DNA from: Meira nashicola
Taxonomy: Eukaryota; Basidiomycota; Exobasidiomycetes; Exobasidiales; Brachybasidiaceae
Direction of reading: 5' to 3'
Assembly (NCBI GenBank): GCA_001600355.1
Contig: BCJU01000002.1
Location: 3,348,001 to 3,412,000, forward strand
DNA length: 64,000 nt
Below, one piece after another: positions 1 to 64,000 of this stretch. Each line of letters starts with the position of its first letter. Positions within the stretch are counted from its first letter, which is position 1. The notes beneath the pieces were generated by a model that did no database searches, was not told the DNA's origin, and was given only the letters and a program-made list of their open reading frames with translations. The translations under genes and the position numbers were made by a program.

Positions 1-656
1 AATTGTGCTGTCTTGCTCATAATATCTTTTCGCATCATGAATGGAGCCATAATCTTTTTGTAGCCACGTTTTCGTAAAAAGTCTAAACCGTAATTGATCA
101 AAGCTTGATTCAAATCTACACCATTATCCAGCAAAAAGAAACCACGATGACCGCTGATCTTGGCACCACGTTCCATATCGAAAGCCTCTAATCTCATCAT
201 AACTTCGTGATGCGAAAGAATATCATTCTTCTTCTCCACTTTTCCGTTTGGTCCATCGGGATGCCATTGACGTTCTACTCCATTATCATCTTCTGTCATA
301 CTGATAGGTACTTTGTCACCAACGATATTTCCGATCTCACTTGCTTTAACACGCATACGTTGTTCTGCTTCTTGTACTTTTGGTTTTAGTTCAACAACTT
401 GTTTATCGATCGATTTCTTCTTTTCCATTTCTTCATCTGCACTTTCTTTTGCTTTTCTCTTTGCAGTAATTTCTTTTTGAACTGCATTTGTTTCTTTTTG
501 AAGCATATTTAATTGATAATCCAATTTGACCCATTCTTTGTATAATGCTAAAACATCTTCAACAATTGATTCAGGTGCTCCACGCTTCTTTTGAGAAGCA
601 CGAACGACTTCTGGATCTCCTCCCTTTTCGGGCTGTAGCATTAAAAGATCAATCAT
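1..656 (-). CDS. SES1: Seryl-tRNA synthetase, cytosolic type (partial, 3' end outside window)
   Basis: This gene charges tRNA-Ser with serine for translation. The visible 218 residues start at the ATG at 654-656 (MIDLLMLQPEKGGDPEVV) and run off the left edge. They cover the N-terminal tRNA-binding coiled-coil arm (about residues 30-105, rich in Lys/Glu, LDYQLNMLQKETNAVQ). They also cover the start of the class II catalytic core (HHEVMMRLEAFDMERGAK, then GHRGFFLLDNG and MAPFMMRKDIM). The motif 2 and 3 active-site regions lie outside the window. No mitochondrial presequence is seen, so the cytosolic enzyme is the best reading. It is divergent from the uS12m gene across about 315 bp. Family identity is certain; only the C-terminal part is unknown. 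Confidence 0.95.
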   Translation of the reverse strand, partial: MIDLLMLQPEKGGDPEVVRASQKKRGAPESIVEDVLALYKEWVKLDYQLNMLQKETNAVQKEITAKRKAKESADEEMEKKKSIDKQVVELKPKVQEAEQRMRVKASEIGNIVGDKVPISMTEDDNGVERQWHPDGPNGKVEKKNDILSHHEVMMRLEAFDMERGAKISGHRGFFLLDNGVDLNQALINYGLDFLRKRGYKKIMAPFMMRKDIMSKTAQ

Positions 657-971
657 GACGAAAGATTGTTGTTGTGTGTTGGTTTGGGTTGAGAAGGAAA
701 GTATGTGAAGCGGGTGCTTGCATTCATGTCATACGCATTCTACTTCTTCGCATGCAGCATCAGAGCCTCTAAGAATTTAAAGATTGAGCCCAATACGCGT
801 TTGACTCACAGCATAATGCAATGAGTCTGTTCACATCACGTGTATTTTTTTAACCTTGCTGACTTTCTTAATTGCATTTATTCTATATTACACAATTGCA
901 CGGTCACACGAACGAACGTTTGACGTTGCTATTCTTGAACATCACGATCATAATCGCGAAAAGTCATCAAA
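657..971. other. Divergent promoter region between SES1 and uS12m
   Basis: About 315 bp separate the two divergent start codons. It carries a CACGTG E-box-like hexamer at 837-842 and an AT-rich stretch around 845-895. I see no RNA gene or small coding region. Confidence 0.5.
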
Positions 972-1689
972 ATGGTGAGTATAAATTGAAATGAATACGA
1001 GTATAATGGAGCACACACTTATGCATCGCCTTCACACCTCACAGCTGTCTCTCATCACACCTGCCGCTTCTAGCACAGGTCGCTCTGCTTCTTGTTCTTT
1101 AGCAAGACGGATAGGTGCTTCTAGCATAGCTGGACCTTCTCGTACGCCATTACAACAGCAAGCACAACAAAATAAACGTTCGATTCATACAGTGAACTCC
1201 ATCACAAAGCGTACTTCAATAATCTCTCTTTCAAAAAGTAGTCAACCAAAACCATTGCCAGCACGAATCACTTCTGCTTCTTTTCATTCTTCTCCTATCG
1301 CTTCGGTCACTTACCGTCAAGTCAGCCGAGGTGCTCGCCGTCCTCATAGACCACCGCCAAACAGAGTTCCCGCTTTGGAATCCCGTCCATTCGTAAGAGG
1401 TGTTTGTGCACGTATCTTTACAACGAAACCTAAAAAACCAAATTCGGCCGTTCGAAAATGTGCAAGGATTCGATTAACAAACGGTAGAACGGTAACTGCT
1501 TATATTCCAGGAGAAGGTCATAATTTGCAAGAACATAGTGTTGTACTTATTCGTGGTGGTCGTGTTAAAGATTTACCCGGTGTACGTTATCATCTTGTTA
1601 GAGGGGCTTTAGACTTCTCTGGAGTGGCTAACCGAACTACTTCTCGTTCAAAATACGGAGCAAAGAAGCCCAAAGAAGCTGGAGCATGA
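972..1689 (+). CDS. MRPS12: Mitochondrial small-subunit ribosomal protein uS12m
   Basis: This is the mitochondrial homologue of bacterial S12, a decoding-centre protein of the 37S subunit. The C-terminal 110 residues hold the diagnostic core: [19 protein letters not shown], then [18 protein letters not shown] and [18 protein letters not shown]. The likely structure is an ATG-only first exon (972-974), an intron at 975-1044 (GTGAGT donor, CACAG acceptor) and exon 2 at 1045-1689. It gives 215 residues beginning [11 protein letters not shown], followed by an Arg/Ser-rich presequence suited to mitochondrial import. An alternative is the ATG at 991, which lies inside the proposed intron and is in frame with exon 2. 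It would replace the first residue with an 18-residue leader. Function is certain; the exact start is inferred. Confidence 0.9.
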
Positions 1690-1817
1690 TTATTCAATAG
1701 TAAAACTCAATGCAATTGCAATTTATTATAGAGATAATGTGATATGATGAGATGAGATAGGGTATATTGTAAAAAAATGTTACGTTTAATAAAGAGGTAT
1801 AAAAATGATAATGCAAA

Positions 1818-4800
1818 TCAGTTATGATGACCGTGTTTGTATGGCGTTTGACCGTGTTGACGGATCTGATTTTCCCGAGCAACATCGTCTCGAACGACCC
1901 TTTCACGTTCTGCGTTAATGGCCCAAACCCAAAGATCTCGCTCCAATCGACTTCTAGCGCGCATCGCGATCACATTCACAGTTGAATCGCGTAATGTTGT
2001 GATGGAAGCATTGGCTTTTTGTGTGATACCATTTTCGTTTCCGTTTGTTTGATCATCATCTCCATCACCGTGTGAGAATGCGTCTTGTTCGTTGTGAAGG
2101 TGAGGATTCAAAGACCTATTGACACGTTGAGGCCTATAACGTACGACAAAAGTACATTCTTCATCCTCATCCGTACTTAAAAGTCCATCAGCATATATTC
2201 TTGGTAATGTATGACGGGTTGAAGAAGTTGTTGCTCCTCCTGTTCCTCCTCCGAAATTACTCAAAGCTCCTGCTCCATCTGATCTTCCATTCACCAACAT
2301 ATGATCAGTTAATTTTCCACTATACACATAGCTATCGCGTAAATGAATTACCGTATCTTGACGTTTATGAAATAAGCCAGCATTTTGACGTGCTCTTGCC
2401 GTTCTATTTGATGTCATCAATTTGAATGTCAAAATTCGACCAGATACTAAAACGCAATAGCGACTTGCAAAAGCGGCGTAAGGTTTTTTCTTTGTGAACA
2501 ACCTACCTGACCGTAAGATTGTTCTACATGCATCAAGGATACACCAATTCCAAATATTTCCAAGAATAGGCGCTACTCTTTCACTTCCCGCTTCACTTTC
2601 TAAAGGTCGTGCTTCCACATCCTTTTTGAACGTTCGATGAACTAAAGCTGGATCATGTCCACATGCATTCATAACTTCTAATGCATCCACTTTCTCTCTT
2701 CTTTTCCAATAGCGTGATAAGGTATAAATTTGATTCACCCATTCATGACAGACTGATTGACTGTACGCTTCGAATCTAACCGTTCTACCGTTCATCATTG
2801 TCATTTCGAATTGTCTGCTTCGTTTCAATGCATTTCGATCTTGCGATTGCTCGTATCCTTCTTCGCCACCGATATCGTTGAAAATGTCTTCAAATTCATC
2901 AGTCGTTTGCTCCTCTTTCGGCGTGCTTTTCTTGGAATTCTTTCCATCAGCACTTGGTCTGCGAATACCACCTTTTCCATCCAAACAATGAATAGAATAA
3001 ATATCACGAACGTCCACATATCCATCCGAATTAGCAATTTGTTCAAACAATCTTCTTTTCTCAAATGCACGATAAGCTTCAATTTGAGCATCGAGTTCTT
3101 CAACCGTTTGAGCTTCAGTTGTGATCATTTCAATCACCTTTTCGCCCAACGTTGCCAGTGTATCATCAGCCCTTTGTGCTCCTTTACTGCCTCTTCTCGT
3201 TCTACGTCTATTTTCGACACTCAATTCAGCAGCAGACGAATCGGATCTTTTGATAGGATGTTGTGCTTGATTGGGTTCGATGGCAATATATCGCTCAGGT
3301 GGAAAAGCTCTTGAAGGTCGATTAACAAAGATTAAACCATCTTGAGTGGTGATATACAACCTAGTCAAAGCTCCAGAAACTGCTTTTACACGCCACAAAA
3401 ATCCTTCAACCGCTGGGGGTTCTTCTAAAGTTTCTCCTGTCACCGTTCGTACCGTTTGAGGATAATGAGAAGCTGCTCGAAATTCCAAAGTACTAGGTGA
3501 TTTATGATCACATAAGATTGATCCAACTAAAACTGCCCAATCACGTTTTTGCATATCCATCGTACTGGCATGTTGTACCCATGAAAGTGTCGAATGCGTA
3601 CGCCATGCCAATCCGAAATGCAATCCACGTGCTTCCAAACGTGCACATAATTCAGCCCATTGAGGAACATAATGAGACAATTGAGTGACAACTTTGACAA
3701 CATTTTTGCGATTGATAAGCTTGTATCCTTCTCCTCCTTCCAGTAATGCGCTATCTTCATCTTCATCTTCGTCATCTATTTCATCAATTGCACGAAAGAG
3801 AGATTTAACTCCTGGTTTAGTTGACGCACGAACTGATTTGTGATTAGATTTTCGCTCTAATATGGGAATCTCGTCTGGGATCGGAATCCTAACGCGGTAT
3901 CCCAAGACAGGAATGTGAACATCAATAGCATCGGGAATTTGTCCACCCAATTCACGCCATAAGTCCCACATCCAATCGGCGCTATTCGAAGCCGTTCTGC
4001 CATCGAATAACCAGATATGTGTACCAGATCTACGCAGATTAAACAATCCTCTATGATGAGCAGGAATAAAGCTCAAACAAAAGATCGTATCCACGGCAGA
4101 ATATAGCGAAACGAATGCATGTCCTTTTCGTAAAGGTGCAACATAGCGTAATTTCAAATTATCAGCCTTTCCGATCAATCTCGAAGTCCAACTTGGATCA
4201 TCCCATAATTCTAATCTGCCCATACGAAAGACTACCATATATTCTCGAAAAGGATCGGCATGTAATTCATACTTTCTACTTTCTCGTTCAGTGAATTCTT
4301 TAGGAACGTCTTCCGAAGCGGTCCACATCAACTTGACCAAGATTCTATCACGTTTCAAAATTGATCTGCTGGTGATCAGATCGGCTTCATTTAAGGTCTT
4401 GTCATCTCTTGTCCGTTCATCTGGTGTACTATCGCGCAAAAGAACTTCTTCCGGTGGAACAGGTGCAGAATTTCCCATCCGTACAATTGGTCGAATACGT
4501 CCAGCCAAGTTAATAGCTGTCGATTCGCCATTTGATGGAGAAACAACTTCGCTCATCGTCACACTTCGTTTAGGAGCAGAAGGATTCGAGCCTCGAAAAC
4601 TTACCATCTTTTGTGAATTTTTCTCCCCATTATTGAACGAAGGCTTCAGATTCAAGATTGATGTCATTCGTTCTTCTGGCGTGGGTGCAGTAGGTATTTC
4701 ACCATCTACAGGAAGAGAAGGAATTTCGACAGGTGATCGCTTTTGTGCATCAGATCGAATTTCAGACGAAGGCAATTGGAGATGTTCAATACCCCGACCC

Positions 4801-7526
4801 GGATTTTGTAACATATCAGGCTCTTCAGTAAAAGTAGGTCGTGCTGCAACTTCATGATCACTCGCTGCATCATTCTGTTCGTCCGTGATTGCAAGACCTG
4901 GTAAACTTGTCCTTCTCGTCAGCTCAAATGTGGCTTCAGGGAACTTTTCTTCTGCTTCCAATGGTGGTTGAGGTGAATTAAAGAGTTCCTTTTGTGACAT
5001 TTTGACAGTTTGTCGTTTTGAATCTTTATCGATCGTTGGTGTTTTAGATCGATTCGCTTCTTCACTGCTTTGACTACCTTCGCGAATCATCGTTCGGCTT
5101 AATTCATGTGCACGCCCTTTCTCCCTTGCTTGCTTTGCTGCTACTTGCTTTGCACGATAATCAGACAATTGTCCATCAAATACACGTTTAGCTTTTGTAC
5201 CGAATTCGTTGAGATTATCTCCTGCTGAACGTGCACTCCTTTGAATACTGGCTGGCAAGCTACTCTGTGCGCTCATAAAGCTCACCACATCGCTCCATCC
5301 GATTCGGCTCTCAATATCCCAGTTGGATTGTACTTCCCGATCTTGTGGTACAGTCTGCAAAGAAGCATTGGATCGAACGCGTTCCAGATCATGGCGTTGA
5401 ATTCCGTTTATCATTGTCTCACTATCTTGCCTGTCTGGCACTGTATCTTTTCTACTGTTATTTGCACCTCTCCTGGTGTTTCCATCTCGTTCAGGTGTAA
5501 CAGGTATTCCATCGCTGGGTTCGCTGTCCGAGCTGCTTTGGACCAGAGCAGGTGTATTGCCAGCGTCCTTAGTAGCTTCTGTGTTCTTGACAATCTCCTG
5601 ATCCGTCGAAGCACCTTTACGGGATCTTCTCTTTCGATTAATATCGTCAGATCCATCGACGGCTTCACTTGCTTCTTTTGCAAAAGAGAACAAGACGTCA
5701 TCTGGACTACGCATATTGGCTGTACTTCCCGATGTTTGACGATCAGGTCGGTTCTTCTTACCCGCATTTGTCGCATTCTCTAATTCTTCTTCTGGCACAT
5801 CATCCAATGTTAAGTCTCCTCCCAACAGCAGCTCTTCGCGATTTTCAATCGTTTGCCGGAATCGTTTACCGACCTCGAACGTTTGACCGACCCATTTCGT
5901 GCCACCTGCGCTCGTTCCGACCGCTCCTGGAATTACACCACCTGCACCACTGGCCGCACTACGTCTTGCATTCTTATGTACTTCCGTTCGAAGGTTAGTG
6001 CTTGATGGATTCTTCCCTTTTGAAGGAAGTTTGAAAGAGCGTACCAATTTCGCACGAAATCCACCTTGGGCACCAAAACTACCTTCTGTGAATCGGGTGC
6101 CTACGCTGGTGAGGGTACCTACTGTACTTATATAGCTCAATCGACTTTGTCGTGATGCATCGCGGATATGTTGACGACGTCTGCCGGGCATCGCTTCTGG
6201 CATTCTTTGGCCTACTGTATTAGACGGTATGCGAGACTGTCTGGCAAGTTTTGATTGTCGATATCGCTCTCGAGCTCTTTGACGTAATTCATCCAAGCGT
6301 GAGGAGGAGCTCAATTCGTATTGGGTGTCATTTGTGCTGGTAAGTTGTTCAGCAGGCGTTTGATCTGTATGAATGGTTTCCTGTCCGGTTGAGACTGGAT
6401 CTGAAGGTCGATCTTTAGGTGAAATTGCTGCATGAATAGGCGGCGATGTTCCAGTATCAGTTCTAATCGATCTGTCGGATGATTTCACCTTTATCGAGAG
6501 AGGTGTAACCTTTCGATCAGGGTTGCGGAAGCGTGCACCAAGACTTCTATGCGATGACATGGGATGTAATAGACCATCTTCCGATCGAGATAGATGAGAA
6601 TGAGAAGCTTGTCTTCCTTTCGTGGGGCTCGAATTCGGACTGATATCTTCTTCGTGGACAGAAGTATCCAGCAAAGGTAAAATTCTGCTGTCCCTTCTTG
6701 AATTACCCGAATCGTTCATAGCATAACCAGAAAACGAACCTCCTTCGGATTGCTGTCGTCTCTGTTTCGGATCTTGAAGGTTGAACTTGACCGTATCATG
6801 TTCATGTCCGATCCTTGTCTCTGCTAAACTTTGACTCATTTGTCTGCGACTTGTTCGGTTGCGCAAGATCCCATGTCCATCTTCTTCATGTTGAAGCGAT
6901 CCACGTCGGCCTCTCCCATCTACACTCGCTCCTGCACTTCTTGCACTGGCGAATGAAGAATCTCGGCGCAGTATTCTCTGACTGGAAGCAGCTCTTGATT
7001 GATTCGGGTTTACAGATCGGCCAGGGATGCGTATAGGCGAAAGTTCTCGATGTCTCTTTACTGGAGAAGATGAATTCGTTTGTAATGACTGATGAGAAGG
7101 TAATCGTCTGAGTGAAGATCTTCGCTCATTGTTACCAATTTGACCATCGATAGAAGATCGGCCATGTATCGATCCTGCATCAATGCTACGTACATCATCA
7201 ATCGCACTTTGCGATTGAACGGCGATAGAATCGATCGATTGTCTTGCCAAAGCAGCAGCAGCAATCGTTCCTGTACTCCCAATTATTCCAATAGTCGTAG
7301 GTCTTTCAACTTGCACATCATATGCAATAGCTGTAGCAACTGAAGCAGCAGATTTTGCCGCTACCGGAGAAGGACCAATGTACAATCTTTTGAACGGTTG
7401 AAGATGATGAGGATCATTTCGGATTCGTTCCTCTCTTCTACGTTCCAATCGAGATTTTGGAACATGTGGCTGTTGTGATTGTGATTGAATGCCTTGTTGA
7501 GAGGATTCGCCAACCTTTTCGAACAT
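1818..7526 (-). CDS. SPO71/Mug56-like multi-PH-domain protein
   Basis: This is a 1902-residue protein in one uninterrupted frame. In yeasts, SPO71/Mug56 relatives act at the forespore (prospore) membrane in meiosis. The first ~480 residues are Ser/Arg-rich and probably disordered. A conserved block at about 490-575 (KLVRSFKLPSKGKNPSS ... TFEVGKRFRQTIENREELL) matches the SPO71 N-terminal domain. PH-like modules follow: one near 1090-1180 (EYMVVFRMGRLELWDDP), one near 1370-1600 (GFLWRVKAVSGALTRLYI ... SVCHEWVNQIYTLSRYWKR), and a C-terminal one near 1680-1890 (AAFASRYCVLVSGRILTF ... LERDLWVWAINAERERV). The start ATG is at 7524-7526. It is convergent with uS12m. Membrane phosphoinositide binding is inferred from the PH folds. 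The role in this organism could be in filament or spore development rather than classical sporulation. Confidence 0.8.
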   Translation of the reverse strand: MFEKVGESSQQGIQSQSQQPHVPKSRLERRREERIRNDPHHLQPFKRLYIGPSPVAAKSAASVATAIAYDVQVERPTTIGIIGSTGTIAAAALARQSIDSIAVQSQSAIDDVRSIDAGSIHGRSSIDGQIGNNERRSSLRRLPSHQSLQTNSSSPVKRHRELSPIRIPGRSVNPNQSRAASSQRILRRDSSFASARSAGASVDGRGRRGSLQHEEDGHGILRNRTSRRQMSQSLAETRIGHEHDTVKFNLQDPKQRRQQSEGGSFSGYAMNDSGNSRRDSRILPLLDTSVHEEDISPNSSPTKGRQASHSHLSRSEDGLLHPMSSHRSLGARFRNPDRKVTPLSIKVKSSDRSIRTDTGTSPPIHAAISPKDRPSDPVSTGQETIHTDQTPAEQLTSTNDTQYELSSSSRLDELRQRARERYRQSKLARQSRIPSNTVGQRMPEAMPGRRRQHIRDASRQSRLSYISTVGTLTSVGTRFTEGSFGAQGGFRAKLVRSFKLPSKGKNPSSTNLRTEVHKNARRSAASGAGGVIPGAVGTSAGGTKWVGQTFEVGKRFRQTIENREELLLGGDLTLDDVPEEELENATNAGKKNRPDRQTSGSTANMRSPDDVLFSFAKEASEAVDGSDDINRKRRSRKGASTDQEIVKNTEATKDAGNTPALVQSSSDSEPSDGIPVTPERDGNTRRGANNSRKDTVPDRQDSETMINGIQRHDLERVRSNASLQTVPQDREVQSNWDIESRIGWSDVVSFMSAQSSLPASIQRSARSAGDNLNEFGTKAKRVFDGQLSDYRAKQVAAKQAREKGRAHELSRTMIREGSQSSEEANRSKTPTIDKDSKRQTVKMSQKELFNSPQPPLEAEEKFPEATFELTRRTSLPGLAITDEQNDAASDHEVAARPTFTEEPDMLQNPGRGIEHLQLPSSEIRSDAQKRSPVEIPSLPVDGEIPTAPTPEERMTSILNLKPSFNNGEKNSQKMVSFRGSNPSAPKRSVTMSEVVSPSNGESTAINLAGRIRPIVRMGNSAPVPPEEVLLRDSTPDERTRDDKTLNEADLITSRSILKRDRILVKLMWTASEDVPKEFTERESRKYELHADPFREYMVVFRMGRLELWDDPSWTSRLIGKADNLKLRYVAPLRKGHAFVSLYSAVDTIFCLSFIPAHHRGLFNLRRSGTHIWLFDGRTASNSADWMWDLWRELGGQIPDAIDVHIPVLGYRVRIPIPDEIPILERKSNHKSVRASTKPGVKSLFRAIDEIDDEDEDEDSALLEGGEGYKLINRKNVVKVVTQLSHYVPQWAELCARLEARGLHFGLAWRTHSTLSWVQHASTMDMQKRDWAVLVGSILCDHKSPSTLEFRAASHYPQTVRTVTGETLEEPPAVEGFLWRVKAVSGALTRLYITTQDGLIFVNRPSRAFPPERYIAIEPNQAQHPIKRSDSSAAELSVENRRRTRRGSKGAQRADDTLATLGEKVIEMITTEAQTVEELDAQIEAYRAFEKRRLFEQIANSDGYVDVRDIYSIHCLDGKGGIRRPSADGKNSKKSTPKEEQTTDEFEDIFNDIGGEEGYEQSQDRNALKRSRQFEMTMMNGRTVRFEAYSQSVCHEWVNQIYTLSRYWKRREKVDALEVMNACGHDPALVHRTFKKDVEARPLESEAGSERVAPILGNIWNWCILDACRTILRSGRLFTKKKPYAAFASRYCVLVSGRILTFKLMTSNRTARARQNAGLFHKRQDTVIHLRDSYVYSGKLTDHMLVNGRSDGAGALSNFGGGTGGATTSSTRHTLPRIYADGLLSTDEDEECTFVVRYRPQRVNRSLNPHLHNEQDAFSHGDGDDDQTNGNENGITQKANASITTLRDSTVNVIAMRARSRLERDLWVWAINAERERVVRDDVARENQIRQHGQTPYKHGHHN

Positions 7527-8716
7527 GTTGTCTGTGCAAGAAGCACTATTATTAGTGAAAGCAATTGTTCTTCTTACCCGGACATGAAAGCGGACGTGTG
7601 TGAATCGGTGGATGCAATACGAAGTTGGCTACAATACTTTGATCGTTGATAGGTGTCCAATGAATATGAATATGATATGTATTCTAGACGCTCTCTTCCT
7701 TCTTCTCGTTCTTTGCGGCTCCTTCTCAAACTTGAATGACGAGGTGATGTTGACCAAAAACAAACATACACACTTGTGATTTATATTTATAAACGTTTTA
7801 GCGCAGCCTGTATGCAGATCTCAGGGGAGGTGCATACATGCATGCGTAGACGAACAAACAACTCCGTATGTATGTAGACTATGTAGGCGGACAAAGTTAT
7901 GCAGCGTAGTTCCGCGCCACTAATTATGGGGCGATTCGTTCTACCTCTTACCTTACCGCCCGTTAAGGCGTTGCTAATAAAGAGGCACAATGTTTCTGCA
8001 ACTGAGTCAATAATATAACTTGCTTTCATTCGATAAAAACACACAAGAATAGATCAATCTTGATTTTGCCGCTATAATTTGAAAGACATTTATCATTAAA
8101 GATCTTAGCGGACAAAGTAGTACATGTAATTGGATAATTTGGATAAAACTTAAATATAGCCAGCCTGGGGGCCATCATTTGAGATAAACAAGTCTGGTTT
8201 CATATAGCTCGACAGTAAGTAGTCTTCCTTCCTACGAAAATCTTTGACATCAAATCAACATTTTATGATCATCTTGTGGTAGTCATTCTTTGAAATTATT
8301 CCACGTGAGCTTGTTAATATTTGAAGTTTAGAGGTGCTTTTCCTTTTCTAGCGCGCCAGGGTTGCCTGGGGGGAGAATATTGTCAGAAGACATACAGGTA
8401 GAGCTGTGCAGCTAGCGTGTTTCCCGAAAAAAAGAGTGATATTCTGAGTACATGTGATTTATCGTCGATTCCAGTGTGAGAATGACTGGATTTTGTACTT
8501 TTGACTTTCATCACCTACATATCGTCGTCATCACAATCAGCTCGATCTTTAGGGTATTTATATTAAAACATACAATACAAAAAAAGTAGAACGATACCAG
8601 AAATGAAATCGCGGTGACAGAATCGATGCTCAACTGAGAGCTTTCCTGATCAAGTAAGAAAGTATCGCACATTTCAAAAAAAGAATCAATCTATCTTGCT
8701 CTGAACATTGCGCAAG
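7527..8716. other. Divergent intergenic region between SPO71-like and R3H genes
   Basis: About 1.2 kb with no credible gene; the short frames here lack similarity to anything I recognise. It contains one copy of the recurring TGTAGACTATGTA motif (7873-7885). It also has an 11-bp direct repeat GCGGACAAAGT at 7887-7897 and 8108-8118, and a CACGTG at 8302-8307. Confidence 0.5.
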
Positions 8717-10933
8717 ATGGAAGGTGAAGAGAAGAGCTTCCAGCAGCAGGGACATGTCGAAGGCCCTGTAGCAGTCGATAACAATCATGTCACGAGTCAA
8801 TCGGATGACATGACACATCAAAATATAGCAAAAGCGCTCTCAAAACTTTCTTTACAAAATGACAAGACTGAGAATGGAAACGATGAAGCATCTGTACAAC
8901 AACCTGCCTCAACAAGCACCAAAGTGCAAACAGAAGGCGGAGAGGTCTCAAAGAATGAAGAGGTGGATCCAGCTTTAGTCGAGGCTATGCGTGTAAATCG
9001 TGATAAAGTGTTCGTTCGTAAATACGAAAAAGAGATGGAAGATCAGATACGCAATTCCGAAGTCGTTCAATGGGAACTTCCTCTTATGAACACATATCAA
9101 CGTATGCTTGTTCATCGAATCGCAGATCATTACAGGTTAGGACATTCTCTTGATCCTACCACGAGACAGGTAACTCTTTTAAAAAAGGACAGTACCCGCA
9201 TTCCCGAAGTTTTAGTTTCAGTTCTGGCAGAGAAAGAACGCTTATCGGATCCAGGCGACTTTCCACCTCTCTTGAAAAGCCTTTCTGGTCAGAATACACC
9301 TGCAAACGGTTCCGTTTCCACAGTTGCAGATCCGCTAGCCGGATTCCGAATCATGCGTCGTGAAGGTGGGAATAATGTATCTCGATCAAATTCATCTAGA
9401 AATGGCAGCAGTACGCCGGAAGATGGCAATACTCTCCGCAAAGATCGCAAGAATATGACAATGGAAGAAAGAGAAGCAGCTTACAAAGAAGCACGTCAAA
9501 GAATATTCGGAAGCGAAGAGGCCGAGGAAACCAATTCAGAAGCAACAGAGCCTTCAAATAGCGGTGCTCTAAGTGCAGATCGAAAAGAATCAAAGAATAA
9601 TGGATCCTCGCGCTCCACTACGCCTTTCAGCAGTGTAAGTGATGTCGCACCACGTCAAGCAACATGTCACGATGAGAGCGGCAATGTGTCATCGTCAGAA
9701 TATCCTCAAAACGCAAACGTCAACAACCATCAACCTATCTACTACCCTTATCCAAATGGAGGCTGGCCAGGTATGCAATTGGATGCGTACGGAAGACCTC
9801 TTCAACCTCAGGCTTGGCCTCCAATTCAACAACAGTACGTATATGATCCTCATGCTGCTCCTTTTCCATCTCCATATGCCGAAAATTCAAGCAATTCGGG
9901 TATCAGCAGTCGATCGACAAGTGTTAGCACAAGCACAGAGGGTGCAGGAAGCGCAAACAGTAGCCTGAGCGAGCAATTTGTTTCTTCACAGGCTGGACCA
10001 TCTAATAATGGTACACCATCGTTGTTTAATCCGGCAATGATGCAAAGCAGGTCGCAATCGGTATCTCCCATTTCTCCATTCGTGCCTCGAACACAAACAT
10101 CTTCCGGCAATAGCACCCCAGGAGGCTCTTATGCTTACCCTCAATCTGCTAATTCACCTTCACAAAGTGCTCCATGGGGAACAGGTCATCCATATTATGG
10201 TCCTTTTAATTATTCAACGCCAGCAAGTCCGATGGACAGTAATAGAAATCAATACGTCACGGCAAATCCTTATATGAACCCAAATAGTGCTAATGGACAG
10301 TACAATCCAGGCTATCCTCGTCAGTCCATGCAAGGTAATGGAGCATGGACAAATGCTGTTCCACAAGGAACATATTTCGGCAATATTCCAGCTCAACAAA
10401 TGCCACAACAAGATCCTTATTTGGGCACGGGCCGTGGAAGGGGAAGGGTCAGTCAAGGAAGTGAACGTGGTCTTTATGATCCAAATAAGCCTTCAACGCC
10501 AAAGAGTGCTTCTTTAACGTCGAGTAGTAGACATTCAATTGGAAAAAGCTCTTCGGCAGCAGCTGTATTAGAGAACGGTTTTGGTCAGCAAAGGATGACT
10601 GGCTCTTCAGGAATGAGTACACCTGTGTCTTCAAGAGCTATTACACCAAGTGGTGATCAAATAAGGAGGTCTTCGTCTTCGAATACACGAAATGGACATC
10701 CGGTCCCACTTCCATCAGGATCCAACAGCAATTCATCGAGCATCAGTTCAATCAATCATCCTTCCTTACCTGCACGTCCGAGTTGGGTGAATAGACAAAA
10801 CAATTCTTCGCAATCAGTACAGAGTACTGCGATCGAAAGTGAAATAAGCAATACAGAGAAAGGTACTAATGGGAGTGGAGCAGACAGCATCGGAATCGTT
10901 GAATCGAATCAAAATGATCTCAATGGTCAATAG
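8717..10933 (+). CDS. R3H and SUZ domain RNA-binding protein
   Basis: This 738-residue protein is probably cytoplasmic and binds single-stranded nucleic acid, likely mRNA. The R3H domain spans about residues 105-175 (QWELPLMNTYQRMLVHRIAD, with the R-x3-H pattern read as HRIADHYRLGH). A SUZ domain follows at about 210-270 (GFRIMRREGG ... EEREAAYKEARQRIFG). The remaining two thirds are low-complexity Ser/Asn/Gln/Pro/Tyr-rich sequence. It includes a short RGRGR patch near 577, typical of proteins that enter mRNP granules. The start is the ATG at 8717; the reading frame is open a little further upstream only through a TTG. Related fungal proteins are linked to mRNA regulation, but no specific target can be read from sequence. 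It is convergent with CDC37. Confidence 0.85.
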   Translation: MEGEEKSFQQQGHVEGPVAVDNNHVTSQSDDMTHQNIAKALSKLSLQNDKTENGNDEASVQQPASTSTKVQTEGGEVSKNEEVDPALVEAMRVNRDKVFVRKYEKEMEDQIRNSEVVQWELPLMNTYQRMLVHRIADHYRLGHSLDPTTRQVTLLKKDSTRIPEVLVSVLAEKERLSDPGDFPPLLKSLSGQNTPANGSVSTVADPLAGFRIMRREGGNNVSRSNSSRNGSSTPEDGNTLRKDRKNMTMEEREAAYKEARQRIFGSEEAEETNSEATEPSNSGALSADRKESKNNGSSRSTTPFSSVSDVAPRQATCHDESGNVSSSEYPQNANVNNHQPIYYPYPNGGWPGMQLDAYGRPLQPQAWPPIQQQYVYDPHAAPFPSPYAENSSNSGISSRSTSVSTSTEGAGSANSSLSEQFVSSQAGPSNNGTPSLFNPAMMQSRSQSVSPISPFVPRTQTSSGNSTPGGSYAYPQSANSPSQSAPWGTGHPYYGPFNYSTPASPMDSNRNQYVTANPYMNPNSANGQYNPGYPRQSMQGNGAWTNAVPQGTYFGNIPAQQMPQQDPYLGTGRGRGRVSQGSERGLYDPNKPSTPKSASLTSSSRHSIGKSSSAAAVLENGFGQQRMTGSSGMSTPVSSRAITPSGDQIRRSSSSNTRNGHPVPLPSGSNSNSSSISSINHPSLPARPSWVNRQNNSSQSVQSTAIESEISNTEKGTNGSGADSIGIVESNQNDLNGQ

Positions 10934-11126
10934 ACAGAAACGTAAGAACTTTCAATAAAATCACAAAATATCAAACTGTAATAATGTACTACACTTATGC
11001 CCAAATCATTATCGTAACCTTAATGGTGCGCAAAAGCTAGCATGCACCTCTCTCAATGTACTCTTTCAATATACAATATTCAATCATATTATGTTCAATA
11101 TATACAATTGTAATCAAAATTTTTCT

Positions 11127-12656
11127 CTATTTTCCAGTTTCATCACGTACTTCGCTGCTGCTAAAGTTTAAGATTCCTGCTTGATCCAATTTGCCCACAA
11201 TGTCTTCTGCTTCTTCAACTTTCATTGATCCGAGGATCTTGTTTACCTCTTCAAGCGATTTGGACTCTAAAGCTTTTCTGAAATTTTCAGGGAAAGATTG
11301 ATAAAGATCCCATCGATGTTGCAATACGGCACGAACTTGCTCAACATCCATCTTTTCTGCTAGCTCAGCATCCAATTCAATCTTTTCCGGTGGTGGTCCT
11401 TCAGGCACTTCGAAAGAGATGATGGTATTTGGATCTTCGGCAACCAATTGAATTTGTTCTTCTCCTGCTCCTTCTCCCGATGCGGCTGCACTTCCTTGTT
11501 CAGATTGAATGGCTTTGCAGCGTTCGGCAATGCGAGTATATGTACTCAAAACATCATTAAAGTATACCACTGCTGCCTTTCCACCGGTGCCACGCATCCT
11601 TTGAAAGAATAAATTAACCCCATCTTTACCCAATTTATTACAATATTGAACCAATAATCCTTTTTCAACACATTTTCGCGATAGCGCACCTTCTCCACGC
11701 ATTTGTGCCTGAAACGCTTCCACAAGCAGAGCATCTGTTGCACTTGTATCTTCACGAATGATCTCCTTGTGCTTTGAAAGATGTTGAAGGGCAATGTCAA
11801 ATGGCTCTGCTTTGACATCGCGCATCGGATTGAAATTGTTCGGTAGACCTGCTGCTGTGAGCGGTAAATTTGGCAGGCAGCTAGGTAATTTGGCAAAAGC
11901 GGCCACGGATGGAAGAAGCGTAGGCAATTCTTCATCGTCATCGTCATTGCTGGATTTCTTTTGTACCTGATCTGATGGTGCGGCTGGAGTTTCTGCTGAA
12001 GGTGCTGCTGCTGTTGAGCTCGATCCGGAATTCAGCGTCTCGATAGTTGTCTCCTTGGTCTTGCCTTTAGATTTAGAGGATGATGGAATCTCTTCTTCTT
12101 TGTTTACATATCCAGAAGACCACCCTTCCCTTATTCCATCGCTAGTAATTTTACGTTTATCCTCTTCTTCAAATTGGTCAATATTGCTAATGACTTCTTT
12201 CTGCCTTTGAGACAATTTGCCTTGGTGCTCTTTCAATTTTTCAACTAATGCAGCGTCTAATTCTTCACCTTGCTTTCCTTTTACCGAAGGTTCTTCTTTG
12301 ATCTGCAAAAGGAGAGAAAGCATCATATCGTCCGAAGTAGGACCTTCTGGACCATCTGTGTTTCCACGTTCTGCTCTTCCTGCTGTTAATCTAGACACTT
12401 CTCTAGAATAGAAAGAGCTACCTTCTGTAATTGTTGATTTTGTCACTTCATCCAACATTGGCTTCAATTTATCATTAATCTCTCTTTCCGCTTTTAAATT
12501 CGATAAATCTTGCTTTCGCAAATCACGTTTTTCATGAATATCACGTTGTTTCCATCGAATGAAAGACTTTTTATCCACATTTGGATGTACTTCTACATCG
12601 CTATCATCAGATAATTCTAAATTATCCCACTTTGAATAATTTAATTTGCCAACCAT
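11127..12656 (-). CDS. CDC37: Hsp90 co-chaperone CDC37
   Basis: CDC37 delivers client kinases to Hsp90. The 509-residue product begins MVGKLNYSKWDNLELSDDSD, the family's hallmark N-terminus. Its Ser followed by acidic residues corresponds to the CK2 phosphorylation site known in other species. The kinase-binding N-terminal region is followed by an acidic, Ser-rich linker (about 185-245). The central Hsp90-binding domain (about 250-400, including FNPMRDVKAEPFDIALQHLS) and a helical C-terminal domain (HRWDLYQSFPENFRKALES) come next. The ATG is at 12654-12656. Its partner HSP90 lies 18 kb away, with unrelated genes between. Family assignment is firm. Confidence 0.95.
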   Translation of the reverse strand: MVGKLNYSKWDNLELSDDSDVEVHPNVDKKSFIRWKQRDIHEKRDLRKQDLSNLKAEREINDKLKPMLDEVTKSTITEGSSFYSREVSRLTAGRAERGNTDGPEGPTSDDMMLSLLLQIKEEPSVKGKQGEELDAALVEKLKEHQGKLSQRQKEVISNIDQFEEEDKRKITSDGIREGWSSGYVNKEEEIPSSSKSKGKTKETTIETLNSGSSSTAAAPSAETPAAPSDQVQKKSSNDDDDEELPTLLPSVAAFAKLPSCLPNLPLTAAGLPNNFNPMRDVKAEPFDIALQHLSKHKEIIREDTSATDALLVEAFQAQMRGEGALSRKCVEKGLLVQYCNKLGKDGVNLFFQRMRGTGGKAAVVYFNDVLSTYTRIAERCKAIQSEQGSAAASGEGAGEEQIQLVAEDPNTIISFEVPEGPPPEKIELDAELAEKMDVEQVRAVLQHRWDLYQSFPENFRKALESKSLEEVNKILGSMKVEEAEDIVGKLDQAGILNFSSSEVRDETGK

Positions 12657-13791
12657 TCTTGCAATCTGAGAAGACTCTTAAAGGGTGATGGTTTAATAAG
12701 TCCCTAATGAAGAACAAAGAAGAATATATGCATGAGTGTTGGACTCGCTAGATTAAAGAGTGCTATTGAGCGGTAAAACGCGTTCAAATGTTCTTTACGC
12801 CTCCATTTGCATCTTTGTGCTGCTTTATTAGAATATTAAAGTGCAGATGTCCGCCCTGCCTACGCTTTGGTGTCATAGACACTTTTGGATGAGTGCAGGT
12901 ATGATGTAGGATGTGACATTAATTGGATTCCCACTCGAGGATTAAGGATTAAATCAATTAGTAAATAGATAAGAATAGAAGTTTCTATGAAATCGCTGAT
13001 GAGATAATGTGGTGCCGATTGATGATCATGACTTTTGCCCCCATTAGAGATCAAGAAGTCGAGATAAAATGCAATAGTTAAATCCTTATTTTCATAAAAA
13101 GAAGTATTTCTAAAATTGATTCTTAATCGGCAATCAAAGGTTATCCTATCATTGATGAAGGGACCTTATCGAATGATCAACATTAATGCTTTGTGTACAA
13201 TGTATGTGTACACTGATGAATTTCCTGACTGACTGAAGTAGACCCCTCTCTAGACTATAATTCGAGGATCACCACTGGGAAAAGGGCCCAGCGCAACGCC
13301 GCGTAGGAGAGCGCGTCATGTATGTAATGTAGCAAGATAGGAGCGGCGGATTAGCTGTGGGTGAAAGTGACGCTCAGGCGGGCGCGCGCCCTATATTCGT
13401 GACTTTTGTGCGTACAATAGTGCTTTACTGCTCCTGCTTTGTTGCTATTTAAAAGCGTCTTGACATTTTAAGGCGCAATTGTGGGCTAGAGCTCGGGATA
13501 AGGATTATGAACATTGTGGTGTATCAGGGAGAAAGAAAATGTATGATCGTTTCATCATAATCAAATACCATCACATAGCAAAATAAGGACAAAAAAGATC
13601 AGATCTCAAGATCAAAATTGAAACAGATCTAGATTAAAGATTCGAGCAGGTCTCATAAGCGAGAAGATCTAAAAGACCTCAATTCATCTACGTTTCATTT
13701 AGAATACAACCTAATACGACTTTATAGTTGAGTATATTCTGGTTATCTGAGATAGCTAAGCTTCAAACGCTATTTAAAGAAATATCCAAAG
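12657..13791. other. Divergent intergenic region between CDC37 and RAB11
   Basis: About 1.1 kb without a credible gene. The RAB-proximal part (13596-13670) has five AGATC elements in about 75 nt, possibly in the 5' leader. A GC-richer patch lies at about 13270-13400, and TAGACTAT occurs near 13253. No tRNA or other structured RNA was recognised by eye. Confidence 0.5.
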
Positions 13792-14505
13792 ATGGCTGCT
13801 GAATCCAATTATGATTATCTATTCAAAGTGAGTATCGCAGTACGAATTGCCTTTTAATTCATCATACTGAACATTACATCTAACCTTTTCCCCACTAAGG
13901 TCGTCTTGATCGGTGACTCAGGCACAGGTAAGAGTAACCTTTTGTCACGATTTACGCGCAACGAATTCAGTTTGGAAAGCAAGAGTACGATCGGTGTTGA
14001 ATTTGCAACGAGAAGTATTGCGGTCGACGGAAAGACTGTTAAAGCACAAATTTGGGATACAGCCGGTCAAGAACGTTATCGTGCAATCACATCAGCTTAT
14101 TATCGCGGAGCAGTAGGTGCATTGCTGGTGTACGATATTGCCAAGCATCCTACATACGTAAACGTTAGTCGTTGGTTGAAAGAATTACGGGATCATGCTG
14201 ATAGCAATATCGTGATCATGTTGGTGGGAAACAAGAGTGATTTGAGACATTTACGTGCCGTTCCAACAGACGAAGCAAAGGCATTCGCAGCAGAAAACAA
14301 CCTTTCCTTCATCGAAACATCTGCTTTGGACGCATCCAATGTAGAACAAGCATTCCAAAACATTTTGACAGAGATTTACCGCATCGTTTCAAATAAGGCT
14401 TTGCAATCATCAGATGATGTTATCAAACCTTCCGGTGGAGAAACAATCACTGTTCAACCTTCGGCGGATGATGGAGGTCAACAGAAGAAGGGTGGCTGCT
14501 GTTGA
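13792..14505 (+). CDS. YPT3: RAB11/YPT3-type small GTPase
   Basis: This is a Rab11-class GTPase for post-Golgi and recycling vesicle traffic. There are two exons: 13792-13827 ([12 protein letters not shown]) and 13900-14505, separated by a 72-nt intron (GTGAGT donor, CTAAC branch-like site at 13880-13884, AAG acceptor). The 213-residue product has all G-box motifs: [25 protein letters not shown] and TSAL. It ends in GGCC, a double-cysteine geranylgeranylation site. The YDYLFK start and the [12 protein letters not shown] stretch are Rab11-specific. The frame from 13906 begins with TTG and lacks exon 1, so I do not use it. Confidence 0.96.
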
Positions 14506-14846
14506 TCAAATCGAAAAGGAATGGAAGGCAATGGAAGCGAGTTTGGTCAAAAGACGGCCACTTTGCTTCCAGCGTACTCCGTCTGCTTTTTCGATTTGTA
14601 AGAAGCAATAATTGTGTTTGACTTCAACTTTTGACTCGCATCCGTTATTGTGCTATGTTCAATTTTCAAATGTATGACTTTTCTCTTTCCCTCCTTACCT
14701 GTTCTAACCCTTTTGGGCATATTCTACAATACTGTTTGAATAGAATCGACTTATACGAGTGTGCTGAAATGATAAATGTAGAAATACAGTGAAGAAGAAG
14801 TTGTGAGGTATATGTATATATGCTGTGCTATTAAATGAAGTAGTCC
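14506..14846. other. Convergent 3' spacer
   Basis: Short AT-rich 3'-UTR sequence between the RAB11 stop and the stop of the opposite gene. Nothing else is seen. Confidence 0.5.
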
Positions 14847-15422
14847 TTATTTGCCCTGCCGTATCTTTTCTAACAGATCACGCATCTGATCTCGTTCATT
14901 TTGCCTTCTGATAGTATCCTGATCTTGTGCTTGTTTTTCTCTCGACTTTTGTGCGTTCTTTTGTGCTGCTCTGAAACTGTCCTGGGCTCTTTGTCGCTGT
15001 AGTAGTGGATCAGAACGTGAAGAAGAAGACGAGGAAGAGGAGGATGGACCGGAAGCATTGGAAGAATTTGGAGAACGGAACGGGTCTGGTTCATCATGCG
15101 GTTCTCCTGGATCTTCAACTGCATACAAAAGAGGTCAGTATACTACGATCATACACTTTTCTTTTCTTATTCTACAATATGACCACTCACCTTGTCTTCT
15201 CCAAGCTTCTTGAGCTTGTTCACTCATAGTGGGCTCTTGTGGATCTCTGTTAATGTATGGCGGAACAGGTTTACCTTGCATTCTTGCAGGAAAATGATCG
15301 GCTTCATGTACCAATCTATCTACCATTCGAAAAAAAGCTGGAGATTGTTGTAATCGCCTTGTTAATGCTGTTGTAAGAAAAGCAGTTGCTAACCTAATAA
15401 GCATAGGAGGTATAGGCGCCAT
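14847..15422 (-). CDS. Hypothetical 167-residue protein, possibly mitochondrial
   Basis: I do not recognise this gene. It has two exons, 15191-15422 and 14847-15118, and a 72-nt intron at 15119-15190 (GTGAGT donor, CTGAC branch-like site, GCAG acceptor). The splice joins ...EAWRRQ-V-EDPGEPHDEP in phase 1. The N-terminus (MAPIPPMLIRLATAFLTTAL) is a hydrophobic/amphipathic helix that could be a mitochondrial signal or single membrane anchor. A conserved-looking block SPAFFRMVDRLVHEADHF follows. After the splice come a poly-Ser stretch and a charged C-terminal helix rich in Gln/Arg/Lys (about 115-165), likely coiled coil. Clean splice sites and retained frame across them support a real gene. Function is unknown. 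Confidence 0.7.
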
Positions 15423-16003
15423 GATGAATTACAAATATTCGTTTAATTGTGATGGTTCATGTAGTGGAGTCTATTTCCGATGACAATCAAATTATTAATG
15501 CTTAACGCCGCTAATGATATCTGTTGAGATCAAGCTTGGGCTGAACATAAGGTCCAAGGCACATTACAAACATTGTATTTGGTAGAACGCGTACGGCAAA
15601 TCACTCTTAAAAAGAAAAAATTATTCTTTACGCCCTTCTGCGCGCAGCTTGCGGTGCTGCTTCTGTGTAGACTACAAATCTGCACGCATTAAAGGAAGTT
15701 TAAGAAGGCAATCAAAATGGGTAATTTTTGCCTTTAAAGGTAGGCGAGCAAGCAGGTCCGCATCCATTTTGCCTCCATCTTTATCACTACATCAAAACTA
15801 CATCGTATCGATTCAACCTATTCTTGATTGTCACGTTTCTGTCTTATCAGTTGCATTTCAGCATACGTTTTTTTCTAGCATACTTTGCCACCTTTTTACG
15901 ATTCTTCAGTGGTTCATTTATCTCGACGTGAAACATTCCTATCCGATCAAAAGAATTCGAAGCGCCACAATTGTGATCTGACATATCAGCGACATCTTTC
16001 AGT
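15423..16003. other. Divergent promoter region upstream of eIF4E
   Basis: About 580 bp. It holds a TGTAGACTACA copy of the recurring motif at 15666-15676, about 330 bp before the eIF4E ATG, followed by a pyrimidine-rich leader. No gene is supported. Confidence 0.5.
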
Positions 16004-16867
16004 ATGGCTACCACCTCATCTCTACCTGCAGTACCAGCAGCTGCTTCTAGTGCTGCTCTGGATTCTGCCATCACAGAAACAAACGCAAAAGAATCAGCTA
16101 ACGGAGTCGATCAAAGCGGTGCAGATCAAAGTACAGCATCTGCAAATGGAGCGGAAGACGCAGACGATTCAATCAGAACAGTATTCACAGATCCAGAAAA
16201 TTTCAACGTCAAACATCCTCTATTTCACAATTGGACTTTATGGTTCGATAATCCTTCAGCAAAAGGACTAAGCGTTAAAACTCCAGGAGGTAAAGATAGT
16301 TGGGGTGAGGATTTGAACAAGGTAGTCGATTTCGATTCGGTTGAAGAATTTTGGGGATTGTACAATAATGTCATTCCACCATCTGCTCTACCGCAAAAGG
16401 CAAATTATTACCTTTTCAAAGAGGGCATCAAACCTGCATGGGAAGACCCGGCAAACACAAACGGAGGAAAATGGAGCATTCAACTACCTAGAGATAAGAG
16501 CAAAGCAGGAATCGATCGTCTTTGGCTTTATACAATGTTGGCCGCTATCGGAGAAACACTTGAATCACAAACTCCAGCAGATTCTTCTGACCCAAATCCG
16601 GATATTGTTACGGGTGTTATCATGTCAGCAAGATCAGCGTTCTACCGTATTGCAATTTGGACTAGAAAAGCAGAAGATCCCGTGGAAGAAGCAGCACCAG
16701 GAAGTGTTGGAAGGCATTTACTCGAAATTGGCCAACATTTCAAAACGCAAATTCTAGGATACGAATTAAATCAAAAAGTCAGTCATGCAGGAGGATTGAC
16801 CAGCGAAGTAGAATTCCAAAGTCACAAAGAGAGTGAAAAGAAGAAAGGAAAGAAGTTTGTCATCTAA
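16004..16867 (+). CDS. TIF45: Translation initiation factor eIF4E
   Basis: This is the mRNA cap-binding subunit of eIF4F. The product is 287 residues, longer than the usual ~210-220. The extra length is a disordered Ala/Ser/Asp-rich N-terminus (about 1-65) and a Lys-rich tail. The core shows HPLFHNWTLWFDNP (Trp77, Trp80), the eIF4G-binding dorsal Trp in VEEFWGLYN (Trp117), and the cap-stacking pair in KPAWEDP (Trp146-Glu147). Trp80 is probably the second cap-stacking tryptophan. GGKWSIQL and RLWLYTMLAAIGE complete the fold. It is a single exon with its ATG at 16004. It is convergent with the HAD/F-box gene. Confidence 0.96.
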   Translation: MATTSSLPAVPAAASSAALDSAITETNAKESANGVDQSGADQSTASANGAEDADDSIRTVFTDPENFNVKHPLFHNWTLWFDNPSAKGLSVKTPGGKDSWGEDLNKVVDFDSVEEFWGLYNNVIPPSALPQKANYYLFKEGIKPAWEDPANTNGGKWSIQLPRDKSKAGIDRLWLYTMLAAIGETLESQTPADSSDPNPDIVTGVIMSARSAFYRIAIWTRKAEDPVEEAAPGSVGRHLLEIGQHFKTQILGYELNQKVSHAGGLTSEVEFQSHKESEKKKGKKFVI

Positions 16868-17233
16868 AAAGTTAGGGCGATTTCACGCCCGGTTTCGCAA
16901 AGATCGAGTCGTATATTTGAGCATGAGTAGAAAATGGTGCAAATTGCATCACATTTAACATCACGAGATTATGCCGACACCGGCAAGTATGATCATGTAT
17001 CATTACATCTCAAGACCAACAGCAATTGGGTCCAGTTCTATACTACATGCATTCTCCATTTTTCACACTCATCCAAAAATCACTTGGTTCTTGCGCTTAC
17101 CTCATGTACGTTTACTCTCAAAAATCACGCAGTACATTATCTTCTGCTAATGGTATATCTCAAAATTCAAACGTAGTAGTATGAAACGGTAAATGAGAAA
17201 TGTACAATCCCAGTCTATTAGGTATATGTTTTT
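16868..17233. other. Convergent 3' spacer
   Basis: About 365 bp between two stop codons. Only AT-rich 3' sequence is seen. Confidence 0.5.
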
Positions 17234-20200
17234 TCATGCTTTCTTGAAAATCGAAGACCATACTTGACGCAATTCCGTCAAATCTTTAATTACTGCATCA
17301 CCAATCTTTTCTGCATCATCGTTATCTGCGGATTGTGTTCCATTCTGATTTATTCCTTCTCCATTATTCTCATCTTCTACCTCCTTTGAGCTTTCATCTA
17401 TCCATCCCTTAGAATGTGATGATCCTACAAAGTTCATGCAATATACCAATCCTTCACTCGTTCCTACTACGCAACGATCCGGATCCAAAACTAATGACAT
17501 CGGATTGCGTGAAGGTGTTGCCAATTGATCTTTCATCGATTGCCATTCACCTCCAATCGGTACGACACTTTGAGGTTGTGCGATTGTTTGATGCGATGCA
17601 GAGTCTCCGTTGATTTTTTCTTCAGTATGTTCAGTGTTTCCATTTCCATTCTCTTGGGCATGACTTAGTCCATTGGCGGCTTTATGAGTTGGCAATGCAG
17701 TTCTGTGCTCTTCGAAAGTGGTGGTATACAATCTCCTATCAGCTCCTGCACGGCTACTGAATCTGCTAGCGCAAACAATTCTTCTCTTCGCTGCATCAAC
17801 ACATCCAACCGCACCTTCAGGTGTATCAATCACGCTTAAAACCAAAGGAGCAACTGATAAATTTGGAGCGATTCGGGTTCCAGATTGATTTGTACTTTCG
17901 TCACTTTCATGAGGAATTTCTTCGTGTGCTTTCATTCTTTGTGAAGTTAATCTAGGTGGTGTTGAAAAGGTAGAATTTGTAGGAGAGACAATGGGTGAAG
18001 TTGGACCAGAGCGACTTGCGTTCGAAAGACGAGAAATTGTGCGAACAGGTTTTAAAGGCGTATTTGCTTTCATCGCTGAGATTGCAGTAGGTGTGCGAGC
18101 TCTTGGTGACATTGCTGTCGAATCTCCCAATCCAACAATCGAATTTCTTTTCACAGCGGAATATGGCGAACGAGGTGATGCTGGAAGTGAATTACGCAAA
18201 GATTGTGTCCCAGTATGACCGGAAGGAGTAACAGATTTGACGGGAGTATTCGATCCAGCTCCAACAGACCTCCTTGGTGTGCCTGAAATCGAACTCGTTA
18301 AAGCGAGAGATGATCTCCTATTCAAATTTGATGCAACTGTGCTGGTAGTCGATACAGTACTAGCAGTAGAATCTCTTCTTGCTCTTGTTGGCCTTTTGAT
18401 TGGAACAATGTGTTCCTGCCATTGAAGGTGAATGACCGTATTATGTGATCCCATTGTAATCGTATTTCGATGAGCAGCAAACCACTGCATCATATTTGAG
18501 CCGTCTTTCAAGCCAGATAATCGACTGGCCAAATTTGGAGCTAATTTTGATACGTCAAATTGACCGATCATCTCTTTCTTTGGCGAAGAAAGATCAAAAG
18601 TACGAATGATACCATCCACAGTAACGGCAACAATTTTATCATGATCAACAATCGATACGCCCAATGAAACATTAGACTGTTGGCCAAAACGGACGATTTT
18701 GGTACCATTCTTCCAATCCCATACAACGATTGCTTTATCTTGACCAACGCTTACCAAATACTCTGAATTCAAAGCAACATTTCTAATTCCACGATTATGA
18801 CCACTGAGTGTCTGAAGCAATGTCCAATTACGCATGTCCCAAACCATAACCCGACCGGTATCGTATAATCCAGCTGCCAAGATACCTTCTTCTGCCAAAA
18901 AATCCAGACAAGCAATCGCTTTTGCTTTCAATACTTTTTTACATGCTCCCGTGGTTAAATCCCAAACGCGAATAGTTTCATCATATGATCCGGTTACCAA
19001 AGTTGTACGACCTTTGAGCTTCATTGCTGTAACAAAACCTGTATGACCTGGCATGAGAGTAATGCTTTGACATATACCTTTTGCCCAATTGCGCTCACGA
19101 AAGTATAATCCTTTTACCATCGGTTCCCAACCTGTCGGATCTGTGGGTGGCGTTAATGGAATACTATCGCCCATCGTCAACACCAAGGCATATGAGCGCC
19201 AAAGGTCAGGGTGAACGGAGATTGCATTCCATCTTTTCGAGACTAAGCGACATCGAAGTAAATCATGAATATGTAATCTTTCGAAAATCTTTAGATGGAC
19301 ATCGTCCGGCAAAGCGCTTATGATGTCCCTTGTAAGTGAGAGGCGCTTCTTTAGCACATTTTGCATTCCAGCGATATCTCCAGGCAGACAGGCATCCAAA
19401 ATTATGTCTAAAAGTTTACGTCGTGAATGGGCATCCAACATTCGTACTTGCGCTTTAACTTTCTCCTCATCAAATGTCGATGTTGACGCCTTGGATGTGA
19501 GAGTAGAAGTGTCAAACTTATCAAGGCTGTTTGGACCTTGAGCGTCTTTCTGTGTTGTATCTTCTTCTTCTTCGTCTTCGTCAAACAAAACACAATGTCC
19601 CCATCCTAATTTCTTGGCAGCTCGAATGTTCAAAGCGGAATCATCTACAAAATAACATCGATTTGTATCCTTCATTCCAACAATTTGAAGAGCACCATCA
19701 TAAAATTCTCGTTCAGGTTTACAAGCAAAATTGTGTAAAGCATAATCGCAGTAAATAATTCCTTCAATGTATTGATCCAATTCCAATAATCGTAAACAAC
19801 GTAAAGCATGAGTTTTATATGCATTTGTTAAAGCCCATATCCGACATTTTGAAAGATCCAAATCTTCTAACATCTTTTTAACGTTTTCATCAGGTCTAAG
19901 AATTTCATCTAATGGTAATGCAGCATCGCATTTTGCATCATAATCCAAAGCATCGATCTCATGATGCATAACTAATCCTCTAATCGCCAATCCGTATTCT
20001 TTGTAATATCGTTTATGTAATCTTTGTGTTTCTTCTTCTGATAATCCTAATCCACGAAAATATGCTTTGATTCTCTTTGTCATCAATTCTGCAATCCTTG
20101 TCGATTTTTTGTATAATGTATTATCAATATCTAGCCAAACGATTGCTCTTTTATCATCGCCGATCTCTAATGCGCCATCTTTTAAAGGATGAACACCCAC

Positions 20201-20467
20201 TCGAAGTGTGCTCGAAGATGCATGTGCGTTGGGATTAAAGCATTCTTTTTCCTTGCCAGTAAGTGAGTCTTTGGAAGTCTGGCTTGCATCGTTGCCCTTT
20301 GCATCATTTATCCTTCCTCTTGCCTGGCTGCCGTTAGAAATGGAAGGCGAACTCTTGTGCAAAGATTGATTGATATTGGTCTTTTCGCCTATCTTTACTC
20401 CATTTTTGTCAACCTTTTTGCTGACTGGTGAAACAACTTTGGACATTGCTTTCAACCCTTCAATCAT
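17234..20467 (-). CDS. HAD-type nucleotidase / F-box / WD40 fusion protein
   Basis: One continuous 1077-residue frame joins two normally separate proteins. Residues about 105-300 are a Sdt1/Phm8-like HAD hydrolase (pyrimidine or nucleotide 5'-nucleotidase family). It has motif I WLDIDNTLYKKS (nucleophile and acid Asp), motif II LTNAY, motif III Lys in CKPEREFYD, and motif IV FVDDSALN. After an acidic linker, an F-box lies at about 383-430 (ISALPDDVHLKIFERL ... CRLVSKRWNAIS). WD40 repeats run from about 470 (GHTGFVTAMKL ... GSYDETIRVWDL; GHNRGIRNVAL ... GQDKAIVVWDW) to about 690. A long Ser/Thr-rich segment and further blade-like strands follow near the C-terminus. All four HAD motifs look intact, so catalysis is plausible. 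The F-box suggests an SCF ubiquitin-ligase substrate receptor. The ATG is at 20465-20467. Confidence 0.85.
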   Translation of the reverse strand: MIEGLKAMSKVVSPVSKKVDKNGVKIGEKTNINQSLHKSSPSISNGSQARGRINDAKGNDASQTSKDSLTGKEKECFNPNAHASSSTLRVGVHPLKDGALEIGDDKRAIVWLDIDNTLYKKSTRIAELMTKRIKAYFRGLGLSEEETQRLHKRYYKEYGLAIRGLVMHHEIDALDYDAKCDAALPLDEILRPDENVKKMLEDLDLSKCRIWALTNAYKTHALRCLRLLELDQYIEGIIYCDYALHNFACKPEREFYDGALQIVGMKDTNRCYFVDDSALNIRAAKKLGWGHCVLFDEDEEEEDTTQKDAQGPNSLDKFDTSTLTSKASTSTFDEEKVKAQVRMLDAHSRRKLLDIILDACLPGDIAGMQNVLKKRLSLTRDIISALPDDVHLKIFERLHIHDLLRCRLVSKRWNAISVHPDLWRSYALVLTMGDSIPLTPPTDPTGWEPMVKGLYFRERNWAKGICQSITLMPGHTGFVTAMKLKGRTTLVTGSYDETIRVWDLTTGACKKVLKAKAIACLDFLAEEGILAAGLYDTGRVMVWDMRNWTLLQTLSGHNRGIRNVALNSEYLVSVGQDKAIVVWDWKNGTKIVRFGQQSNVSLGVSIVDHDKIVAVTVDGIIRTFDLSSPKKEMIGQFDVSKLAPNLASRLSGLKDGSNMMQWFAAHRNTITMGSHNTVIHLQWQEHIVPIKRPTRARRDSTASTVSTTSTVASNLNRRSSLALTSSISGTPRRSVGAGSNTPVKSVTPSGHTGTQSLRNSLPASPRSPYSAVKRNSIVGLGDSTAMSPRARTPTAISAMKANTPLKPVRTISRLSNASRSGPTSPIVSPTNSTFSTPPRLTSQRMKAHEEIPHESDESTNQSGTRIAPNLSVAPLVLSVIDTPEGAVGCVDAAKRRIVCASRFSSRAGADRRLYTTTFEEHRTALPTHKAANGLSHAQENGNGNTEHTEEKINGDSASHQTIAQPQSVVPIGGEWQSMKDQLATPSRNPMSLVLDPDRCVVGTSEGLVYCMNFVGSSHSKGWIDESSKEVEDENNGEGINQNGTQSADNDDAEKIGDAVIKDLTELRQVWSSIFKKA

Positions 20468-20884
20468 AAGATTAAGGATGTAAGTTTGCCCTCATTGGTG
20501 AGCGAAAACCTTAATAGGATGTTCAATGAGTGTTGCTTCGTGTATGCATACACTAGCGTTTTTTTCGCCTTCCTGCGTCACACTGATCAAAGCGGGGAAT
20601 TACAAATATTAAAAAAGGCACGGCCTTAAAATGTCTTTAAGCCTTCAGATACAAAGAGCAAAGCAACAGGGCTGTAGTAGGCCCAAGGCTTGTGTGTGCT
20701 AATACAGCTGCGCTTTGTGTCTCATAATTTATTTTTGTAATCCCGAGCCCCTTTGCATCTGAACCCCATTCGTCCATTGTGTAGAGGGACGTATAACAAG
20801 CTTCAGTAACGAATACACCTCTTTTTGTGGGGGAAACAAGTCCAACTCTCATCTTCATTCATCGATTCACCCGTTCGAACAAAA
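20468..20884. other. Divergent promoter region
   Basis: About 415 bp between divergent starts. No gene or distinctive repeat was recognised. Confidence 0.45.
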
Positions 20885-22423
20885 ATGTCAGTCAATAGAG
20901 ATAGCATTCAGCATGGTTTAGGCGGGAGAGGTGATTCAATTCAATTACCAGCACACGATTCTGTACAAGCACAAAGCGCCTCCATTCCACCTTCACCAGA
21001 TGCAATCGATGATTCTGCTTCAATACATTCTAGACATGCATTAAAAGTGTTCAAGAACGGTAAACCAGCTTCAAAGAATGATTCGCCATTAGCGTCAGAC
21101 ATAAGTATCACAGAAAACGGCGAAGAAAGAAGTAGGACGATGGAACAAAATGCAGCTGCAGGAACACTTTCAGAAGAGGAGGCCGCTCAATGGAAGCAAT
21201 TTCGTAATCGTACTTTATTACGTGCTGCTATGCAATTCACAACTCTATTGATCATTTGTGCGGCTTTGTTATTTTTAACACTATATTTTGTCCTTCCGAA
21301 GATCGATGAAGCAGATCGAGCAAATCTTAAAATTCCAAGATCTTTCGAACAGCTTAAAGCACTTAATGCAGTCTTACAGAGATACAAAGATGAATACTTT
21401 TTCCGCGTTATGTTTTGTTGGATCGTGATTTATATGTTCCTTCAAGCATTTTCAATTCCAGGATCGATGTATATGAGCATTATCGCAGGCGCAATGTGGG
21501 GTGTTCCTTTAGCACTACCTATCGTTTGTGCATCTGTCGCAACCGGTGCAACGATTTGCTATCTCATCAGTATGTACCTTGGTGCCGTGTTGGTCGCAAT
21601 GCCAAAATGGAAAGCTCGTGTAGATGCCTGGGGTGAAGTCTTGGCTCAGCATAACGATAATATGATGAGCTATATGATTGTCATTCGAATGATGCCACTT
21701 CCTCCGCACAATGTTGTCAATATCATGGCTCCGCATTTGGGTATCGGTATTCCACTCTTTTGGACTTCGACATTCTTTGGAATTTTTGCCGTTTCGATAA
21801 TCCATGTCACAATCGGAGAGAAGCTGGACCAGATGACTTCTGCTGATGATTTCCATCTGTTTTCGTTGAGGAATGTTTTGCTTTTGGGTGGCGTTATCGC
21901 TGCCGTCTTGACACCAGTCATAATCAAAAAATATTCTGCAGCTGCCAACTCACCTTTGGAAGAAGACACAAACTCGACTGGAGGTAGGATTCGATTACCA
22001 GATGATGATCGAGAGAACGGATACAGAAACGGAGGATTTGATTCAGAAGACGATGAAGATGAATTACCACGTATACGTAGATTACATGGCGCTCGCAGGT
22101 CAGGATCTTCGGATGATCCAGGAGAGTTGGACGAAGAGGGAAGAGCTGCTTATGTAGCCAGAGCATGGCGAGGTGTAGAAGTGGACGCAGATCAAAGTGA
22201 CGATTTTGACGGAACAGGATATAGTGATGGCGAAGGTGGATCGGTGCCTGTATTTGAAGATAGAAGGGAACAAGGTTCAATTCAACGCGGAAGAAAAGCA
22301 CCTCCCAAAGCTAGAAGAGTCTTAGGTTTAGGAGGTCAAAACAATTCGCGGTCTGGTTTACAACAAGATTCCTATATCGGAAAAGCACAAGATTGGTTTA
22401 ATTCTCGATTAGGTCGCACATAG
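20885..22423 (+). CDS. VTT-domain (TMEM41/DedA-like) membrane protein
   Basis: This 512-residue polytopic membrane protein belongs to the SNARE-associated Golgi/DedA superfamily. TMEM41B relatives are ER lipid scramblases. A hydrophobic segment near residues 115-140 (LLIICAALLFLTLYFVLP) precedes the VTT domain. That domain contains SIPGSMYMSIIAGAMWG, then RMMPLPPHNVVNIMAPHL, then FFGIFAVSIIHVTIGEKLD. This order and the re-entrant proline-rich loop fit TMEM41 better than Tvp38. The N-terminus (1-110) and the C-terminal 150 residues are charged and probably disordered and cytosolic. The start is the ATG at 20885; the frame extends upstream only through a TTG. The exact subfamily is inferred. 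Confidence 0.82.
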   Translation: MSVNRDSIQHGLGGRGDSIQLPAHDSVQAQSASIPPSPDAIDDSASIHSRHALKVFKNGKPASKNDSPLASDISITENGEERSRTMEQNAAAGTLSEEEAAQWKQFRNRTLLRAAMQFTTLLIICAALLFLTLYFVLPKIDEADRANLKIPRSFEQLKALNAVLQRYKDEYFFRVMFCWIVIYMFLQAFSIPGSMYMSIIAGAMWGVPLALPIVCASVATGATICYLISMYLGAVLVAMPKWKARVDAWGEVLAQHNDNMMSYMIVIRMMPLPPHNVVNIMAPHLGIGIPLFWTSTFFGIFAVSIIHVTIGEKLDQMTSADDFHLFSLRNVLLLGGVIAAVLTPVIIKKYSAAANSPLEEDTNSTGGRIRLPDDDRENGYRNGGFDSEDDEDELPRIRRLHGARRSGSSDDPGELDEEGRAAYVARAWRGVEVDADQSDDFDGTGYSDGEGGSVPVFEDRREQGSIQRGRKAPPKARRVLGLGGQNNSRSGLQQDSYIGKAQDWFNSRLGRT

Positions 22424-22594
22424 ACATCGGAAACAGCAATCTTTCTTAATCTCATTCTTAGTATTGTATTATGTATATTTTCCCCTTAATCATCAACTAA
22501 CGACCATTTTTAGCATTGCAATGTATCATGCTTTATTTTCTTTGATTGTGTGAGGTATGAGTTTGTGATATTGTACAATTGTGAGTATGCTCTT

Positions 22595-22990
22595 TCAATA
22601 ATTTCTCCTATTCCAATGTTTTGATTCTCCTTCTCCTTTAGCCGTATCCGTTCCCGGATTATTTTGCCTACTTTGATCTAAAACTCGAAACATTTGTCGT
22701 GCAGTTTCCCTTCCCATATCTTGATCCCATTTACCTTCTCTTGTTGGAACAGAAGCTGGTCCTCCATCTCTATCCAATAACATTTGTCGAATACGCTCAT
22801 CTGCTTCTGCTATACTTCCTTTCTTTGTAGACGTTCCTGATGAATTTTGCGAAGATGACGTGTTTGATTGTTTTTCTTGCTTTTTAGAATCATTACAAAT
22901 ACTTGTCGAATGAATGCTTTTACTTGAGTTTGAATGCCTTTTGAGACCTATCAATGCAATCCTTCCGGCTCTGCTTGTTTCAGCGATCAT
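22595..22990 (-). CDS. Hypothetical small protein with putative mitochondrial signal
   Basis: I do not recognise this 131-residue product. It starts at the ATG at 22988-22990; the frame continues upstream only through a TTG. The N-terminus (AGRIALIGLKRHSNSSKSIH) is basic and hydroxylated with no acids, like a matrix-targeting signal. A Ser-rich linker leads to a conserved-looking C-terminal motif: ADERIRQMLLDRDGGPAS, then REGKWDQDMGRETARQMFRV. The second half reads like structured sequence rather than a random frame. The flanking genes run convergent upstream and collinear downstream. It could be a small mitochondrial accessory protein; this is inference only. Confidence 0.6.
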   Translation of the reverse strand: MIAETSRAGRIALIGLKRHSNSSKSIHSTSICNDSKKQEKQSNTSSSQNSSGTSTKKGSIAEADERIRQMLLDRDGGPASVPTREGKWDQDMGRETARQMFRVLDQSRQNNPGTDTAKGEGESKHWNRRNY

Positions 22991-23277
22991 TTTTGGACTG
23001 ATCCTTTTATGGTTTGGTAAGAAAGTGCGTCGTGTGCATGCAGTCGTGTATGAGTTGCAAGGGAGAAAAGGGTGCAAATAAAAAAAGTAAAGGTGGAGAA
23101 GAATTTACACCGTCTACACGTCTGGTGACTAGCGCCAGGTTGCATGCATTGCAAGCCTGAAGTGAGCTTAAATCTGCACCTAACTTTAGATCAGGATTTA
23201 TGATGATGTAAACTATGAATTGATATTAAAATACAGATATGATACACTTTCTCCTTTGCTTGATGAGTGCAATGAAA

Positions 23278-24075
23278 TTATGAATTCTGTAAAGACCTGA
23301 ACCACGCACTATATGCATTCTCTAAATCGAACAACATCTGTCTTGCCTGATCTTCATCAATCTCATCACTTGCTTTCATTTGATTTAAAGTGATTAGCCA
23401 ATGCAACACTCTTGCCCTTCCTTCGGAATCTTGATCACCAAAACGTGAATAAGAACTCATTAAATCGCTCAAGAGAGGATGTAATTGATCTTTTGCTCGT
23501 AATTTTAACTTTAAAGCATCCATAAAAGTGATAAAACCTTGAGTAGTTTCTGCTACCCATTTTGCACGTTCTGAAGAGGATGAAGTTGATGCTGATGCAT
23601 GTTCAACTGTTGCTGGAACGCCAACTTGGAGTCTGTGAGCAGCAGCAGCATGACTCATCTGTGGAGAAAAAGAGTGAAAAGAGGACAGCTGTGTGAGATT
23701 AGATATATTCATCATTCAATCCCTCCCTTATGTACTCACCTTGAATTGCTTCATAAAGTCTTTTAAATCTCGAATTACTGGCACGCCGGCCATCTTTGGT
23801 ACACCTGCCGAAGATGATGAAGATGCTACTGTAATTCCTTCCTCTTCACCAGACATGACCAATTTCGAAATCGTTTTGAATTGACTCAATAATCTCGTAC
23901 ACGCTGGTGCATATTGTGCTTCACTAACACTTTCTCGCATATATGCTCTTTCTAATGCATCCAAAGAAACGATTATGCTAAACAAAGTTGCCATACTTTC
24001 CCATCTTTCTCTCTCCGCATTGGAATTGTATAATCGGGTTTCCTCGTATGGGTTTATATCGTATGAGGGCGGCAT
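23278..24075 (-). CDS. VPS28: ESCRT-I subunit VPS28
   Basis: VPS28 is part of the ESCRT-I complex sorting ubiquitinated cargo into multivesicular endosomes. There are two exons, 23740-24075 and 23278-23658. The 81-nt intron (23659-23739; GTGAGT donor, CACAG acceptor) joins ...DFMKQFK to MSHAAAAHRLQVGVPATVEH. The 238-residue product has the N-terminal ESCRT-I core helices (NAERERWESMATLFSIIVS, then LDALERAYMRESVSEAQYAP). It also has the C-terminal four-helix domain that contacts ESCRT-II and Vps20 (QGFITFMDALKLKLRAKDQL ... AYSAWFRSLQ). The start MPPSYDINPYEETRLYNS is family-typical; the frame beyond it opens only at a GTG. Confidence 0.93.
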
Positions 24076-24614
24076 TTTGACACTTCTACCAAATAAACAG
24101 TATTGATTGACGATGCGACAAAGATGATCTGTGGTCACAAATCAAACGAGACGATGGTCAACAGTGAAGCGAGATTAGAAGAAGTGTTAAGTGTTGTACT
24201 CCTTTCGGCATTTGCCTCTCCGAACTTATAGAACGCGTATATCAGACAGCCAACTTTCTAAGCACAAAGACATAGGACTGCACGTGTCACCATAATTTGA
24301 GCACACAAAATCAGACAGATCAAATGATTGCTAATGAGAATCTCGTATTGAGTGGTGAAGCAGTAACATAAGAATGAAGAAGAGAAAAGAAAATATTAAG
24401 ATACTACAGGTTTGAATACGATCGAAAAACAGTTTGAATTTTTGGATCTCTATAATGGTGTGAGATGCGTGATGCTAACGAACTTTTTTTTTTAGATTAG
24501 CATGCTTGTGAATCCGTTGACGATCTTATTGTACTACTTCATCATTGTGTATGAAAAAGTGATGAATTTTCACCTTCATTTTTGGGGTTTGATTTACAAA
24601 ATGAAACGATCAAC
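24076..24614. other. Spacer between mitochondrial HSP70 stop and VPS28 start
   Basis: About 540 bp holding the HSP70 3' end and the VPS28 promoter. A CACGTG lies at 24281-24286 and a T10 tract at about 24484-24493. No gene is supported. Confidence 0.45.
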
Positions 24615-26621
24615 TTAGTCCTTCTTTTCTCCTTCTGGCTTACTTTGGTTGTTTTCAGCTTCTTGGTTACGTTGTTCGTAGACTTTCTTGAAGATACCCA
24701 AGCTTGCTTGTTGTGTTTCATCAATCTTTCCTTTGATGTCAGCAGCAGTAATTCCTTCTTCTCCTGCTTGTCCTTTAGCGGCCAACTCTTCCAATTCTTT
24801 GATCAAAGCTTGTACCTTTTCAGCTTCGGCCTTGTCAACCTTGTCAGCGAATTCCGTTAGGGCCTTGTTTGTTTCAGCAGCGACGGATTGTGCGTGGTTA
24901 GATTCTTCAATAACTCCCTTACGTTCCTTGTCGGCTTCGGCATATTGTTCAGCATCAGAAACCATGCGTTCGATTTCGTTATCAGACAATCCAGATCCGG
25001 CAGCAATGGTCATGCTTTGATCCTTACCAGTTGCTTTGTCCTTGGCGGAAACGTTGACGATACCGTCAGCGTTGATATCAAAGGTGACCTCGATTTGAGG
25101 AACACCCTTTGGTGCTGGTGGCAACCCGGTCAATTGGAAGTTACCCAACAATTTGTTGTCACGAACCAATTCACGTTCACCTTGGTATACTTGAATATCA
25201 ACGGCGCTTTGGTGGTCAGCAGCTGTGGAGAAGATTTGACTCTTTTTGGTTGGGATGGTTGTATTTCTGTTGATCAAACGGGTGAAAACACCTCCCAAGG
25301 TGTTGATACCCAAAGACAAAGGTGTGACATCCAACAACAAGATATCAGTCACTTGTCCAGACAAAACACCTCCTTGGATGGATGCACCGATAGCAACAGC
25401 TTCGTCAGGGTTGACACCCTTGGATGGGTCACGCTTGAAGATATCCTTGACGGTTTCCAAAACTTTAGGCATACGGCTCATACCACCAACCATGATGACA
25501 TCTTGGATGTCTTGTGGTTTGACACCGGCATCAGACAAAGCCTTTTTGCATGGTTCGACAGTACGTGCGATCAAGCTACCAACCAACTTTTCAAGTTGAG
25601 CACGGCTCAATTTAGTGTTGATGTGCTTGGGTCCAGAGGCATCGGCAGTGATGTATGGCAAACTGATATCAGTTTGCGATGTGCTTGACAATTCAATCTT
25701 TGCCTTTTCAGCTGCTTCACGGATACGTTGAATGGCCATACGGTCCTTGCTGATATCAATGCCGCTGTCCTTCTTGAATTCAGCGACCAAATGTTCAACC
25801 AAAACAATGTCAAAGTCTTCACCACCCAAGTGTGTGTCACCGTTTGTAGATTTAACTTCAAAGACACCCTTTTGCATTTCCAAGATGGAGACATCGAATG
25901 TACCACCTCCCAAATCGAAAACAGCGATAACACTGCTTTCTGATTTGTCAAGACCGTAAGCAAGAGCAGCGGCAGTTGGTTCGTTAATAACACGGAGAAC
26001 GTCCAAACCGGCAATTGTACCTGCATCCTTTGTTGCTTGACGTTGAGAGTCGTTAAAGTAAGCAGGGACAGTAATGACGGCGTGCTTGACTGGCTTTCCC
26101 AAGTATCCTGCAGCGGTTTCCTTCATCTTTCCTACGACAAAAGCACCAATTTGACTTGGAGAGTACTTTTCGCCTCTTGCCTCGAGCCAGGCATCACCGT
26201 TGGAGTGAGGAACGATTTTGAAAGGAACGTTGTTCAAATCTTTTTGAACTTCCTTGTCTTGGAATTTACGACCGATCAAACGTTTTGTGGCAAATAGTGT
26301 GTTTTCTGGGTTAACGACAGCTTGACGTTTGGCTGGGACACCTACCAAACGCTCACCATCCTTTGAGAATGCGACAACAGAAGGTGTAGTTCTTCCACCT
26401 TCGGAGTTTTCAATAACACGAGCTTGTTGTCCTTCCATGACGGAAACACATGAGTTTGTGGTACCCAAATCGATACCGATAACGGGTCCTGTAGGTTTAC
26501 TAGAGTTAAATCTGGCACCGACGGGTGTCAAACGTGCCATTCCAGTTGTGTTTGATCGCAGTGGCTGGGCCAACATGCGTGTGGCTGGCGCCGTAGCGCT
26601 TCTAAGTCCCCTTGAGAACAT
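24615..26621 (-). CDS. SSC1: Mitochondrial HSP70 (Ssc1/mortalin type)
   Basis: This matrix Hsp70 is the ATPase motor for protein import and folding. The product is 668 residues. It has a cleavable Arg/Ser-rich presequence ([17 protein letters not shown], to about residue 45). The nucleotide-binding domain shows [29 protein letters not shown] and [15 protein letters not shown]. The substrate-binding domain contains [17 protein letters not shown]. The lid ends in a charged tail without the EEVD of cytosolic Hsp70s. Close relation to DnaK supports the mitochondrial rather than cytosolic or ER class. The ATG is at 26619-26621. It is divergent from the asteroid-like gene. Confidence 0.97.
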
Positions 26622-27163
26622 TTTGTATGATATAGATGGAAGGAGGGTGATCGCCTACAAAGGAATTCCTTGTATGCGTATATGATGAGGTGGATGGAGA
26701 AGAAGAATTATCGGAACACAAGTGGCGGTACCGGCTCTAAACGGCTTGGTCTGAGTCCAGTTATATGATTAGGGCAAGTACATATCCATATGACACAGGC
26801 TTATGAACTACAAAGGCATACGCAACCTTCCAAAAAAAAAGTAAAAAAAATTCTCGCCTGCATAGAGCCACGAGAAGAACCTCGTGATCGAAGCATACAG
26901 AAGCTAAAGAAGTTTTATTAAGAGGAGGCGTAGGTAAGCGAAAATCACAATTTTATTATCTAAGCAATTCCTGTCGAAAATTTTAGCGTCAACAATCTTC
27001 TCATTTTGTAGTTTATATGCACGAGGATGAAAGCGTGCATAGATAATAATCGTTAAATCCTTGGGCAATTTGGAATGGTCATGTTAAGTATCACAACTAA
27101 AGTGTCTTCTTTGCATCCGCATCCTCGTTGAATCAACGATCAAAATAAAATTACATATCAAGA
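26622..27163. other. Divergent promoter region between SSC1 and asteroid-like gene
   Basis: About 540 bp. It contains a perfect 6-bp inverted repeat CACGAG/CTCGTG with a 6-nt loop at 26869-26886. GAA-rich stretches are present but do not form a convincing heat-shock element. Confidence 0.45.
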
Positions 27164-30016
27164 ATGGGCGTTCGTTGGTTGACGACATATGTGAATGAAG
27201 TAGAAAGGGTGGTGTCATCAGTTGTGGAGCTTCAATGCATAGATCCAGAAAAAGGTCAAGAATCTTCAGCAGATCATAGTGGATCAAACTCAGAGCGCAA
27301 CGATCAAGATACACCGACACTTGTGGTAGATTGCTGGGCTTTCATCTTCAAGGTTTGGCTTGATCTTTTTGGCGATACTATCCGTACCTTGGATTATGAG
27401 CGATACAAAGATGCCGTGCGAACGATTATAAAAGCATGGCTTTCGACTGGATGCAAGGTTACTTTTGTGATGGATGGCCCATTCCTTCCTTCAAAATTAC
27501 CGACGATCATTAAGCGAAGGGCGACGTATGCGGCATGTAATCATGGCTTCATGCATTCCTCACCGCAATCTAGGACTTCAAAATCTTTACAAATAAATTC
27601 AAACATTATTCCACCATTTTTGCATTCCTCCACTGTGGACGCAATTAATTCTTTGCGATCGGATGGCGTTCGTCTGATATTTTCACCCACAGAAGCAGAC
27701 AGTCTCGTGGCAGAGTTGGCAACCGAAAATGGAAACGCTTATGCCGTGTCACAAGACTCGGATTTCTTCATCCTCTGTTCGAGAGGAAAAGGATGTCAAG
27801 GCTACGTTTCATTGGATAGCATAGAGTATATCTCAAAGTTTAAAGAAGAAAGAAGCGATAATAGCGCTGCCGATGATGGAACTTCATTTGACGATGACGA
27901 TGGATTTCAACAGGTCGGAAAGAAGAAAAGAGGTGGAAGAAATGGTCTGCGTGGAATGAAGTCTTTGGCAAACGCTTTACCTGCCGGTTTTGTTGGTAAG
28001 CAAGCGACAAACTACCCTCCTTCATTGATGAAAGATTCAAATAGTGAATTGCTCTCGGTACGGTTGCGGGCTTACAGTCCACAAAAGCTAGCATCGCATC
28101 TAGAGTTGCCGCCAACGCTTCTGCCTCTCTTTGCAGCAATTGTCGGTAATGATTATACGACATCCATCCAAAGAGAACTCTTCTTGCGACATGTAGAAGG
28201 AAGCAAGCGGATTCCAATTGTCGCTGCGGCTATCCGAACAGAATGGCTCAGGATGCAAATGGAGTCAAAATCTGGCAGTTCTTCTGGCCGAAGAGGACAG
28301 GGAAGACTAGCCATGGCATCAACACACGATTTCGATGATGGCAAAAGCGATGTTGGATCTTCGGCAACTGCTACGCCCACACGTAATTCACCGGGTGCAA
28401 ATAGGCCTGCATCGACAATCGTACCTAATGACCCTGTTCGATCTTTGGTAGACTCGATTGTGAGCAGATTATTGTCCCAATCAGAGACAAGCTACCGGAA
28501 TGCACGCGTGGTTGCATCTGGAGAACGTGAGCTAATTGTCGACTCGATCATCGATTCAGCTGCAACGTACACACTCTTGACGCATAGTGATGCACCACAT
28601 CTTGCCAGTCCATCTGCTGCCTTTTTCGGAGAGGGAATGTCGCTCTTGGCCAATCGTCGAGACATTAACAGGATCGCTGCTCCTGAAGCAGTGAAACAAT
28701 ATCGACGGGCTTTCGAGGCAGGTCACTTTCGTGAATATCTAATCGAAACACTTACACAAAGGGTATTTATCACTAGACAGCTGCCTGAAGAACCCGAACA
28801 GCCTTCAATCCATTCTAACGCTGGACGTGAATTACGATTGTGGGTCTATGCCGTTCTATTTGAGGTATGGGGAATGGGCTGGGCACGCAAGGAATGGGAA
28901 GAACCGGTAGTTTCGGCTGCGGATGATGAAGAAGATAGTGAAGATGGTTCAGCGAGAAAGCCAATCTTCCAACCTGATCGAACGTACAAAGAAGGCGAGA
29001 AACCAGACGATGTCATTTCAGTCGATACAGAATCCTCAAGTGAGGCGGAAGAGGATGCAGAATTGGAAGAGCTTCCTTCAAGACCCGGTTCAGTGATGGA
29101 AGAAAACGAAACAGATAAGCCAGCTCCCGGCGTAATAGAGTATGTTAGATCAGGAACGCTTTTCAATAAAGTGCTGGTACGGATTCCATCCATGTCAGAA
29201 ATGTTGCGCGTTGATGGAAATGAATTACCAACATCCTTAGCGAACGTTTTAGCACAACATGAAGCAAGTCAATCAGTAGAAGAGTCGGATGAAAAGCAGA
29301 TTCGAACACCTGAATCGGACCCTGCACCTGAACCGATCGTATTGATGCCAAAGAATGTTCGATCTGATCTATTCCTGCATGCACATCATGCTCATACTCC
29401 TGCAATCTTGGCTTTGTCTAAAAAGCATTGGTTGATAGCGAGTGTGATGCGATATTTGATCGTCAGTGAATCAGAACGCCTTCAAATTTCCAACAAACTT
29501 CGATCAAATTGGTCTCTTGCAGAAGTAAAGGTGGCAGTAAGCAGCATGTTAGCACATCAAACATTATCTAAAGAAACACTCATCTCTGCTGATGAACGAA
29601 TCAAATCCGTTTTTCCCTCAACGAGAGCCATTCATTTAGCTTCTTGTGTTCAATTAATTTCCGAATTATCCAACGCTTTAGGGCAAGCATTACTATTAAC
29701 GCAAGACGATGATTGGGTAGAACCGCATACATGTTTCTCCGGACCAATTTTCCATCTTGGCATGGCGCGCGTTCACGATGGAATTGGCGAACAAGAAGAA
29801 GAAACTAATCCTATTGTAGCGAATGTCTTGGAAGCAATCGTAGAGGGTTTGCATGACCGATTAGGGCTAGATGCTTTAGATATCAAGAAAGAGAGAAAAG
29901 CGAAAAAGGCAGCCAATAAAGCTGCTCGTTCCAGTGAACCTGTAATAAAAAAGTCATCTTCAACTGCTAAAGCTGCTCGTAATGCCTTTGATGTTCTCAT
30001 GTCAAGTGAGAATTAA
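27164..30016 (+). CDS. Asteroid-like XPG/FEN-fold nuclease
   Basis: This 950-residue protein is of the asteroid (ASTE1) branch of the XPG/FEN1 PIN-like nucleases. The N-terminus MGVRWLTTYV is followed by acidic metal-site motifs: VVDCWAFIFKVW, VTFVMDGP, FSPTEADSLVAELA and AVSQDSDFFILC. The second block near 300-330 (YSPQKLASHLELPPTLLPLF, then AIVGNDYT) matches the asteroid domain rather than the FEN1 H3TH region. The C-terminal half holds acidic disordered stretches (about 585-655) and an unassigned helical region. Most of the usual acidic residues look present, so nuclease activity is plausible but unproven. The ATG is at 27164. Human ASTE1 acts in double-strand-break end processing; transfer of that role here is inference. 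Confidence 0.82.
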   Translation: MGVRWLTTYVNEVERVVSSVVELQCIDPEKGQESSADHSGSNSERNDQDTPTLVVDCWAFIFKVWLDLFGDTIRTLDYERYKDAVRTIIKAWLSTGCKVTFVMDGPFLPSKLPTIIKRRATYAACNHGFMHSSPQSRTSKSLQINSNIIPPFLHSSTVDAINSLRSDGVRLIFSPTEADSLVAELATENGNAYAVSQDSDFFILCSRGKGCQGYVSLDSIEYISKFKEERSDNSAADDGTSFDDDDGFQQVGKKKRGGRNGLRGMKSLANALPAGFVGKQATNYPPSLMKDSNSELLSVRLRAYSPQKLASHLELPPTLLPLFAAIVGNDYTTSIQRELFLRHVEGSKRIPIVAAAIRTEWLRMQMESKSGSSSGRRGQGRLAMASTHDFDDGKSDVGSSATATPTRNSPGANRPASTIVPNDPVRSLVDSIVSRLLSQSETSYRNARVVASGERELIVDSIIDSAATYTLLTHSDAPHLASPSAAFFGEGMSLLANRRDINRIAAPEAVKQYRRAFEAGHFREYLIETLTQRVFITRQLPEEPEQPSIHSNAGRELRLWVYAVLFEVWGMGWARKEWEEPVVSAADDEEDSEDGSARKPIFQPDRTYKEGEKPDDVISVDTESSSEAEEDAELEELPSRPGSVMEENETDKPAPGVIEYVRSGTLFNKVLVRIPSMSEMLRVDGNELPTSLANVLAQHEASQSVEESDEKQIRTPESDPAPEPIVLMPKNVRSDLFLHAHHAHTPAILALSKKHWLIASVMRYLIVSESERLQISNKLRSNWSLAEVKVAVSSMLAHQTLSKETLISADERIKSVFPSTRAIHLASCVQLISELSNALGQALLLTQDDDWVEPHTCFSGPIFHLGMARVHDGIGEQEEETNPIVANVLEAIVEGLHDRLGLDALDIKKERKAKKAANKAARSSEPVIKKSSSTAKAARNAFDVLMSSEN

Positions 30017-30187
30017 TGTAGATTATCACACAGATAGATAGTATTTTGAACCAATGACATTGATTTGATTTTGGGTCAACACAAGTAAGATGTGTTTGTC
30101 TAGTAAATTATATATGAACAGAGTACATGGAAAAAACGAGAAACAGATGATGAAACATATGAACAAATGAACGAGGGTTTGATATGC

Positions 30188-32269
30188 TTAATCGATACTT
30201 TCCATTGCGCTTTCACCAGTTGTTGCTTCGGCAGCCTTGTCTTCTTGTACATCTTCGGCAACTGGTTCGTCATCAATGGACAATCCCAAACTGATCAATT
30301 TGTACAATCTTCCAGCAAAGTCACTTGGGTTTTCCAATGTGAATCCACCAGTCAATAAGGATGTGTCGAACAAGAGGTTGACCAAATCCTTCAATGTGAC
30401 ATCGTTCTTGTCAGCTTCTGTCTTGCGCATCAATTCTTTGATGATAGCATTGGCAGGGTTGATTTCCAAAGTCTTCTTTGATGCCATGTATTGACTCATG
30501 CTGCTGTCACGCAATGCTTGTGCTTTCATGATACGTTCCAAGTTAGCGGACCAGCTGTATTGACCGGTAACGATAACACATGGCGATCCAACAATACGGT
30601 TGGAGACAACAACCTTTTCCACACGTTCTCCCAAGATTTCCTTCATTGCCTTGCACAATTCTTCGAACTTCTTAGATTCTTCTTCGCGTGCCTTCTTTTC
30701 ATCATCGGTTTCTTCCAAGTCTAGTCCTTCCTTTGAAACACTGACGAGTTTCTTGCCCTTGAATTCTTTCAATGCTTGGCAAGCGTATTCGTCAATTGGG
30801 TCAACCATGAGCAAGACCTCGAAGTTCTTCTTCTTGAGCAATTCAAGGAATGGAGAGTCTTTGACGGCTGACATACTTTCACCGGTCAAGTAGTAAATGT
30901 TCTTTTGAATTTCTGGCATACGGGTGATGTAGTCATCCAAGCTTGTCAATTCATCTCCGCTCTTTGTGGATGGGTAACGCATGAACTCAGCCAATTTTTC
31001 GCGGTTAGCAGTATCTTCGTGGATACCCAATTTCAAGTTCTTTCCGAATGCCTCCCAGAATTTGGTGTAGTTCTCTTTGTCTTCAGCAATTTCGCTGATC
31101 ATGTCCAAAGAGCGCTTGACGATGTTTTTGCGGATGACCTTCAAGATCTTGTTTTGTTGAAGGGTTTCACGAGAAATGTTCAATGGCAAATCTTCAGAAT
31201 CAACGACACCCTTGATGAAGTTCAAGTATTCGGGAACCAATTCTTCAGCATCTTCACTGATAAAGACACGACGAACGTACAATTTTAGGTTGTTACGCTT
31301 CTTCTTGGATTCGAACAAATCGAAAGGAGCACGCTTGGGGATGTATAGCAATGCCTTGAATTCCAATTGACCTTCAACGCTGAAGTGCTTGACGGCCAAA
31401 TGGTCTTCCCAATCGTTACTCAAACTCTTGTAGAAGGCTCCGTATTCTTCGGGTGTAATGTTCTTGGGATCACGGGTCCAGATTGGCTTGGTCTTGTTCA
31501 ATTCTTCGTTAGAAGTTTCGTTTACCTTGATCTTCTTCTTTTCCTTCTTTTTGTCGTCTTCATCTTCGACTTCTTCGATCTTCTTATCTTCGTCATGCTT
31601 CTCGTCTTCTTCAACCTCCTTTTCGACTTCCTTTGTAACAACCAATTGAATAGGGTAGGAGATGAATTCAGAGTGCTTCTTGACAATGTCCTTGATTCTC
31701 TTCTCTTCGAGGTAGTCCAATTGATCGTCCTTCAAGTACAAGCGCAATTCTGTACCACGACCGATAGATGGGTTTGTGGTGTCTGGTGTGATGGTGAAAG
31801 TACCACCAGCGGCAGACTCCCAAATGTATTGTTCATCATCGTTGTTCTTTGTGATGATTTGAACACGATCAGCGACAAGGTAAGCGGAGTAGAAACCGAC
31901 ACCGAATTGACCAATCATAGAAATATCAGCACCGGAAGACAAAGCTTCCATGAATGCCTTTGTGCCTGATTTGGCGATTGTACCAATGTTGTTCACAAGG
32001 TCAGCTTTTGTCATACCGATACCGGTATCACGAATGGACAAAATTTTGTTTTCCTTGTCAGGTGTAATTCTGATGTACAAGTCCTTCTCAGTTTCCAAAA
32101 CTGAAGGATCTGTCAAAGCGCCATAACGAACCTTGTCCAAAGCATCTGAAGCGTTGGAGATCAATTCACGCAAAAAGATTTCCTTGTTTGAGTAGAAAGT
32201 GTTGATGATCAAATCAAGTAATTGACTGATATCAGCGGCAAAGCCAAAGGTCTCTGGTTGTTGAGACAT
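30188..32269 (-). CDS. HSP90: Cytosolic HSP90 with a non-canonical C-terminus
   Basis: This is the ATP-dependent chaperone for kinases, receptors and other clients; CDC37 in this window is its co-chaperone. The 693-residue product has the GHKL ATPase domain ([20 protein letters not shown], then [17 protein letters not shown] and [18 protein letters not shown]). The charged linker lies near 215-255. The middle-domain catalytic loop is seen as [19 protein letters not shown], followed by the dimerisation domain. The last five residues are MESID, not MEEVD, read directly from bases 30188-30205. The C-terminus binds TPR co-chaperones in other eukaryotes. Two heat-shock-element-like sites lie 230-330 bp upstream. 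The ATG is at 32267-32269. Confidence 0.97.
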
Positions 32270-32498
32270 TTTTGTGTATGATGTAGATGCGTTTGATGGA
32301 TGGGATGGATACGCTACTACTGGTATATGATGGTAGACAAAGAAATCTTTTGGAGTTCAACTCTCCATATATGTGTGAATGCATTCGAGGGCCCTTTCGA
32401 GCAAAAAAGCGCTGAATGAGAAGTTCTTTCGGCCATTGCACGTCGGGCACTTTATCAGTATAGTGTTTAATTTACGCCACGCACAAGCGAAAAAAGTA

Positions 32499-32516
32499 GA
32501 AGATTCCCCAAGCTTC
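32499..32516. promoter_or_regulatory. Heat-shock element upstream of HSP90
   Basis: The pattern GAA-nn-TTC-n7-TTC gives an inverted GAA/TTC pair plus a further TTC exactly 10 bp on. This fits nGAAn/step-type Hsf1 sites. It lies about 230 bp upstream of the HSP90 ATG. The function is inferred from position and consensus. Confidence 0.5.
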
Positions 32517-32589
32517 TCTCAGCATCTTGCACAAGCCAGGCTTACGTTGAGGGCATGCAGGTTCGACTCAAGCTCACGTGATCATTGTT

Positions 32590-32599
32590 AGAATATTCT
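32590..32599. promoter_or_regulatory. Second heat-shock-element-like site upstream of HSP90
   Basis: A GAATATTC core (nGAAnnTTCn) occurs about 320 bp upstream of the HSP90 ATG. It has two units only, so it is weaker than the nearer site. Confidence 0.35.
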
Positions 32600-32969
32600 A
32601 CTCTCTCCTTGCCACTAGACTGTTCTATTCTATATGCTTTGGCACAGACATATTGGTGATGAAAAGAATGTATTAGGTGCATTATCAGTGAAGTTTAAGA
32701 AAAAAAGAATGTGATGCCATGAAAGTGAATGGTCACCTTTCAGGGGGCGTTTGAAGCAAAATAGAGGGAAAAGTATAAAGAGTGTAAGGTTAATGTGGGG
32801 AACGAACTCTAAAGTAGTATGATGACAAGGGACAAAACCTAAAGAAGGGGTCAAAGGAAGAGGAGAAGAATTATAGACAAAAATGGTAAACCCAAATTGG
32901 AAGCATGTTTGTAGAATGTTTTGGTCACCTTTGACCGGGTATAGAGCAGAAAGTGTAGCAGCAGCATCA

Positions 32970-35900
32970 TTATCTACTTGTTTCGAAAAAGTTTGTGAAC
33001 CGTTTCATCTTTTTAATCTTTTGTTGTTTCAGTCTGTCAGCAGAATTTACTTCATCTGAGCTGGCAAGACTAGGAGAGCCAGCTTTGTTGTGTTGATTGG
33101 CTTCATCAGATGATGTCAAGGTATTTGGCACTGCATTTGCAAAAGGCGTTCCAGATTGACCGAGTGAAGCATCACTCTCATTATTTGCTCCCGTGGTGCT
33201 CAAATGACCTTCATTTCCATTTCTGCTGCCTAGAGAGACTGCACTCTCGTTGCCTACGTTTAAATTGCCTGAAGTTGCATTACTTGTACGTCCTTTCGTT
33301 GATGAACTTCCGCCACTTTCTCGACCGGAGGATTTTTGCTTACGTGAAAGACGATTGAACGTAGTTCTACCAGAATAACTTGGAGCTAAAGGCAATCTCG
33401 ATGATTCTTGTCTTCTTAGCAACCTATACGTGTCGACAACACCGCGCGCAAACAAATTTTGTCCTTTGCCACCATTGATCTCTGACATGTATTGTTCGCC
33501 TGAAGTAGGTGCATCAACCATATCCCAATCATCATCTTCCTCTTCGCGATCAGCTTCAGTAATTGTTGCAGGTTGAACGCCGATCTTGACAGCCTTTTGT
33601 TGTTGTGATGAACCACGTGGTGGCTTTGTTGGTGAAGAATCGGCTTTAGAAATTGAGCGATTTTCATCACCTGTACCCGCTCGCGCTGGTGTTGGCGGAT
33701 TGGACAAATTTGCTTCACTCAATGCAGCTTCACGTTCAAGATGATCTAATGCTGCCACAGCTGCACGTGCAGCTTCATCGTCATCATCTTCTTCGCCGCT
33801 ATTCTGCCCTTTCGAAACGTCTTCTGATGTTGCATCTGTGCTGGCAGTAGTATTAGCCGAAGTATGGACAGGTGCGTGAAGAATGTCATCACTTTGTTCA
33901 CTTGAAAAGATCGAAGAACGAATAGATCCAGAATCCTTCCTTCCACGGAAAGAGTATCCGTCAAAGAGACTCTTGCCATCGCTTGCCGCTTTCCTGGCAG
34001 CAACCATATCATCAATATCTTTGGATGTTTGTCCGGATTTCCGCTCATTTCCATTTCCTTCGCCTTCTTCTTCATTCTCACCTTCACCTTCTTCACCTCC
34101 ATTGACCACAGGTTTCATATCCAAGAATGTTTCATCGAAGTTTTGTGTATCGGTTTCGTCCAAAGGATTCGTTGGCGGGATGTATGGCGGAATGTATCTT
34201 TTATTGAAAACGTGATCCCATTCGATCATGCTAAAGTATGGATGTTTCTTTATCCTTGGCTCTTTCATACGTAACATTGGATTGCGTTGAAGTAAGCCAC
34301 GTAAGATACTCTTTGTGTCTTGATCTAACACACGATCATCGGGAAAAACCAATTCATCGTGCAAGACACGGACATACATGTCAGCATGTGTGTCGGCCCA
34401 GAAAGGTGTGATACCGGTCAACATTTCATACAACATCGTTCCGAAACTCCACCAATCCACTTCGTACGAATAAGCAGCGCCTTGGATCACTTCCGGTGCA
34501 AGATATTCGGCTGTACCACAAAAGGTTGTCGTCACATCCCGGTCATCCATCCATCTGCTTCTGCGACCGCCAGAATTGGAAAAGGCGTCTGATCCAGATG
34601 CAGAGGAAGTACTTCTTGCGTCTTCTGAAATGCTCATCCAATGACCTTTACCATCCTTGCTAGAATGACCTGGAGGCGGTGTGGAACTGCCGCCCATATC
34701 GCCCCTTACAGGGAACTCCTTCGAAAGACCAAAGTCGGACAAGACAATATGACCATCTACACCAATGAGCACATTCTCTGGCTTCAAATCACGATAAATC
34801 ACGCCAGCTCGATGCAAACCTTCCACGCCTTCGACGATTTCAGCTGCATAGAAACGAGCGCGATCGCGACCTAATCTACCCCATCTGGATAATTGGGTTG
34901 CCAAATCACCTCCAGGATGAAAATCCATAATCAAGTAAAGGTTATTGACATCGTGGAAACTCCACCATAATTTGACTACAAAGGGGTCCATGACCTCTTT
35001 CGCCATTCGTTTCAAAACTGCTTGCTCGGTAAGAGTGTGCTGCAATTCCTGATGGGCTAAAACATGTCGTTTATGAATCGACTTCATAGCAAAGAGACCT
35101 TTCGTTGGTTTGTGTCGTACGAGCAAAACTTTACCAGCACAACCTTTGCCAAGAACACGGATCATGTCGAAATCGTCCACAGTGACCTTTTCATCTGTAC
35201 GTTTCTTCTGTCTTCTCTCACGTTTGTGCGAGTTTGCTTGCCCAGTGCCGGAACGGGATGATGAAGCTACTGCGCCATTGGTTGCATCATCTCCTTTGAT
35301 GATCTCTTGTCTTTCATTTTCTTCGGGGATGCCTGCAAAGTTTTTGTTCTTGCGTACCTCATCTCCTCGATTAGACCTTTCGCCATCAGTTGAAGAAGAT
35401 CTTGCTCCTCCAGAAGCCTCTTGCCTATCTGCACGAAAAGAATGACTGGTTGAACGACCACTAAAAGATCTATCATCGTCTGTGCGACCACCTTCTTCCC
35501 CGATATCGCTGTGACTCGGCGTAGCGGCAACGTTTGTATTAGCAGGTGCAACGGCAGATTTGACATGTTTGGCCAAATCGCTTCGAATTTTGCGCACCCT
35601 TCTTTCAACACGGATGCTTTCTAAATCATCCGAACCAACACGTACAAATCTTTTCCATGCTTTGCTTCTTTTCACCAAAGGAAGATTCGATATTGTTGTA
35701 AGATATGTTGCCAATTGTGTTGTAGTAGAATGAGCAGCGGATCTTCCAACGCTACTTGGATCCTCTTTTGCTGGCGAGATGGGAGCAGAAGGGATCGATG
35801 CCTCTTTACTCGGAGAAGCTGTAAGTGAGCCCGGATCTAGCGTTGATCCGCTATTTGTACTTGTCAGTTGGGACAATCCGGAGCGATTCTTATGTCCACT

Positions 35901-36497
35901 AGGTGAAAGCGTTCTAGAGATCGTCTGTAAGAATTTGCGACCCGTTTGAGGAGTTTGTGTGACGGGCAAAGAAGGTAAAGAAGGTATACCACTAGCTGAA
36001 GAGGATTGACCTTCACGTATCCGTTGATCCAATTCAACCAAATCTGCACTTGATCTGATCAAAGTTAGATTATGGGTTGGCGTGGTGACGTAAAGTGTAT
36101 AAAGATGAGCACTGGTTTTAGCCTTCTTACGGAGCAAATCACGTTTCTCCGAAGGTGTTCCTTGAGGGGCTTCAGCCACACTTACGCTCCAAGGACCATC
36201 CTCCCTTGCAACAGCGGCCGCTGCTTCAGGACTGAAAAGGTTTCTTTTATTGGATGATCCTGAAAAATGTGAATGTCCATTCAATACCGATAAAGGTATC
36301 TTTGTCGTCACTCCGTCCGTATTTTGCTGTTTCTCAAATAAACCTTTCACACTCGCTCGCGTTGTTGTTCCAGCAGCATTAGTCGTGGCAGAAGCTGAAT
36401 TTGTGCTCTTGTTCGACAAAGCTGAGATCGTGTTGAACTTCTTTTGCGAAGAAGAATGTGACGAAATTGTCGCAGCAGGAGTTGCGACAGAAGGCAT
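32970..36497 (-). CDS. AGC-family protein kinase with PX-like N-terminal region
   Basis: This 1175-residue serine/threonine kinase starts at the ATG at 36495-36497; the frame extends upstream only through TTG. A PX-like segment appears split: about 131-172 (HLYTLYVTTPTHNLTLIRSS) and 262-295 (QLATYLTTISNLPLVKRSKA), with a Ser-rich insert between. The kinase domain is about 443-753. It has the glycine loop GKGCAGKV, the catalytic Lys in FAMKSIHK, IYRDLKPEN, DFGLSKEF and the PDK1-type activation site TTTFCGTAEYLAPE. About 60 residues, Ser/Gly-rich, sit between DFG and the activation Thr. The usual spacing is near 20. An AGC C-tail start follows (VFNKRYIPPYIPP), but no clear FxxF(S/T)(F/Y) hydrophobic motif is seen. 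The kinase resembles YPK/SGK or PSK types. The exact subfamily is uncertain. Confidence 0.85.
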   Translation of the reverse strand: MPSVATPAATISSHSSSQKKFNTISALSNKSTNSASATTNAAGTTTRASVKGLFEKQQNTDGVTTKIPLSVLNGHSHFSGSSNKRNLFSPEAAAAVAREDGPWSVSVAEAPQGTPSEKRDLLRKKAKTSAHLYTLYVTTPTHNLTLIRSSADLVELDQRIREGQSSSASGIPSLPSLPVTQTPQTGRKFLQTISRTLSPSGHKNRSGLSQLTSTNSGSTLDPGSLTASPSKEASIPSAPISPAKEDPSSVGRSAAHSTTTQLATYLTTISNLPLVKRSKAWKRFVRVGSDDLESIRVERRVRKIRSDLAKHVKSAVAPANTNVAATPSHSDIGEEGGRTDDDRSFSGRSTSHSFRADRQEASGGARSSSTDGERSNRGDEVRKNKNFAGIPEENERQEIIKGDDATNGAVASSSRSGTGQANSHKRERRQKKRTDEKVTVDDFDMIRVLGKGCAGKVLLVRHKPTKGLFAMKSIHKRHVLAHQELQHTLTEQAVLKRMAKEVMDPFVVKLWWSFHDVNNLYLIMDFHPGGDLATQLSRWGRLGRDRARFYAAEIVEGVEGLHRAGVIYRDLKPENVLIGVDGHIVLSDFGLSKEFPVRGDMGGSSTPPPGHSSKDGKGHWMSISEDARSTSSASGSDAFSNSGGRRSRWMDDRDVTTTFCGTAEYLAPEVIQGAAYSYEVDWWSFGTMLYEMLTGITPFWADTHADMYVRVLHDELVFPDDRVLDQDTKSILRGLLQRNPMLRMKEPRIKKHPYFSMIEWDHVFNKRYIPPYIPPTNPLDETDTQNFDETFLDMKPVVNGGEEGEGENEEEGEGNGNERKSGQTSKDIDDMVAARKAASDGKSLFDGYSFRGRKDSGSIRSSIFSSEQSDDILHAPVHTSANTTASTDATSEDVSKGQNSGEEDDDDEAARAAVAALDHLEREAALSEANLSNPPTPARAGTGDENRSISKADSSPTKPPRGSSQQQKAVKIGVQPATITEADREEEDDDWDMVDAPTSGEQYMSEINGGKGQNLFARGVVDTYRLLRRQESSRLPLAPSYSGRTTFNRLSRKQKSSGRESGGSSSTKGRTSNATSGNLNVGNESAVSLGSRNGNEGHLSTTGANNESDASLGQSGTPFANAVPNTLTSSDEANQHNKAGSPSLASSDEVNSADRLKQQKIKKMKRFTNFFETSR

Positions 36498-37823
36498 GAT
36501 GAATGAATGAATCCGTGCGTGCGTGCTTTGTTTCAAGCAGTAATGGTATGAAAGTTTATTTGATTCTCAAAATAGCATTCAAGCTGATCTTGAATTCGTG
36601 ATTGTATTCTTTCCTGGTTTGTTTGTAGTATACTTGTCGTTAAATTTCGTTACTTTCCGATCACCACATCATCAATCCGTGCCGATGACACGTAAATAAT
36701 TGTCTTCTCTTGATGATTAGGTATATCAATCTTTGAATCTAAGTATTAACGTGCCAATCTTGCGTACGTGATTGGATGATGAAAAGAACGCACCAGAGAC
36801 CTTCAATTGATGTTTTTCTGGGCGTAATTGTTGGCGATGTGATTCTGATGATCGATATCGACGTCAATACAATCGAGTAAGTTGTTTCTTTTCTAAAAAT
36901 TGAAAAGATAACTTCATACACAAAACCTTTATTCTGTAGTCTATGTCCCTTGTCGATTACGCCAATAGTGAGTGTGAGCGTGTGCATGTAATACTATCGT
37001 ATGGACGCACAGAAGAAGTATGGGCGGTAGCGTTGTGTGTTTTTTTTTGTTTGTATACACATACACACACGCGCAGCATAGACCAACAACCCACGGCAAA
37101 TTGAAGCTGAACTTGCCCTGTAGACTATGTACTCACACGCAAAAGAACATGCTAGTGTTACCTGTCCGTCTGCGCCCCTGCACGAAAAAAAAAAGACAAG
37201 CAAGAGAGGGTTCAATTGATTAGCCAGCAATTTAAGGAAAGGTTCACAAGCTTAGCGCCATGCGTTAGACGATGAGACTTCCGAATGCCAATTCATTTCC
37301 TTCCCATGTCTCAAAAAATGGTTGTATTCCATGCTGCGAATGAGTCTGATAAAGCCGAACAAAAGTAGAATCAAAGTGGTGCGGGAGAACAGATGATATC
37401 AGCCAAATGCAATCGCGCGCTTATAAGAAGCGTAGTGTGATCTCATTCCATAAAGTCACATTTCAAAAAACGCTAAAGTCACATTTTCGATAAAGTCACA
37501 TTTTGTTCTGCGCACCGCAACACACCTTGAGCTTCTGAGCATAGTCTACAAGAGTATCTATTTCATGGCCATGCTAAGCTGATGGTGACCATCACATTTT
37601 ACCTCTTATCACCCTTTCAATTCTTTCTGAATGTATGTATTGCACAAAATATGCGTCAATGATGAGCGATAAAGTGTGTGAATATGTCATGGTACATAAA
37701 TGGATGTGAATCCCATTTTTTTGTGATAGAGAACAAAAGAAGAAACAACCCAAAAACGGGACAGGTTGCTTTTCCCATGATGCAAAATGTAAAAGCGAAT
37801 GTATGTCGAGCTTAGATATCCAT
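36498..37823. other. Long intergenic region upstream of the AGC kinase
   Basis: About 1.3 kb without a supported gene. It holds three copies of the recurring TGTAGACTAY-type motif (36935-36945, 37119-37131, 37540-37550), CA-rich microsatellite sequence near 37030-37080, and the triple 13-bp repeat at 37451-37503. Confidence 0.5.
37451..37503. repeat. Three copies of the 13-bp repeat TAAAGTCACATTT
   Basis: Exact copies lie at 37451-37463, 37474-37486 and 37491-37503, in the same orientation. The gaps differ (10 and 4 bp). The spacing differences argue against a simple slippage microsatellite. The array lies about 950 bp upstream of the AGC kinase start and about 320 bp beyond the uL15 stop. 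Confidence 0.75.
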
Positions 37824-38672
37824 TTAGGCGACCAAGCTTACGACACCACCGGCTTCCTTAATTTTCTTTTCAGCCAACTCAGAAACCCATCTTGCCTTAA
37901 CGATGAATGGCAATTGAGGCAAACGTCCTTTACCCAACACTTTACCGTAGCCAGCTGCCAATGTGTCAATGACTGGAACTTCCTTGGAATCAGCTTTCAA
38001 TCCTTTGCGTTGCTCAGCAGGAACCAAAGTCCAAAGCTTGTCCAAATTGATCACGGGGCAGTGGTATGCATTACGGGTCAAATGGAAATGACGCATACCA
38101 ACCTTACCGAAGTAACCAGGATGGTATTTGTCGAAGTTGGTGCGGTGGTGATGTTGACCACCAGCTAAACCACGACCACCGGGATGTTTGCGGTGCTTAC
38201 CTGAAGAGTGAAAAAAGATTAGGAAATGTCAGAATTGGAACGTTTGACAGCATCGCAAGAGAAGAATGTAGATCGATCGTAGAATATGTATATCTTTGTT
38301 GCCGATCGAAAAACCGAATTGGTGTGCTGATAGACTAAACAAGAATTGGTATGTCGGTGTTGCGTGATGTTCTTGCAATATCGAATTGTAGGCGCCAAGT
38401 GTCGATACAAGTCATACTATCTGATCATTCGTGAGCTGATTTCCAATATGATGGGCGAGTGTGTGCGGTCCAAGCAGCATGTTGTCAATGCAATCTTGAC
38501 ACTAGTGAATTCTCTTTCTTGTTTACGGTAACTCCCATGTTCCGTTTCATCCAGTCTCTTTCTACAATCGACCATTCTCCTTTTTTCACATCATTCCATA
38601 CTCACCAATACGACCGTAACCGGCGGAGACGTGTCCACGATGCTTCCTTGTCTTGCTGAAGCGGGTAGGCAT
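37824..38672 (-). CDS. RPL28: 60S ribosomal protein uL15 (L28/L27a)
   Basis: This is a large-subunit cytosolic ribosomal protein. There are two exons, 38606-38672 ([20 protein letters not shown]) and 37824-38200. The 405-nt intron at 38201-38605 (GTGAGT donor, CTTCAG acceptor) is spliced in phase 1 to give [22 protein letters not shown]. The product is 147 residues, close to the usual 148-149. The GGQHHHR stretch contains the His known to be hydroxylated in mammalian L27a. The frame ends [10 protein letters not shown]. The intron is five to six times longer than the others here, which is common for fungal ribosomal-protein genes. Confidence 0.96.
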
Positions 38673-39551
38673 TTTGATGACACAATTTATTGAAAGTTGG
38701 TGTGTGTGTGTCAAGAAGAGAAGGTGCGAATTGCAACTGGAAGATGACAACCGTTCTAGCCATACACACCTACGCACGTATACGCTCGCCTTTTGCCTGA
38801 GCTGGTTCTAAGCTTTTACTTAGCTATTGACTGTGTACAGCTTTCTAGCAACACACAAACTTCACTGCGGTTGGCTTTATTCCCTGCTGCTGTGCCTAAG
38901 CTATGTTTCTCCTACGCGCGCAAAGATTTGCCGCAAAATTCAGATTACATCTCAGTCACGTGTTACAATTATATAAGCATCAACGATAAGACGCGTAAAG
39001 ATATATGCAAACAAAAATGCTACTGCCGGTAAATCGACTTATAGCTTGTAGGACACCGAGATCGTAACGAGGCACAGCTCCACTCTCGGATTGAGCAAGT
39101 CAATCATCTACTAGCGGCAATTTTTTGAGTACGTGCCATCACATATAATTATTCGGAATCTGAGCATGTGCGCCCGGCTATCAAAGACTGTTGAAAGAAA
39201 AAAAATCTGTAAGTATATAGTGGCGCATATGCAGTGTGCTACAAGAGCATGTGTATTGGGAAGCTTTCTATCTCAATCTTTTAAACGCATTCATCCTGTA
39301 GGGTCATAGAGGGTCTGCAGCTACACACATAGCCGTGCATGCGTGCACATATTACGTCCATCCTAGCATCTTTTTAAATTCTTCCGAAAGCGCCCGTTTC
39401 AACGATAGGCTTCTTGTGACCCTTCGGATAACCGGCTTGATTGTTAAGCTGTCGGGGAAAGTATTAGTGCGTAATAGGAATCCCTTCTTCGCACTGATCT
39501 TATCTACTCCATCTTTTACCACCACCCTTTACACTTCTTTTTGTCGCCAAG
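38673..39551. other. Divergent intergenic region between RPL28 and GUT2
   Basis: About 880 bp. A CAGTCACGTG element at 38953-38962 contains a CACGTG, and a TATATAA-like sequence lies at 38970-38976. No gene is supported. Confidence 0.45.
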
Positions 39552-42185
39552 ATGATGCGTGCACAACGCCCCCTTCATCTTTCTTCGACCAAATCCTTGC
39601 GATCAGCCACGCAAGTACGTAACGTTAAGAGTGTAATTCGTCATGCCAGTTCAGGTCCTACTCCCAATGCTACCCCTAAAGCAAGTGGCACATCTCGTAA
39701 TGTGTTCATCTTTGGTACAGCAGCTGCCGTTCTCCTAGCAGGTGGCTACACATTCACCAATTCTCAATTACAAGCTGAACATAGTAAACCAGTTTTGGGA
39801 GATGTTCGTCCACATCCATTATGGTCTCCACCTACGCGTGCACAAATGATTGCAGCTCTTAAAGAATCAAGCGGAAAAAGTTTACGACCTCAAGCCAGTA
39901 GAACGTATGAAGATAATACAAGTTTGGAAAAATTACAAATTGAGGCAAAATCAAGTACTCCTTCTCCTTCTGCCAGAGCAGATGCACACGGTGAAATTGT
40001 GATGCGTGATGGAGATGAAGAAGGTGATGGGTTTGATCTTTTGATCGTCGGTGGTGGTGCAACGGGAACGGGTGTTGCTGTAGATGCCGCCACTCGTGGT
40101 TTATCGGTTGCAATGGTGGAAAAGGATGACTTTGGAGCTGGAACTTCTTCCAAATCAACAAAGCTGATCCATGGTGGTGTCCGTTACTTGCAAAAGGCCG
40201 TGTTTGAACTTGATTACGATCAATACAAAATGGTACGAGAAGCACTTCATGAACGTAAGACATTCTTGCATATCGCACCTTATCTAAGTGAACATTTGCC
40301 AATCATGTTGCCCGTTTACCGTTATTGGCAAATTCCTTATTACTTTGCCGGTACAAAGATGTATGACATGTTGGCAGGATCGGAAAATATGGAATCTTCT
40401 TACTTCTTAGGACGCGGCAAAGCACTCGAAGCTTTCCCTATGCTTAAAGCAAATGGTTTGACAGGTGCAGTTGTGTATTATGATGGCCAACATAACGATA
40501 CAAGAATGAATGTCGCTTTAGCCTTAACTGCTGTTCATCATGGTGCTGTTGTTGCTAATCACACTTCCGTCGTATCTTTACGCAAGAAGCCTGTTCCAGG
40601 AAAGGTTGATCAAATTTGCGGTGCTCGTCTTAAAGACGAATTGACTGGAGAAGAATGGGATGTTCGCTGCAAAGCTGTTATCAACGCAACAGGTCCATTT
40701 AGCGATGCTCTCCGAAAGATGGACGTTCCTACCGCTCAAGAAATTGTTGCTCCTTCTTCCGGTGTTCATATCACTTTACCTGGCTACTATTCTCCAAGAG
40801 ATATGGGTTTGATCGATCCTCAAACTTCTGATGGTCGTGTGATCTTCTTTTTGCCTTGGCAAGGAAATACAATCGCTGGTACGACCGATACAGCTGCACC
40901 AGTTGAAGCTCACCCTAAACCAAAAGAAGAAGAAATTCAATGGATCTTGGATGAAGTGCGCAATTATTTGAGCCCTGACATTAAAGTTCGTCGTGGAGAT
41001 GTTTTGAGTGCTTGGAGTGGATTGCGACCGTTGGTTAAAGATCCTGCAGCAAAAGATACTCAAAGTTTGGTCCGTAATCATATGATCAACGTGAGCGAAT
41101 CCGGCTTATTAACTATCGCAGGTGGAAAGTGGACAACGTATCGTGAAATGGCAGAACAAACTGTCGACAAAGCAATTGAAACATTCAATTTGAAGCCTGT
41201 ACGTGGATGTGTTACCAAGCAAACACGTTTATTAGGAAGTCATGGATGGAGTAAGACAATGTACGTCAAACTTTTACAACGTTTCGGTCTGGACACAGAT
41301 GTAGCTAAACATCTTTCTCACACTTATGGTGATCGTGCTTGGAGTGTTTGTTCGATCGCCGAATCCACTGGTGCTCGTTGGCCAGTACACGGTAAGCGTA
41401 TTGATCCCCTTTATCCTTACATCGAAGCAGAAATTCGTTACGCTTGCCGTGCCGAATATGCAGCCAGCGTTCCCGACTTTATCGCTCGTCGAACACGTAT
41501 GAGTTTCTTAAACGTAGAAGCAACTGTCGAAGCATTACCAAGAGTGATTGAATTGATGGCAGAAGAGTTAGGTTGGGATAAGAAACGCAGAGATGCAGAA
41601 TTCACAAATGCAATTGACTTTTTGGGAAGTATGGGTTTGCAACCCGCAAGATTACAACAATTACGTCAAACATCACTTGATGAAACGATAAAAATACTCA
41701 AAGAGAAAGGAACTATAACTGCAGGAATACCATATATGGGCAAAGCAGCCGTTACAGGACAAGATGTTAATGCAACAATTGTTTCAAGAGCTCAATTTAC
41801 AAGTGATGAAATGATTCAATTACGTAGAAGATTTGATCAAATGGATACAAATGCAGACGGTAAAGTTGATACGAAAGATTTACAAGAAGTTTTACAAAGA
41901 TTAGGATATCATAATGTTGACGAAAGAACAGTTACCGGTATCATTTCTGAAGTTGACGTGAACAAATCAAACGCTTTACACTTTGAAGATTTCCTAGACG
42001 TTTGTGCAACTTTGAAAGACGTTAAATTGGAAAATGCTTTTACCGATATCGTTCGTGAAGTAGAAGAAGCAACTGGATCAAAACCTATCCTTGGAGATGC
42101 TATCGGACCTGCAGCTCGTGAACAATCAGCCCGTCGTGATGAACGTCGAAGTGTTCCTGCAGAGCGTTCAGGCGGTGGCTGGTAA
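39552..42185 (+). CDS. GUT2: Mitochondrial FAD glycerol-3-phosphate dehydrogenase with EF-hands
   Basis: This inner-membrane enzyme oxidises glycerol-3-phosphate to DHAP and passes electrons to ubiquinone. The product is 877 residues. It has an Arg/Ser-rich presequence, then a hydrophobic stretch at about 50-66 (FIFGTAAAVLLAGGY). The FAD Rossmann motif is at about 161 (DLLIVGGGATGTGVAV), followed by SSKSTKLIHGGVRYLQK. The C-terminal DAO domain includes GGKWTTYREMAEQTVDKAIE. An EF-hand pair lies near the C-terminus. Loop 1 (765-776, DTNADGKVDTKD) is canonical. Loop 2 (802-813, DVNKSNALHFED) lacks the position-6 Gly. Animal GPD2 has such hands, while budding yeast Gut2 does not. The ATG is at 39552, directly followed by a second ATG. 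Confidence 0.95.
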   Translation: MMRAQRPLHLSSTKSLRSATQVRNVKSVIRHASSGPTPNATPKASGTSRNVFIFGTAAAVLLAGGYTFTNSQLQAEHSKPVLGDVRPHPLWSPPTRAQMIAALKESSGKSLRPQASRTYEDNTSLEKLQIEAKSSTPSPSARADAHGEIVMRDGDEEGDGFDLLIVGGGATGTGVAVDAATRGLSVAMVEKDDFGAGTSSKSTKLIHGGVRYLQKAVFELDYDQYKMVREALHERKTFLHIAPYLSEHLPIMLPVYRYWQIPYYFAGTKMYDMLAGSENMESSYFLGRGKALEAFPMLKANGLTGAVVYYDGQHNDTRMNVALALTAVHHGAVVANHTSVVSLRKKPVPGKVDQICGARLKDELTGEEWDVRCKAVINATGPFSDALRKMDVPTAQEIVAPSSGVHITLPGYYSPRDMGLIDPQTSDGRVIFFLPWQGNTIAGTTDTAAPVEAHPKPKEEEIQWILDEVRNYLSPDIKVRRGDVLSAWSGLRPLVKDPAAKDTQSLVRNHMINVSESGLLTIAGGKWTTYREMAEQTVDKAIETFNLKPVRGCVTKQTRLLGSHGWSKTMYVKLLQRFGLDTDVAKHLSHTYGDRAWSVCSIAESTGARWPVHGKRIDPLYPYIEAEIRYACRAEYAASVPDFIARRTRMSFLNVEATVEALPRVIELMAEELGWDKKRRDAEFTNAIDFLGSMGLQPARLQQLRQTSLDETIKILKEKGTITAGIPYMGKAAVTGQDVNATIVSRAQFTSDEMIQLRRRFDQMDTNADGKVDTKDLQEVLQRLGYHNVDERTVTGIISEVDVNKSNALHFEDFLDVCATLKDVKLENAFTDIVREVEEATGSKPILGDAIGPAAREQSARRDERRSVPAERSGGGW

Positions 42186-42475
42186 TCTTTCTCACCCTAG
42201 ACTCTAAATCATACATACCCTTTTTCTCACATTCCCACATAGAGTTCATCACTTTCTTCTGCCCTAATAATGTACAAAAGCAATCCTCCCTGCAAACCTC
42301 CATCGTGCCTTTATTTTCTAGGATCTATACTTTACGATTTTCTTATCCTTATTGATCGATGCTCTGAATCGGTGGAAGAAATGCAATATTATCAAACAAT
42401 TATCGATGCTATGATTAAGTTGGATACAATACAAAGTGAAGTACTTTATTGCGATGTAATACAGAATGTGCTCAT

Positions 42476-43930
42476 TTATTCATCTTCTTGCCATGTCCCT
42501 TTGGCTTTCTCTTCACTCATTGCTTGCCATGCTTGTGCAAACAGATCATCTTCTTCATCACGCTTCTTCTTTCGGTCTTCTGTTTGTTGTCTCTTGTGTG
42601 CTTTATTAATTGGATCAGCATGATCATCTTCGCTTGTCGTGTCATCACTCATGCTCACATCCCCTTCATTGTCGTATTGAAGATGACTTTGATGTCTTTG
42701 CGATGCCGATTTGATTAATCCGGCAAGATTCGTAGACGTTCCACTGCCGAATTCTTCGGTCAAATCATCTTGATCGTTAGGCAAGTCTATTTGAATACGT
42801 TGAGGTAAATTAGCAATAGAATTAGTTGGCGTAGTGTCCATATCAGGAACACGTTCATGAATTTGTAGAGAATCGATTAAATCCAAAAATCCTTCTGCTG
42901 TACCTTTGGTATCAGCACGACGTTTTGCATGATCGCGTGCAACGATTGTAGCTTGACCGGATAAGACGTCGTCGCGATTGTCTGATTGTGAGAGTACGGG
43001 TGAAATTGGTGTGGGTAAAACTGGTGACATGACTTTATCAGGTCTAGGAGAATTGATTACATCTTCATCATCTGATAAACGATCCACCTCTCCTTTTTCT
43101 TCTAAATCTTCCAATAATTCAATTTCTGTCCAATGTTCTTCATCCATTAAACGTTCCCATTTACCTCCTTCTTCTACTTCATTTCCCAATCCGTGATGAT
43201 CTTTTATTCCGCTTCCAAACATTTCATCACTAACGTCTTTTTGTACTTTTCGCGTTGATTCTCCATTATTCAAAACCCAACGTGACACCCATTCTCCTCT
43301 TCGCCAACATGCATTACTGCAAAACGAATTTTGACCGCCTGCGTCATCCCTTTCATCACGTTCCATCGTTCGTCTACTTAATGAGATTCGATAACGTGGT
43401 GCATCAAGCGGTAAAGCTGAATTGGATTGTGATAGATGTGGCTTCTTTGGCTTTTTATCACAAGTAGGATAAGCGCATTTGTATGCTAAATGTCTTTCTT
43501 GTAAAATTTGTAACCAAGCCGGTAAAGATAATTGAGTAAGTGCTCTTTTTAGCATACTTTTTTCTAATTGCGATCCTGAAGCGATTAACATATGTTGCCA
43601 CATAAACACTTTTGCTTCTTTTTGTCTTCTTTCTTGAAAACTTTCCGCTAATAATTTTACGTCAGACATTTGAACAGAAGAAGGTGGCATAAATTGATTT
43701 CGATCTTGTTGTTGTTGTTGATGATGTTTATTCATCGCCCATCTTGATGGTCCTGCTTGATTAGAAGCATGAATTGCAGCTCTTGGATTAGCTGCCATTT
43801 GTTTAAGTTCATCAGGTGGTAATTGAACCAAAAGATTCGCATGTGCTTGTGGCATTCTACCTCTTGATGTCATTGTTGTAATTGTGCCATTGGCTCTTGG
43901 CCGATCGTACGAATCCTGTCGTGTGTTCAT
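42476..43930 (-). CDS. RTR1: RTR1/RPAP2-type RNA polymerase II CTD phosphatase
   Basis: RTR1-family proteins dephosphorylate the Pol II C-terminal domain (Ser5) and help nuclear import of Pol II. The 484-residue product has helices at about 90-145 (LLAESFQERRQKEAKVFMW). The family zinc site follows: CAYPTC near 155-160 and FCSNACWRRGEWV near 203-215, with RYRISLSRR between. The rest is acidic and probably disordered, ending with SEEKAKGTWQEDE. A short Gln run occurs near residue 70. The ATG is at 43928-43930. The family call rests on the Cys spacing and surrounding residues. Confidence 0.85.
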   Translation of the reverse strand: MNTRQDSYDRPRANGTITTMTSRGRMPQAHANLLVQLPPDELKQMAANPRAAIHASNQAGPSRWAMNKHHQQQQQDRNQFMPPSSVQMSDVKLLAESFQERRQKEAKVFMWQHMLIASGSQLEKSMLKRALTQLSLPAWLQILQERHLAYKCAYPTCDKKPKKPHLSQSNSALPLDAPRYRISLSRRTMERDERDDAGGQNSFCSNACWRRGEWVSRWVLNNGESTRKVQKDVSDEMFGSGIKDHHGLGNEVEEGGKWERLMDEEHWTEIELLEDLEEKGEVDRLSDDEDVINSPRPDKVMSPVLPTPISPVLSQSDNRDDVLSGQATIVARDHAKRRADTKGTAEGFLDLIDSLQIHERVPDMDTTPTNSIANLPQRIQIDLPNDQDDLTEEFGSGTSTNLAGLIKSASQRHQSHLQYDNEGDVSMSDDTTSEDDHADPINKAHKRQQTEDRKKKRDEEDDLFAQAWQAMSEEKAKGTWQEDE

Positions 43931-44356
43931 CCTGAATAGACATATGTGAAAAAGTTAAATATATAAGTGTGTGTGTGTAAAATGGATTTGAATAACAAGT
44001 TGAAAGAGAACAAGTATAAATGCAACAGGTGTTGATGTACATAGTTTACTTGTTGGGTGAGCTAAACAACAAACCCTTGCTCGGATCATCATTCCAGGGC
44101 GGCTTTAATATTTTTTTGGAGTATTTAAAGTGTGGAGTACACACACGCATTTATTCAGGCAAATCATCAGAAAAAGCTTAAAATCAAAGACTGAGCAAAC
44201 CGCACGTGGAATGCTGACCTTTTTATTTGGGCTTTGGATGGGAAGTTCGTCCTTGGCATTAATTAGTACTACATGGGCTGTGCTTTGCTCCACACTTGTG
44301 CTGCAGACGACACTTTCGTTTTACCTTCACAGCCATCATTGTACATACACTTCAAG
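43931..44356. other. Divergent promoter region between RTR1 and the BBC1/DPH4 gene
   Basis: About 425 bp with a CACGTG at 44203-44208. An upstream in-frame ATG at 44273 could extend the downstream protein by 28 residues, but the ATG at 44357 fits better. Nothing else is seen. Confidence 0.45.
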
Positions 44357-46654
44357 ATGGCTCCTTATAATCCTATGAAAAAGCATATGGATAAATTAGA
44401 TGAATGGGGTTCGGATCATATGAAAAAGTTTAATAATCAACGTGATGCAGGAAGTGGTGCTTCTTTTTCGGATAAGTTAAAAATTGCAAGAGGAAAAGAT
44501 GATAGATGGGAAAGAACAAAAAAGCCAAACGAAACTGAAGAAGGAGAAACAGTTGTTCCAAATCGATCTGCTAGATTACCACCAGCACCAACAAATACTT
44601 ATGCTGGAGCTCGTACTACAGGCGTTCCACCACCTCCGCCTCCTCAACGAAGCGGCAGTGGTGCACCTCCTCCACCGCCCAGTCGTTCGACTAATTCAAT
44701 AGCCACTGCTGTACCACCACCATCACTTCCAAGACGGATGAACAACGAAGCTGGAACGAGTAATCCTCCACCCCCTTATCCTTCTTCTGCACCTGCTCCA
44801 CCCACAAGAGGTTTAAGTCAAAATAACATGGCAACAGGATCAGAGCATATAGAATTCTCTAAATTTGGACCGGAAGATAAAGAGGCATTCTTTGATTTGC
44901 TAGATGAGTACTTTGCCCAACGATTGAATGTTTCTACCGGTAATTCATCATCTGCTACTGCTGCTCGTGTCAATCCAATTGCTTCGGCTGACATCGTCAC
45001 TACCTCTCCTTCTGCTGCTTCTCAAAAGGCTTTTAGACGTGATCCACCCAAACCTTCTGGACCTGGAATAAAATCTACGATTGGCAAAACAACATCTGCT
45101 ACACCCGCAGTGCCTAAAACAGCCACTAGTGCTTGGTCATATCCGAAATTGACTGCATCTAACCATCCTTATTCCGAAACATGCAAAGCATTAAGTTGTG
45201 CCTCGTTTATGGTCTATAGAGATTCTTATCCAGAATGGTCAGGGAATATGCCATGGTTCTCACAACCAAATCCTATGCCTTCGTCTTTGAAAGGAAGGAG
45301 AGATATTGCATGGTCATCTTCAAGTATATATAGAGGACAAGATCATACTTTGATGGGTGCTTGTTTATTTGAAGATTTGAGCTGTCTTTGGTGGAGAATA
45401 CAATGGAAAGGCAACGCGCCTGCTGCGACTGCTCAAGTAGATTGTGCGTATCGTGAACCACCGGAAGCATTTGATGATGAAGGTAGGTTGCAAGAAGCAA
45501 GTCGTGGATTTGGAGATTGGATCGCAGGATTCGCCGAACAGAGTGAAGCCAATAAACGACCGGTTGGAGATGGCGAATGTTGGACTTTGGCTGCAGAAGC
45601 GATCAAGTATACTAACAATACAGCGCAATTGACACCTGATAATCGTTTGGTGACCTCTATTGGACGTACACATGGACATTTAATTTATGCTGCAAAAGCG
45701 GAAAAAGGTAAAGGTCAATGTGGAAGGTGGAGAGGAGGTGATCGGATAAGAAACAATTGGGGTGGTATCCGACGTGGTGATATAATTGAATGGAAGACGG
45801 CACGATGTAGCGAAGCAGGTGCACCAAAAGGAAGTTATATGACATTAGGTGCACCAGAGCATACTGCTGTCATTATCTCCAATTCACCTGTTCCAGAGCG
45901 ATTAAGTCAAATGAAAGGAAAAAAGAGCAAAACAAACAAAGAAGATACTCATTATAGTATCTTAGGCGTAAAGCCAACTGCGACACAAGCTGAAATTCGT
46001 TCGGCTTATTTGGCCGGTGCACGTAAACATCATCCCGACCGACACGTTGGAGTAGTGAATCAGGATGATGAGCATATTCAAAGATTGAATGAAGCCCATG
46101 CAACGCTAACGGATGCAAGACTACGAGAAGCGTATGATATACAGCTGCAAAGTGGAAGGGCAAACAAATCTACTCGATCCAATCAAAGTAGAATATCTGC
46201 AACTGTTGATTTAGATTCTATGGAAACTGTTGATGGAAGTGAAACTTTAACGTTTTTTCATCCTTGTAGATGTGGTAATGGATTTTATGTTGATGAAAAT
46301 CAACTTCAACAATCTTCTGCTCCTATCGTTGGATGTTCAGGTTGTAGTGAACAAATCAAAATTGTTTCTGATCCTTCGTTGGTGACAAAAGAAGCAGAAG
46401 CAGAAACAGAAGAGGAAGATGTGGATGATGATGTTACTCAACCAGAATTAGCGCCTTGGGAATTAGGATCGTTTACAACTATTGAACAAAGTGCAGGTCA
46501 AATTCCAACAAGAAGAACGTATAATTTAGCAGCAGATAGTTTTACAGAAGGTGAAATTTGGATTTATAGACCTGTATGGGAAAAAGAATATTTAGGTGGT
46601 GCTGTTCAACCTGGTTGGCCACCTGCTTTACCTAATTGGCAATCATTGACGTAA
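44357..46654 (+). CDS. BBC1-type actin-patch protein with an internal DPH4 (J-domain plus zinc finger) module
   Basis: One open frame encodes 765 residues from the ATG at 44357 (MAPYNPMKKHMDKLDEWGSD). Residues about 60-160 are proline-rich (PPPPPP runs), typical of actin-patch proteins. From about 250 a BBC1/AIM3-like cysteine-protease fold begins: AWSYPKLTASNHPYSETC, then DGECWTLAAEAI (Cys near 406), HGHLIYAA (His near 438) and GDIIEWKTARC. After HTAVIISN a complete J domain appears at about 529-595 (HYSILGVKPTATQAEIRSAY, with the HPD of KHHPDRH). A CSL-type zinc finger follows at about 635-670 (CRCGNGFYV ... CSGCSEQIKI), matching DPH4/DNAJC24. The last ~75 residues (EGEIWIYRPVWEKEYLG) read like the end of the BBC1-type domain. 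DPH4 supports diphthamide synthesis on eEF2. I see no consensus donor or stop that would separate the modules. Confidence 0.75.
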   Translation: MAPYNPMKKHMDKLDEWGSDHMKKFNNQRDAGSGASFSDKLKIARGKDDRWERTKKPNETEEGETVVPNRSARLPPAPTNTYAGARTTGVPPPPPPQRSGSGAPPPPPSRSTNSIATAVPPPSLPRRMNNEAGTSNPPPPYPSSAPAPPTRGLSQNNMATGSEHIEFSKFGPEDKEAFFDLLDEYFAQRLNVSTGNSSSATAARVNPIASADIVTTSPSAASQKAFRRDPPKPSGPGIKSTIGKTTSATPAVPKTATSAWSYPKLTASNHPYSETCKALSCASFMVYRDSYPEWSGNMPWFSQPNPMPSSLKGRRDIAWSSSSIYRGQDHTLMGACLFEDLSCLWWRIQWKGNAPAATAQVDCAYREPPEAFDDEGRLQEASRGFGDWIAGFAEQSEANKRPVGDGECWTLAAEAIKYTNNTAQLTPDNRLVTSIGRTHGHLIYAAKAEKGKGQCGRWRGGDRIRNNWGGIRRGDIIEWKTARCSEAGAPKGSYMTLGAPEHTAVIISNSPVPERLSQMKGKKSKTNKEDTHYSILGVKPTATQAEIRSAYLAGARKHHPDRHVGVVNQDDEHIQRLNEAHATLTDARLREAYDIQLQSGRANKSTRSNQSRISATVDLDSMETVDGSETLTFFHPCRCGNGFYVDENQLQQSSAPIVGCSGCSEQIKIVSDPSLVTKEAEAETEEEDVDDDVTQPELAPWELGSFTTIEQSAGQIPTRRTYNLAADSFTEGEIWIYRPVWEKEYLGGAVQPGWPPALPNWQSLT

Positions 46655-46812
46655 TTCTTGTAAATTGTATGATAGTATATACTTACAGATTTTTGTATTG
46701 AAAAGCAGTTAGAGACTTAAACGCGGAAAATAAATCTGCGTAGGATTAGTACTACTTTCCACAAGCGCGTGTTGAGAAAAAATAAACTTGATTCCGAACA
46801 ACAACGACCAAG

Positions 46813-47397
46813 ATGTCAATGATCAGGATAGGAATATTGGGAAGGCAGAGTTGGATGGTGGGATTATCTTTACGTCAAATTTCCACAACTAGGATAATAC
46901 AAACATCATCAAATCCTTCTTCTGTTCCTCAATTAACTTTATATACCGGTACAGATTGTCAATTATGCGATGTAGCGAAAGAAGTTTTAGAAAAAGTTGC
47001 AAAAGAGGTAAGGGTTATAATAAATAATATAACATCATTCCTATACTGAAATTATTCAATTTTTTATTGTTGTCAGTCACATTTTGATTTACATCTCTAT
47101 GACATTCGTGATGATTCTTTACCGGATATTGCAAAGTGGAGAAGGGCATATCAGTATGGTGAGTGAAGCTTAAGTTTAGATTTCTTGACGAACATCAACC
47201 GCTCAGGCTTGCTTTTTGTTGCTTATTTAGACATTCCGGTATTACACTTGAATGGAAAAGGTGAATATGATTGGATCAGAGAAAAGGAAGAAATTACTCT
47301 AACTTAATTCACTCTTCTCTCTACAGAAATTGCACGACATAGACTCAATAAAGAAAGTGTTTTAGATCAAATAAAGCAAGCTACCAATCAGTCCTAA
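46813..47397 (+). CDS. Mitochondrial glutaredoxin-like protein (DUF836/YDR286C type)
   Basis: There are four exons: 46813-47007, 47077-47158, 47231-47260 and 47327-47397. The introns are 69, 72 and 66 nt (donors GTAAGG, GTGAGT, GTGAAT; acceptors TCAG, TTAG, ACAG). The spliced product is 125 residues. The frame stays open across all junctions, including a 30-nt third exon. After a basic N-terminal signal (residues ~1-37) it has the thioredoxin-fold motif LTLYTGTDCQLCDVA with a CxxC. HLYDIRDDSLPDIAKW and YQYDIPVLHLNGKEIARHR follow, with the cis-Pro in DIPVL. This matches the short glutaredoxin-like C5orf63/YDR286C family. The redox role is inferred. It is the most intron-dense gene in the window. 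Confidence 0.82.
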
Positions 47398-47468
47398 AAC
47401 AATCAAAATGGTGATGTATTTGTATTAGATCTTAAAATTTATCATACAATATAGTGTACTTTTTTTCC

Positions 47469-49454
47469 TTATACAGCACTTGCCGGTGTAACATTACGTA
47501 CTTTCCTTGCTATCCAAAATTCAGGTGCATATTCATATGTTAACATTGAATATGGATTACCAGTATATGGTTGAGGTTTCATCGTTCGTTGTTCTTCAAT
47601 AACGAATCCCATTAATTCAATTAATCCAATCGCTTCTTCTAACGTTAATTCTATACTGATTTCTCCATTCGCTGCACCTTCGAAATGCCATAATAATGGT
47701 CCTATATTTATCCAAACGCCATCGATGGGTAAAACATGATTAATCACTTCCAAATAAAGTGCAAAATTACGTGCAGTATCGATAAAGAAACATGTTGCAA
47801 TCGAATGCCATGCACCACGTTCTTGTTCTTTCGAATAAACTTCAACGAATTCACCTGCAACCATTGAAAAATCAATATGTGAAGGTAAATCAGTAGGATT
47901 GATATCGGGAATCTTTATAGCTCGTAACATATCCGTTGCCGTTCTCCAATTAGAAGAAGAATGAATGAAAGGATAAAGGACGTGTTGGTTGGTAGAAGTT
48001 GTCTTGTTTAGGATAAAGTGTGACGCTAGTAACATGAAAAAGCTGAATTCGTTCCCTTGACAACTGAAACCTTGCCATGCAATCTCAAAAGCAAGTCGAC
48101 CTAAGCCTGCACCTGGAACTAAAATTCGTATCTGTCCACGTTGAGCAGACGGTACATGGGCAAATCGTTTTTCCAGGGCTTCCAGAATAGGATCATAAGC
48201 CGCTTCACGTTCTGAAACACCCTCTTCACTCCAATCACGTACGAATTGTTTCAACGTACTTCGAACTTTATCGACATCGTGATTGGATACTTGCTTCTCT
48301 TTCCCTGCTTCTTTTGAGGAAGGTGTGGCGCTTTGTGATCTAGTTTTGACACGATGATCTCTTCCACTACTTCCACTACCGCTTGATTCGTTATGTTCTC
48401 CTTCTGCTGATATATGTTTTTCAGGTGGCACTTCTCTCTTTGCGCTCTCTAATTTACCTTCACTTCTGCTTAATTCTTCTGCTTCACCCAAAAATCCTTT
48501 TGAGTCAGACACAATTTGCGATAAAAAGTCTGAATTTCTACGTATCCGATCATCAATTTCGTCTAGTCTGGCTTTGAATCCTCTACCACCTATGATCATA
48601 GAATGTTCCTCGGTCGCAGAACCTTCTCTTTCTAATAGCGGCCCAGGAAGTGCAGGTCCTAAAGAAGAGAATAATAATCGATGTGATCTAGGTAAAGAAT
48701 AAAATGATTTCCTTCTTGCATTATTTGCTGCTAAGGAATAACTCAGATAAGTATCAAATGCTCTTAGCACACTTTCGAAATGTGCACGTTCTTTATCCTG
48801 ATCATCTTCTGAACTTGAATTGTTTGAATTGATTTGTTGCTCTTCTACTTCTCTTTCTTCAGATTGTGCTGGTAATCTCTCTTGTTCTTCTGTCATTTTT
48901 GTATCATTAATCCTTCCGCGTATCGGCCTTCCTCTTGAGATCGCTCTACTCCACTCTTCCGGTTCTGCACTTATTGCACGCCTATATCGATAAGAATTCA
49001 AATCTCCTGAATCATAAGAAGAAGCAGAAGAAGTTGAAGCATTAGAAGAATTCGAAGTTCTCCTATCAGAACGTGAAGTTGATCGATTAGCAGTTGCACT
49101 TGTTGCGGCGGCGGCGGCGGCGGCGGTAGTTTGATCAACTTTTGCGTTTCTCGGATAGGGAAACCAAGGCCTTTTCTCGTATGTAGATGTAGCTGTAGAT
49201 GATGTAGGTACACCTGTTAGAATGACAGCTGATTGAGAAATCGTTCTTCTGGAACTAGAATTATTTCTCGGGTGAGGATCGTTTGGCGTTGGAGTTTTTG
49301 ATCGAGCCGGACGTCTAGACGTTCCTAATGGTTTAATAGGTCTTGCTTGTCTTTGTTTCGATTCTACTGATGACGTTCTCTCCGCCTTTTCCTCTTTATC
49401 CTCGATTCTATTGTCATCATATCGTTCATCAGATGAAGATGGTCGAAAGTTCAT
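47469..49454 (-). CDS. Carnosine N-methyltransferase-like (N2227 family) protein
   Basis: This is a SAM-dependent methyltransferase of the N2227/CARNMT1 family (yeast YNL092W). The 661-residue product starts at the ATG at 49452-49454; the frame extends upstream only via TTG. The first ~225 residues are disordered, with a poly-Ala run near 113-120 encoded by consecutive GCC codons. The family-specific part follows: NARRKSFYSLPRSHRLLFSS, RDWSEEGVSEREAAYDPI, the SAM-binding motif ILVPGAGLGRLAFEIA (near 440), CQGNEFSFFMLLASHFILN, FFIDTARNFALYLEVINHVL and GVWINIGPLLWHF. Human CARNMT1 methylates carnosine; the substrate in fungi is not shown here. Confidence 0.9.
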   Translation of the reverse strand: MNFRPSSSDERYDDNRIEDKEEKAERTSSVESKQRQARPIKPLGTSRRPARSKTPTPNDPHPRNNSSSRRTISQSAVILTGVPTSSTATSTYEKRPWFPYPRNAKVDQTTAAAAAAATSATANRSTSRSDRRTSNSSNASTSSASSYDSGDLNSYRYRRAISAEPEEWSRAISRGRPIRGRINDTKMTEEQERLPAQSEEREVEEQQINSNNSSSEDDQDKERAHFESVLRAFDTYLSYSLAANNARRKSFYSLPRSHRLLFSSLGPALPGPLLEREGSATEEHSMIIGGRGFKARLDEIDDRIRRNSDFLSQIVSDSKGFLGEAEELSRSEGKLESAKREVPPEKHISAEGEHNESSGSGSSGRDHRVKTRSQSATPSSKEAGKEKQVSNHDVDKVRSTLKQFVRDWSEEGVSEREAAYDPILEALEKRFAHVPSAQRGQIRILVPGAGLGRLAFEIAWQGFSCQGNEFSFFMLLASHFILNKTTSTNQHVLYPFIHSSSNWRTATDMLRAIKIPDINPTDLPSHIDFSMVAGEFVEVYSKEQERGAWHSIATCFFIDTARNFALYLEVINHVLPIDGVWINIGPLLWHFEGAANGEISIELTLEEAIGLIELMGFVIEEQRTMKPQPYTGNPYSMLTYEYAPEFWIARKVRNVTPASAV

Positions 49455-49958
49455 AATACGCAAGAGCGGATAATGGAAGAATTGAAGAAAATGTTAAATT
49501 GGATCAGCATACAATGAACATTTTTTAGGGTTTTATTTTTTTTTCGGTAAAACATCTCCATGGCATTACGGAAAGCAATGCGATGATCTACTGCCCTCTT
49601 GTCCTTCTACCAATGTATAGGTCTAGACTACACACTTTCAACACTTAACTCTCACCTTTCTATTCAGAAATAGGGCAAATGCCGTTATCAATAAAACCAC
49701 TCAAAATGAGAAGGAATGAAACATGTGTATACACACATACACATGCATGGTAGCTTTAATTGCCGCTAAAAAGTATAGATTTGTGCACACGGCACACTGA
49801 AGCCGCGCCTACCATTCTACTCAAAGATAAGAGATTGTATCTGCTCACGTAAGCAGAGGAACGTCTGAGCTGAATCTTAAGACGGGGTTCAACCATATAA
49901 ACAATTAATCATGAATCATATCTAGGGATTCTCTTTTACATACATGTACAGATGTTGT
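49455..49958. other. Spacer between ribose-5-phosphate isomerase stop and methyltransferase start
   Basis: About 500 bp serving as promoter for the methyltransferase. It holds a TCTAGACTACAC sequence related to the recurring motif (49622-49633). A 12-bp palindrome TGTGTATACACA lies at 49724-49735. No gene is supported. Confidence 0.45.
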
Positions 49959-50864
49959 TCATGAAACGATTGGATTTCTGGAGACGTCAAATGTGATTCC
50001 ATTTTGCACTTTTCCGCCAACTTGTTTAGCAGTAATTGTTCCATCATCATTTCCGAAATAAGCAGCTTGACACATATTTGTGAATAATCCAACTTCAATA
50101 ACACCTGTTAAAAGTTTAATCGTTTTAAGTAATTCATCGGGTTGGTTCATAAACTTTTCATCAAATTGAGCATCAATCACAAAATTACCATTATCCGTTA
50201 CCACTGGCCCAGCTTTTGCTTTGCCCATTCGAAGAGCAGCATTTGTACTTCCTAACTTGACTAACTGTCTTTGTACTTTACTCCATGCGAATTCTGCTAC
50301 TTCTATCGGAACGCCTTGTTTCCATCCTGTTCCAAGAATTTCACTATTTTTACGGAAATCTGCAACGATGATAAATGTTTTTGCTGCTTCTGCCAAGACT
50401 TTTTCACGTAATTGACAAGCACCACCACCTTTGATCGCGTTTAAATTTGAATCTACTTCATCGGCTCCGTCGATTGTTACATCAATTTCGGGAAATGAAT
50501 CAACATCACCCAATTTTAATCCACTTTTAACAATTAATTCTTTCGATTGAAATCCAGTAGGAACGAACCATCTATTTGAATTAACTTTTTGGCCTTGTTG
50601 TACAATCCTTTCTACAACATAAGGAACTGTAGATCCTGATCCGATTCCAATGATTTGATGTTCTGGTTTAACATGATTATCTACTGCAGCATATGCAGCC
50701 GCTCTTTTTGCTGCTTCTACACCTTGTAAAGCGTTCAATTGTAGTGGTGCAGCAGCCATTGTAGAAAAATGTGAAAGAGGTCTGACGATTTGCCAAGGTG
50801 AAGATAGCGTGCTCGTTGTTGTCTTTAGTGCTGATCGACAAGGGATACTCAATGATCGAAGCAT
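49959..50864 (-). CDS. RKI1: Ribose-5-phosphate isomerase A
   Basis: RKI1 interconverts ribose-5-phosphate and ribulose-5-phosphate in the pentose phosphate pathway. The 301-residue frame begins with a 35-residue basic Ser/Thr-rich leader (MLRSLSIPCRSALKTT). A second in-frame ATG at residue 36 (MAAAPLQLNALQGVEAAKRA) gives a normal-length cytosolic enzyme. Active-site segments are GIGSGSTVPYVVERI, FPEIDVTIDGADEVD, IKGGGACQLREKVLAEAAK and the C-terminal VIEVGLFTNMCQAAYFGNDD. The leader looks like a mitochondrial signal, so alternative starts could give dual targeting. The ATG is at 50862-50864. Confidence 0.94.
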   Translation of the reverse strand: MLRSLSIPCRSALKTTTSTLSSPWQIVRPLSHFSTMAAAPLQLNALQGVEAAKRAAAYAAVDNHVKPEHQIIGIGSGSTVPYVVERIVQQGQKVNSNRWFVPTGFQSKELIVKSGLKLGDVDSFPEIDVTIDGADEVDSNLNAIKGGGACQLREKVLAEAAKTFIIVADFRKNSEILGTGWKQGVPIEVAEFAWSKVQRQLVKLGSTNAALRMGKAKAGPVVTDNGNFVIDAQFDEKFMNQPDELLKTIKLLTGVIEVGLFTNMCQAAYFGNDDGTITAKQVGGKVQNGITFDVSRNPIVS

Positions 50865-51386
50865 ATGCTATCCCACTACTAATATCTAGGTATTGGAAGT
50901 GTCAGAATGATGATCAAAATAGCATGTGACTTCTTCATGTGCGTGCTTGTGTGGAGCTTTGCATTCGAATCTTCCCAGGGCGGCGGCCAATATACACGAA
51001 CACAATACAGCTGGAACTTTTAGTTCGTGTGGGTCCGTGCCTGCCCTGCTCGTCTTAATTCCGGAGAGCGTGATCGAGAAAGTGGAGATTGAAGGCCGTG
51101 CAAACACTCTGCTTAAACGCCTGTCGACTCAGCGAAGGCCGATCGGAATTTGACTTTTAAAGCGTGAAAATTCTAGCGGCGCACGGTTACGAAACCGAAA
51201 CGAAAGCCAAGTAAGCAACAAATTAAGCACGAAGGAAGCACTTCACGCACGCAATTCATGTGTGTAGAGTTGCATTTTCATTGTTCTGCCAACGAAGCTT
51301 AGCACAAGAGTACAAACAGTCAAATACACGCCACATTAATCCTCTTTCCTGATCATCATCTAGTCTTAGAACACTAATTACTCATA
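50865..51386. other. Divergent promoter region between RKI1 and SOD
   Basis: About 520 bp. GC-richer patches occur near 50950-51000 and 51170-51200. No gene or clear repeat was recognised. Confidence 0.45.
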
Positions 51387-52010
51387 ATGGCTGCTGCAAA
51401 CGAACACACTCTTCCTCAATTGCCATACGCATACAATGCATTGGAGCCTGCAATCAGTGCTCAAATTATGGAAATCCATCATTCCAAGCATCATCAAGCT
51501 TATGTGAACGGATTGAATGCTGCTGAAAAGGCATACGCACAAGCAGCTCAATCAGCTGATGTTCGTAAGCAAATCGAATTGCAATCTGCTATTAAATTTA
51601 ACGGTGGTGGTCATTTGAACCACTCTTTGTTCTGGAAGAACTTGGCACCTCAAAAAGAAGGTGGAGGTCAATTGAAAGATGGACCTTTGAAACAAGCTAT
51701 TGACAAAGACTTTGGCGGATTAGACAAACTCAAAGAACACTTTAACAAGACCACCGCTGCCATTCAAGGATCTGGTTGGGGCTGGGTTGGTTACAACTCT
51801 TTCAACCAACGTTTAGAAGTTGTCACCGCAAAAGATCAAGATCCACTCACATCTCATTACCCAATCATTGGTGTTGATGTTTGGGAACACGCATACTACT
51901 TGCAATACCAAAACTTGCGCCCTAAATACCTTGAAGCTATTTGGTCAGTCGTCAACTTCCAAGAAGCTGAGAAACGTTTCCAAGAAGCTCAAAAGAAGGC
52001 TCAACTCTGA
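51387..52010 (+). CDS. SOD2: Mn/Fe superoxide dismutase without mitochondrial presequence
   Basis: This enzyme dismutates superoxide. The 207-residue product starts [20 protein letters not shown], directly at the mature-enzyme start. An in-frame TAA lies 12 nt upstream of the ATG, so no longer N-terminus can be read without splicing. Metal ligands are visible: the His of [13 protein letters not shown], the His of [11 protein letters not shown], and Asp/His of [13 protein letters not shown]. The Mn-type [10 protein letters not shown] block is also present. The absence of a presequence suggests a cytosolic MnSOD, as known in some fungi. It is a single exon. Confidence 0.93.
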
Positions 52011-52121
52011 CTCTTTGAGAATCAGAAATTTAAAATTTGAACTTTTGTAGGGTTGAAGAAATGAAATAATTTTGAAATGAATTTCTAGTGCGTGAAAAAT
52101 TTTATGAATACATGCTTTGAA

Positions 52122-53402
52122 TCAAACTTTATTAAATTGGAAAAAGATTTTCTTTCCGCCCATGCCTGCCATTGTGTTCTCGATGGCCTCTTTACCCTTC
52201 TTTGTAAGTTGATCTGCATCCTGTTCGCTTGAAAGGTCGATCAATTCGTGTACCGGTGGCTCGAGTACTTTTTCCTTGTACAATTCTCCTAATGTTTTCA
52301 TCAATTCTTCACGTTCTTGTAATCCATTTTGTGCATACCATTTATTCATCATAAATCCATGAACGGACATATTATGAAAGATGATTAAACCTGCTGGAAT
52401 ACTTAGAGGTTGTTTAGACATTGCTCCGTATGTGACCAAAGTTGAATTTGGGCTCATGAGTTTCACCATATTTGAATTTGGCGTTCCACAAACTGCATTT
52501 AATCCTAATTTGATCTTTCTCTTGCCTAAGATTGATTTAATTTCTTCTTTTACGCCACTATTACGATCTGCCAAAGCTTCATAAGTGAACAAGTGCGCTT
52601 TGCAATTTTCATCTCCATTGCTATAAGAATGAAAGAGTTCTTGCAAATTCTTGAAATCAGAACGATCTCTGACCAAATTAATCGAAGGCACTTTGAGTTT
52701 ACGAGATGCGATTTGAGCGACTGCTTGTCCAACTGCTGAATTAGCAGCATTTTGAATGATTGCATCTTGTTGAGAATTTAATTGTTGAAAATCATGTAAC
52801 ATTCTATATGCCGTTGCCGGATTAACTTGAAGAGTAGAAGCCATAACTGGCGTGATTGAATTTGCTTGTCTATCTTGAATTTTAATCACATCATGAGCAT
52901 TACAAATTAGTCCACTTCTCCAAACACCCATTTGTGGTTTTCCAAATACTACCCAGTCTCCCTTTTTCAATCCATTTGAATCTCCCTTTTGTGAAACTTC
53001 TTCAACCACCGCAAAACCTTCATTTCCTCCTATCCATACTTGATCTTGTACTTCTGGTACACTTTGCTTTTCTGGTTTGGCAGGATAAACACCTTGTATC
53101 ACATTGATATCAGCCGGATTTAAAGATCCTAAAATCACTTTCAACAAAACTTGTCCTTCTTTAAGATCTTTAGTCGGCATTGTCCACGTATGACCAAAGA
53201 TCTTTTCACGTGGATCTCCATTCTCTTTATAAATAAGACCTTGAATTCGAAGATTTGCTTGTTGAGCATTATTTGAAGTGTTGTGGATCGTTCTTTCTTG
53301 TCGGCATATTTGACTAGCCGGCCATCTCTGGATTTGATTTAAAGTTGACCGTCTGACATTTTGTATTATCGTTCTATTTGCGGAGCTCATACAGGTCAGC
53401 AT
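52122..53402 (-). CDS. ETR1: Mitochondrial enoyl-thioester reductase (ETR1/MECR type)
   Basis: This NADPH-dependent reductase performs the last step of mitochondrial fatty-acid synthesis, which feeds lipoic acid production. The 426-residue product has an N-terminal presequence (MLTCMSSANRTIIQNVRRST, up to about residue 45). A zinc-less medium-chain dehydrogenase/reductase fold follows. It includes VILGSLNPADINVIQGVYP, the Rossmann segment IIQNAANSAVGQAVAQIA, LNAVCGTPNSNMVKLMSP and LVTYGAMSKQPLSIPAG. SLNPADINVIQG is the family hallmark containing the substrate-side residues. The ATG is at 53400-53402. It is convergent with SOD. Confidence 0.93.
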   Translation of the reverse strand: MLTCMSSANRTIIQNVRRSTLNQIQRWPASQICRQERTIHNTSNNAQQANLRIQGLIYKENGDPREKIFGHTWTMPTKDLKEGQVLLKVILGSLNPADINVIQGVYPAKPEKQSVPEVQDQVWIGGNEGFAVVEEVSQKGDSNGLKKGDWVVFGKPQMGVWRSGLICNAHDVIKIQDRQANSITPVMASTLQVNPATAYRMLHDFQQLNSQQDAIIQNAANSAVGQAVAQIASRKLKVPSINLVRDRSDFKNLQELFHSYSNGDENCKAHLFTYEALADRNSGVKEEIKSILGKRKIKLGLNAVCGTPNSNMVKLMSPNSTLVTYGAMSKQPLSIPAGLIIFHNMSVHGFMMNKWYAQNGLQEREELMKTLGELYKEKVLEPPVHELIDLSSEQDADQLTKKGKEAIENTMAGMGGKKIFFQFNKV

Positions 53403-54858
53403 CTTTTAATGATGGAAGTGGAGCGGGAGCGGGGTAGTAGAGCGTCTGAAATCTATGTACCTCTAGCGCGGCCACAAAATAAGATATGTAGAAAAAGCGG
53501 CGTTTGAAGCTCAACCTTCTTTTTTGGTGACTGGAACACGTTCTTCTCGTTCAAGTTTAGACCCAAAAGGTGCATTCTGTTAAGATAACCACTTCAAATC
53601 TGACAAACAGCCCATCTCCATTTCTAAGTTATATGTTTACAAGTCTTTGAATGCGGTATATCGGACGTCCGAAACGAAATATAACAGTTCGGTTAAATCA
53701 AATTGCACTGATTTTCCAAGACAAATCTACAAATATATATGTAGATGCGATTTAATTCACTCAAAAGATGAATTCTTCCAAAGACGGAGAATTAGATCAT
53801 GTCTCTCGGAGGAATACGTACATACATCTATTGTTACTCCGCTTTCATCAGCTATACAGAAAATATATGTATGCATACAGTAATGCTGCATATCTTTCTT
53901 CCAAAAACGTGTGCTATCAAATTCACTTTACCTTCTCGACAAGGAATGAAAAGAGCCTGGACTGTATTATCTGATGTACCTATGTGGTGTCAATTCATTA
54001 AAAGAGAGGAACAAATTAATCCCGAAAAGTTTATTCAGTTCGGGCATGAAAAGAAGTTGTATGCAATCAAAATGTTGCCACCGAGGCTCATATGGTCCTT
54101 CATCCTAAATGAGAATGCACGTCTGCATTTCGGCATCTTCTTCTTTTGGCGTTAAAAAGACACCGATAACAGCTGGCATAATATAGCAATCCACTAGTGT
54201 AAGCGAATTTTTTTAACTATGTAGGTAAGAATTACGCGTATGTGTCCCTCTGCCTTCCTTCCTGTACGGAACAGTGTTATATTTTTGGAAGACTCAATGC
54301 CCTAATTTTTCGCAGCACTTCTTCCTATTTTGTTGCCCATCTGATTTCTTTAGGCGTGCATTACAGCGGTCCGCGCTGGAACTCATTTGCCGGTAGAAGT
54401 ACGAGATAGGAAATCTAGACTTGAATTCTGTTACCTTCGCAGTACATGTGCTCTCCTTAATTGGCCATGCGTACATTTATGTACGTAACTTGGCATATTC
54501 TCACTTTGCCCCATAAAGGAGAAGCAAGAAAGAAAATCTTGGACGGGAGGATTGTTTTAGAGGCGGAGGGATAAAGTTGCATTGCGTCGTGTAACTTGTA
54601 GAACTTCTTGCGCAGGCGCAAAAGCAGTGCGCACTAAAAATTGGAGAAGCGGAATGTGTGCATAGATCAAAAGCAGGCCAGCTGGACAACAACTTTATTT
54701 TGGTGGCTAATCGAAACGAACTTCAAACAATACTAGTCTCTTCTTCGTATATTTTCTCTCTCGTCCATCATATCACATTGACTATTGTACCACTCTGGTA
54801 GCTTTGTGCATTCAAAGTAGATCTTACTTTTTTTTAACAACACACTTTTGTAATCACA
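53403..54858. other. Long intergenic region between ETR1 and SDR gene
   Basis: About 1.45 kb and the longest gene-poor stretch here. A 118-codon ATG frame at 53799-54155 has no recognisable domain, and its composition looks like random AT-rich sequence. I see no tRNA, transposon remnant or repeat array. Confidence 0.45.
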
Positions 54859-55981
54859 ATGGCTTCTATCTTCAACGTTGCACGATCTGCCATTCCACGA
54901 AGTGGTTTGCGTGCAAGCTCGATGGCACGTTCAGCTGCCATTCGTCCTGCTCCTTTGGCAAGCGCTGCTCGCAGTAACAACTTTGTTACTTGGGCTCCTT
55001 CCTCAGAGCCAAAACTGAGCGCCGTACAACAAAACCCAGGTCCTCCACCACCAGTAGAGAACATTGGTGTTGATGCAGTGTGAGTTTTGAGCAAAAGATG
55101 AGTCTTTTTATCGATTACTGAATTCTTCTTTCTCCCCCCCATTCAGCTTGCGTCAAAATGTCAATGACCCAGAATCACACACAACAACCATTTTCCAAGA
55201 ATTCTCATTGGAAGGCCAGACTGCCGTAGTTACCGGTGGAAATGGTGGTTTGGGTTTGGAAATGGCTTTGGCTTTCGTTGAAGCAGGTGCTCACGTTTAT
55301 GCAGTAGATGTTCCCGAACAACCCTCAGAAGAATTCAAGATTGTCGCAGAGCACTGCCGTATCATGAACAGAGATTTGAAATACATCTCTGCTTCTGTCA
55401 CAGATGACAAAGAGATTAACGAGGTTATGGAATTTATCGTCAAAGATTCAGGAACAGATTCTATGGACATCTGTGTTGCTGCTGCAGGTATTTTGGGCAC
55501 ATCTGATGCTTTGGAATACCCAGTTGATGATTTCAAGAAGATCTTTGATGTTAACACCACCGGTGTCTTCTTAACAGCCCGTGCAGCTGCTCGTCAAATG
55601 CACATTCAAAAGCACGTTTCAGGATCAATCATTTTGATTGCTTCCATGTCTGGTTCTATTGTCAATCGTGATCACCACTGGGTCGCATACAATGCTTCCA
55701 AATCTGCAGTCTTGCAAATGGGACGTAACTTGGCAGCCGAATGGGGACCAAAGGGTATCCGTGTCAATTGTATCTCTCCAGGTCACATTCGTACACGTAT
55801 GACATCTGTCTACTTGGACGCAAACCCACACTTGTTGGCTAAGTGGAGTAACTCCAACCCATTGGGTCGTTTGGGTCGTTCATCTGAAATGCGTGGTGTT
55901 GCTGTTTGGCTTGCAAGTTCGGCCTCCTCTTTCTGCAACGGAAGTGATATCGTCGTTTCCGGAGGTCACCAAATTTGGTAA
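54859..55981 (+). CDS. Short-chain dehydrogenase/reductase with mitochondrial-like presequence
   Basis: There are two exons, 54859-55079 and 55147-55981. The 67-nt intron (GTGAGT donor, pyrimidine tract, TTCAG acceptor) joins NIGVDA-V-LRQNVNDP in phase 2. The 351-residue product carries an Arg/Ala/Ser-rich leader (MASIFNVARSAIPRSGLRAS). A classical SDR domain follows: cofactor motif VVTGGNGGLGLEMALA with Asp-57-like specificity in YAVDVPEQ. VAAAGILG stands in place of NNAG, Ser lies in ASMSGSIVN, and the catalytic pair is YNASK. RVNCISPGHIRTRM completes the fold. This resembles fungal polyol/sorbose reductase-type SDRs (arabinitol/mannitol dehydrogenase relatives). The substrate is not determined, and VDV suggests NAD preference. 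Confidence 0.88.
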
Positions 55982-56937
55982 ACAATTGTCTTTTGCAATG
56001 GGAAAGTGGCGATTCACAATCTTTCACATTTATCAATCTTATCTCGAATATATACACTCTCTCCTTTATCGGAAGATGGATCAAGCAAACTCTATTTACA
56101 TTTAGCAAATGCTACCTTTTCTTCCTCTTTGACTTGCCTTATGGCACATCTCCTCCCAATTAATCTCTAGATATATGAAGACGAACGAATTTTTATATTT
56201 CCCTCGCAATGACAACAAATAACTTTCGTACGCATTTTGGTAACTCTTTCGTCGTACAGGTTTCGCACTTTTTTGTATATAACATGATTGTGGGAACTAT
56301 AATATTACAATTGGCAACTTCTTTTTATCTTCGAGCGTGCTTCCAAATTGAAGTGAGTATATTGGGGTGATAAGATGTGGGTTATCCAGAATAATGTGGT
56401 CGTTTAAAGATCTCATCATACTTCCAATAAATCTTTTTGAAAGATTACAAATTGTTCAAACAGCTTATCTGGTTTTTACGTTCTTAGCGTTTCTTGTTCG
56501 CGCTAAAATGAGATTCTTGCAAGTGACACTGGCGGGTGGAGGCATAAAAGCGTAAGGATTTTTACGCTGTTCTCACGCCTAAAGCAGATTGTTACAGTAT
56601 TTGGCTTATTTAATCATAAATCTCCTTTCCTCCGCGTTGATTAAATTGAGCGCGAAATTAGCCCCTGAGCATTCTGGCATTTTATTTGGTGTTGATCTCT
56701 TTGTTCATGCAATTCACCTCTTTGCCCCTATCGAATTGGACAAGGGAGAGAAAGAGATCGACAGAGCATACATTGTACATACACTGACCCCTTAAGAAGT
56801 AGAAGAAACAGAGCAGTCTCTTTGTACATGTATATGCATACATACGCATAGAATCTTTCCTGTACATACATACATAGTTTAGAGTTTTTGTTTCATTTAC
56901 TGTTGTTGTTGTTGTTCGTTTCGGCTTTGGAGGAATC
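55982..56937. other. Intergenic region upstream of redoxin-like gene
   Basis: About 955 bp, AT-rich, with ACAT microsatellite traces near 56855-56875 and a TTG/GTT run near 56900. No supported gene. Confidence 0.45.
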
Positions 56938-59619
56938 ATGGCTCAAGCGACCACCACATCAAATTCATCATCAATCGGAAATCCTTCTTCAGCGATTCAT
57001 TTAGGAGGACATCCACTTCCACCATTGATCGAACTTGAATCAACAAAGGGAGGATATATTGATTTATTTTTGTTATCGTTACAAAGGCCTGTTCTTTTAT
57101 TCATTTATCCGCGAACGGCATCAGAAGGAGAACAAGTACCTGATTCTTGGAAAAGTATACCGGGTGCTTTTGGTTGTACATCACATTTACGATCGATTCA
57201 AGAATCTTTACCTTCACTTCAAGCAAAAGAAAAAGATTTAGCCATCTTTGGTTTGAGTGGTCAATCATCAAAAGAACAAAAACAATTTTCTGATCGATTC
57301 AAATTGGAATTTTCACTTTTGAGTGATAAAGATTTATTATTACAAAAAGCTTTAGATCTTCCAACGTTCACTTGGAATCAAAACACTTATTTACAAAGAA
57401 TCACTCTACTCTTACGTGAAGGACAAGTAACGCAATTTCAATTCCCTATCCCTCAACCAACAAAAGCCGCAGAAGAAGCTTTGAAAATGCTTGATGCTGG
57501 AAACCCAACAATCGAACAACAGCAACAACAACAACAATCGTCTACAATGTCGATGAATAACGCATACATGGAAAGAGTGAAAAATTTAGAAGATGAGAGA
57601 AAGAGTGAAACAGGTAAACCTCGAGATTTGACAGGTAGTATTCGAAGCTTTAAAGGATTACAAAGAGCGATGCGGCAATCATCTTCAGTTAGTAGTTCCG
57701 AACATCCTTTAGCATCTTCAAGATCTTCAAATTGGAGGAATAGTTTAGTTGCTGTTGATAATGAAAGTGGAGAAATCGTTGGTATTTTAGCACATAATGT
57801 TACTTTGTCAGGATTTGCGAAGGCGGCAGTAAAAGAAAGTTCTCCTATAAGTAGCGAAGAAGAGGATGAAATTCCAACACCATCACCACAAATCATTCAA
57901 AAGCCAACACAAACATATTTCGATCAAACACAACAAAAGCCAAAAGTATTAAAAGCTGCAACTGCTTATCATGATCCTGATGTTCGACCAAGGAGTCGTG
58001 AAGGTAGTGTGTTGGGTGAAGATACATTCGCACCACCTCCATTACCTGATAAAACAAGCTATCTAATGAATGAGGAAGATGACGATGATGATGAAAGTGA
58101 TGCAGGATTTAGCGATGGAGAAGCAGTAGAAAATCAAGTACGTACACGTGCAAAACATGTTGAAGCACATAGACCTGATTTATTACGTGATGATGATGGA
58201 AGAGAAGAAGATGATATGGCAAGCGATGTTAGTGGTTCAACGATTGGTGGACCTGCTGTTCAACTTTGGAGAAAAGCAAGAGGAGGAAAAGAAGGTGAAT
58301 TGAGGCGAAAACAGAAAAAAGAAAAAAGGATGGCTGATAAACAAAGAGCTATGAATGAAGGTACAATGATGAACAAAGAACCGTTTATTACAGATACAAT
58401 CACCGAAACAATCGAGGAACCTAAACCTTTAACGGAGATAGCCAATCTTTCTCCACCACCTGCTCCTCCTACAGCAGCACTTACACCACCTTCAATTGAA
58501 ACTGTTAATGCAGCTCGTGCAAATCGAGGTGGAAGAAGACGTGATCAAATGGCTTCATCCGAAATACAAACTATTGAAGATCGTGTTTGGCAATCAGCAC
58601 TTGAAAATGAAAGTTTACCGATCGATGCACCTTATACACATTTACCTTTCCGTTCAAAGAAGAATACAAAAACACCTGAAACAATCAATGAAACGAAGGA
58701 AGATGAGAATGATACGGAAATCAAATCAAGATACAATCTTTCAAATCAAATCATGCAAGGAAATTCAGTTTTAATTGAATTTTTAGCTGGTTCTAGAATC
58801 GCAGCAAGTATTATTCATGAAACTGCAACTCATCTTTTAAGTCCAGAAGCAACTGCAGGTGCATCACCTTCTCAGCATGCTACAAAAATACGTTCAGGTC
58901 CTGATGCATTTTCACCTACAAGTGTTGAACCTTTAGCTAGAACGGGTGCTTTACGTTATATTCCCGTTTTACCAAGTCATTTGCTATGGTTTTTTGGTAT
59001 GAATGAAGAAGAAGAACCAGTAAATCATATGACTTTAAGTAATGTAGCAACAAATAATATCGTTTCAATGGGAAGTGATATGGCAAACGTTTTATCTTCA
59101 ATGGCACTTTCAGCTCCTAATCAAGTTTTAACTATTGCTAGTAGTAGTGCATCTTCTGCATGGAATGGAATGTCTTATTGGAGTACAGAAGCTAGTAATT
59201 GGATAGGATCAACCTTAACGTCTTATCTTTCAACAACAACTTCATCAACCGTAGATGGAAAGTTAAAAGATGAACAAGATCATGATGATTTACATACAAC
59301 TCAACCTGGTGATGAAGATGCTTCGGAATGGGAATGGAAAGTACCTCAATCTTTTGGTCCAATAGCAGAAGAAGATTGGTCAAGTACGCCTAGACCGATT
59401 TATAGAAGAAAGAGACCCGTTCCTTCTCTTTATGGTGGATTTCAAGTACGTCAACAAGGAGATTCGATCATTCATGAGGATGAAGAACAACAACAAGATA
59501 GAATACCTCATGGTGAATTAACGATCGAAAGACCTCAATCAAGTCGATATTCAATCGTTCATTTTGATCATGAGGGTGTTGGCAGACATGCTATGCTTAC
59601 TTCTGGCTTGTCAAAGTGA
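56938..59619 (+). CDS. Redoxin-like N-terminal domain fused to a long low-complexity protein
   Basis: This 893-residue protein has a single exon and its ATG at 56938. Residues about 20-175 look like an AhpC/TSA-type peroxiredoxin-like domain. It shows RPVLLFIYPRTAS, then SIPGAFGCTSHLRSI with the single candidate peroxidatic Cys. IFGLSGQSSKEQKQFSDRF, LLSDKDLLLQKALDLPTF and ITLLLREGQVTQFQFPI follow. A polyQ run of eight lies near 198-206. The middle third is acidic, Lys-rich and disordered (DDDDDESDAGFSDGE). The C-terminal region (about 610-780) has hydrophobic helices (VLIEFLAGSRIAASIIHETA ... ALRYIPVLPSHLLWFFGM). I cannot assign these; a senescence/spartin-like fold is a weak guess. Redox activity is inferred. 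Confidence 0.65.
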   Translation: MAQATTTSNSSSIGNPSSAIHLGGHPLPPLIELESTKGGYIDLFLLSLQRPVLLFIYPRTASEGEQVPDSWKSIPGAFGCTSHLRSIQESLPSLQAKEKDLAIFGLSGQSSKEQKQFSDRFKLEFSLLSDKDLLLQKALDLPTFTWNQNTYLQRITLLLREGQVTQFQFPIPQPTKAAEEALKMLDAGNPTIEQQQQQQQSSTMSMNNAYMERVKNLEDERKSETGKPRDLTGSIRSFKGLQRAMRQSSSVSSSEHPLASSRSSNWRNSLVAVDNESGEIVGILAHNVTLSGFAKAAVKESSPISSEEEDEIPTPSPQIIQKPTQTYFDQTQQKPKVLKAATAYHDPDVRPRSREGSVLGEDTFAPPPLPDKTSYLMNEEDDDDDESDAGFSDGEAVENQVRTRAKHVEAHRPDLLRDDDGREEDDMASDVSGSTIGGPAVQLWRKARGGKEGELRRKQKKEKRMADKQRAMNEGTMMNKEPFITDTITETIEEPKPLTEIANLSPPPAPPTAALTPPSIETVNAARANRGGRRRDQMASSEIQTIEDRVWQSALENESLPIDAPYTHLPFRSKKNTKTPETINETKEDENDTEIKSRYNLSNQIMQGNSVLIEFLAGSRIAASIIHETATHLLSPEATAGASPSQHATKIRSGPDAFSPTSVEPLARTGALRYIPVLPSHLLWFFGMNEEEEPVNHMTLSNVATNNIVSMGSDMANVLSSMALSAPNQVLTIASSSASSAWNGMSYWSTEASNWIGSTLTSYLSTTTSSTVDGKLKDEQDHDDLHTTQPGDEDASEWEWKVPQSFGPIAEEDWSSTPRPIYRRKRPVPSLYGGFQVRQQGDSIIHEDEEQQQDRIPHGELTIERPQSSRYSIVHFDHEGVGRHAMLTSGLSK

Positions 59620-59714
59620 TTTCCCTTTTCCATTTGTATACACATATATATTATTAATTATCATATCCATTAAATTGAGGTATCCAAAAGTCTATAAGTG
59701 TGTGGGTAATAAGG

Positions 59715-61508
59715 TTAATTAACCTTTTTGCTTATTTTATTCTGTTGAAAGGTTTGAGATCCAGAGAAAGCGTTTAGAAGTGTTGGATGCAAATGAGGTT
59801 CCCAAGCAACACGAATACGTTGAAGTTCGTTACGAATAGTACATCTTTGTTTTGCCCCTTTGCTAACGTAAACCAAAGAATTAGCAATAAATTCAAGCAA
59901 GATTGCAAACAAAATTGCCAAAGGTGCAAAGATAAATAATAATGAAGAAGAAATCGCTTTACGTACGCTTTCAAATCTTTGAATAGTTGCATTCGTAACG
60001 CGGAACGTATGTCGAATTGCAGTTTGACGTTCTGCATCTTTAATCTCAAAAGGAGGTGTAGCACCTAAAGCATAAGCAGCACGTAAGCCACTCGAGAAAC
60101 CATCTTCATGAAAACCATAATTAGTCCATGCTCCGGCAAAATGTGCACCATTCCATCGTCCTTGCCAATCACGTAATTGTTTTTGAGCTTCAACACTTTT
60201 GGCAGTATATACTGGATGTTCATAAGAGATACGTTTAAGTGTCTTTGCTGGATCACAAAAACCATCAGGTGCATTCAAAGTTACCAAAATTGGACCATAC
60301 TTTTTCTCATCTAAAGATTGAAGTAAATTCATCCAATACGTCAATACAACTCCATCTTCATCCTTTTTGCCATCTTGTGATTCTGTGATAAAGTTCCATG
60401 CTGACCATGCAGATCTTCTGACTGGCATCAATTTCTCATCTGTATGCAAAAGTACTGTATTCTTATTGAATTCAAATCGTTGTAAGATCGACTGCAATTC
60501 TTTACCTTTAGAATCTCCTGATGCAAATTGACCGGAAAGAATGCGTGCGGTTGTATCTGCATGACTTGCAAAGATCACTCGATCGAATGTTGTAACATGT
60601 CCGTTTGCCGTACTGATAAGCCATTTTGATTTATCTTTATCAAAAGATGCTTCAACAACCCTTCCAGCTTTTGAGCCTTTGTGTAAATGAGAATCAGGTA
60701 ATTTTGATAAAACCCTTTCGACATATGTTTTTGAACCTCCATTCAATGTGAGCCATTGAGGTCTGTCTAGAATTTGCAAAAGATGATGATTATGCATAAA
60801 TCTTAGCAAAGTTAATGCTGGAAATTCTGAAACCGTTCGATCGGCTGGCGTTGACCAAATACAAGCTGCCATAGGAACCAAATAATTCCTTACAAAAGAT
60901 TGACTATAATCCCGTTCTTCTAACCATTCTCCTATACTTTGTTTTGCGAATTTGCTTGCTTTAATATCACTTTTATTTTTTGCATGTTTATCAAAATGAG
61001 CAAGTGATTCAACCGATTGATGATTAAATCGAATAATATCCCAAACCATTCTCCAATGTGATGGGCTGAATAAATTACTCCATTGACAGAACAAGCTGAT
61101 AGGCGTAGCACCTGCCCATTCGAATTCTCCACGTTCTTTTGTTGATCCTTCATTGGATGATAAAGTTGGAAATGATCCATTTGCAGTAAAAGGTGCTTGT
61201 GTTTTTGGTTGAGGTAAAGGTGCCGTTCTACTAACCGAAAAAGACATATCCGAAGCAATAATTTTGATTTTCAAATGATTTAAGAATGCCAAAAAGTTTG
61301 GATAAGTAACTTTATTGAAAACAATGAAACCCGTATCTGTCATTACAGATTTCGATTCATCATTGGGTTTTTGAAATAAGACCGTATTCGTATGACCACC
61401 AACGTAATCATTCGATTCGAATAGATGAACATCATGATTTGAATGTTCATTCAAAGCCCAAACAGCCGAAACACCAGCTACACCACCTCCGATCACAGCA
61501 ACCTTCAT
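59715..61508 (-). CDS. FAD-dependent amine-oxidase-like oxidoreductase (COG2907 type)
   Basis: This 597-residue flavoprotein begins at the ATG at 61506-61508 with KVAVIGGGVAGVSAVWALNE, the FAD-binding GxGxxG. VHLFESNDYVGGHTNTV and DTGFIVFNKVTYPNFLAFL follow, which are typical of this family. DRVIFASHADTTARILSG is the second FAD contact region. HFAGAWTNYGFHEDGFSSG is the C-terminal FAD motif. A hydrophobic stretch near residues 530-560 (LLFIFAPLAILFAILLEF) suggests membrane association. A 22-residue longer start at 61572-61574 is possible but puts a non-canonical leader before the Rossmann strand. Bacterial relatives often neighbour cyclopropane-fatty-acid synthases, but no such neighbour is seen here. 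Confidence 0.88.
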   Translation of the reverse strand: MKVAVIGGGVAGVSAVWALNEHSNHDVHLFESNDYVGGHTNTVLFQKPNDESKSVMTDTGFIVFNKVTYPNFLAFLNHLKIKIIASDMSFSVSRTAPLPQPKTQAPFTANGSFPTLSSNEGSTKERGEFEWAGATPISLFCQWSNLFSPSHWRMVWDIIRFNHQSVESLAHFDKHAKNKSDIKASKFAKQSIGEWLEERDYSQSFVRNYLVPMAACIWSTPADRTVSEFPALTLLRFMHNHHLLQILDRPQWLTLNGGSKTYVERVLSKLPDSHLHKGSKAGRVVEASFDKDKSKWLISTANGHVTTFDRVIFASHADTTARILSGQFASGDSKGKELQSILQRFEFNKNTVLLHTDEKLMPVRRSAWSAWNFITESQDGKKDEDGVVLTYWMNLLQSLDEKKYGPILVTLNAPDGFCDPAKTLKRISYEHPVYTAKSVEAQKQLRDWQGRWNGAHFAGAWTNYGFHEDGFSSGLRAAYALGATPPFEIKDAERQTAIRHTFRVTNATIQRFESVRKAISSSLLFIFAPLAILFAILLEFIANSLVYVSKGAKQRCTIRNELQRIRVAWEPHLHPTLLNAFSGSQTFQQNKISKKVN

Positions 61509-61923
61509 TGCGACAAATTTCAAAAAAGAAAGAAAGTGATAGAAAGATGGAGGATCACATTTGAAAGCATTCATTCAAAGAAAGTCTGTGCACGATCGGA
61601 AGCTTTCATTTTGCATGTAGTCCATGTATCAACTTGCATCTCCGGACCCTAACGCTTGCCCATGTATGCATGCAAGATTACCTGAAAGTCGGGCAAAAAA
61701 GAACAATGAATGGCTCAGCATACATACAGATATTCTATGTGTGTAGAATACGTAAGCACGCGTGTAAAGATGGACAAGCCTTTCCTTTAACTTTAAGAAA
61801 GTCACGGGACTTGATTTTTATTTGGAATCACAAAAGCGCTAGACAAGACAGGGTAGGAACATTCTTGTTTTTTTAGCATATCGTGCATCACCATCATTTC
61901 AATATATCACCAATCGTAACAAG
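61509..61923. other. Divergent promoter region upstream of bL33m
   Basis: About 415 bp between the FAD oxidoreductase start and bL33m. No gene or clear repeat was recognised. Confidence 0.4.
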
Positions 61924-62230
61924 ATGGCAGCAAAGTCAAAAGCTAGGTAAGTAGAAAAGATGAGTGCTTCTTGTATTATTGACCTTACAGACTATAAAAC
62001 CTCTTTTCTTATCACCCCAGAATCGTTATCGCACGTCTACTTTCGACTGCAGGAACAGGATATATTTACACAATGCGAAGACTACGATTAGCTGATAAAC
62101 TTTCAATGATGAAATACGATCCTAGAGGTATGTAAAGTGGTCTCGCATCAAGTAACACTCATCTGACACCACATCCTATCCCATCTTTACAGTCCGGAGG
62201 CATGTCTTATTTGAAGAAAAGAAGAAATGA
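61924..62230 (+). CDS. MRPL39: Mitochondrial ribosomal protein bL33m
   Basis: There are three small exons: 61924-61946 (MAAKSKAR start), 62021-62127 and 62193-62230. The introns are 74 nt (GTAAGT donor, CCCAG acceptor) and 65 nt (GTATGT donor, TTACAG acceptor). The spliced 55-residue protein includes IVIARLLSTAGTGYIYTMRR, LADKLSMMKYDPR and VRRHVLFEEKKK. This is the length and pattern of the L33 family of the large mitochondrial subunit. The gene is too short to be found by a simple ORF scan. Both splice junctions keep the frame, which strengthens the call. Confidence 0.92.
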
Positions 62231-62353
62231 CACACCACATAGGGAATTAAGTTTATCAACATTCTTTCAATGATTTGTACAATAGCAACACCACCTTTTA
62301 CAAAATATAAAATACAGTCAGCATATCAGCAAACATTCTCGCTCTACCAACAT

Positions 62354-64000
62354 TCATGCGCCTCTTCTCGTTCTACGACTTAATCCACTAGGTCCTCCTC
62401 CAGCAGATGCATTAGTAGGCCTTTGTCCTTGTCCAAGCATCACACTAGCTTGTGCTCCACTTAACAATTCACTTCCACTTGGAACGCTTACCACCGATCG
62501 TCCACCTGCTCCTAATCCACTTAAACCTGCACCACCAGGATTAGATTGTTGAAAAGGTGCTGAAGTTTGAGGTTGTGGAAGAAAACCTGTCATACTTTCA
62601 TGATGAGTGCTGTCCATTTGCATTTCACCTGGAGTAGAAGCAATTGCGCTTGCCATGTGTACATTGCTTGGTGAGATGTATGCGCCGCCCATTGGAGTAT
62701 TGACTTGAAAGGCTGAATCTTGACGAATGTTCGTACGTTCCCTCCTCTGGTTTGGAGTGGATTTTGGACTTTTAGGTCGCAAATCGTCAATCTTTTCATC
62801 ATATGGAACCAGATTTGCTCGCTCTGCCAACGTACAGCCAGCTCTGTCCACGTAAAATGCAGAATCATACTGTTCCTTGTGATAAGGAACAGGAATTTGT
62901 CGCGATATACTATTGTTGGATTGACCATTGATGGGCGTGGCAGCACATGCATTCGTGCCCTGTACTGCTTTCTTCCATCCAGGCCTGTCCGGTCCAGCAT
63001 CCAATCCAATCGTTAGCCATCCCCTTCTTAAATTGCGGTTTCTACCAAACAACTCTAATCTTCTTGTACCCAGACAAAAATTTTCAATTAGATCCATCAT
63101 TTCTGGCGGCTTGCTTCGCATATCGATGGAAGATTGAACGCCAGTCTTGCTCTCCCCTTCTTCCTCTTCATCTGCGGCTTCTCCTGGCCACAAGATCACA
63201 TCTGTATCGATATTACAATGTACAAATCGTGTATCTGTACTCCTTCTCACTGTTCCACGAATGCCCATCAAACAATGTTCTGCCGTTCGATGGAAAGCAG
63301 AAGAGCTAGGTTCTTGCAAGATTGTGTCAGATTGATCTCCCGCATTTGAGTTTGTTCGAATCCAAACGATATCCTCACATCGTCTAAAGCCCCACTTATT
63401 CAGCACTTCTCTTCCACGCTCTAAACCATCACTTGCTCCACTTCCAACCCAAAAGAATATAAAGCTTTCTTTTGCCATAATTTGTGGAATAGGTAGAGCA
63501 GCAATTTGTTCCCAACTCCAAACTTGTTTTGATTCTTCTCCATTTGTAGGTATGCTTTCCCATTCGTATGCTTCCAGAGGGGGATCGATGATGACTACAT
63601 CGTACTTGATAGGTAACAAGCTTGACAAATGGAATGGTGCTTCTATTTGTTCCGCAGAGTCAGTTGTTATTTGTCCGTGTGTGTACGGCTTGATGGATTG
63701 CAGCAGATCTGCTTGTAGATACGTTGGAGGTATAGAAATTTCGTCCAACAATTTCGCTTTTGTATCGACCAAATTTCGAAGTTTTGGATATTCTTCAAAT
63801 CTTGATGTTTTGAATGGATTTTTCACTGCATTTCCTGGTAATTCGCTTGCTTTTGTATCAATGAATCTTTGCGAATAATCATTACGGATCGTTGATTCAG
63901 ATGGAATATATGCAGGTCCAAATACTTGATCCACATCAGCTGTAAGAGATATGTCATTGATCAAGTCTTGATGGGATGTATCAGTGTAGGTTTTGTTCTT
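62354..64000 (-). CDS. METTL14-like MT-A70 family protein (partial, 5' end outside window)
   Basis: METTL14 is the RNA-binding, non-catalytic partner of METTL3 in mRNA m6A methylation. The frame is open at the right edge, so the N-terminus is missing; a TTG at 63962-63964 is not a start. The visible 548 residues include RFEEYPKLRNLVDTKAKLLD, PPTYLQADLLQSI, KYDVVIIDPPLEAYEWES and SFIFFWVGSGASDGLERGRE. WGFRRCEDIVWIRTN, TAEHCLMGIRGTVRRSTD and ENFCLGTRRLELFGRNRNLR also match METTL14. The motif is DPPL; animal METTL14 has EPPL and METTL3 has DPPW. The C-terminal ~200 residues are low complexity and end SRRTRRGA, comparable to the Arg/Gly tail of METTL14. This is METTL14-like rather than METTL3. 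An alternative is a KAR4-like relative. Confidence 0.9.
   Translation of the reverse strand, partial: KNKTYTDTSHQDLINDISLTADVDQVFGPAYIPSESTIRNDYSQRFIDTKASELPGNAVKNPFKTSRFEEYPKLRNLVDTKAKLLDEISIPPTYLQADLLQSIKPYTHGQITTDSAEQIEAPFHLSSLLPIKYDVVIIDPPLEAYEWESIPTNGEESKQVWSWEQIAALPIPQIMAKESFIFFWVGSGASDGLERGREVLNKWGFRRCEDIVWIRTNSNAGDQSDTILQEPSSSAFHRTAEHCLMGIRGTVRRSTDTRFVHCNIDTDVILWPGEAADEEEEGESKTGVQSSIDMRSKPPEMMDLIENFCLGTRRLELFGRNRNLRRGWLTIGLDAGPDRPGWKKAVQGTNACAATPINGQSNNSISRQIPVPYHKEQYDSAFYVDRAGCTLAERANLVPYDEKIDDLRPKSPKSTPNQRRERTNIRQDSAFQVNTPMGGAYISPSNVHMASAIASTPGEMQMDSTHHESMTGFLPQPQTSAPFQQSNPGGAGLSGLGAGGRSVVSVPSGSELLSGAQASVMLGQGQRPTNASAGGGPSGLSRRTRRGA

Follow-up and report, generated by a model that had tools for sequence, protein, structure and literature searches.

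A DPH4-type module nested within an AIM3/BBC1_C domain in Meira nashicola and related fungi

Gene content of the window

The window, i.e., the whole stretch of 64,000 nucleotides of Meira nashicola DNA analysed here, carried at 44357-46654 (+) a single stop-free frame of 765 codons, for an AIM3/BBC1-type protein with a nested DPH4 module. A closely similar start was found in the homologues P0002, P0003 and P0011, and the start codon at 44357 is supported by the MAPYNPMKKHMDKLD common to the window protein and P0011, from Exobasidium rhododendri, in the alignment. Three Pfam-A families scored over their cut-offs in the 765-aa frame: AIM3_BBC1_C (PF25459, 119.6 bits, cut-off 27), in two stretches of which the best spanned aa 367-523 and model positions 6-140; DnaJ (PF00226, 59.7 bits, aa 531-594); and Zn_ribbon_CSL (PF05207, 43.7 bits, aa 616-670).

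By sequence and alignment, the N-terminal region (aa 1-256, 44357-45124) was mostly of low conservation, with proline-rich stretches. Part 1 of the host domain (aa 367-508, 45455-45880) included Cys408 of a GECW motif (45578-45580) and, in its C-terminal strand HTAVII, His502 (45860-45862). Linker 1 (aa 509-529, 45881-45943), with a SPVPERLS-like start, contained a poorly kept internal in-frame ATG (aa 519, 45911-45913). The DPH4 module consisted of a J domain (aa 531-594, 45947-46138), having its HPD at 46031-46039 (aa 559-561), and a CSL zinc finger (aa 616-670, 46202-46366), with its cysteines at positions 637, 639, 660 and 663. An acidic, variable linker 2 (aa 673-696, 46373-46444) led to part 2 of the host domain (aa 697-745, 46445-46591), running from PWELGSFTTIEQS to WIYRPV and covering PF25459 model positions 136-177. 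Here Glu710 of the IEQS motif (46484-46486), which we take to be a candidate third active-site residue of the host domain, was Glu in 16 of 17 alignment rows and Asp in P0012.

These results agree with the original prediction that one frame leads from BBC1-type sequence through a complete DPH4-like module, with a J domain, its HPD and a four-cysteine CSL finger, into a WIYRPV tail ending the BBC1-type domain. The naming of the host as BBC1-type held for the domain itself; the protein is a short one carrying an AIM3/BBC1_C domain. As in DPH4/JJJ3/DNAJC24 (human Dph4, PDB 2l6l), an HPD-bearing J domain was followed by a four-Cys CSL zinc finger, and the last cysteines lay in a CSGCSE motif shared with four of seven free-type DPH4s (P0036, P0037, P0038 and P0040). 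The automatic names in the source records, “DnaJ domain/CSL zinc finger” for P0002 and both “alpha/beta-hydrolase” and “Diphthamide biosynthesis protein 4” for another homologue, P0111, show that automatic annotation detects the domains.

Five neighbouring genes were recognized. The frame at 39552-42182 (+) combined an FAD-dependent oxidoreductase, an alpha-glycerophosphate oxidase C-terminal domain and EF-hands, and is therefore of the glycerol-3-phosphate dehydrogenase type. A Rtr1/RPAP2-family protein with long tails was encoded at 42479-43930 (-). Downstream were a putative glutaredoxin-like DUF836 gene at 46804-47049 (+), scoring 25.3 bits against a cut-off of 26 and probably extending to ~47400, with further exons recognized by eye; a carnosine N-methyltransferase-type gene at 47472-49454 (-); and a ribose-5-phosphate isomerase gene at 49962-50861 (-).

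Two flanks of one host domain

Scored singly against PF25459, the first flank reached 102.6 bits and the 64-aa tail 21.7 bits, below the cut-off. In a profile scan of the genome the second host stretch appeared as a separate match at C2:3394481-3394597 (model 136-177), with 19.5 bits and below the cut-off when alone. With the insert removed, the joined flanks gave 129.3 bits in one stretch, covering model positions 6-177 of 180, as expected if both belong to one continuous domain.

An AlphaFold2 model of aa 257-765, built with 31 sequences (model residue r corresponding to aa r+256), had a mean pLDDT of 84.6 and a pTM of 0.64. Confident strands flanked the insert on both sides, at aa 502-506 (HTAVI) and 705-710 (TTIEQ), and further strands of part 2 were at aa 718-723 and 731-738. 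As a control we modelled P0032, an uninserted protein from Sympodiomycopsis (mean pLDDT 70.8 and pTM 0.58 for a model that includes the long disordered N-terminus). The equivalent strands were residues 491-500 and 512-519, with a short turn between them. The spacing from HTAVxx to EQS was 22-35 residues in seven uninserted proteins, as opposed to 184-219 in 12 fused ones. Together, the model strands, the short turn in P0032 and the difference in spacing indicate that the insert sits in a hairpin turn, and the host domain would still fold from both of its parts. The original prediction of a nested insertion in one continuous BBC1-type domain is thus borne out, also in other lineages.

The host domain probably has a CHAP/NlpC-like fold. 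Cys408, His439, Asp475, His502 and Gln711, the last adjoining Glu710, were kept in all 17 rows of an alignment of 12 fused and five uninserted proteins, and Cys408 and His502 were also invariant in a separate alignment of 31 rows. The Foldseek lists for the window model were occupied by J domains and CSL folds. For the uninserted P0032 model (pLDDT 70.8) Foldseek gave no match at E ≤ 0.001, the best one (E 0.11) being an unrelated enzyme; re-ranking within Foldseek’s own list by VIA-align brought CHAP-type and NlpC-P60 enzymes to the top. No CHAP or NlpC/P60 match was listed by Pfam for the window protein, P0032, P0109 or P0118. Between the host domain and CHAP/NlpC-P60 amidases, such as the endolysin LysIME-EF1 (6ist), there was thus no significant Foldseek or Pfam match.

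A second AIM3/BBC1_C gene was found in the genome at C2:3621785-3622351, in a 1376-aa frame having proline-rich stretches and no GECW motif. From its sequence, it is perhaps a non-catalytic paralogue.

Conservation of the nesting

The homologue search compared proteins by length and by the 5-residue words that they have in common. With the window protein as query, scoring was confined to the 7993 candidates with the most words in common, so that the list of fused proteins is a lower bound. This search gave 33 proteins at E ≤ 1e-5, 11 with all three domains and 22 with the host domain and neither DnaJ nor CSL. Starting from the most divergent fused protein, 68 proteins were obtained, query included: seven were fused like the window protein, three combined a carboxylesterase with DnaJ and CSL, and the other 58 had the host domain and neither DnaJ nor CSL. 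A further search gave 69 proteins, eight of them with DnaJ and CSL and none of those eight named Exobasidium. It yielded a thirteenth fused case, the fragment P0035, whose sequence begins within the J domain and extends into the host tail. Looking in related species thus recovered the junction in at least 11 further proteins and in P0035.

The three-domain order and the junction were identical in all 12 alignable fused proteins (P0001-P0012). Only one fused relative bore an organism name, P0011 from Exobasidium rhododendri (Ustilaginomycotina, Exobasidiales), with 57% identity over the searched region. The N-terminal region was absent from P0004-P0010, and most of the protein from P0035; we take these for partial or exon-limited predictions. 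The HPD and the four CSL cysteines were present in 12/12 rows. Mean pairwise identity among the 12 rows was 71% for host part 1, 61% for the J domain, 57% for the CSL finger and 72% for host part 2, compared with 41% for linker 1 (14-29 residues) and 31% for linker 2 (15-32 residues). Both the host and the DPH4 module therefore look constrained, the linkers less so.

No protein named Meira or Acaromyces was among the matches of the searches with the window protein and with the most divergent fused protein. Annotated genomes of these two Exobasidiales exist, and their gene models may differ at this locus.

Among basidiomycete AIM3/BBC1_C proteins, P0031 (Jaminaea), P0032 (Sympodiomycopsis) and P0118 (Ceraceosorus) resembled the window protein in having a proline-rich region and a domain with GECW and HTAV. 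In P0032 and P0118 the N-terminus was similar as well.

DPH4 and diphthamide genes in the genome

Diphthamide is a special modification on the translation factor eEF2. Its first step is made by the DPH1-DPH2 iron-sulphur enzyme, for which DPH4, with DPH3, is a J-type partner. Excerpts of two publications describe Dph4 as a J-type chaperone acting in this step alongside Dph1-Dph3 (PMC6193676) and its exact role as remaining elusive (PMC8153317).

We searched the genome (17.88 Mb in 20 contigs) in six frames, exon by exon. The CSL profile gave three matches, two of them above the cut-off: an 86-aa DPH3-type frame, the window gene, and a third match, weak at 17.1 bits, inside a 226-aa frame that by eye is of the Zim17/DNL type. 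The DnaJ profile gave 29 matches, and no other one adjoined a CSL match in this six-frame scan, which intron-split domains could escape. Of the seven matches obtained with P0111, which combines an esterase with DPH4, the window gene alone matched the J/CSL part. The six-frame search for another DPH4 thus left the window copy as the only recognisable one. DPH1/2-type matches at two genes and one DPH6-type match were also present. Since no other DPH4 was found and the DPH1/2-, DPH3- and DPH6-type genes are kept, the fused gene most likely provides DPH4; this gene-content argument is circumstantial.

Foldseek with the window model gave human Dph4 (2l6l) as the best match, at E 2.6e-6. The TM-scores to 2l6l were low (0.11/0.34), so the relative placement of the J domain and the CSL finger is different or uncertain.

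Alternative readings

Splicing could leave the J/CSL block in some transcripts and remove it from others, as an exitron or nested gene, yielding a plain AIM3-like protein plus a fused or DPH4-only product. Pairing the GT donors found from aa 500 to 531 with the AG acceptors found from aa 668 to 712 gave 13 combinations that drop the block and leave the frame open. However, the only donors were GTCATT, GTTCCA and GTCAAA, none of which matches the usual fungal GTRNGT type, and splicing-out was rejected as the main reading. A DPH4-only product also fits poorly with the fused rows, none of which (0/12) stopped after the CSL finger and all of which continued, in contrast to the standalone free-type DPH4s (P0036-P0042), which terminate 12-24 residues past the last cysteine. 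The third-position GC was low in both linkers, which argues weakly in the same direction, the linkers having just 21 and 24 codons. We consider retained or alternative splicing of the block unlikely.

The module could instead have been repurposed, no longer serving diphthamide but bringing Hsp70 or iron to its AIM3-like host, for example in endocytic turnover. The J domain is a general Hsp70 recruiter, and the module is tethered to a protein of AIM3/BBC1, by its name presumably an actin-patch family. Two observations speak against this: the module is the sole DPH4 found in a genome retaining DPH1/2-, DPH3- and DPH6-type genes, and the CSL cysteines, unneeded for Hsp70 recruitment, are kept in 12/12 rows. 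Repurposing is therefore quite improbable. The co-purification of yeast Bbc1 with Nfs1, given in an excerpt of PMC5675994 in which the “Aim3” matches include AIM32, was set aside.

The original prediction had also offered two products from one locus, the second starting at the ATG at 45911; this codon is real, in frame and just ahead of the J domain, but Met was kept at its column in only 2/12 fused rows (in 3/12 anywhere in linker 1). As the zinc finger is not followed by a stop codon, translation from this ATG would also run on through the host tail, to a product of ~27 kDa compared with ~84 kDa for the whole protein. An internally started DPH4 is therefore very unlikely.

A second host for the DPH4 module

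Three proteins, P0111 from Testicularia cyperi (Ustilaginales), P0138 and P0139, resembled the window protein in that a longer frame encloses the DPH4 module and continues past it in conserved sequence. Their host is unrelated to the AIM3-like one: a carboxylesterase comes first, then DnaJ and CSL, and then a conserved tail of ~150 residues. The best carboxylesterase stretch ended at profile position 207, 329 and 328 of 515 in P0111, P0138 and P0139, respectively. Four comparisons of the tail as the C-terminal part of the esterase gave null results. Joining the flanks of P0138 did not extend its carboxylesterase match in Pfam; by BLASTP of the P0138 tail against seven frames, drawn from six esterase loci in the genome, the best match had E 0.57; among the best 60 of 160 PDB matches of P0138, no best stretch went beyond residue 404; and a profile-profile comparison of the three tails gave no match. 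Nesting of DPH4 within the carboxylesterase is therefore likely only.

Two trees were computed from the J and CSL blocks. With all 23 rows, the 13 AIM3-nested rows needed two label changes, and the free-type P0042 (branch 2.13) was placed among them, behind starred branches. In the second tree, of 21 rows, the long branches P0039 and P0042 were dropped and P0038, also long (1.87), was kept. Here the 13 AIM3-nested rows formed one side of a branch, with a support of 71/82, which is not strong. The three carboxylesterase-nested rows were not one clade in the second tree, and their monophyly was not rejected (AU p 0.138). P0111 and P0138 grouped with the free-type P0036 and P0037 on a tree of the modules (97/95 and 97/96). 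A single clade of all 16 nested rows, i.e., one common origin of the nested modules, was rejected at AU p 0.015, for a post hoc grouping tested after the first tree had been viewed and with 2/23 rows dropped. Given the different host and the separate origin on this tree, fusion of DPH4 to a host probably took place on at least two occasions.

Discussion

Judged from sequence, the arrangement is a real, conserved domain nesting and apparently an unreported one. In a literature search at the level of titles and abstract starts we found no published report of DPH4 fused to or nested in an AIM3-like or carboxylesterase host; the gene fusions described in an excerpt of PMC3541065 involve DPH6-type genes.

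The reading that we favour, and hold to be fairly likely, is a fixed insertion of a whole DPH4 into the AIM3/BBC1_C domain, with a product that supplies the DPH4 function. The complete unit, J domain plus CSL finger, would have become fixed in a beta-hairpin of the host domain, between its two strands, and on its two linkers it would work as the DPH4 of the cell while tethered to the host. The two functions would be carried side by side, and mutual regulation would not be needed.

A more far-reaching idea, speculative and rather doubtful, treats DPH4 as a wandering cassette of the Ustilaginomycotina, nested at least twice, in an AIM3-like protein and a carboxylesterase. In AIM3 it would lie between the strands carrying the His and the Glu/Gln of a CHAP-like active site, where loading with Hsp70 or iron could gate the host and tie the modification of eEF2 to the actin cortex. 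The connection of diphthamide synthesis with actin patches raised in the original prediction comes from the name of the host family and is a possible one at most.

Under the favoured reading of a fixed, functional insertion, a lineage whose sole DPH4 seems to be tethered within a larger protein suggests that a small, diffusible form is no requirement for DPH4, and the nested form is a natural construct for testing which of its parts are important. Judged from the second, unrelated host, the DPH4 gene seems to tolerate incorporation into other proteins unusually well, which makes it a rare case for the study of how whole proteins turn into inserted domains.
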